Assembly (NCBI GenBank): GCA_000151295.1
Contig: GG745341.1
Coordinates: 38,362 to 78,410, forward strand
DNA: 40,049 bases
Source of the DNA: Allomyces macrogynus ATCC 38327
Taxonomy: Eukaryota; Blastocladiomycota; Blastocladiomycetes; Blastocladiales; Blastocladiaceae
Direction: 5' to 3'
The notes under the pieces are model-generated. The model was given only the letters and a program-made list of their open reading frames with translations, had not been told where the DNA came from and searched no databases. Of this stretch, positions 1-40,049 are shown piece after piece. Position numbers and translations under genes: made by a program. Positions within the stretch are counted from its first letter, which is position 1. Every line of letters begins with the position of its first letter.

Positions 1-750
1 ATCGCGGGCGCGTCGTTCTCCATGTCGCACGCGGCGGCCACGACGGCGGCGTTTTCGCACGCGATAGTCGCAACACCGAGACTCGCACACATGCCCATCG
101 TCGTGTCGAACCCGACTGTCTCGCTCGGCACGGACACACCGGCCGCGCCCGTGCTCTTGCTGGAGCCGAATGTGGGTGTCCTGTCGCCGTCACCCCTGTC
201 GTCGCCGCGTGTCGGGAATACCAACAAGACGACGTCGCCGACAGACGCCGGCAATAACGGCAGCGGCGGGTCGGCCGGGTCGGCCACGACTGCGTCGCAA
301 CCTCCGTCCAGCACGCGGCGGTCCATGACGCGTCAAGTCGCGCGCCGTGCGCGTGCGGCGGCGTCACCTATGGCTATCGTCCCCACCTCCGCCCCTTCCT
401 CAGCCCCGCCACGCACCTGGGCCGCGGGTACCGTCGTCCCCTCCAACATGGTCGCGTCGTCGCCGCCGCCGCCACCGCCGCCACCGCCCGCGGCCCTTGC
501 CGGGCTCGTCTTCCGCCCGGGCCCACCGCTCCCGCCGCACCAGCCGCCGGGGTCGTGGAATTCGGCGCCGCCGTCGTGGGCGCCGCAACCGCGTGCGGTC
601 GCGTACGATTCGGGTGTGTCGACACCGTCGGGGATCTGGTCGTCGTCGCGCGCGTCGTCGGTCGCCGCGGTGTTTCCTGGTGGGCATCCAGCCGGCACGA
701 CTGCGGTGGCGGTAGGGGACGGTGGGCACGCGGCTGCAGTAGCGCCCTAA
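1..750 (+). CDS. 3' end of an unrecognised protein with a disordered, proline/serine-rich tail (5' partial)
   Basis: The frame is open from the first base of the window and ends at TAA 748-750. An ATG lies at 22, but the same frame is open before it, so the gene probably starts to the left. The visible 249 residues are low-complexity: Ala/Thr/Ser-rich at first, a basic patch around residues 105-125, then a nine-proline run near residue 160 and Pro/Gly/Ser-rich sequence to the end. No folded domain is recognisable. It could be the disordered C-terminus of a larger regulatory or cytoskeletal protein, or the last exon of a spliced gene. The opposite strand is also open over much of this stretch because of GC-rich codon use, so coding strand is a moderate-confidence choice. 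Confidence 0.45.
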   Translation: MAGASFSMSHAAATTAAFSHAIVATPRLAHMPIVVSNPTVSLGTDTPAAPVLLLEPNVGVLSPSPLSSPRVGNTNKTTSPTDAGNNGSGGSAGSATTASQPPSSTRRSMTRQVARRARAAASPMAIVPTSAPSSAPPRTWAAGTVVPSNMVASSPPPPPPPPPAALAGLVFRPGPPLPPHQPPGSWNSAPPSWAPQPRAVAYDSGVSTPSGIWSSSRASSVAAVFPGGHPAGTTAVAVGDGGHAAAVAP

Positions 751-1399
751 ATTTTACAAACCAAAATGATTGGATGCGACGGGGTTTTGGGAATCCGCGC
801 GTGGAATGGAGAAGGGAAGGAACGGGGAAACGAGGGCCCCCCCCCCTTACCGCGCGCGTGTGCCATCGTGTGGGGGGGGGGGGGGGGGGGTGGAGTTCTG
901 CTGCCCGGACCGGATCCGCGGCCAAGCAGCTTGAAATGCGTTTTTTTCTCGTTTTGTATTGAAGTGGGACGTGGTGGGGATATTTGGTTGGTCGTGACCG
1001 CGTGCATTTTTGTCGTCGTTGCGCAGAAACGACGGACACCGTCAAGGACGACGAGCAAGGGTGGAGAGGAGACCTGCAATCTGGCAATTTCCGTGTGTAT
1101 ATATCTATGTCGTCGAAGGGAATGCGCGTCCGAATCGTTGCTGTCTTCTTTTTCGAGAATGGCGCTCGACATATCTCAATCAAGGATGGAGCTCAACCGT
1201 GCGGTGCAACTACAGCAAATGGGCAAAACGTCGAAGAGTACAGCTGTTTACCATTTCTACTTGATACAAGCTGCCGGCGGCAGGGCATGGCGAGGGAAAC
1301 AAAACGACGACGACAGCAAAAATGGAACACGACACGGGAGGAAAGATGAAAGCAACGAGGTAAAACGAGACTGTGACCAAAAATGAGCAACAACGGCGC
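751..1399. other. Intergenic region between convergent genes, with G and C homopolymers
   Basis: This lies between the stop of the left-edge gene (+) and the stop of the GCK kinase (-), so it should hold both 3' untranslated regions. It has a C run near 838-846 and a long G run at 873-890. Short open frames on both strands show no domain or motif. No gene is supported here. Confidence 0.5.
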
Positions 1400-4300
1400 T
1401 TACTGCCGGTACGCCGACTCGCCGCGCGGTGGCGGCACGTACTGCCCCCCACCCATTTGCGGCACAGCGTAACCAGGCTGCGGCGACGGCTGCGGCGATG
1501 CAGACGGGGAATACCCATAGTACTGCTGCTGCTGCTGCGGCTGCGCGCCCGGTGGCATCAAGTGCTGCGGCTGCTGTTGCTGGTACTGCTGCTGCTGCGC
1601 GTATTGCTGCGCGTACTGCTGCTGCGAGTACTGCTGCTGTTGCGGCGCCGGCTGCTGCGGGTGCGGCATGGGCGGCGGCGGCGATTGCTGGTGGTGCTGC
1701 TGCTGTGCGGCCTGCTGCTGCTGTTGCTGCCGATGCGCAATCTGCTGCAACAGGACGGCGGTCGCGCCGAGAATGAACACTTGGCACGATCGCCGCGACT
1801 TGTGCGAGGCCACGACGAGCCGGCCATTCTTGTCGCACAAGAACTGCAGCGGCGCGTTCGTGTGCTCAATCACCTGCAGCTTCTCGCCCGTGGCAATGTC
1901 GCAAATCTCGACCGAGTTTTCGCAAATCGCAATCACGTAGAGGCCCGGCACGACCAGGATCTTGGACGGGTACTTTGTCCACCGGAACGCCGGCGTGTTG
2001 GGAATCGGCTGCGCGCGCAAATTCACGATAAACGTGACGAGCCCAAACGTGGCCAGGTACCGCCGCTTGGCCGCCGGCACGATCCGCGCGCCGTCCTGGT
2101 AGGGCGACACGGCGGCGGCAATCTTGCGGTTGATCGACGTTTGTCGGCGCACGGTCATGCGCATCGTCTGCAGCACGGCCGCCTCGATCGGCAGCTGATC
2201 GAACGTGCGCCACCGCTCATTCGACTTGGCGGGCGCGCCATTGACGCCACCCTGCGACCGGAAGTCGTTGGCGACATTGATTTCCGTGACCTGTGCGTCC
2301 TCGACGTTGACAATGTTGGCCTCGGACGTGTAGGTGACGAGCACGTCACGCACGAAGTACCCGTCGTGGAAGACCGACGTGAACTTGGGCGTTTCCGGCA
2401 GCCAAAACGCCTTGACTTTCATGAACCGCGAGTAGGGTTCCTTGGCCCACTCGAACAGCGTCAGTGCGTGGTCCACGGTCACGAGCATGAAAATCGACCC
2501 GGCCGTGCGCTCAATGTTGAGATCGGTCGACCCCTTGGTGCCCGGGATCTTGATGAAATCGGCCAACGGGTTGCTCGACCCGTCGACGCCGGCCGTGTAC
2601 GGGTTGGGCCCAAACAGGCTCGCCGACTCGGGGGGTTCGGCGACTTCGCCATTGAATGCCATGCGGATCAGCTTGCGAATTGAGTTGAGCCGGTACTGGC
2701 GCACATGGTCGTTCTTGCCCGACCGTGCGACGAGCACGCCGTAATCTTCGAGTACGGCCATTTGCCGGAACCGCACGCCCTTGATACAAAACACAAAGTT
2801 TTGTTGCGCCTGTGCCGAAGTCAAGTCGGCGACAAGCAGACCCTTTTCCGTGCCGAGCAACAGGTACTGGCCGAAGAAGTCGGAACAGAGAATCTCCTCG
2901 TCGAGAATATACGACTGCTTGGCCTCGATGATCGGCTTGCCGTGCACGTCCTGTGGCTGCTCGTTCACATTGACCTGCACCGCCGAAATCGTCGCGTAGC
3001 CCGCAGCGGCGGGGCTTTGGCCGATATCCTGGCCGTCCGACTGCTGAACGGCGTACTTGGACGGATCATCGTCGAAGTCAATGTCGATGCGCTGGCCGGC
3101 CTTTTTCTTGGCGCGCACCTGCTTGGCCTTTTGCACGAGGTCGGCAACGAGCTCCTTGCCGCGCAGTCCTTCGGCCTTGAGCAGGAACGGGTGCTGCAGC
3201 AGGTCCTCGGCCGACGGCCGTTGCCGCGGGTCGCGGGTCAGGCAGTACTGGATGAACTCGTTGAGAAGCTTGGTGCGCTTCTTGGCGTTTTTCAGGCCGA
3301 TCGGCTGGCTGCCCTGCAGAATGATCTTGAGCGCCGTGAACGGATGCTAAGTTGGTGATACGGCTCGGACAGTCAGTCGTTGGCCCAGGAGAATGCCGTT
3401 CCACCACCGTGGCGCGCGTCGGCAGCGACAGAGCAACAGGGTTCAACACATACAATATCGGCCAGCGGCGGGCACTTATCAGCAAGCTCAATGACCATGA
3501 TGCCCATGCTCCAAATGTCCGACTTGGTGTCGTACCAGTTGTTGCGGTCATTTTCGGAGCGAATGACCTGGACGAAAAGGGCCGAGCGTAAGTTTTGTGC
3601 ATAGCACAGAGAAAATTCGACGAGCGGCACGACGCACCTCGGGCGCCATCCAGAACGGCGTTCCGATAAACGAGTTGGCGCGCACGTTGGGCCCCTTGCA
3701 TCGTGCCGAGACACCGAAATCAGCTAACCGACAACGGAGAGAGGAGGGAAAATGCGTGAGGTTGGTAGTATGGAGGGAAGAAAAGCAGCAACGAGCGCAC
3801 CGAGCTTGACCTCGCCCGACTCGGTCAAGAGCAGGTTTCCGGCCTTGATATCGCGGTGGATGTGGTTGGTCTGGTGGAAATATGCGAGCCCCTTGACCGA
3901 CTCGGCAATGATGACCGAAATGGCCTCCTCGGTGAGCGGCTTGGGGATCACTGTGAGCATGACGACGCGTCAGGAACCCCGGTTGCGCTGCGCATTGCAA
4001 TGAAGGTACAAGGGAACACGGACAACTATAGAGCGTGTCGACGGAGCCACCGCCGCAGTTTTCCATGGCAATCTGAGCGCGACGGCGAAAGATCAGCATC
4101 GCCATCCACGAGCAAGCGCGCACACACACGCTCTCATTCAATCGATACGGCAAACGCACCCACAAGTACAGCCCCTGCATGTAGGTCGTGTAGAGCCCGA
4201 CAATATTGGGATGGTGGCACTCGCGCAAAATCTCGACTTCTTGCCACGTTTCCTTGAGCTCCGACTCCTTCAAGAACACGACCTTGACGGCGGCCATGAT

Positions 4301-4483
4301 ATTGCCGAGCGACCGGACGCGGCCGCGGTAGACATAGCCGTAGTTGCCCTTGCCGAGCGTTTCCAGGACCTCGACGTCATTGTCGGGTGGGCCGAGCTGC
4401 CGCAGTTCGGGAATCTTGTTGTAGATGGCCTGCAGCTTGGCCGGGTTCACGGGCTGCTGTTGCTGCGGCTGCCCGTGCACCAT
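1400..4483 (-). CDS. Ste20/GCK-family MAP4K-like kinase with C-terminal CNH domain
   Basis: Model: complement of 1400..3346, 3454..3567, 3638..3723, 3801..3950, 4027..4072 and 4160..4483; phases agree and give 888 aa. The N-terminal kinase domain has the P-loop GKGNYGYV (residues 44-51), ATP lysine 67, the HRDIKAGN catalytic loop (Asp157), DFG 175-177 and the GTPFWMAPE activation-segment end. The HRDIKAGN form is typical of Ste20/GCK kinases. After a linker, residues about 385-755 match a citron-homology (CNH) beta-propeller, as in MAP4Ks and Rho-signalling proteins. The tail, about 775-870, is glutamine/proline-rich and encoded by CTG/CAG-type repeats. Expected role: cytoplasmic serine/threonine kinase upstream of a MAPK or small-GTPase pathway. 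Introns are 70-107 nt; the donor at 4026 (GTTGTC) is non-consensus, so that boundary is the least certain. Confidence 0.93.
1517..1780 (-). repeat. CTG/CAG-type imperfect trinucleotide repeat encoding the Gln-rich tail of the GCK kinase
   Basis: Repeated ctg/tgc triplets on the + strand read as Gln-rich (with Pro, His, Tyr) codons on the - strand. It is coding, in frame with the kinase gene, and likely length-variable between strains. Confidence 0.75.
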
Positions 4484-5158
4484 GATGGACGGCGGCGCGC
4501 AATCGCGAGCGGTTGGGGTGTGGCGGCAAGAAGCGAGGCGACGGGCTCTGGGCGCGTTTACTGGAGCGCGTCAAGAACAGCAGCGGAGTTGCGCGATTGC
4601 TGGCCTCGTCGAGTTGCAGCGAGTCGCGTGGCGGCACTGCAGCAGGGTGGTCGTGGAGCGCGCTGCAGCAGCTGGCGTGTTGATTGTGCGGGTCGTTGGC
4701 GACACTGCTGGCGACGGCGGCGGCAGGTTCGACTGCTCGCGCCAACCGTCGTGAAGTCGTAAAGAGGTCGCCCAGGCAAACGCGCAAAACAGATGGAGCA
4801 AGAGGCGTTCTGGAGTCGACTTGCTCCAGCGTGGCTTTGCCTTGCAGAACACTGGTCCGCAGCGACTTTGCCCGCGGCAACGCTTCACCGGACGCCGCGT
4901 GACAACGGCGCATTGATCACTTCGCCATCAGCGCTACCACCGTCTCCTTTGTCGCTCCCTGGCACGCCAGGACGTGCGTGAATGCAACCGCCGGCGCGGC
5001 GCGGCTGAATTCGCAGGTGAGGAGGGGCTCCCAGACACACCCGGCTGAAAGCCAGACGGCCAGGCCAATGGCCGCTGGACTGTACCATACCGGGCATGTG
5101 ACGCAGAAACTGGGATCTGGATGAGGGAAAAATCAATATTGTCGCTGATTTGGCGTGT

Positions 5159-5293
5159 GTCGCGGTGTAGTGCGTGCTCTTCCGCTTCAATCGCGTTTAT
5201 TTCTTCCAAGCCGCTGAGCGTGAGGAGAATGAAGGGTGCAGGCAGTGACAGCCGTGCTGGTCGCTGGCGCGACGCATTCTCACGCGAATCTGA
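5159..5293 (+). repeat. Inverted repeat, left arm (about 135 bp)
   Basis: This arm is about 85% identical by eye to the reverse complement of 5664-5799. The match starts near the TCGCGG just before 5165 and runs to about 5293, then ends abruptly. It lies 371 bp from its partner. Confidence 0.85.
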
Positions 5294-5663
5294 AGGCGTT
5301 TACGGCTCGCGGCGCTGGTGGGTGGTATCGCGGTGGTGTGCGCTGGCGCGATCGATGGATGATGGCGCGGGCAATCAAATATGGGCTCGGCTGTGTCCCA
5401 TTACCAGCCGTGATGGGACGATCTGGATCACAATATGTTTTTCTGGAGTGGAGAGTGATTTCTCCACCGCGTCCTGTGTCAATGTGATGCTTACTTGGCC
5501 CACAATTCGCGGCTGCCGACGGCGGGATTGGAGCAGCAAAACGATGCAAACCAAAACTGGATTGTTTGACATGCAGCCCCGACGGACCCCTATCTCCACA
5601 ATGACATTCTCGCCGTCAAGTATTTACCGCTTCGCCAAAAAAGCCTCTTTTGCGCTGACAGGA

Positions 5664-5799
5664 GTTTCGCGCGAGAACGCGTCGCGCCAGCGTACAGCGC
5701 GGCTGTCACCACCTGCACCCTTCAATCTCCTCACGCTCAGTGGCAGGGAAAAAATAAACGCGATCGAAGCGGAAGAGCACGCGCGATACCGCGACCCAC
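5664..5799 (-). repeat. Inverted repeat, right arm (about 135 bp)
   Basis: This is the reverse-complement partner of 5159-5293. Single-base differences are scattered, and the few length differences are small. Sequence inside the loop and outside the arms does not continue the match. The pair could be a foldback/MITE-like element, or remnants of two head-to-head copies of a gene fragment. Confidence 0.85.
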
Positions 5800-5984
5800 T
5801 CCGCACAAAAGCGGCCAGCAAGAAAGGCACACAACAGAAATTTATGCTATGCTGCGACTTGACGTCTAAAACGTATCCAAACTGGACCACCAGCGCTCTA
5901 CGCGGCAGCCAGAACCAAAACAAAATTGAACCAATAACTACCAGAACAATGGAAACTAAACCAAATATGCTCGTAGTACGCCGC

Positions 5985-7478
5985 TTAGATCTTGCCAACA
6001 CCCGCGTTTTTGAGCACGTACGCCTTGACCTGCTCAATCTGGATCGCCGTGGGCGACACGTAATTGTCGGGCAGGACAGCATTTACAGCACTCACTGACG
6101 CCGTCGAACTCGCGCCCGTATCGATGGGACGCGGCGAGCCATCGAGCTTGTTCACGACGAGGTTGCGGCGCAGTGGGGCGGCCTTGGCCGTGACGCCCAC
6201 CGTGTTGGCCATGGGCACGACCAGCGACCCGGCGAGCGTCTCGGGCGTGTGCGGGTAAGCGACAGTCTCAAACACGTTGCCCTCGACGAGAATCTTGGCG
6301 CCGTCGTGCGCGTCGAACGCGTGGCCCGAGAGCGACTGCCAGAAGTTGTTGATCGCGTGCATCTGCACCTTGGGGAAGTTCTTGCCGTCCGAGCCAGCGA
6401 CCTTGGGCGCACGCCCCGAAACATGATGGACGTAATTGTAGGCAAAAGTGATCTTGTCGTTGGAGCCGAGGAAGAGCATCGTCCCTGGAGATGGTCGTGC
6501 AGTTGGGTGAGCAAACAGTCGAGTCAGGTGCGCACACGGCACGGTTGGGCGGGCAAACCGCGGTTTGATTGGGTGGAGAAGGTGCGCTTCGCGGTCGGCA
6601 TCAAGAAAATAATGCAGTTTTGGCGGTGGGGTGAAAGAAAAATGAATGACAGAGTAGCAGACGTACAGTAATGGCGACCATCGCAGCTTGCACTCCACTG
6701 CGTCAGACCGTTCAGCTCGTTATTGCTAATCGTGACGCGCCCAGCCGGCGAGTAGCCCGTGACGAAAAACTGGCGACCAACCAGCGAAACCTTGTTGTGG
6801 TCGAACCAAATTTGGTCGCCCTGCGCGATCGTGAATGCGTCGCCACCCCAAATGTACTGCGGGTTCAGGTCGTAGACATGAATGTTCTGCACAATCACAT
6901 TGCTGCCCGTGATGCGCAGCCCCTTGCCGCGAATCGCGGCGTTGGCGCCCTGGCCAATGATTGTCTTGCTGCCCGACACTTGCAGCGCCGTCGGACCGGC
7001 CGGGTCGTAAGTGACGTCGACGCCCGGGTACTTGGACGAGCACCAGTGGAAGGGCGGGTCAATCGCGTCCTGGCCGCCCTTGTTGGGGCACTTGTTCGAG
7101 TCCGGACGGCAACCTTTGGCCGTGACTTTGGCACCGTTGAAGCCTGTCACGCAAGCCATGACCGATTGATCAGTGGTGATCGGCCACACCAGTCACGTCG
7201 ACCTTGTGCTGATAATACGAACCGCGGAAATCAAACTCCTTAGTCAGGACAATCACGCGCGGCTGCGAGTCCTTAAGCAGATTTGCGAGTTCTTCGCGCG
7301 TTTTCGGGTAACTGGGCGCGACGTTGCCACCACCAATCGTGCCGGCCGCGAAACCGGTCGGCTTGCCCTTGACGAGCGGGCTCAGCGACCCAGCGAGCAC
7401 GACCGTCGACGACGCGGCGAGCACGACAACGAGGAACAGGACGGTGGTGCGGAGCGATGGCATGGCGCGGGGCGACAT
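5985..7478 (-). CDS. Secreted pectin lyase (polysaccharide lyase family 1)
   Basis: Model: complement of 5985..6484, 6667..7143 and 7190..7478; phases agree and give 421 aa. The start is ATG 7476-7478; a second in-frame ATG lies 15 nt downstream. The first ~30 residues form a classic signal peptide: basic start, then a hydrophobic Leu/Val core ending in Ala. The mature protein has the PL1 parallel beta-helix pattern close to fungal pectin lyases: YIWGGDAF, then IWFDHNKVSLVGRQ, RVTISNNELNG, RHYW, and HHVSGRAPKV with the presumed catalytic Arg. It should cleave methyl-esterified pectin by beta-elimination outside the cell. The Trp of RHYW is rebuilt only by splicing the 182-nt intron (6485-6666), which supports that boundary. 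The first intron is only 46 nt (7144-7189) and less certain. A plant-associated or saprotrophic lifestyle is suggested. Confidence 0.9.
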
Positions 7479-7532
7479 GGTCACGACTTGGAGCAGGCAG
7501 CTGGCGAGCGGGACAGGCAGAGCGGTGGCCCA

Positions 7533-7540
7533 TTTTATAG
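7533..7540 (-). promoter_or_regulatory. TATA box of the pectin lyase gene
   Basis: CTATAAAA on the - strand lies 55 nt upstream of the chosen ATG. It supports that start over a longer upstream frame, which would place the TATA inside coding sequence. Confidence 0.6.
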
Positions 7541-8421
7541 GACAAACGGGTGGGCACGATGAAGCGCGAGATTCGAATTCGGCCGCGCGCATGCATGCCC
7601 GTGCTGATTCTCGGACCGACCGGAGCCCGGATGGCGCGACTGAATCCTTGGCAACGACAGCCGGGTACCTCTAGACCGTGTGGTGCGCGTCGGCGCGTGG
7701 CGCGTCGTGGGAGCGCGTGCGCGGCCCCTTGGACAAGGGTTCTTTTTGTTCATGGATGGTTTGTCAAGTTGCAACTGTGACCCGCCACCGCTTGAACATT
7801 TCTCGCGGCGTGCATCGTCGTAATTTTCATTCATGAACTGGAGCAAGGCACGGGCGCCAGGGCGCAACTCCCCTGGCATTTCGTTTTGCAACATTTTTGG
7901 CCGTCCATGGTTCGAATGGCTCCAGAAAAACCCTTCCAGTTTCGCAGGCGAAAGCCGAAACGTCGCAAGGCATCGATATCGGATCATAAATGATCGCAAG
8001 TCAGTCGCTTTTGGTCGCCTTCTCACGTTTGCTGCTCGGTGCAGGACGGTGCAATTTTGGGATTTGAACGCCTAGGAGTCGAACAGAAGATCATTTCTCC
8101 AAAAAGCCAATAGGTCTGTATTGAGTATCAGAGTCGCGGACTACTCGATGGGGGCGCCGTGATGGAGAGTCGCGTCGAGGGTGTGCGAAAGGGTTGAAAT
8201 GATGCGATCCTGATCATGCTGGCAGCTGCGATGGAACATGATGTTGCCTGACTTTTGGCGTTGCGCGACCACCAAACCGATGAAAGCAGGCCTGAGAGGA
8301 AAACGAAGTGACGGCAAACTGGACAGAAAACAACGGGTAAGAGAACTCATGTATTGCTCTGGCAGGCAAGCACGCATGCACACATGCGCGCACCGCTCCT
8401 CCGATTCTAAACAGAACCGGC
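7541..8421. other. Intergenic region upstream of pectin lyase and downstream of RPSA
   Basis: Both flanking genes are on the - strand. I see no open frame with a recognisable domain, no convincing tRNA and no repeat. It should hold the upstream control region of the lyase and the 3' UTR of RPSA. Confidence 0.5.
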
Positions 8422-9243
8422 TTACTGAGCCCACGAGTCGGCAGCGGCAGTCTCGTCGGCGGCGCCCTCGGCCGTCCACGAGTCGACGGGGTTCTCGGCC
8501 CACTCGGCCTCCGGGTTGGCCTCGGTGCCGTCAACGGCCGTGAAGACCGGACCAGCCGCAGCCTTCTCGGCAGCAGCCTTCTCAGCGGCGGCCTTCTCGG
8601 CAGCCTCCTTCTCGGCCTCCTCGGCATCGCGGAAGAAGAACATATCGGCCATGACCTCCCACGGCTGCGAGCGCGGGATCGCGCCACGGAGACGGAGAAC
8701 CTCACGAGCGAGCAGGTACCACATGAACCCGACCGAGTGCTTACCCTTGGTGTTGCAGGGGATGGCCACGTCGACGTTCGACAGACCGGCGTCGGTGTCG
8801 CAGAGCGCGATCACGGGGATGTTGACATACGACGCCTCCTTGATGGCCTGAGCATCGGTGCGCGGGTCCGTGACGACAATGAGACGGGGCTCCTTGTAGT
8901 TGCGCGTGATGTAGTTGGTGAAGTTACCGGGCGTGAAACGGCCGGCAATCGCCTGCGCGCCCGTGTACTTGGCGTACTTGAGCACGGCACGCTGACCGTA
9001 GGGGCGGCCCGAGATGACGACAACGTCGGCGGAGTTCTCGATCGCGGCAATGATACGCGCAGCGAGGACGAGCTTCTCCCACGTCTTGTTGAAGTTGATG
9101 ATGTGCACACCGTCAGCGCGGCGCTTCCAGACGTAACTCGCCATCTGCGAGTTGACGTTCTTGGCGCCAATGTGCGTCTGCGCCGCGAGCAGGTGCGCAG
9201 CGTCCTGAGCGGTAAGCTGGAGGGCGGCCGGAACGTTCGACAT
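8422..9243 (-). CDS. RPS0: 40S ribosomal protein uS2 (RPSA / Rps0)
   Basis: An uninterrupted 273-aa frame starts at ATG 9241-9243 and ends at TAA 8422-8424. The frame is open upstream, but homology begins at [20 protein letters not shown], the usual start of eukaryotic uS2. Family signatures present include [22 protein letters not shown], a DPRTDAQAI stretch, [12 protein letters not shown] and [24 protein letters not shown]. The C-terminus has an EKAAA repeat and [14 protein letters not shown] tryptophan motifs, as in fungal Rps0 proteins. The product is a core small-subunit protein needed for 18S rRNA maturation and 40S assembly in the cytoplasm. There is no coding intron, unlike most neighbours. 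Confidence 0.97.
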
Positions 9244-10206
9244 GGTGACTAGAGCGAGAGCACGCAGCGAGAACAGCGTCAGAAGCGCTGAAATTTTCGA
9301 GCGAAGCGAACCGTCGAATTTCCAGCTCAGCGGCAAACGCAACCACAATCACCATCCAGAGTCAGATCACACCGCGACCGCCAAGAAAACGACCCGCCGC
9401 CATCAAAACGAGCGGCCGCCATCAAAATGATCAACCACCGCGACCGTCAAAACTCACCGAAAACGCTCGTTCCGCTCCGAAGCCGCCATGACGGTCATTG
9501 CAAGAGCAAATTGCGACCAGTCGCCCGGCCATTCGGTGAGTTTTTGCGGAAACCGTCGTTCACCGTGGGGACGGCCGGAAACGGATGGATCAGCGTGGCC
9601 ACGTCCACCGTTCCTACTCCAACCGCCGTCACGACGACGAAACAGCGTCTTGGTGACATCTCCGCCGAGAATGGCGAGCGCTACGACGGTCTAGGACCGG
9701 AGCGGGGTGGGTCGCGGATCGAGGTGGGGTCGTTACGAAGGCGTCTGACCCGGAATGGCGGTGAAATCGACGTTGGTGGTGCCGTTTTCGGCGAGCGAGG
9801 TGATCGACATGGCGGTGGTGGTTGCGCTCGCTGGCCGGAAATTCGTGCAGGGTGCCGTATTTACCGATGCTAGTGCCCGAGTGAAAGAGAAAGAGCACTT
9901 CCACGCAACGACATGGCGAATGTGCTGAGCGGAGGTGTCACGTGTGGCTTGATTCTGATGGCCTGTTTGATGGCCTGGCAAAACGCGCGCAGAGACCGAC
10001 GACCGACGCGTCGCGCGACAGCCGGTCTTTCCACACGTCAAAGCACATTTGCCAGCACTAACAACGCCAGGAAGACCTCGACACAACGCGCGCACGCCGA
10101 GCGAGACGCACGCACCAGCAAGCGGCCGCCCTCTGTTTGGTAGAAATTGCGACGACCGCCGACCCAGCCAGCTCTCGTCACCTCGTGCTCTCGATCCGCT
10201 CTCACC

Positions 10207-10671
10207 ATGCCCAAGGGCCCCAGTGCCGGCGCTGGTTCCGGCGGCACGCTCCCTGGCCAGCGCGCCGATGATCATGGCAACATCTCGACCTACGGAGAGC
10301 AAAAGCATGCGACCGACGTGGCCCCCGACCAAGCGCGTCCGCAAGGTGGGTTTGAGGACACGACCGTCATGACCCCTCAAGGACACGGTCGAGCGCATCC
10401 AGGCGCAGGGCCACCCGACCGAGGTGCCGGAGTCGACGTCGATGACGCCCGCGGCTGGGTCGGGGGACGTGGATACGGCGTCGACGTCGATGACGCCCGC
10501 GGCTGGGTCGGGGGACATGGATACGGCGTCGACGACGCGGTCGTAACCGTTCAGCGTGCGGGCCGTCGCAAAGGAAGAAAGGAAGGAGCGAGAGCCGCCG
10601 CGACACGTCGGGCGCGGCGGACGAGGACGCGTGCTGGTCGCGCGGTCGCGCCCAAGGGTTCAGTATCGTGA
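10207..10671 (+). CDS. Possible small protein overlapping the 48-bp tandem repeat (doubtful)
   Basis: An ATG in good context (CTCACCATGC) opens a 154-codon frame to TGA at 10669-10671. It reads as a Gly-rich start, a short polar stretch, two and a half copies of a 16-residue unit containing DARGWVGG, and an Arg-rich end. The same DNA is also open in a second + frame, which reads TVERIQAQGHPTEVPE followed by STSMTPAAGSGD repeats and looks at least as protein-like, and in - frames. I cannot decide which frame, if any, is translated, or whether a splice joins two of them. No family is recognised. Confidence 0.2.
   Translation: MPKGPSAGAGSGGTLPGQRADDHGNISTYGEQKHATDVAPDQARPQGGFEDTTVMTPQGHGRAHPGAGPPDRGAGVDVDDARGWVGGRGYGVDVDDARGWVGGHGYGVDDAVVTVQRAGRRKGRKEGARAAATRRARRTRTRAGRAVAPKGSVS
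10430..10540. repeat. 48-bp tandem repeat, about 2.3 copies
   Basis: The unit starts GTCGACGTCGATGACGCC and repeats with a period of 48 bp, exactly 16 codons. Copies differ by single bases. The period keeps every frame open across the array. Confidence 0.9.
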
Positions 10672-11000
10672 TTGAAGTTTCTTCTCTCCGATATGGTTGC
10701 GTTGTGAGCAACAGAAGGGCGTCAGGGGTGTCCAACCTTTGCACGCTCGCCGACTTCAGCCGTGATCTGTCGGTCCGCCGCCAAGATCATGTCTCGACAG
10801 GGTGTCGCGCGGCAGGTTGGATTGTGGCAGGGTGGATCGCTGCAGGGTAGAGCGTGGCAGGAATCGGTGCGCGCTCATGGTGCTGACCCAACATCGTCCT
10901 TGTCGTCAAGGTGCCCGACCCGGACAAATTTTGGACAATCCACCCTCCGCTCACAAACGCGACGCCCCCGCCGTCAACCCGCTCCTTGCTCGCCATATCC

Positions 11001-11008
11001 TTTAAAAG
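11001..11008 (+). promoter_or_regulatory. TATA-like element upstream of the SMP-like gene
   Basis: TTTAAAAG lies 124 nt upstream of the ATG at 11132, which would give a leader of roughly 90 nt. The assignment rests on position and sequence only. Confidence 0.35.
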
Positions 11009-11131
11009 CGCGCCGTCACGCAATCCCGGCCCGTCCTCCCCATCGGATCACCCCTCGAGCGCGTCTTCTCCAAGGCCCGCGCCGACACATCCACAACTCA
11101 GAGTCCAGGACCAAGACCAAGCACGACAACC

Positions 11132-11374
11132 ATGGGCAAGGGCGGTTCCGGCGGTTCCGGCGGCGGCAAGTCGAGCGGCGGCGGGCACGGTAGCGGTAGT
11201 CACCACAGCGGCGGTAGTAGTGGCAAGTCGGGTGGCGGTGGCACGCCCATGACCTCGTCGGACGCGTCGCGCATCCAGTCGTCGCAGGCGCGCGGCGGCG
11301 GCGACATGTCGTCGTCCGGGTTCGCAGCGCGCGCGCAGAGCGCGGCCGCGCACAATGCCAACGCGGGCAAGTAA
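11132..11374 (+). CDS. Small glycine-rich protein with an SMP (seed-maturation-protein-like) motif
   Basis: An 80-aa frame runs from ATG 11132 to TAA 11372-11374. Residues 1-38 are nearly all Gly, Ser, Lys and His. Residues about 40-78 read MTSSDASRIQSSQARGGGD then GFAARAQSAAAHN, which matches the pattern of SMP-domain proteins: an S/T-D-A-x-RIQSxxA segment followed by GGFAARAQSAA. Such small proteins are widespread in fungi. In plants the related domain belongs to LEA-type, desiccation-linked proteins. A role in stress or spore dormancy is inference. The gene stands alone, with a TATA-like element upstream. Confidence 0.75.
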   Translation: MGKGGSGGSGGGKSSGGGHGSGSHHSGGSSGKSGGGGTPMTSSDASRIQSSQARGGGDMSSSGFAARAQSAAAHNANAGK

Positions 11375-11715
11375 GGTGCGCCCAAGTCCAAGGTTTGTGC
11401 GAGCCGGTCGGTCGCGCGCCGAGCCTGCGTGTGAGCACGATACGACATGAGCAGGGCCGAGGCACGGCCCGCGAGGAGGTGGAGAAGGGGCAGCTGCAGC
11501 AGCAGGAGCCGCGGTGGGCCGCTGGATGGAGGTGGTTGCCGTGGATTAAATCTTCTTCATGTGTTGATCCGCGGGCAAGTGAGCAATGGTGGCAACACTA
11601 AGCATCAAAATTGCATTCATTGCGAACTCGACTCTGGCACGACCGGGAAAGACAAGAACGGGCACCCAAAATGAAATCAAAACGGAACCAAATCGCGAAT
11701 CTCGGCGCACCTCGC
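11375..11715. other. Short intergenic region between convergent genes
   Basis: It holds the 3' ends of the SMP-like gene (+) and the WD40 gene (-). I see nothing else in it. Confidence 0.5.
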
Positions 11716-13242
11716 TCAGTGCGCCATACTGCTCCCCGCCATGGCCGCTGGTGCCGGTGCGAGCGGACTGAACACCAAGCACACGCCGTCATCGCCACCG
11801 GTCACGACCGTCTCGCCATTCGCCGTCATGTCCATGGCCAAGATCGGTTCCTGGTGGCCCATCCACCGGTGCAGCTGTGCGCCGGTCCGCGCGTCCCAGA
11901 CGCGCACGGTGCGGTCGGCCGAGCACGAGACGAGGTGCAGGCCGTCGGCGGTCCATTGCGCCTTGATAACTGCATCCTCATGCCGCAGGGTCGCGCGAGC
12001 TGCCATTCGCGTCACGTCAAAGAGGGTGATGTTGTTATCGGTCGACGCAAGCGCGGCGATCGGCAGGGCGCGCGAGAAGGTGATGGATTCGATTGACGAC
12101 GAGTGCGCGCTGAACGAGGCGAGGAGCTGGATCGGTGGACAGATGTAACAATGTCAGAGACGAAAATGCCAGGGGGCGCGCACAACACAAGAGAAATGGA
12201 AACGTACGTTGCCGTTGGTCAAGTTGATCGCACGCGCCGTGCCCTCGGACCCGCCGACGACGGCAATGTTCGAGTTGTGGTGCACGCCAATCGCCGTGAT
12301 CACCTCTTCCTGGAACCACCGGCCATCGTCGGGCGTGTACTTGAAGACGGGTGTGGCTGTACGCGGGTCCCAAAACGCCAAGGTGCCGTCCTCGGCCCCC
12401 GTGATCACGCGCTTGCCGTCGGGCGTGAACTGGCCGCACGTCACGGCGGCGGTGTGGACACCAGCGAGAATGCACATGACGTTGCCGCTCGGCAGGTTGT
12501 AGAGCCACGCCTGCCCGTCGTTGGTGCCGACGAGCAGCACGTTGCCCTTCGGGTGCCAGTGGATCCACTAGGCCGCAAAGCGGGGTCGGGTGAGCATCGT
12601 GAACTGCGCGAGCGTACAGGGGCACCATTCGTGATGCGGTAATACACACCATGACCTCGTCGGACGCCTCGAGCGCGGCAACCTGCGCGCCCGTGGCCGA
12701 GTTCCAAACAAAGACCTTGCCGTCCATGCCGCCCGTCGCACACAGCGACCCGTCCATGTTGAACGCCGCGGTAATGACCGAGTCCGTGTGTCCGGCCAGC
12801 GCGTGCAGCCGCTCACCCGTGGCCACGTTCCACAGGTACGCCATGTCGTCCTCACCACCTGACAGGGCGATCGTCGGGTGCGTCGGGTGGAGCGCGACGC
12901 AGTGCACGGGTTCTGTGGCACGACGCGGAAGCGACTCAGCGTCAGTCGCCGGTTCCGTATGAGCATCATTGCACATCCATCAATTGACTGGTACGCACGC
13001 TTGTGCTCAAAGAACCCTTGAACCGAATCGTCGTGCAGCTCCATCATGCCGTCGTCATCATCATCGTCTTGGGCGCCCGCGGCGGCAACGTCGTCGACAT
13101 CGTCGTCGTCCTCGTCCATGGGCGCGTCTTCTTCAGTCGCGTTCACGTCGATAATCTCGGCGGCCTCGTCGTGCTCGGCAAAGTGCTTTTCCTCGGCAGC
13201 GTCCGGCTGGTCGCCGGGCAGTTGATGGTGCGTCGGATCCAT
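11716..13242 (-). CDS. AAMP/Sqt1-like WD40-repeat protein
   Basis: Model: complement of 11716..12126, 12208..12567, 12650..12912 and 12999..13242; all phases close and give 425 aa. The N-terminal ~75 residues are strongly acidic, with Asp/Glu runs. Then come WD40 repeats, for example VHCVALHPTHPTIALSGGED, AYLWNVATGERLHALAGHTD, KVFVWNSATG, AFWDPRT and RVWDARTGAQLHRWMGH. The acidic N-terminus, WD order and a WIHWHPKGNVLL stretch match the angio-associated migratory cell protein (AAMP)/yeast Sqt1 family. Sqt1 is a dedicated chaperone of ribosomal protein uL16 (Rpl10), so a cytoplasmic role in 60S maturation is likely by family. Introns are 81, 82 and 86 nt with canonical ends (GTACGT, GTGTGT, GTGCGT; each ending AG). 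Confidence 0.9.
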
Positions 13243-13707
13243 GGTCGTGCTGGGTTGCTGGTTTGTGTGCGGAGAGAGTTGGGCCGCCACCGTCGCCCGA
13301 CTGTGTCGCTGAGCGTCGTCACCGAATCGCGGATGCGGATGAATGTTCAAGTCAGTGTGGCTGACTGATCCGCGATGTGCGGTGGTGGCACCCTGCTGTG
13401 AGCATCACGTGCACCGTTGGCATGGCGGCCTCCTCGCTGCCATCTCGTTGCCATTTCACTTGTCGGCTTTCGCTCAGAGTATTGAAGGAAATCCTCCAAC
13501 GCGACCAGAGGCGCAGCAGGCGTACAATGAATGATATATCCACAGTCAATGACTCGCAAATAGAAGACAGACGGTTCAAAATCGGGCACTGATCAGTTGA
13601 GGAGGGCAAGCACAAAACGAAATTTCACCAAAAACGGTTCATCCAAAATGTCGCGTCAAGCGCGACTCGCAACGCCAACTCCGGCACTACCTTCTCCACC
13701 CGACCAG
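13243..13707. other. Intergenic region upstream of the WD40 gene
   Basis: It lies between the start of the WD40 gene and the stop of the surface-protein gene, both on the - strand. Short frames only; no recognisable feature. Confidence 0.5.
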
Positions 13708-15534
13708 CTAATACTGCGGCGGCCCCTGCGGCGGCAACAACGGGTCGGACGACCCCTGCCGATCCATCATCCCCGGCCCGGGCCTTGCCTGTACCGGCTG
13801 CGGCATGTACAGCGGCGTCTGCGCCTGCTGCTGCATCGGGGGCGCGTACGGCGCCGGCGACTCGGCCAAGTACCGCGGCGGCGCCGCGTAATGCGCGGCC
13901 GCTGGTGGCGGGGTCGCTTGGTACGGCGGGACCATGGCCGGCGGTTTCGAGGACGCGGCCAGCGCGGCCCACGGGTCGTTGGCGGGCGAGAGCAGAGGTT
14001 CAGTCACGGGCTGTGCCGCCTGCACGTAGACGAAACTGCTGGGTGCGGGCGAGTAGGGCGACGACGAGGCCGCGTGCGACGCAAACGACGGCATGCCCGC
14101 CGACGGTGCCATTGGGTTATTGCGGCCGACGGTGCGCGCGATCTTCGATGTCAGCGACTCTTGCCGCTTCCCGCGCGCGCGGCGCAACGCAAAGAACCCG
14201 GCACCGACGATCAGCGCCGCAATCACGCCAAGCACGATGGCGGTAACGTGGCCCGACTGCTTGGTCGAGTCGCCACCGGCCGAGTCGGACGCCTTGGCGT
14301 CGTCGTTCTGTGACGCCGAGTAGGTCGCGAGGATCTGCGGGCACCGCACGCGCAACGATCCGGGCATATCGGCACACGAGTCGGCGTGCAGACACGTCGC
14401 GTACTCCGAGTACCACCCGCAATGCCCGACGTCCTTCTCAATCGCAAGTCCGGAAAGACAGCTCGAGTCGGTCGACCGGAACGGGTGCACCTTCATTGTC
14501 TGCACGTACTTGGCGCCGGCCGCCAAGAACTCGGGCGACTGGTTCGGGCAATATGTCGTATTGCTGAGATCCCCTTGGATACTCGCCGCGCGGTCGTCCC
14601 ACGTGTCGGCACACAGGTTCAACTGCGCGTCCACCGAGCACGGATCGCCCTTTTGCTTGTAGAAGAGGACCAAGTCGGCCATGGCCGCCGTCAGGTAATA
14701 CCGCTGCCGCGGAATCTTGCACCCGGCCTGCGCCGTCATATACGCCGTTCCTTGCGTCGCAAACAACGACCACGGCGCGTTCCCAAACAGATCCACCAGG
14801 TCGGACGCGTTACGCAAAGACGTCGGAAACACAGCCGGGTCGTACTTGGCCGTAAACCGATCGGCAAAGTACCCGCGCACGTCGACGGGCAAGTAGACGG
14901 GCGACGACAGCGCGCGCCATGCCCAGACCTTGTTGAGCACCAGACACTCCTGCTTTTTACCGGGCGGCACGCACCGGCCGGACGAGCACGGGTCGCTGGT
15001 TGCCGACGGGACGACCGACGGCGCCGTTGGCGTAGCCGAACTCGCCGATGCCGCGGGGATCGCAGACGCAGCTGCCGACGCCGCTGAGTTGGTAGCTGCA
15101 GGAGCTGCGTCGGAGCTCGGCGCGGCTGCTGTCGGAGCGGCCGACGGCGCTGGTGAAGCACCGGGCAACGCAATCGGGGATCCTGGCTTGGATGCGGGTG
15201 CGGGTGCGGCGGTCGGCGCCGACTTGCTGGGTGAAGACGGCGCGCTCGGTGCATCGTTCTTGCTTGGACTCCCGGAATCGTTGGTGGACGGACTGGTGCC
15301 AGGTTTCTCGCCGCCCTCGGCGGGTGCTGGTGCCGCGGCGGGCGCGGCCGCGGCAGGGGTGGAACCCGCAGGTGCCGGTGCAGGAGAGCTCGTCACGCCG
15401 TGAGGCGCATATAGGATCACGAGTACGGCGGCGAGCGCGACGAGGACGAGGTGGAGCACGGCGCGGCGCAACTTCGAGCGCGGTGCGCGTGCTGCACGGT
15501 GTCGCCGACGGCCATGGACGACGGTGCTTGGCAT
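13708..15534 (-). CDS. Single-pass surface protein: Ala/Pro/Ser stalk, Cys-rich ectodomain, TM, Pro/Gln-rich tail
   Basis: A single 608-aa frame runs from ATG 15532-15534 to TAG 13708-13710. Residues 1-24 are basic, followed by a hydrophobic segment (about 25-43) that can act as signal anchor or signal peptide. Residues about 50-178 are Ala/Pro/Ser-rich and mucin-like. Residues about 180-400 form a compact domain with at least twelve cysteines, beginning DPCSSGRC and ending with SCADMPGSLRVRCPQ, plus an NTT glycosylation site. A second hydrophobic helix, GHVTAIVLGVIAALIVGAGF, follows at about 428-450 with a basic stop-transfer sequence. The ~155-residue cytoplasmic tail is rich in Pro, Gln and Tyr. 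The architecture resembles wall-stress sensors and other fungal surface glycoproteins, but the Cys-rich domain is not one I recognise (not WSC by pattern). Function unknown. Confidence 0.8.
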   Translation of the reverse strand: MPSTVVHGRRRHRAARAPRSKLRRAVLHLVLVALAAVLVILYAPHGVTSSPAPAPAGSTPAAAAPAAAPAPAEGGEKPGTSPSTNDSGSPSKNDAPSAPSSPSKSAPTAAPAPASKPGSPIALPGASPAPSAAPTAAAPSSDAAPAATNSAASAAASAIPAASASSATPTAPSVVPSATSDPCSSGRCVPPGKKQECLVLNKVWAWRALSSPVYLPVDVRGYFADRFTAKYDPAVFPTSLRNASDLVDLFGNAPWSLFATQGTAYMTAQAGCKIPRQRYYLTAAMADLVLFYKQKGDPCSVDAQLNLCADTWDDRAASIQGDLSNTTYCPNQSPEFLAAGAKYVQTMKVHPFRSTDSSCLSGLAIEKDVGHCGWYSEYATCLHADSCADMPGSLRVRCPQILATYSASQNDDAKASDSAGGDSTKQSGHVTAIVLGVIAALIVGAGFFALRRARGKRQESLTSKIARTVGRNNPMAPSAGMPSFASHAASSSPYSPAPSSFVYVQAAQPVTEPLLSPANDPWAALAASSKPPAMVPPYQATPPPAAAHYAAPPRYLAESPAPYAPPMQQQAQTPLYMPQPVQARPGPGMMDRQGSSDPLLPPQGPPQY

Positions 15535-16087
15535 GGTGACTTGGTGGAGAGGATCGTCGGACGAGAACAGAACGGGGCAGTCGGGGTGGTGGATGGTGGA
15601 GACTCAGTGCTGGATGGTTGGTGGAGACGGGGACGAAATGGAGACCACAACCGAGGCGCGGAGAAGCGGTGGGTACTTGAACCCCTCGACCAAGTCGCGG
15701 TCATGCCCGATCCCCAGCCGGGCAATATGCTTTCTGGCCGGCGGTCATGGCGCGTGGAGTGGTTGGTGGTTGCGCATGCTGGCGTGTTGGCGCGCAAGGG
15801 GTAGCCGGCGAAGCCCTCTGTGAGCAATCGAGGAGATGGAATGACATGGGGACTACGACGCCCGGATTTGGGTTTGCAACGGTTCGTCTGGCGGCGCGAT
15901 CAGCAAAGGATCAGCTTGGCCAGGCACCTGCCGGGTCGCCAAGTGCGGTGTGGCGGTTGCGGCATTTGACTTTCCGTGTTGCGGCAACCGCGGCGCAAAT
16001 GCACGTGGGTCGCGACAGAGTCCTAAAATCGACATACCAAACCCAGTCCATTTCTTCCCCGACCCAACAGTCTCGTCCGTCCTCCTC
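15535..16087. other. Intergenic region upstream of the surface-protein gene
   Basis: It lies between two - strand genes. Frames within it are short or are only kept open by the adjacent N run. No motif recognised. Confidence 0.45.
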
Positions 16088-18029
16088 TTACCAGTCCTCG
16101 TCCTCATCCTCCTCATCCTCGCCCTCCGAATCCGACATTTCAATCGCCGCGCGCCGCAACAAAATACTCGCCACATCGTTCCCACCGGCCGCGCCAGGCG
16201 CCGGCACGTTCGCACCCTTCTTCNNNNNNNNNNNNNNNNNNNNNNNNNNNNNNNNNNNNNNNNNNNNNNNNNNNNNNNNNNNNNNNNNNNNNNNNNNNNN
16301 NNNNNNNNNNNNNNNNNNNNNNNNNNNNNNNNNNNNNNNNNNNNNNNNNNNNNNNNNNNNNNNNNNNNNNNNNNNNNNNNNNNNNNNNNNNNNCACTCCA
16401 ACCGACGTAAAACTTCAACAACGAGTCTGTTGATATACATAATTTAAATCACATCTACACCCTCTACTAATCATCTATAAACTATTAGATGAGCGCGGTC
16501 GCAGTCCATCTAGATGGGATACAATAGCACACCAACATAACCGAAGATGGAAACACCCAACGACTGAAAGCTCCGAAAAAACAGGGACGGGGGCGGCGGC
16601 ATCGCGCCCATCGGGCCCGACGGCGCGGGCGGCGGGGGAGGCGGGATCGCGCCCGCAAACGACAAGCTCGGCGGGAGCGGAGGAGGTGGCGGCATGTTGA
16701 ACGCGTCGGCAGCGCCAAATGACACGGGCGGCGGCGGTGGGAGCCCCATGGCGTCCCACGCGTCAGACGGGGCACCGAATGCCGGCGGTGGCGGTGGGGG
16801 CGGGACCATGCCCATCCCCATGTCGGCGTCGGGCATCGTGGCAGGCAGCGGCGGCGGCGGCGGGATCAGTCCTTGGAGTCGCGCCGGGTCGTACCCAGCA
16901 AACAGCGCGTCCGGGGCCGGCAGGGCCATCGCGTCCGTGGCCGGTGGCGGCGGCGGTGGGATCATCCCCGCATCTTTCGGCGGCGCCGGGAACGCGCCAT
17001 CTTGGTCCATTGCCGGCGGTGCGAGTGACGCCGTATCCGACGCGACGCCTCCCTCGGCGCCCTCCTCCGCCGTGAGCCCCCCGTTCGACGCCGTGACTTG
17101 GCTCTTGTTGCGCTTGGCCGTCGACCGCTTCCGCTGCGCGCCCGCGGCGGTGGACTGCCGCTGCATACTGCGCGCGGCTTTGCGCGCGGCCTTCTTTTTC
17201 TTACGCTCCTCCTCGTCCTTGGTCATGACCTTGCGCCACTCGTCAATGAAGAAGTCTGGGTAAGAGTAGAACGCCATCGACTGCAAGCCGTCGTCGCGGT
17301 AGGCGTCGAGCCGGTCGAGCGCGGGCGGTGCCGTGCACTGCGCGTAGGCCGCGGCGATCGCCGGCGGGCGCGTGGAGCGTGTGAGGAACCCGAAGAGCGG
17401 AGTGGCCGTCGGGACCATCTTGACGGGTGCGGGCGCGAGAAAGTGCGCTGAGACGGCGCCGGACGTTGCGGCAAGCTGTGCATGGTCCGAGTCGATTGGG
17501 TCGTGCAGGACGCGCGCAACATCAGCGAGCGAGTCGCCAGCGTGCCGCGCCGAGGCGGTGAGCGTGTCGATGCGCGTAGCGAGGGCCACGGTGCGGTGCG
17601 CAGTCGCGGAGACGCGCGTTGAGAGGTCTCCAGATGGGGAGCAGAGAGGGTCAGCGCAGTCACTCCCAAGTCGCGATCGCCGCATGAGACTGCCGGGATC
17701 ACGCACTTGACATGAGCGTGGCGGCATGGTCGGTGACGGACGCGAGCAGCTCGATGCAGCGCAGGACCTGCAACGTGCTGAGCTGCTGCGCATCGGCGGG
17801 CGACGAGCCGGCAGCCGGTGGCGGCGGCGGCGAGGCCGTAACAGCGCGTGCGAGCGTCATGGCCGTCGAGCACGCGTGACGGTCGCTTTGCGGCAAGTGG
17901 CGGGCAGGGTTACAGCGTGGATCGTGCTCGATGCTTGATGCGAGTTGCGCGTGCGCGTCGTCGTTGTTGTGGTGCCTGGGCGGCGGTATTGGTGATGAGA
18001 GCAACGGCTTCTTGGGGCTTCTTGGCCAT
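16088..18029 (-). CDS. SCAR/WAVE actin-nucleation-promoting factor, broken by an assembly gap
   Basis: Visible exons on the complement: 18006..18029 (tentative first exon), 17707..17926, about 16580..17627, and 16088..16223 after the gap. The N-terminal SCAR homology domain shows HDPRCNPARHLPQ, STLQVLRCIELLASV and a segment around LDAYRDDGLQSMAFYSYPDF, equivalent to the family's LTPYRDDG...FYTNPSYFF signature. A basic KKKKAARKAAR region and long PPPPP blocks follow. The final 45 residues, NDVASILLRRAAIEMSDSEG then acidic residues ending EDEDW, match the central/acidic (C-A) end of the VCA module. The WH2 motif should lie in the missing 170 bases or near them. SCAR/WAVE activates Arp2/3 downstream of Rac. 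Introns at 17927-18005 and 17628-17706 are each 79 nt. The first has a non-consensus GTTGCT donor, so the exact N-terminus is uncertain. Confidence 0.88.
16224..16393. other. Assembly gap (170 N)
   Basis: An uninterrupted run of N lies inside the SCAR/WAVE gene. The true gap length may differ from 170. Confidence 0.99.
16394..16580. other. AT-rich island next to the assembly gap
   Basis: This stretch of about 190 bp is roughly 60% A+T, unlike its GC-rich surroundings. It sits where the SCAR proline-rich exon should continue into the WH2 region. The proline-rich frame loses protein character at about 16580. It may be an AT-rich intron, an insertion or a mis-joined contig end. Confidence 0.7.
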
Positions 18030-18111
18030 GGTGACAGTTCACGACGCGGTCACGTTGTGCGATCCATGCCTTGGTCGTGCCCACGCCGAACTTTCGGTCC
18101 AATTAATCGCC
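18030..18111. promoter_or_regulatory. Compact bidirectional promoter between SCAR/WAVE and the METTL23-like gene
   Basis: Only 82 bp separate the two divergent start codons. A CCAAT pentamer lies at 18099-18103. Both start assignments are inferred, and the SCAR start is the weaker one. Confidence 0.5.
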
Positions 18112-19400
18112 ATGGCGTCGCGCACGACTTCCACGCGCGCTCTTCAGCACGATGCCAACCATGCCGACCTTCTGCACGTGTCGATCCGCACCGTGACCCT
18201 GCCGGCCCTGGGGCCACTGCGCCCCAAGCTTGCCCTCCAGCGCCCTACCCGGGCCACGCCGGCGCGGGACTCTACCAAGCTGCGCCTCGTCCAATACGAC
18301 TCGAGCTCGTCCGACGATGGCGACGACCAAGACGCAAGCGATGAAGATGGAGATCGAGACATGGCGCCGCTCCTGCACGTTATTGTGTGCGAGCGCGCCG
18401 CCTGGGACGTGTATGTTGTCAAGCACCTCATAATCGCAGGCATTCAAGTCGACATGGTCCACTAACTCGCTCGTGATACCGACTAGAGATGCTGCGACCA
18501 CGTACGCCGGTAACTTGTGGCCGTGTGCATTGGCCCTCGCCGCATTTCTCTGCTGCCGCGCCGCCACGTTCGTGCGCGGCCGATGCGTGCTCGAGGTATT
18601 CCCGCATTTTCTCTTAGAATCGTTCCGCATTGTCCCTTTCTCTCTTTTTTTTTTTTGCTTTTTCTGACGCGATCCACATCTTCTCCACCCGACTTTTCTC
18701 TAGCTCGGTGCCGGGACGTGTCTGCCGTCGCTAACCGCTGCTCTCCTCGGCGCGCGTCGCGTCATGGCAACGGACCAAACGCTCGGGCACATGCCGCCGC
18801 TTGCGACGCTCACGCATCTCAACCCGGGTCTGTCCACCACACCGATCACACTGCGCGCCCTGGACTGGGGCAATGCTGACTCAATTGACGCGGCCATGGC
18901 TGACCTGGACGCGGGTGTCGATACGATTGTGGGCGCCGACGTGCTGTTCCACAAGGACGGTGCGTGCTCTTGTTCACTTCGGGTGCTGACACCACGTTCC
19001 ATGCTGAGTGCGATCGCGACGTGTGTGCGTTCTTCCAGTTTTTGACCGTGTTGTCGCCACGATTGCGCGGATCCGCATGCACCAGGCCCGCGCGCCGGCC
19101 GTGATGCTCGCGTGCCACCAGCGAAAGTACCTACGCATCCTCTTGTCAAACCGTGCACTTGCATCGACTGGACCCCCGAGCTAACGCACTTGCTCTGTCG
19201 TCAGCTCGGCGCACTCGATCCTGCCCGACCTCGCACTCTGGGGTCTGCGCGTCGCGCGCGTCGAATCTGCCGAACAAGTCCTGGCCGAAATCGATCCCCC
19301 CGGCTGGCGCGCCACCATGGCGTCGGAGCCAGCCTGGTCCTTGCCCGACTGGACGAGCGTCGATCTGATCGAGCTCGAATGGGTCGACGGGTTCTGGTGA
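18112..19400 (+). CDS. METTL23-like seven-beta-strand methyltransferase
   Basis: Model: 18112..18410, 18487..18595, 18704..18959, 19039..19126 and 19205..19400; all phases close and give 315 aa. The first exon has a polar, acidic N-terminus, then LLHVIVCERAAWDV. Splicing joins TTYAGNLWPCALALAAFL to VLELGAGTCLPSLTAALLGA, an SAM-binding motif I. Then follow ALDWGNAD, VDTIVGADVLF (post-motif acidic residue and beta4) and FDRVVATIARIR. The LWPCA...LELGAGT.LP spacing fits the METTL23 group of the METTL21/22/23 protein methyltransferases better than the others. Human METTL23 methylates a histone arginine; the substrate here is unknown. Intron 18411-18486 has a GTATGT donor and a CACTAAC branch site. 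The ATG lies 82 bp from the divergent SCAR start. Confidence 0.88.
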
Positions 19401-19543
19401 AGTAAAATCTCGACGACACACGGGGGCGAAGCCGGCACGCCCAAACGCTTTTTGATATAAATAATCCAATCCCAAAATTCCAGTCGAGGGCCACGACGCG
19501 TTCCCCCGCTCCAATCCCCCACGTCACGGCCGCGCGCCGGTCG

Positions 19544-20716
19544 TCATCCGCCGCCACCCGTCGACGACCCCTCGTCGTCCCCCAACACGAGCATGACGTT
19601 ATCCACGCGGTCGAGGTCATGCAAAAACGGCACCAAATCCAACAACTCCGAGTCGGTCGGATCATTGAACCAACTGGTCACCGGAATCGCATTCGCGCGA
19701 TGAAACAGGTAACTCGCCGGCGAATTATCAATGATAATCACGTTCGCCAGGTCCCTTCCGAGCCTCGACAGGTCCTTGACGTACTGCCCCTTGTGGTGCA
19801 GGCACGATTCGCGGAACAGCCGGTGCTTGACGAGATTCCTGTGCGGGTCGAGTAAATCGAGCACCGGGTCGGCGTACTTGGCGAGCGACGCCGTGAACAC
19901 GACCACTTCAAACTTGTCGCCGACGGCGCGGAGAAAGGCGTCAACGCCGGGCCGCTTTTGCACGTATACGTGGTGGATTTGCCGGTCGATTTCGACGGGC
20001 ACGATGAAGTCGGCGTTCGGGACCAGCTTGAAGGACGAGTGCAGCAGGGTTTCGTCTGGTGGAGTGCAGGAGGGGGGGGGGGGGGTGAGCGCGCAAGATT
20101 CGGGGACCGAGGGCGGGGATCGAGAGGACGGACCGAGGTCCAGCACCAAACACTTTTTCCCAACATCCTCCGGCGCAAGCGGCACGAGCAACGCCTGCGA
20201 CGGGGACGCGGCACTCCTCCTCGCATCGTTCCGCGCGACCACCGTCGATTTCCCTACACGCCTCCTCGCATCCGACGACGCGGCCGACGGCTGCCTGCGC
20301 CACGGCGGGACCGTGAGCAACGCCGCGAGTGACGCGACCAAGGGACTATTCAGCGGGCGTCCGGGCGACGGCGGTGGCGGCGACGGTGGCGGGTCGGCGG
20401 GTAACGGGTGCACCGTGAGTGACGGCGGTGGGCCCCCACCGCGGCGCCATGCCGGAGACGAGGCGCGAGTGGATGACGAGGTCGGTGTCGGCGGCGCGAC
20501 GGACGTGATCAAGTCCGCGGGCGGGTCCGGGGTTGCCGCGTAGATGGGCGCGCCCGCGACGGCCATTGCGGGGGCTGCCGGGCAGGGCGATGCGGGCCGC
20601 GACGACGACGTTGAGGCGGACGGCGACGGCGGGCGGCGGTGCGTGTCCGGGATCCCGCACAGGCACCGCCAGATGGCCGCTCGGAACGCGGCAGTGAGCG
20701 CGGACATGACGCCCAT
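19544..20716 (-). CDS. FCP/SCP-type (Psr1/Nem1-like) protein phosphatase
   Basis: Model: complement of 19544..20055 and 20134..20716, giving 364 aa. Splicing the 78-nt intron (20056-20133) restores the catalytic motif [15 protein letters not shown]; the intron falls inside the first Asp codon of DET. Further HAD/FCPH features are [67 protein letters not shown] and a WFND stretch. This is the small-CTD-phosphatase catalytic domain. The ~200-residue N-terminal region is Pro/Ser-rich and disordered. The chosen start gives MG with Cys residues soon after (WRCLCG), which resembles the lipid-anchored start of yeast Psr1/Psr2. That is suggestive only, because the frame stays open for several hundred bases upstream without an ATG and an upstream exon could supply a different N-terminus. 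Confidence 0.88.
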
Positions 20717-21596
20717 CCGGCGCGTCGGCGTGCCGCGTGCGCCTGTGCGGCTGGCACGGCGCGAGGAGGTTGAAGAGGCGGCCGACGCGTGCCGTGGCGA
20801 GCCGCGCGATGGGGTTGTTGGGGTACTTGGCAGGCGCGACGGCGTGCCAGAGGCAGCCGAGGCGGGCTTGCGGTGCGTCAGGACCGCGGAGGCATTGACG
20901 GCAGTGGCGACGGCCGTGGCGGGCGTCGGCGCGGGCGCTGGAGATGCAGTGGAGCCGACGGCAGCGTCGCTGGGCAGCAGCAGCGGGGCCGCATCGGGGT
21001 CGAGCGACGTGGGCTTGGCGGGCGCATGGAGGTGGTCGGCGGCAGCGGCGGCGGGCTGGACATCGACGACGTGGGTCTGGGACTCATCGCGGCTGTCGAG
21101 TCGACCAAGCTGGCTGGCGCGCGCAGAGTGCGGGGAGTGGGGGTGCGCGGGCGTGCGCGTCGCTCGCGCTGAGCGGGGACGCGACGTTGCACGAGTGCAG
21201 TGGAACGGTGCCGGTGGTCGTCGACGTTGTCGTTGCGTGGGGCCGGCCCTTGTTCGCAGGCGCGAGCAGAGAGCAAGAACGAAGCCAACCCAAAACCGAA
21301 GCGGTCACGTTGTCCAGGTGCGGGACGCGAGACTCTTCCGCACCGCCGCTCACGCGACTGCCACGTGCACTCCCACCGCACCGATGGCAAGCCGCACCGC
21401 CGCGACCAACCGCGACCAGCTGCAACCGACCAGCCAGCCAGGTCGACCCGACCGCGACGACGACGACGACACGTCGACGGCGAATACACTCCTGCCCAAG
21501 ACTGCACGCAGAAGATACCCGCACGCAAGCGCCACCACGTCCACCCGAAATCAACCCGGCCGGCCGCCAAATTCCGACTCCACCACCACCATCAAG
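20717..21596. promoter_or_regulatory. Divergent intergenic region between the phosphatase and MSH2
   Basis: About 880 bp separate the two assigned starts. GC-biased composition leaves several frames open. The phosphatase frame continues without a stop through most of it and reads as plausible disordered sequence (for example [20 protein letters not shown]), so part may be coding. No TATA box is evident near either start. Confidence 0.4.
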
Positions 21597-24500
21597 ATGA
21601 GCGACAAGGACGACCGCCCCGCGCTCGACCTTGACAAGGCCGCGCAGCAGGGATTTGTCGCCTTCTTCCGGTCTTTACCCTCCAAGGAACCGAATACACT
21701 GCGCCTGTTTGCGCGCAAGGCCTCGTCCCACGGCGGCGGCGACTTTTACTCGGCGCACGGCGACGACGCGCTGCTGATCGCACAGGAGTTCTTCAAGACC
21801 TCGTCGGTGCTCAAGCACCTCGGCCCCGCGTCCAACCCGCTGCCGGGATGCACGCTCTCTTATGCCAACTTCCAGCAACTGCTCGCCGACGCGCTGCTCA
21901 ACCGCGGCTGGAAAGTCCAGATCTGGCACTCGACGGGCCGTTCCGCCAACCAGTGGCAGCTCGCCCGCGAGGCCTCGCCGGGAAATCTGCAGCAGGTCGA
22001 GCACGATTTACCCGACTCGGCCTGGCTGCCGACGGCTGCGGCGCCCGCGCCCGACCCGGTCCTCGTTGCCATTCTCATCCAAGACGACGAACAACCTGCC
22101 TCGACTGTGGCATCACAAGCAGCAGCACCGGCGACGCGGCACGTCGGCGTCGCTCTCGCCAACGCCTCCGACAAGACGCTCGCCCTCGCCGAAATCCACG
22201 ACACCGACCAGCTCGCACACCTTGAGGCCCTGCTCATCCAGCTTGGCGTAAAGGAAGTGCTCGTCCCGACCGGCGTCACTGACGCGCGACTTACGACGCT
22301 CCTCGACGCGGCCACTGTCGTGACCACGCGGTACTCGGCCGACGCGTTCAAGTCGCCACCGGTCGCGACTGCCCTGCACCGGCTCCTCTCTACGGCCACG
22401 CCGCCCGCGGCCGCCGACGCTCTTATCACCACCCACCCGCTCGCCGCGCGCGCGCTCAGCGCCGTCCTCGACTTCCTCGACCTCGCTACCGACCGACACG
22501 CGGCCCACCAATTCTCGCTGACCGCGCACCACGTCGGCGGGTCGATGCGGCTCGACCAGCACGCCGTCGCCGCACTCAATCTCGTCGGTGACGGCGCGCG
22601 CAAATCCACGCACCTCTACGGCCTGCTCAACAAGTGTGTGACCGGCGCCGGGTCGCGCACTTTGCAGTCGTGGATCCGGCAACCGCTTGTGGAACGCGCT
22701 GCGATCGAGACGCGACTGGGGTTGGTTGAAGCGCTCGTTGACGATGCGGCCGTGCGGGATGCGGTGCGGGACTGGTTGACGCAGGCGCCGGATGTCGGGC
22801 GGTTGGGGATGAAGTTGCGCAAGGACCGCGCGACCCTCGCGGACGTCGCTGCGCTGTACCGGCTGGTCGCGCGGTTGCCGGACCTCAGGCCGGTGCTCGT
22901 TGATGACCCGACGTCGACGGCGCTGGCTGATCGGTACGCCGCGGTGCTGGACCAGATCGAGACCGATTTGGCGCCGTTTAGCGAAAAAGTGACGGAGACG
23001 CTGGATGTGGACGCATGGGGCGACCACAACGACGTGCGCATTCGAGCGACGCTGGACCCAGAGTTGGAGGAGTTACATGAGCAAATGGCTGCGACGAGGG
23101 AGGAGATTGAACCGGAGGCGAACCGGGTCGCGGGGATGTTGGGGCTCGAGTTGGGGAAGGTCGTCAAGGTGGACCAGTCGGCGATTCATGGGCATCATTT
23201 GCGCGTGTCGTTGACGGTACGTTAGTTTTGGATTGAGCGCACGAGGTGGACGGGCTAACCTTTTTCGAGGGTGTAGCACTCGAGCCTGATCCGGCAAAAG
23301 AAAAAGGACCTGATTGAGCTTGCGACGCTCAAGTCGGGCGTGCTGTTTACGACTCCGGCACTGCGCGCGGTCTCGAACAAGCTCACGGACCTGGCCGGCC
23401 TGTACGACACGCTGCAGGCGGCCATGGTCAAGGAGTTCATGGCGGCGATGCGTACGTTCACTTTTTTCTCCTTCCTCCTCCGGTTTTTTTCCCTCGCTCA
23501 CATTTTCGCAACCCTTTCCAGAGGCCTACCTGCCCACGTTCACGACGCTCAACGACACGCTCAGCGAGCTCGACGTGCTGGCCGCGTTTGCGCAAGTCAG
23601 CGTGCACGCGCCGACTCCTTACGTGCGTCCGACGCTCAACGACAAGGGCCGCGTGCACCTGCCCAACTTGCGGCACCCGTGTATTGAGGTGCAGGACCTG
23701 GTGCAGTTTATCCCAAACGACGCGACCTTGGTCCGCGGCGAGTCGGCGTTCCAGATCATCACGGTCCGTCCCAACCATTTCCCAGTGCCACACGAACCAC
23801 ATGCGCACTCACCACCACGCAACACCAATGCAGGGTCCCAACATGGGCGGCAAATCGACCTACGCGCGATCCGTCGGGCTCGCGGCGCTCATGACGCAAC
23901 TCGGGTGTTTTATCCCGACTGACCCGGGTGCAACGTTACCCATCTTTGACGCGATCCAGTGCCGCATCGGCGCCGGCGACCAGCAATTCCGCGGCGTGTC
24001 GACATTCATGGCCGAAATGCTTGAGACTGCATCGATCCTCCGCTCGGCCACGCCAAATTCGCTCGTGATCATGGACGAACTCGGCCGCGGAACATCGACC
24101 TACGACGGGTTCGGGCTAGCCTACGCGATTGCGCATTACTTGGCGACGGTCGTGAAACCGGCGGCGACGTTGTTCGCCACGCATTTCCACGAGCTGACGA
24201 CGTTGGCGGATAAGGTTCCCGGAGTCGTGAACCGGCACGTCGTCGCGCATGTGGATGACACGCAGGGGATCACGTTGCTCTACAAGGTGGCCGATGGGGC
24301 CGCAACGCACTCGTACGGGATTCATGTCGCGAAACTGGCCGGGTTCGCGCCAAGGGTGGTCGCGCTCGCGCAGGCGAAAGCGGATGAACTCGAGCGGGCT
24401 GCGAGTCACGGTGGTGGTACTGGGCGGAAGCGCGCGCGCGAGGAGGAGGATGGCGCGGTGGAGTTGGCGCGGCGAATCGCGGCCGAAGTGCGCGACGTGG

Positions 24501-24637
24501 ATTTGAGCAAGCCGGATGCGAGGGAGAAGGTGGAGCGGATTCGCGCGCGGTATGCGGCCGCGGTGCGCGGATGCTCGCGGCTTGCGGCGCTCGTGGGTGG
24601 GGGCGTCGTAGGTGCAGGCGAGTCGGTTGGTACGTGA
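21597..24637 (+). CDS. MSH2: DNA mismatch repair protein MSH2
   Basis: Model: 21597..23216, 23277..23451, 23522..23763 and 23834..24637; phases close and give 946 aa, close to the usual MSH2 length. The N-terminus lacks the Phe-x-Glu mismatch-wedge motif, as expected for MSH2. It reads [20 protein letters not shown], which is MutS domain I. The lever/clamp region includes [36 protein letters not shown] and a clamp helix. The ATPase domain has Walker [10 protein letters not shown] (rebuilt across intron 23764-23833), the ST.RG-type loop [18 protein letters not shown], Walker [17 protein letters not shown] and the ATHFHELT switch. It acts in the nucleus with MSH6 or MSH3 to recognise mismatches and loops. 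The frame is open upstream of the ATG, but family similarity begins at 21597. Introns are 60, 70 and 70 nt. Confidence 0.97.
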
Positions 24638-25050
24638 TGGCGAGGTTGATGCGTGATGGCGTGGGCCGGGCCACAGATGGGTCGACCGACGGCCTGCATT
24701 ACCGACCGCCGCGGGATCGACTGGATAGTAATTTATTCTCTGGCGTGTCGAGCAGACTCTCCACCCGGTCGTTTCTTGAGATGAAGCTCGCTCGGCCAAA
24801 GATTTGAGATTGAAGACACGACTTGCAGTTGCACACGTCTTGTGCCACCACCATTCCGGCCAGGCCGCCCTCACAGTTCGCGCTGATCTGCTGCTGGCCT
24901 GCGCCCGTGCACGACGATCATCGACGCCGAGCAACCGAGACTCGGCGCAATATCATCCATGAGCACCATTAGCCCGCCTTCGTTATGGTCTTGCCCGTCC
25001 GCCCCTGGCGCTTTTGCCACCACTGGTCCCAGCCGTCCGGGCGCCCGTGA
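24638..25050. other. Intergenic region between MSH2 and family gene A
   Basis: Contains the MSH2 3' region and probably the promoter or first exon of gene A. No clear feature. Confidence 0.4.
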
Positions 25051-27598
25051 CCATTTCGATCCCGGGCGCTACACCAATGCCGACCCTGCCTGTCAATTTT
25101 GCGACCCCGGCGCTCACCGCACCCGCCCGCGCCCGCAACTACGACGGCAGCGGCGCCGAGCAGCGCGTTGATCGACTCGATCAACGTAATGGTTCTTCGC
25201 ACTGGATCCTGCAATGGGCATCTTGACGCCAACCAAATCTAACCAACCTCTGCTCGAACCTGCTCGACAGGCCACGGTCCTGATCGCTGTGCGCGTCAAC
25301 CCGTCCGACCCGGCCGTACACGTCTGCGAGCCAGTGGTCCTCACGCCCACCGGCGCGCCCGTGCCGCTGCAGGCATTGCTTGAGGACAAGACGCACCCGT
25401 TGCCGCCGTTGGCGATCATGCTGCTGCACTTGCTCTCAGCCGTCCCGCTGCCGTTGGCCGATGAGGCGCCGAGCATGTCGTGGATCCCGCGGTCGGGAAG
25501 TGGTTTGAGCCGTATTTGTGACTGGGGTACGTTGGATGGTTTCCTGCTGAAGCACTTGTCGTGCTTGTTCTGCTCGAGTTGAGTTTGCAATTGACTGACT
25601 ACACTGGCTAAATTCTTGAAGGCGCCCGTCCAGCGCGCCGTGGACAATGCCGGTCCCAGCACTCTGGCCAGTGCCCGGTTTGCCGACAGCACCCAGATTG
25701 CCGCCAACTCAAGAACTCAAGGACTCCCGTCGGTGCCCGGACTGCTCCTGCCGCCGGCCACGGCGCTGCCGATCCCAGTGCCCGGCACGCTCCCGGGGTT
25801 CCCAGCCGGAAACGACGTTGCGTCGCTGCTCGCACAGCTGCAGGCGGTCCAAGGGATCCCTCCAGGTCCAGCTCCCGCACCACCGGCGCCTGCAGCTTTA
25901 GCTCCTGCTCCAGCACCGGCGGGTCCCACCACGACCGCGGCATCGGCGCCACTGCCACCGTCGATGCGCGTGTCCCCACCGGCGCGCGTGCCCTCGCCCA
26001 AGCGCGCACCGACCCCGTGCGCTCCTGAACGCGCACCGACCCCACGCGCTCCTGAACGCGCACCCACGCGCCATCTCCCGCACGCGCCACTGACGGCGCC
26101 CCTACCCCGATCTCTCCGCCGAGGCCGGCCCCGCATGCGCCCTCGCCCGCGAAAACCATCACCGAGGAACGGCTTGGGCCGACGTCGATTATATCCCGGA
26201 TCCGCAACCCGGAAGACGTGGCCGCCGCGCCGTCGCCACCAGCGGGTGGTGGCGAGGGGACCGTGAAGCGGCCGGCGCCGGCGAGAGAAGTGGCGCCCGA
26301 AGAGGTGACGGTGCCGGTGCTGCCGCGGGCGGAGCGACGTGGGAGATCGCGGTCGCCGGTTGCGGAGGGCCGGGCGCGGTCGCGGTCGCGGTCCCGGTCG
26401 CCACGGCGGTGTCGGTCGCGGTCCCGGTCGCGGTCTCGCTCATCCCGCAGGCACCGGTCACGTTCGCGGTCGCCTCGCCGGCACCGCTCCCGATCGCGGT
26501 TTCGCTCGCCCCGCCGGTACCGCTTGCGCCACCGGTCGCGGTCGCGTTCTCGTTCGCCGCCGCACGATCTGCGCGACATTCTGTGCTCGTCGCGCCCTTC
26601 AGCACCATCGCCGATCGTTTCGCCGCGCGCGCCGAGTCCCGCTGCTCCCGTGCACTCGCCTAAACCAACGGTCATCCCGGCCCCGATCCCAACCCCGATT
26701 CCCGCGCCCGCTCCCGCTCAGGCCCCGTCGTCGTCCTCGCCGACCGACCTGCGCGCATTGCTCAAGCCGCAACGCACGAGTATCAAATTTCTCGCTCGCG
26801 TGTTCCCGCCGCATACGCCGTTACCGGAACGGTGGCTCGAAAAGGTGCGGCTGGCGCTGTCATTTTTCGTCGCGGGTGGGGTGCATGCGGTGCAGTGGAC
26901 GGCGCGTGACGTGTTTTCGCTCGAGGTGAAGATGATGCCGAGGTACGATTCGATTTGATCTGATCGGGCGGGGTTGGAGGATGAGAAGGAAACGACTCGG
27001 GAAACTGACGCATACTCGGGTCGTTGTCAGGATCGTGGAACGGATCATGGAGCTGTCGACCATGACGATCAGTGGGCGCTGGGTGACGGTACGACTCCAC
27101 GTGTGTCTCCCCCACCCATCCCCCATCTTGACCCAAATCCATTCGCGTAGATGACGCCCGAAGACCCGACCGATTTACCCGCCGACCCAACTGTCCTGCA
27201 ACGGCTGCATATCCCGCGCGCGCTCTACGTTCTCGCCAACTTGCCGGCAACGCGGCTGCTCGTGGAACTGCGCGAATTTCTCGAGGCGCGCGGCGTGGAA
27301 GGACGGCTCGATATGGTCGGGTCGCCGTTCCCGAACTGCCCGTAGCAGTGCGGGTATTTTACGCTCGCGCGCGGGTGCACCGTGGAGCCGATTGTGTTTG
27401 ACTGGGTCGAGTTCAAGGGGTGGCGCATGGTGGTACTTTTTCGTGAGAGGGACGGGGATCGGAGGGCAGGGACTCACGGGATTCGGTGGCGCCGACGTGT
27501 AGGTGCGGCGGATTGAGAACCCAGAGCAGTTCTTTTCGGTGGATAATATGCGGCCGTTGCTCGATGCGATTGTGCCGTTGTGCGACAGCCAGTGGTAG
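25051..27598 (+). CDS. Family gene A: RS-rich protein with tandem RRM-like domains (5' end unresolved, in-frame TAG)
   Basis: Exons visible: one ending 25185, then 25271..~25526, 25622..26016, 26124..26942, 27031..27088, 27151..27432 and 27503..27598. The 25186-25270 intron has a TCTAACC branch site. The N-terminal domain (ATVLIAVRVNPSDPAVHVCE) resembles that of gene B. A Pro/Ala-rich linker and an RS domain (RSRSRSRSPRRCRSRSRSRS) follow. Next comes a first RRM-like unit with SIKFLARVFPP, then IVERIMELSTMTISGRWVT encoded by the 58-nt exon. A second unit begins ALYVLANLPATRLLVELREF and ends VVRRIENPEQFFS. The family is unrecognised; RS plus RRM suggests RNA processing. Oddities: TAG at 27343-27345 inside otherwise homologous sequence, a frame change handled here by a 107-nt intron (26017-26123), and a phase mismatch at the exon ending ~25526. 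No convincing ATG leads into the first intron. It may be a functional gene with misplaced introns or a decaying copy. Confidence 0.6.
26019..26075 (+). repeat. 27-bp direct repeat in gene A
   Basis: The unit GCGCTCCTGAACGCGCACC recurs with a 27-bp period, a multiple of three. In the upstream frame it encodes APERAPTPR-like repeats; in the exon model it falls in the intron 26017-26123. The clean codon periodicity is an argument that it may be coding. Confidence 0.7.
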
Positions 27599-28189
27599 GT
27601 AGACGGGGGAGCAGTTGGCGGCACCCGGGCCGCCATAGTGCGTCGCTTGCCGCGCGCGAGGCACTGTACGGGCTGGGGTGGCCTTGTCCACCGAATACAT
27701 ATAGGTATTTATTTATCTATCAGCGAGGCCGAGCTCGTTGCTCACGGCCGGAGCGCGGCGGAGCGTTCTCCAATCTTTGGCCGGATCGTTGCGCGTCCCT
27801 GGCCGAGAACAGACCAGGGTCAGGTGATGCTCGTTGGCTGGATGCCCGGGCTGTGTCCTCCAAATTGACGAAGTTCGGACTGTTGCTCGACCCCAGTGAA
27901 CGCTAACTTGTGCACGCTGCCCGTAATCCGACCGCATCGTCGCGCAACTTGTCGTCGTGCCGGACTCCGCCGGGGTGGTTACTGCTAGCCAAGTGAAGCG
28001 CGACAATCTGCATTTCACCCCGACCACGGTGATCAACAGCCAACCAAGCACCAACCAAATCCCCCGTCCAGTCTTGTCAAACAACGACCACCACCATGGG
28101 CACGCCAGAGGCCAATGGCCTCATTCTCGCGCCGTCGCGCGCGCAGCACGCGCCCGCGCCGACGTCCGCGACTGCTAACGACACGAGCC
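27599..28189. other. Intergenic region between family genes A and B
   Basis: It includes an AT-rich segment with TATTTATTTATC near 27709-27720, likely in the 3' end of gene A. An alternative ATG at 28096 opens a short frame (MGTPEANGLILAPS) that could be a first exon of gene B. Confidence 0.45.
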
Positions 28190-31086
28190 ATGTCCGTCAC
28201 GCAGTTGATCCGTGATCCCAAGCAGCACAGCACGCACGCTGATCAATTCGCACGCGCCTACCTGCAGACCATTCTCCTCGCCCTGCACGTTCCGCTGCAC
28301 GCAGCCCCCGCCGCCGGCCCGCCACCAACCGTGCGCATCTGCGAGCCCGTGCTGCTCTCGACCCCAAACGACGCGGCACGCGCGCACCACGTTCTCGGCG
28401 CCGTCTCGCTCGATTCGGAGCAGATGCCCTGCAACGTGTCGCCGACGGTGCACCAGCTCTTGCCGACTATGCGCGCGCTGCCAGGCGCGTTTCATACGAT
28501 TGTGCGCGCGACGGGGAACACGCCCGTGTCGGTGCCGGCCAAGGACGAGTGGTTCATGAAGCTGAAAGAGTACGGATTGTGCTTGGTGTGCGCGCTTTTG
28601 GTGCGGTGTCGCGTTGGGCTGACCTTTCGACGGTTTTCGATGGCACAGAGGGCAAGCGAATCAGGTCAATGGATCGTCCCGTCTCCTCACGAACGCGCCG
28701 TTTTTGCAGCTGCCGCCAACTACATTGCTACCCACGACTGCTCCACCAGGAACGGCGCTCGGCGCGGGTCTGATGCCGGCCCTACAAGTCCCGACCGCAG
28801 ACTCAGCTCTCATGCTGCCGTCCTTTCTCGCGAATCCACCATTTCAAGAAATTTCTCTACCTCAACGCGCGTGCACCGACGCGAAATCCGGTAATGACGT
28901 GAAATCTGGCACCGCGAGCAACGACCAGGCTACCAAGACCAGCGACGACCAGGCCGTCAAGACCATTAACGTCCCCAGCAACGACGAGGACGACGACGAA
29001 GTCGCGCAGATTCTGTCACAAGTTAATGCTGCAAGCCAAGCGCCCGCAGAACTCGCGACCAAGGCGAGCGCGAGCGCGACTCTCCCTGCGGCGGTGCCCA
29101 CTTCGACGCTCCCCGCTACTGTGCCAACATCGGCTGCTGCCGCTACGGTGTCGACGTCGAATATCTCTGCCGCTCTGCCGACCTCGTCCCTCCCCGGAAC
29201 GCTGCCGACGTCGACCCTCCCCGCCGCGCTGCCGACCCTGTCCTTCTCAGCGCCGCACATCCCGCACGCGACCTCCGCGCCGTTTTCCCTGCCGACTGCT
29301 GCGCCGCCAGCGTTCGCGTGGTCTATGCCGCCGCCAGCTGCCGCTCCAATGGCGGGCCACATGTCGCCGCCAGGCGCTCCCTTACCAAGCCTCTTGCCAC
29401 CGGCCGCTCCTCCCCTCGCGGGTTTTATGCCCCCGCCCGCTGCGGCCGCGTCGCTCTTGAATTTCTCGGCGGCACTCGGGCTCCCGATGCCCAACCCGGT
29501 GCTGCAGAATCAGTTGAGCGCGCTGGGCATGTTGCCGAGCATGCTCCCGCCGGCAGCGGGTGCCACAGCCGCTACCGCCCAAATCCCGGCACCAGCATCG
29601 GTCGGGGCGAAAGTGGCGCCCGCAGCGGCCACGGCTGAGTCGCACCCCGACGCGACCGCGCGCGACTGCGGGTCGCGCTCCTGGCAGGACCGGAGCCCGT
29701 CGTCGCGACGCGATCGCGACCGGAGCAAGTCCCCACGCCGGGACCGTGACCGCGACCGCACCAAGTCGTCGCGGCACCGCAGCAAATCGCTGCGCCGGTC
29801 GCCGTCGCGCCGCGACAAGGACCGCCGCGACCGGTCGCGGTCTCGGTCGAGATCCGGGTCGCAGTCGCGCCGCAGTTCAAGGACCGGAAACGGTCGAGCA
29901 AGCACCGGTCCCGGTCGCGGTCTGGCTCTCGGTCGCGCCGGCGGGCGACGAATAGGTCCCGCTCACGGTCGCGCTCGCGCACGCGGCGCAAGTCGTCGCG
30001 GTCCGGGTCTCGGTCGCGGTCGCGGTCCCACACACGCCGCAGCACGAAGCGCGCGCGGTCGCGGTCCCGCTCCCCGTCCCGCACGAAACGCGCGCGGTCG
30101 CGTTCGCGGTCGGCGTCGCGTCACCGCCACCGGTCGGACATGCCCCTGTACCCCGCCGACGAGGTCCCGTTTGTGGCGTATTATATGCCGCGCATGAACA
30201 CGCTGGCGCGGTCGTGGCCGAACCGGATCCGGCACGCGCTGCAGCCGATTGGCGCGATGGCGAGCATGCAGCTCGTCGAGAACCAGGGCAAGATTACGTT
30301 TACGATGCCGAGGCGGCCAGGGTACGCTGGAGTTCCGCATGCGGTCTCGGTGCGAGAGAGGTTGAGCGGTTGGAGAACTGACGTGTGGATTCTGGGGGTA
30401 GGATCATTGAGCGCTTGATGCAGAAGTCGGGGCTGGTTTTGGCCGGGGTTCGGCTCGAGGTGCGTCCGTCTCAGCGCCCCGGAGCGCGGTTTTTTTTTGG
30501 CGCGCGACGCACGTCGCTGACCTCCCCCTGCATCGGTCTAGTTTGAACCGATCCTCAGCGCCGACAAGCCGCACCCGCCGCTGCATCTCCCGACGTTACC
30601 CGTTTTCATTCTGCTCAACTTGCCTCCCGTGGGCGTCATTGACGACCTGCTGTCGTTCTTGACGTACAACTGCCCCGCCGATCAGATCTACTTGGACTTG
30701 GTCGGCGCCGTCCGGCCGCACAAACAGTGGTCGTACGTACCGCGTCTGCATTCCCCTCCTCCGCACCGTCTCGTCACATTCTCACCCAACGGCTCCACTT
30801 GCGTTGGAAATGGATAGATTTGCGTTTGCGACGGTTCTCCCGGGTGGGGACCCGAAAGCGGTCGAGGCCATGCACGGTCGCGAAATTGGGGGACGCAAGT
30901 TGATGGTGCGTGCTTCACGTCGCGTCATGGGTGATGCGATTGGTGGGTGCCGGCATCTGACAATGAGGGGTGTTGCGCGCGTGTTGACTGTAGGTCAAGC
31001 GAATCGACGACCCCAAGCGCTTTTTTGCAACCATCGACTCGCTGGTCGACCTGCTCGCGTCAGTTGGGCGCGTTCCGCAAGTATAA
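28190..31086 (+). CDS. Family gene B: RS-domain protein with tandem RRM-like domains
   Basis: Model: 28190..28585, 28710..29839, 29899..30321, 30402..30459, 30542..30732, 30818..30905 and 30994..31086, about 792 aa. The N-terminal domain (TILLALHVPLHAA, VRICEPVLLSTPNDA) parallels gene A. A Pro/Ala/Thr-rich middle with MPPPAA-type repeats and a long RS domain follow. The first RRM-like unit has VPFVAYYMPRMNTLARSWPN, KITFTMP and, from the 58-nt exon, IIERLMQKSGLVLAGVRLE. The second has PVFILLNLPPVGVIDDLLSF, FAFATVLPGGD as an RNP1-like strand, and KRIDDPKRFFAT. An SR-like RNA-processing role in the nucleus is inferred from the RS and RRM-like parts; I do not recognise the family. The frame changes inside the RS domain; the 59-nt intron 29840-29898 is only one way to reconcile it. 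An upstream start at 28096 or 28115 is possible. Confidence 0.72.
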
Positions 31087-31653
31087 TTCCCCCCCTCGCC
31101 GCTACGACGATTCCGCTTGTTGCCGCCCGCGGCACGGAATCATTGCGCTCGGTGGTCTGGTCGACGTCTTTCTCGCCCAAGTCCCACTCGAGCAAGATGA
31201 GAAAGAACCAACCCCCGGACGCAATCCTTTTGTGCCGCCGTTCTGTCCCAGCAACCAGCAGCCGAAAACGCGCTTTTCCCCTGGAGCAGGTCGAGTCTCG
31301 GACCGCCGCATGCGCTATCCCCGCTGTCCCCGCTGTCGCGGCCGGTCCGATATCCACCCCACCTTCCCCTCTCCAGTTTTTTTTTGTTGTTGAGATTTGT
31401 TGTTGCTGACATTCAGATTTTTAGCATGTCATCCTGGGTGGGCTCTCTTGGATGTGTCGTTCATAATTTTTGCGAATGTTTGGGCGTGCGCGTTGGCTTG
31501 CAGCGATGTGAAATCGACCCAAAAGACTATACATTTGTAAATAGCGCTCCCTCACCAACCAAAGCCAATAATAAAAAAAAACACCAAGAGCAAAAGGAAC
31601 CACACTAACAAGAAAAAAAAAAAAGCAACCCCCCCCCCCCCCGCCAGCGCATA
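31087..31653. other. Intergenic region between convergent gene B and MRT4, with homopolymer runs
   Basis: Contains both 3' ends. T runs (31378-31385), A runs (31573-31580 and 31612-31624) and a C run (31629-31642) cluster here. No gene supported. Confidence 0.5.
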
Positions 31654-32588
31654 TTACAGCTCCATGTCGTCCTCCACGTCGCTGCCGGCATCTGGTGCCT
31701 CTCCTGCGGCAATCGCAGCGGCACGCGGGAACTCGTGGCTCATGTCCTCGACCTTGGACGCATCGACGTCGTAGTAGGCGAGCACGTGCATGCGGAAGTC
31801 GGCTTGTTGGTGGTAGAAGAGTTTCTACAACCGGCCGTGCGTTCTGGTCAGTCTCCACCCATTGCAAAGGCGAGCGGCACACAAGCCCCGCGCGAGAACA
31901 TGTCGTACCAGGAGCTGAGCCTGTTCGGCGGTCAGGGCCTTGCCCTTGGTGCAAATCGTGTAGTCGCGCACGAGCGAGACAATGCCCTTTTTCAAGAGCG
32001 TCGGCATCCCGAGCTTGCGCAATTGCGGCTCCATGTTATGTGGGAACGGGTCGTTTTCGGCGCCACGCACAACGGGCCCCTCGGGCACTGCCACCGTCTC
32101 GCGCGCGATATTGCCTGCACGCGCATAGTCCGGGACCGTGTAGTTCTTGAAAAACTCGACCACCTCGTCGACGGGCCGCGACGTGAACAGCAACCCAACC
32201 TGCCCGCTCATCTTACCGGCGAGAACGTGCACGTCCGGCAGAACCTCGGCCGCCGGGTCGGTGCCGAGCGCGAGCGCCATGACCTTGGTCTTGCCAAAAA
32301 AGAAGCGCGAGTCGGCCCACTCCGAGCGCACGTCCTTGAGCGCGACATTGCGCATGTTTTCCACGGCCAGGACGTGAATGTACTTGAACGATTCGGCGGC
32401 GTCGCGGATCGCCGTGATCAGCTTGTCCTTGGCGGGACGGCCGCCCTTGTCGGTGCGCGTGAGGTGCACTACGGGCGCGGGAGGCCGCCGTCAGTCGGGT
32501 GCGGGGTTCGCCAGGCCTCCATGGCCGCGGTGGCTGCGGGAATGCTGGGTCATGCATTACCGGTACGCTGGCGCTTCGACTTGGGCAT
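31654..32588 (-). CDS. MRT4: Ribosome assembly factor Mrt4
   Basis: Model: complement of 31654..31824, 31909..32468 and 32567..32588, giving 250 aa. A 22-nt first exon encodes MPKSKRQ, the typical Mrt4 start, and splices in phase to LTRTDKGGRPAKDKLI. Family signatures include YIHVLAVENMRN, SRFFFGKTKVMALALG, MSGQVGLLFTSRPVDEVVEF, DYARAGNIA and HNMEPQLRKLGMPTLLKKG. The last exon carries KLFYHQQADFRMHVLAYYD and an acidic tail. Mrt4 is the nucleolar paralogue of the P-stalk protein uL10/P0. It holds the stalk site on pre-60S particles until replaced by P0. The insertion domain of P0 is absent, as expected. Introns are 98 and 84 nt; the latter has a GACTGACC branch site. Confidence 0.95.
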
Positions 32589-32968
32589 AGTGCTGGTTCC
32601 TGGTGCGGCTGCGCGGATGCGGGAATGAGTGCTCGAACAGCAGGTAGGCGGTGGCAGACAGGCGGTTGCTCAGTCGGAATGGAATGGCAAAATGATCATG
32701 GATGCGAAGGAGCCATGCCGCCGCGGATGAGGAAGCTGTGTACGAGATCATGCCTCGGCACGTGGCTCGTTGGGACATTGCCTCCCGAGTAGCAACGTTG
32801 ATCAGTGATCAGAAGTCTCTCCCCAAGGCGCCCCAGCAATCGCCAGGCCTCTATCGAAGTCGTTTTGCAACCAGCTGCAATTTTGGTCCAAATTACGAGT
32901 TAGCAAACAGCCCAGCGTCGAGCGAGCCGTGATCCTGGAACTGGAGCTCCTCGAAGGAATTGGTCGCG
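32589..32968. promoter_or_regulatory. Divergent intergenic region between MRT4 and the 674-aa protein gene
   Basis: 380 bp separate the two assigned starts, so both promoters must lie here or overlap the genes. I see no clear TATA box or repeated operator. Confidence 0.4.
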
Positions 32969-35070
32969 ATGCGTCTTGGCCGGTTATCCGCGCGCGCCTG
33001 GCGCGATGCCTCGACTGCCCTCGCCGACGACCCCAAGTGCTCGTTGCGCATCGACGACCTCGTGGCGCTCGAATCCCGTCCATCACCCGGCCTGCTCGCC
33101 ACGCTCCCGGACCTCTACATTATCGACGATGACGACGATGACCTTGACCGCGATGCCGGCCATTGGGACCCGGCCGCGTACCAAGAAACGGTGGACGAGA
33201 TTTTTGTGCGCCGTGGCAGGGGTATAATCACGACCGGAGCATGTGCGGTTGCGTGCGAGCGGTATATGGTCTTGCTCGACGAATTTTCTGATGCGGAGGA
33301 CGTACCGCCACCGTTGGCGGGCGCGAGCGGATCGGGGGCTTCCTTGTCGTCGCTGCGGTCGAGGATACCGGCCGCCATGCCGCCGTCGCGGTCGTCAATT
33401 TGCTCGGTGCCAATGGGAGACATTGTTCGGGATCAGGACGCGTTAATTCTGGCTGGTCGGCGCGATTCGTCGTGGCCTTCGCTCTTGGCGCGCCCCGGGT
33501 CGCCTGGCTTGCTGCTCGTCGATCCTGGACTGGCAGCGAGTCCGCACGCCAAGTCGTGCCCTACTCTGACCACGTCGCCCGGTCCGAGACCCACGCTGCC
33601 GTGCCCTGCGGGCGGAAGCAAACCGACGGGTTCGACCGATAGCATCTCGGCAACAAGCGACTGTTCCTCGACCCGATCCACCGTGCCGCCACCGTCCATT
33701 CAGGACCTGCTCGATCTCGCAGCGACCGCACCTGGCGGCTCATTGGCCGATGACTTAGCGATTCTCGACTCGCCTCCACTTCCTGCAGTAGAATTTTGCG
33801 ACGCGGCTCTTGCCGAGCGTGTCGCACGCATCCCCGTCGTCGCGACCCCACCGCTCCCGCCCGCACCGTTCCTACGCACCAACAGCAGCAGCGCAACCAT
33901 TGTCAGCGACGACGACAATGACGACGACGTTTCCGACCACGACACGACGTTGATGGCGCTCCTGAACCTCGCGCGTGACGCACCGGCACTGACTGTGCCG
34001 CAACTCGATGCGGTGATCCGCGGCGCTGACGCGCGGTACGGGACTGCGCAGGTCGCACACTGGACGGATCCGACGCGGCTCGTCACGTCGAGCCGCGCAC
34101 TGCGCGCGCTTGCGGTGCGGGTGCCGCTGCGACATGTGGCCGTCGTCGTGCATTGGATGGTTGCGCGGGCCGCGGACCGGGTTCCTCGGAATGCTGAACT
34201 CGACGGTTTACCTGAGCTGGCCGATGTGGCGAAGAACAAGCCGCAGGGGGATGACAAGGTGATGGTGCCAGCGTGGTCGGCCGCGGCGATTGCCAAGCTC
34301 TTGACGGTACTCACGTTCGAGGTCCCGGGCGACGTGGCCGGACTGGTCGTGTCCTACATTGCGCGCGCGTGGACACCGAGCATGCTGGCGCGCATTGTGA
34401 CGGTGATGGTTCGTGGGCGATTTCCTCGCGTCATCGTCGTTACTCCCCTTGCTGACGATGTGTATTGGCGCACGACTAGCTCCAGGACGAGCCGGCCTCG
34501 GTTGCAGCCCTGTTCGTCAAGAGCCTGGCCTCGACCTGGTCGCTCACGCATTTGGCCGAATTGATCTCGTTCATCGACTGCTCGCTGCACTGGCGCGAGC
34601 CGTACTTTGCGCGGTTCATGCGCCGGTTGTTCCACTACATCATGGAGAACGCGCGGCTCGACTTGCCGAGCGACGACGCGGCGCGCTCAGCGAGCGAGAG
34701 CTTCGCGTCGCTCGGCTCGGACATCGGAGTCAAGTCGTCCGATTCTTTGTCGACTCCCGAACTCGCTGTGCCCAACGCTCTAATCCCTCCAGCTGGCGCA
34801 ACTGCGCATGCCGGCCTACCGCCACCACCACCTCCGCCCCCGCCACCGCCCCCACCGCGCCGGTCGCCCGAAACGACCGTCACGGGCCTGCGCATGCTCG
34901 GTCGCGACCCGGCCCTGCGGCTCTTCTTTCTCGCGAGTCTCTACCGGACCAGCTTGGCCGTGCAACGTATGCAGCTCGCAGAACTGCAGGCGCGCAGCGA
35001 AGGCGCAGCGGACGACGCGCCGGATCCGGACGCGTCGTCTGTGAACGAGGGGGACCGCGAGGCGAGATAA
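32969..35070 (+). CDS. Unrecognised 674-aa protein with helical C-terminal region
   Basis: Model: 32969..34408 joined to 34486..35070, with intron 34409-34485 (GTTCGT donor, GCTGACG branch, CTCCAG acceptor). The ATG at 32969-32971 is the first in frame. The N-terminus is mixed, with an acidic run after DLYIIDD. Residues about 110-300 are Ser/Pro-rich and probably disordered. From about 320 to 540 the sequence becomes alpha-helical, for example LTVPQLDAVIRGADARYG, RHVAVVVHWMVARAADRV, AAAIAKLLTVLTFEVPGDVA and THLAELISFIDCSLHW. These repeated amphipathic helices could form an armadillo/HEAT-like solenoid, but I cannot assign a family. A 13-proline run (about residue 605) precedes a last helical segment. 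Function unknown. Confidence 0.7.
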
Positions 35071-35417
35071 CGAGCCCGCGCGCATGCGCGCCGTCGAATG
35101 CGGACCCATATAGGTGGCTGTGCGGGCAGTAGTCTGTGATTCGACGGCATGGAGGCGTTGGACTTGCTCTTGGTGGTGTGCGTCAGAACGGTCCTGAACG
35201 CGTATGCCGTCCCGGGTGGAGAAGACGTGGCTGTTGCGACTGAGTGCAGATGCCGAGGTGAAGAAGGTGGCACGGACTGTGGAATCAAATAGCGGTATGG
35301 CTTAAAAGCGTTGCCACCCTTCGGCCGACAGCTCAACTCGACTTTGACAGAGCAACAAAAATGTGATATTTACAAGATTGGAATCAACGCCCGCCGCCGT
35401 CGCTGTTGACAGCACGG
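35071..35417. other. Intergenic region between convergent genes
   Basis: Holds the 3' ends of the 674-aa protein gene (+) and family gene C (-). No feature seen. Confidence 0.5.
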
Positions 35418-36771
35418 TTACTCGGACGTGCCGGAAAAGCGTTCGAGCAGCCCGCGCAAAGTCTTTGGCGACCTAAAGAAGTCAATGGGGTTGCGCAGCC
35501 TGATGGCCTGCAAGGTGTGCCAAGAACAAGAGCGGTCGTCAGTTTCACGCAATCCCCAGCAGCACGAGCCAAGGAAGACGGACCTGCAGCTTGTTGCCGA
35601 TAAACCGGACAACCAATGCACCGCCATTGTTGGTGCTTGTTGGGGCCAGGGTCAAGGAGGCCATTCTTCAATCGGCCCCAAGTCAGCAATCCGGAGTGGC
35701 GCATCCTTGATGAAGTAGGCGAAAGCGACCGCAATGGCTGACCTTGCTGGGCATGTACGGCACAAGATTGACGAGGTCGAGGACGCCGCTGATGCGATGC
35801 TCGTTCAGGACATGAATCACGTCCATTCGTTGAGCGCTGCTCGGAATGTTGAGGATGAGATAGAGCATGGGCTGTGGCGAAACAAGCGGGCGCGTCGCAT
35901 TGGCAGGCCGAATCTGGAAATGATGGGAAGGCATGAGGACGTGAACACCGTGATCGACGTGAACACCGTGATCGACGCGCACACCAAAAGCTCCAGAACG
36001 ACCGCGAAGAGCCTCTTTATGTACCGAAAACAACGTCTGGTCCGCGACAAAATGGGCATACTCAGCGACGCGACGGACCAAGCTAAATCGGGTGGAACGA
36101 AACGTCAGCCAACTCGCCAAACTGGTTCTTGGATTGGCTGGCATGAACAAAAGAATGCTCGACGGCATGGTGAACGTGACACACTGCTTGGCCGCATCAA
36201 ACGTCGCGTCATACACGGCGCCAAGCCCGCTCATGTGCTGATCAAGACTGCGGCGCCAGTGATCGTCGCCGGAACCTTGTACGGTGACAGGTTGCGACAA
36301 ATGCTGTCCGGCCAGGGCGCACACTCCGGGATGGCGTCGCCGGTACGCTCAGAAGTTCTGCACCAGCGGCTGGCGACGCTGCAGGACTACCAAAAGAGGG
36401 GCGATCGCAACGGGCACTGCCCGCAGCATAAACTGAATCGGAGAGCTTCGAGAACTGTGCGCACCAAGGGCTCTTGAGCGTTGGTGCGAAAGGAGTGGTG
36501 GATGCAGGCTGCACGAAGTATCAGCGCCATGAGCGCCAATCTCGCCTTCCTCAATTTCGGTTGGCTCGAGGGCGGCTGGCAGCAGATGCAGTTCTTCTTG
36601 TGCCAGCACTTGCTGGAGAGGGTCATCTGTGGTCGATTTCGCAACTGGAAGTGTCACCAGCGGCGATGCGGGAACGACAGCACTATCAAGCCATGCGAGT
36701 CAAAACGCAATGTTGGTGAACCCGATGCCGCGGTCCATCCTTGAAAGACCTGAGCGTAGTGCCTGATTCAT
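35418..36771 (-). CDS. Family gene C: compact third member of the A/B RRM-like family
   Basis: Model: complement of 35418..35507, 35584..35665, 35759..35913, 36025..36082, 36164..36303, 36391..36644 and 36750..36771; every phase closes and gives 266 aa. The last four exons align residue by residue with genes A and B. The first RRM-like unit has SSPIQFMLRAVPVAIAP and CVTFTMP, then LVRRVAEYAHFVADQTLFS from a 58-nt exon. The second unit begins PMLYLILNIPSSAQRMDVIH and ends FIGNKLQAIRLRNPIDFFRS. In A and B the matching ends are RRIENPEQFFS and KRIDDPKRFFA. C lacks the long RS domain and the N-terminal domain; its short N-terminus contains EPTEIEEGEIG. The terminal 22-nt exon and the 36304-36390 intron (which removes an in-frame TGA) are tentative. 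Two donors, GTCGAG at 36163 and GTCTTT at 36749, are weak. Confidence 0.65.
35938..35976. repeat. 18-bp tandem repeat inside an intron of gene C
   Basis: GACGTGAACACCGTGATC occurs twice in a row, followed by a partial third copy (GACG). It lies in the intron 35914-36024 of gene C and is perfect between the two full copies. Confidence 0.9.
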
Positions 36772-37096
36772 AGAACGAGCGACAAGAAACGATATGTAGA
36801 TACATGGCGACTAGGTATTTCAAATCATCTTGGCATCCTCTTTACGCCAGAGCTCTTCGGCCCACAGCCGCATCGTCGTGGCGGGCCCCACAGCGGACCC
36901 GTGCCCGGCACCAGGCCATCTGCACCGTCGGCTTCGCGGCGAGCAAGTCGCGCGCGATCGCAGCGGAGCGGCGGTCCATGCCAAATTCGAACGCTGGGTG
37001 CGGGCGTTAGCCGCACCCAGCGTTCGCGACCACGACGGAATGCTGCGATCAGTTCTTGCATCACCCGTCCACGCGCCATCCTTCTGCACTCGATCG
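36772..37096. other. Intergenic region between gene C and the histidine kinase stop
   Basis: Both flanking genes are on the - strand. It contains the strong hairpin at 36988-37026 and no supported gene. Confidence 0.5.
36988..37026. terminator. Perfect 16-bp inverted repeat with 7-nt loop downstream of the histidine kinase
   Basis: CGAACGCTGGGTGCGG is followed after GCGTTAG by its exact reverse complement. It lies about 70-110 nt past the kinase stop, probably in its 3' UTR. A GC-rich hairpin of this strength could affect mRNA 3'-end formation or stability. Calling it a terminator is a placement by position only. Confidence 0.45.
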
Positions 37097-40048
37097 TTAT
37101 CCTTGGCCTTCGTTTGTGACTCCTCTACCTTCTCCACCCACCCTCTTATCCTCGCCGGCGCGACTCTCCGGCTTCGCCTCGCCGTCGTCGTCGTCCTTGA
37201 CCGGTGCCACGGTCGATGCGACCTCCGACGCAACCTCCTGAATCGGCTCGAGCGGCGCCGGCAACGTGTGCTGCCCGGCGGCATGGACGACCACATGCGC
37301 AGCGCCCGTCAGCTGCGGCGCCACAACGACCGGCACTCCCGGACAAAACGCGTCGCGCCATTCCACAAACCGCTCCAGTACCCGGACCAAATCCAGTCGC
37401 CGCGCCGGTTTCGGCACAAAATCATGCATCCCCGAGGCCAAGCACACGTTCCTCTCCTCGGGCAACGCCGACGCCGTCATCGCGCAAATATACGGGAACG
37501 GCGCGCGCGCCTCGGTCCCACCGCCGCTCGGCGCCCCCTTGGCCAAGATCGCGCGCGTCGCCTCGAACCCGTCCATGACGGGCATCGACACGTCCATAAA
37601 GATCACGTCCACGTCCGGGTGCGCTTCGACGTACTGCACGGCCAAGAGGCCGTCAGCCTCTGTCGCGATCTTCGCGACCCCGATCGACGCGAGCGTGCGT
37701 TGCGCGACGACCAGGTTTATCGCGTTATCGTCGACGACCAGCACATGCAGTTGCTGGATCCGCGCCGGGTCCGGGCCCGCCGCCGCCGCCGCACTGGGCG
37801 CGGTCGACGTCTCGCCGCTTTCCATCGGGTACTCGACCTCAGCCGCGTCCTCAGGGCACATGAACACGTCCTGCGGATCGAGCGCAGGCATCGCGCACCC
37901 GGCACTCTCCAGTTCCGCATGCGTGTAACACTCGTTCAACGCATCGCGCAAAAGCCGGTGCAGCGACCGCAACTTGATTGGTTTCGACAGCTCGAACCGG
38001 AACGGCACGTGACATTTGCGCGCGCGACCGGCAGCGAGGGCCGTATCCGTCACACGATCTTTGCTCGCCAACTTAATATGCGCCGTGACGAGCACCGGAA
38101 TCTTGTGGTCGAGCAACGCGCGTCGCGTCGGTTCGTCGAGCGACCAGGCCACCCGGTCTTCGACGACGGCCGCGGCGACACGAACCGAGGCGTCAGCAAT
38201 CACAGGTGCCTTGCAGCCCGGTTCGTGCGTCTCGTGGTCAAAGAACGCGCAGAGCGATTCGGTCGAGTCGACGGGGACCGAATGGCACCCCATGCGCCGG
38301 AGGAGCGCGTCGATCGCCGCGCGTTCGGCCGCGCACGTGTCGGCGACGGCGACGGGGATGCCCGTGGACGCGGTCGGGTGCCGCACGCGTGGGGACCGCG
38401 GAATGGGCACCGCTGCCGGCGCGATGATCGTCGGCGGGTGCTGCCCGTCTTCGGACACCAGCGAGCTCGGCGTGAGCAGTTCCGCGGGCGGTGCAAGGTT
38501 TGGGGGCGGTGGCGGTGCGGGGCCGCGCGCGTGCCGGTCCGGTCCAACTGCGTCTTGAAGCGGCGTGTGCGGCGCCTGCGGATCGCCCGCGACCTGCGCG
38601 ACTGGGAACGGCAACTCGACCGTGAATACCGACCCTTTGCCGAGAACGCTGTCCACGACAATCCGCCCTTGGTGCAGTCCAACGAGCCGCGACGTGATGG
38701 CGAGCCCGAGCCCGGTCCCATGAAACCGGCGCGAGATCGTCGCGTCCATTTGCTGGAACTTTTCAAACAGCAGGTGCATCTTGTCCTGCTCGATGCCAAT
38801 GCCCGTATCGCGCACCTGGAAATAGACCGACCGTTTCGGCAAGGCCGTCACATCGGCCTCGCCGTGATGGTCGTGCTCGGTCGCGGATGGCGGCGGAAAG
38901 GGCGGTGGTGCCGGTGGTGGAACCGGAGCCGCATCCGTGTGCGCGGGCACGAGCGTATCGCTCGACAGCGACGGCGGGTGGGGTGGCGGCGGGAGCGACA
39001 ATCGGCGTACGTGCGACGCTGCCGTGGCGCGGTCCTTGTTGGCGGTCGCGGCCGGGTGCCGGTAATCAAGGATCCGTTGCCGGCGCTTCCTGTTACTTCC
39101 TCGACTTCTTCTCGCGGCGCTCTTGGGCGTCGACGTGGCCGAATCGGGCGACGCGTCGTCCCCTTCGTCGACGAGCATTGACGGCTCCTCGGTCGTGACC
39201 CGTAACGTGACGCCACCGCGCTCGGTGAACTTGATCGCGTTGCTCATCAAGTTGACGAGCACTTGCCGCAGCCGCAGCTTGTCGCCGACGACGACATTGA
39301 ACTCGTGGTCGAGGTGCGCGCACAGATACAGTCCCTTGGCCTCAGCCTGCGTGCAAACGACTTCGATCGATTTCTCAACCACGTCAAGCACGGAAAACGG
39401 CCGATGGTCGAGCGTGAAACCGCTTCCTTGGCACTCGAGCTTCGACAAGTCGAGCAAGTCGTTGACGAGATTCAACAGCGTCGACGATGAGACCGCAACG
39501 ATTTCCAGCACCTCGCGCATATCGCGCGACAGCGTGTACTTGGTGAGCAGAAGATCGACCAGCCCAATAATCGCGTTCATCGGCGTGCGCAATTCATGCG
39601 ACACCGTCGCGAGAAACACGGTCTTGGTGGAATTCAACGCCTCGGCCTCTTGCTTTTCGCGCTCGAGCACCGACATTTGCGCCTGGCGCTTGGCCTCGTA
39701 CTCGATCTGCACGGCCTGGTCGAGCGCAATCTCAATCTGGCCCAACGCATCGTGCAAGATCGCGTTATCCCCAGTGGGCCGATCACGGTGGAGCAGCGCC
39801 ACGACGACGACGCGGTCCTGCGCGCGCAGTGCGACCAGCGTCGCGTAGGGCACTGCCGACTCGCCCAAGACCGCAGCGACCGCCGGCTGGTCAAGCACGA
39901 CGCGTTGCGGGAACCGCGGCCACTGCGTCGCGACCCTCGCGAAATCGACGCGTGCGCCGACGGCCAAAGGCGTGCGCGGCGGCGGGACCGGCGCGCCGGT
40001 ACTTCCGGTTGCCAACGAGTCGCCGGAGACCGCGGTCGACCCGGTCAT
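37097..40048 (-). CDS. Hybrid histidine kinase (GAF-like, HisKA, HATPase, pseudo-REC, REC), N-terminus beyond the window
   Basis: An uninterrupted frame of 983 codons runs from the window's right edge to TAA 37097-37099. The ATG at 40046-40048 is simply the last codon visible; sensor domains probably continue outside. Residues about 40-120 look like the end of a GAF domain. A coiled linker leads to the H-box VSHELRTPMNAIIG (His151). The HATPase domain has N-box LMSNAIKFT, DTGIGI, LLFEKF and GTGLGLAI, but an insertion of about 130 residues, rich in Pro and Arg, separates the N-box region from DTGIGI. Residues about 555-690 form a receiver-like fold lacking the acidic pocket. The true receiver has VLVVDDNAINLVVAQ, phospho-acceptor Asp ~819 in FMDVSMPVMDG, and a late Lys in DFVPKPA. 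It is expected to feed a histidine phosphotransfer protein, as in fungal osmotic or stress signalling. The C-terminal tail is charged. Confidence 0.93.
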   Translation of the reverse strand: MTGSTAVSGDSLATGSTGAPVPPPRTPLAVGARVDFARVATQWPRFPQRVVLDQPAVAAVLGESAVPYATLVALRAQDRVVVVALLHRDRPTGDNAILHDALGQIEIALDQAVQIEYEAKRQAQMSVLEREKQEAEALNSTKTVFLATVSHELRTPMNAIIGLVDLLLTKYTLSRDMREVLEIVAVSSSTLLNLVNDLLDLSKLECQGSGFTLDHRPFSVLDVVEKSIEVVCTQAEAKGLYLCAHLDHEFNVVVGDKLRLRQVLVNLMSNAIKFTERGGVTLRVTTEEPSMLVDEGDDASPDSATSTPKSAARRSRGSNRKRRQRILDYRHPAATANKDRATAASHVRRLSLPPPPHPPSLSSDTLVPAHTDAAPVPPPAPPPFPPPSATEHDHHGEADVTALPKRSVYFQVRDTGIGIEQDKMHLLFEKFQQMDATISRRFHGTGLGLAITSRLVGLHQGRIVVDSVLGKGSVFTVELPFPVAQVAGDPQAPHTPLQDAVGPDRHARGPAPPPPPNLAPPAELLTPSSLVSEDGQHPPTIIAPAAVPIPRSPRVRHPTASTGIPVAVADTCAAERAAIDALLRRMGCHSVPVDSTESLCAFFDHETHEPGCKAPVIADASVRVAAAVVEDRVAWSLDEPTRRALLDHKIPVLVTAHIKLASKDRVTDTALAAGRARKCHVPFRFELSKPIKLRSLHRLLRDALNECYTHAELESAGCAMPALDPQDVFMCPEDAAEVEYPMESGETSTAPSAAAAAGPDPARIQQLHVLVVDDNAINLVVAQRTLASIGVAKIATEADGLLAVQYVEAHPDVDVIFMDVSMPVMDGFEATRAILAKGAPSGGGTEARAPFPYICAMTASALPEERNVCLASGMHDFVPKPARRLDLVRVLERFVEWRDAFCPGVPVVVAPQLTGAAHVVVHAAGQHTLPAPLEPIQEVASEVASTVAPVKDDDDGEAKPESRAGEDKRVGGEGRGVTNEGQG

Positions 40049-40049
40049 G

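Follow-up and report, generated by a model that had tools for sequence, protein, structure and literature searches.

Genes A and B are two neighbouring genes in a window of 40,049 nucleotides (the whole stretch of DNA that was analysed) on contig C62 (1,321,136 bases) of Allomyces macrogynus ATCC 38327, an aquatic blastocladiomycete with a 54.0-Mb genome in 75 contigs. We think it probable that gene B, together with the open copy of gene A on contig C64, belongs to an SR-like family of Allomyces RNA-binding proteins, which was born by duplication of a conserved gene of the same domain order located on contigs C30 and C70. The domain order, the predicted RRM folds, the homology, the purifying selection, the clustering and the reciprocal decay of A and B are directly supported. 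Given what is generally known of proteins combining RRMs with RS stretches, B is most likely an SR-like nuclear RNA-binding protein, and the A/B family may act in splicing or mRNP regulation. Contig C64 is the homeolog of the window region, with DNA identities of 76.6, 82.4 and 78.6% over the three longest aligned stretches; in passages of two papers, a whole-genome duplication is linked with A. macrogynus or the species is termed polyploid (PMC5913265 and PMC11878562).

Organization of genes A and B

The frame translations contain every element that an earlier note on this DNA had quoted, in the order that it had given for both genes. That is, an N-terminal domain (the 'CEP' domain, with VHVCEPVVL in A and VRICEPVLL in B) is followed by a Pro/Ala linker, an RS run, two C-terminal units and C-terminal ends that align (RRIENPEQFF from 27503 and KRIDDPKRFF from 30997, respectively). 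The proposed kinship of the two genes was examined using leave-out profiles, built without A, B, their C64 copies and a third remnant (earlier profiles including A and B had served to collect the seed rows), against the 831 ORF pieces of at least 20 aa in the window. The N-domain and RRM2 of each gene are still recovered in this way. With reversed pieces as control, no match at E ≤0.5 was obtained for the N-domain or RRM2, and RRM1 gave 0.025 and 0.29. The features are as follows, omega being the Nei-Gojobori dN/dS between homeologs (short segments, no errors computed):

25274..25462, + strand: gene A, portion of the N-terminal ('CEP') domain preceding the frameshifting gap (leave-out HMM E 2.5e-9; alignment with the C64 copy)
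26340..26580, + strand: gene A, RS stretch, approximate ends (translation; RS/SR dipeptide count)
26775..27097, + strand: gene A, RRM1-like unit, two exons, approximate ends (homeolog omega 0.19 over 73 codons; HMM)
27217..27435, + strand: gene A, RRM2, with an in-frame stop (TAG, 27343-27345) inside (27217-27336 matched at E 1.4e-5 by the leave-out HMM; C64 copy open)
27503..27598, + strand: gene A, C-terminal RRIENPEQFF segment and stop (translation)
28096-28191, 28268-28569, 28649-29863, 29956-30321, 30402-30459, 30542-30732, 30818-30905, 30994-31086 (stop included), + strand: gene B, eight exons (spliced translation identical to AMAG_07989)
28268..28569, + strand: gene B, N-terminal ('CEP') domain exon (leave-out HMM E 4e-10; homeolog omega 0.32)
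29670..30121, + strand: gene B, RS-richest stretch, residues 474-593, 44 RS/SR dipeptides (intron 29864-29955 inside)
30161..30550, + strand: gene B, RRM1, residues 607-682 (leave-out HMM, halves E 3.3e-5 and 4.3e-4)
30602..31005, + strand: gene B, RRM2, residues 700-776, RNP1-like FAF kept (leave-out HMM E 3e-4 and 0.066)
30997..31083, + strand: gene B, C-terminal KRIDDPKRFF segment and last helix (translation; predicted model)
35764..36267, − strand: third, partial family copy (RRM1 half 36160-36267, HMM E 2.1e-8; RRM2 half 35764-35865, E 0.013)

Gene B is AMAG_07989 (P0001), a protein of 802 aa annotated as 'hypothetical protein', and its seven introns are all of the GT-AG type and 76-92 bases long. 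The sequence and the public gene model agree in joining the RS and RRM parts of B in one gene. A change of frame in the RS stretch is explained by the GT-AG intron 29864-29955 of the public model. The stop codon at 31084-31086 comes after RRM2 and one helix, without a third RRM. Between the N-domain and RRM1, the best sense frame holds 38 RS/SR dipeptides per 80 aa in B and 37 in A, versus at most 8 and 9, respectively, in 20 shuffles; in the B region, 17 RS/SR dipeptides are also found in an antisense frame. The weakest link in the domain assignment is the putative RRM1 of A, the second half of which gives E 0.004 with the full profile and just 0.12 with the leave-out profile, and which is supported instead by homeolog conservation (85% over 73 codons).

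With the leave-out profiles, the third copy is matched at E 0.0019 (RRM1 half) and 0.0014 (RRM2 half); no N-domain was found for it. This copy adjoins a frame at about 37.2-39.3 kb (− strand) that by eye resembles a histidine kinase/response regulator.

Predicted RRM folds and the N-terminal domain

The description of the C-terminal units as two degenerate RRM-like units downstream of an RS domain holds up in the predicted model of B. Both residues 607-682 (RRM1) and 700-776 (RRM2) are modelled as β-α-β-β-α-β, with pLDDT values in ten-residue blocks of 72-88 and 52-87, respectively, and the first Foldseek match of the model is the tandem RRMs of U2AF65 (E 2.3e-6); the VIA-align rows for the B model cover RRM1 only. 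Moreover, a profile of 12 RRM2 sequences compared with PDB sequences gave a best E of 1.1e-4, and all but two of the 55 matches at E ≤10 can be recognised as RRM proteins, from their names or from what is known of them. At the Pfam RRM gathering score no RRM match was obtained in the six cluster proteins P0001-P0006, the Pfam RRM gave one weak match (E 0.0056) among the 12 RRM2 members, and a phmmer search of PDB with one cluster RRM pair returned nothing significant (best E 0.36). The RNP1 aromatics of RRM2 are kept at position 3 in 23 and at position 5 in 21 of 26 family sequences, and at both positions in 18; in RRM1 they are not evident by eye in an alignment of 20 rows.

The N-terminal domain, which could not be named from the sequence alone, is still without a name after database searches. 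There was no Pfam match for the B N-domain or over the N-domain of P0001-P0006, no NCBIfam match over the N-domain in the four proteins scanned, and no convincing match to a solved fold in two fold searches, an absence that by itself proves nothing. The predicted model of the domain is moderately sure (pLDDT 74.1). A Pfam match of P0005 to TFIIA (E 0.55) was dropped as low-complexity.

A large, clustered and divergent family

The two genes had been described as a paralogous pair, but N-domain places at E ≤1e-3 number at least 33, of which these are only two. With one central N-domain as query, 31 places were matched across the genome at E ≤10, of which 19 reach E ≤1e-3. In the approximately 220 kb examined, iterated profiles matched 26 N-domain pieces at E ≤1e-3, which come to 24 genes once two split ones are joined, as well as 30 RRM1 and 33 RRM2 pieces; two pieces of each kind belong to the likely founder described below. 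Reversed sequences gave no match up to 0.05. Nine of the 19 places of the first search lie outside these 220 kb and add to the 24 genes, which makes at least 33; all counts are lower bounds. The family places are grouped on contigs C62, C64, C22, C61 and C26. N-domains split over two pieces occur at C22:160.8k and C62:133.3k; at C22:141230-141885 a pair of N-domain matches is separated by about 140 bases and may stem from a single gene with two such domains.

The domain order is largely shared. Taking the next downstream RRM piece as part of the same gene, an RRM piece follows on the same strand within 3.5 kb in 22 of the 24 N-domain genes, the exceptions being C62:142020 and the truncated B copy on C64. 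In 20 of these 22 genes the RS/SR count in the best sense frame between N-domain and RRM is above all 20 shuffles (exceptions C62:104009 and C62:142671). In two of the 22, however, the antisense strand has a frame with more RS/SR than the sense frame (37 versus 14 per 80 aa at C62:128324, and 19 versus 18 at C22:147338), so that the RS signal is partly one of repeat-like DNA. The public models P0003 and P0004 have no RS run, their best 120 residues holding three and two RS/SR dipeptides, respectively, which is probably due to another reading frame or different splicing.

Divergence within the family is high, only 13 of the 171 pairs among 19 aligned N-domains being more than 40% identical. The N-domain nearest to that of B among 18 others is its own C64 copy (69%), followed by the C64 copy of A (34%), which is itself up to 38% identical to several other members. 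Homologue searches returned seven proteins, all from Allomyces; these searches required shared five-residue words, which limits their sensitivity, and the family may be more widely present. Among the seven, P0004 of A. javanicus is probably orthologous to B (61% identical as aligned), and the C22:151.8k member also has a likely A. javanicus orthologue (73% over the N-domain). The suggestion of an old duplication is thus upheld, as both genes have homeologs on C64 and B, in addition, has its likely A. javanicus orthologue. In the literature, no mention was found of the locus tags of P0001, P0002, P0003 and P0005, and no title on an RS-RRM family was among the matches listed for Allomyces or Blastocladiomycota with genome, duplication, RRM or gene-family expansion.

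A likely founder on contigs C30 and C70

The C30 region from 26511 to roughly 28.9 kb, like the homeologous one on C70, carries a gene apparently encoding an N-domain, an RRM-like unit, an RS stretch, two RRMs, an IDDPQSFF tail and a further RRM-like unit (exons joined by eye). This gene resembles the cluster genes in its N-domain, RS, RRM, RRM and DPxxFF tail, and differs from them in its extra RRM-like units and its omega of 0.01. Because of the same domain order and the slow change, we propose it as the likely founder of the family. One of its RRMs passes the Pfam RRM_1 cut-off (23.5 versus 20.7 bits), and a search of the genome with cluster RRMs reaches the founder (on C70, E 2.3e-8 at 29% identity). 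The N-domains of founder and cluster are related by hhalign at E 2.9e-6, scoring 34.7 where 100 column shuffles reach at most 16.7. In a plain search at E ≤1, the founder N-domain recovered just itself, C70 and C26:129291, and no cluster member; the extra RRM-like unit used as query matches only C30 and C70.

Several candidate relatives of the founder were discarded: Cupin_6 (E 0.0073), Peptidase_M19 (0.019) and SrfB (0.066) for its N-domain, all below the Pfam cut-offs, and CstF-64 (E 0.012) and PTBP2 (0.043), too weak, for the C70 RRM pair in a phmmer search of PDB. A homologue search with the C70 RRMs gave nothing at E ≤0.01 and also missed its own gene, perhaps owing to a length limit. Another slow-type N-domain, 44% identical to that of the founder, lies in a long open frame at C26:128901-133900.

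Purifying selection and reciprocal decay

Purifying selection is seen in each of the nine homeolog segments measured. Omega is 0.32 for the N-domain of B; 0.24, 0.19 and 0.33 for the N-domain part, RRM1 and RRM2 of A; 0.19, 0.09 and 0.26 for the pair C62_124/C64_105; and 0.18 for RRM2 of C62_121/C64_102. That is, the eight cluster segments range from 0.09 to 0.33, versus 0.01 for C30/C70.

That both genes are working here is not supported, as A looks broken in the window. Compared with its C64 copy, gene A carries a 13-base frameshifting gap after 25463, in the N-domain exon, and a 46-base difference with a change of frame near 26064, inside a repeat and of uncertain placement. Since these are joined by the in-frame TAG in RRM2, and the exons of the C64 homeolog are open, A is probably a pseudogene here or holds sequence errors. 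Conversely, gene B is complete in the window, and its copy on C64 is truncated, with the RS and RRM parts lost. The two genes thus appear to have decayed reciprocally, A probably being lost on C62 and open on C64 and B complete on C62 and truncated on C64, so that each contig keeps one of the two.

Alternative explanations and possible role

This decay could also suggest that the clusters are mainly a graveyard, i.e. relaxed duplicates of a housekeeping RS-RRM gene of which few still work. The broken A, the truncated B copy, the third remnant without N-domain and the split N-domains would all fit; however, omega is well under 1 for A, B and two further homeolog pairs, several members are open over long frames, and three members have likely relatives in a second species, so that we consider this rather unlikely. 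Alternatively, the more than 30 divergent RS-RRM genes with their new N-domain might form a repertoire of RNA recognisers in an RNA-level conflict, binding RNA of transposons or other mobile elements, viruses or the other subgenome, with diversity kept by turnover. Such a system would parallel, for RNA, the expanded arrays of zinc-finger repressors. The mostly low identity between clustered N-domains, the fact that the two homeologous contigs have lost different copies and the higher omega of the cluster relative to the founder point in this direction, but purifying selection in nine of nine segments, the lack of known targets and of a silencing domain, and the retention of some members in A. 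javanicus make it an unlikely explanation.

Known RS-RRM proteins offer a further comparison. In canonical SR proteins the RRM or RRMs come first and the RS domain after; the A/B family shares the RS stretch and RRMs with these (SRSF) proteins, but its RS stretch precedes both RRMs and an N-domain is added. In U2AF65 an RS stretch precedes tandem RRMs, RBM39 (CAPER; SF-CC1, TIGR01622) has RS followed by RRM-RRM, and both carry a C-terminal UHM, a third RRM. The family could therefore be read as divergent U2AF65 or RBM39 (CC1) splicing factors, in line with the domain order, the first Foldseek match and weak TIGR01622 matches of P0005 (AMAG_08014; E 3.6e-5) and the founder (E 0.0019). We regard this as very improbable: these matches score 23 and 17.3 bits, respectively, far below the cut-off of 231.65, no TIGR01622 match is listed for P0001-P0003, and B ends after RRM2, without the UHM, and has the extra N-domain. 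Furthermore, a separate RBM39 gene elsewhere in the genome passes the cut-off (256.6 bits), a U2AF65-like gene is also found elsewhere (E 3.9e-73; 250.3 bits, below its cut-off of 310.3), and family places are absent from the 71 and 36 profile matches at E ≤1e-3, including those to TIGR01642 (U2AF65). Allomyces zoospores store mRNA and ribosomes, and the same domains would fit stored-mRNA or mRNA-export factors instead of splicing regulators, a role to which we would give hardly any probability.

Under the favoured reading, an SR-like family derived from the C30/C70 gene, the RS stretch would be phosphorylated and would recruit the protein to mRNP or splicing assemblies in the nucleus. RRM2 would bind single-stranded RNA through its kept RNP1 aromatics, RRM1, seemingly without these aromatics, could be a protein-contact or shape-reading partner, and the N-domain may be a protein-contact module. 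Splicing-type RS-RRM proteins are usually few and slow-evolving. Here, a very strongly constrained gene (homeolog dN/dS 0.01) is accompanied, within a single polyploid fungus of an early-diverging lineage, by dozens of divergent relatives that lie in clusters. The RS and RRM parts are known, and what is new is the unnamed domain and the unusual expansion; together with the contrast between slow and fast paralogues and the reciprocal decay of homeologs, the unnamed domain makes the system a test bed for such expansions.

Other features of the window

Two further weak matches of the leave-out profiles in the window are probably due to chance, namely an N-domain match at 70-153 (+ strand; E 0.069) and an RRM1 match at 17525-17644 (− strand; E 0.013, near the best of the reversed control, 0.025). 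Frames with protein kinase and CNH domains, perhaps a single gene, occupy 1403-4570 (− strand), and a gene of the MutS family (Pfam MutS I, II, III and V) lies at 20544-24634 (+ strand), immediately upstream of gene A.
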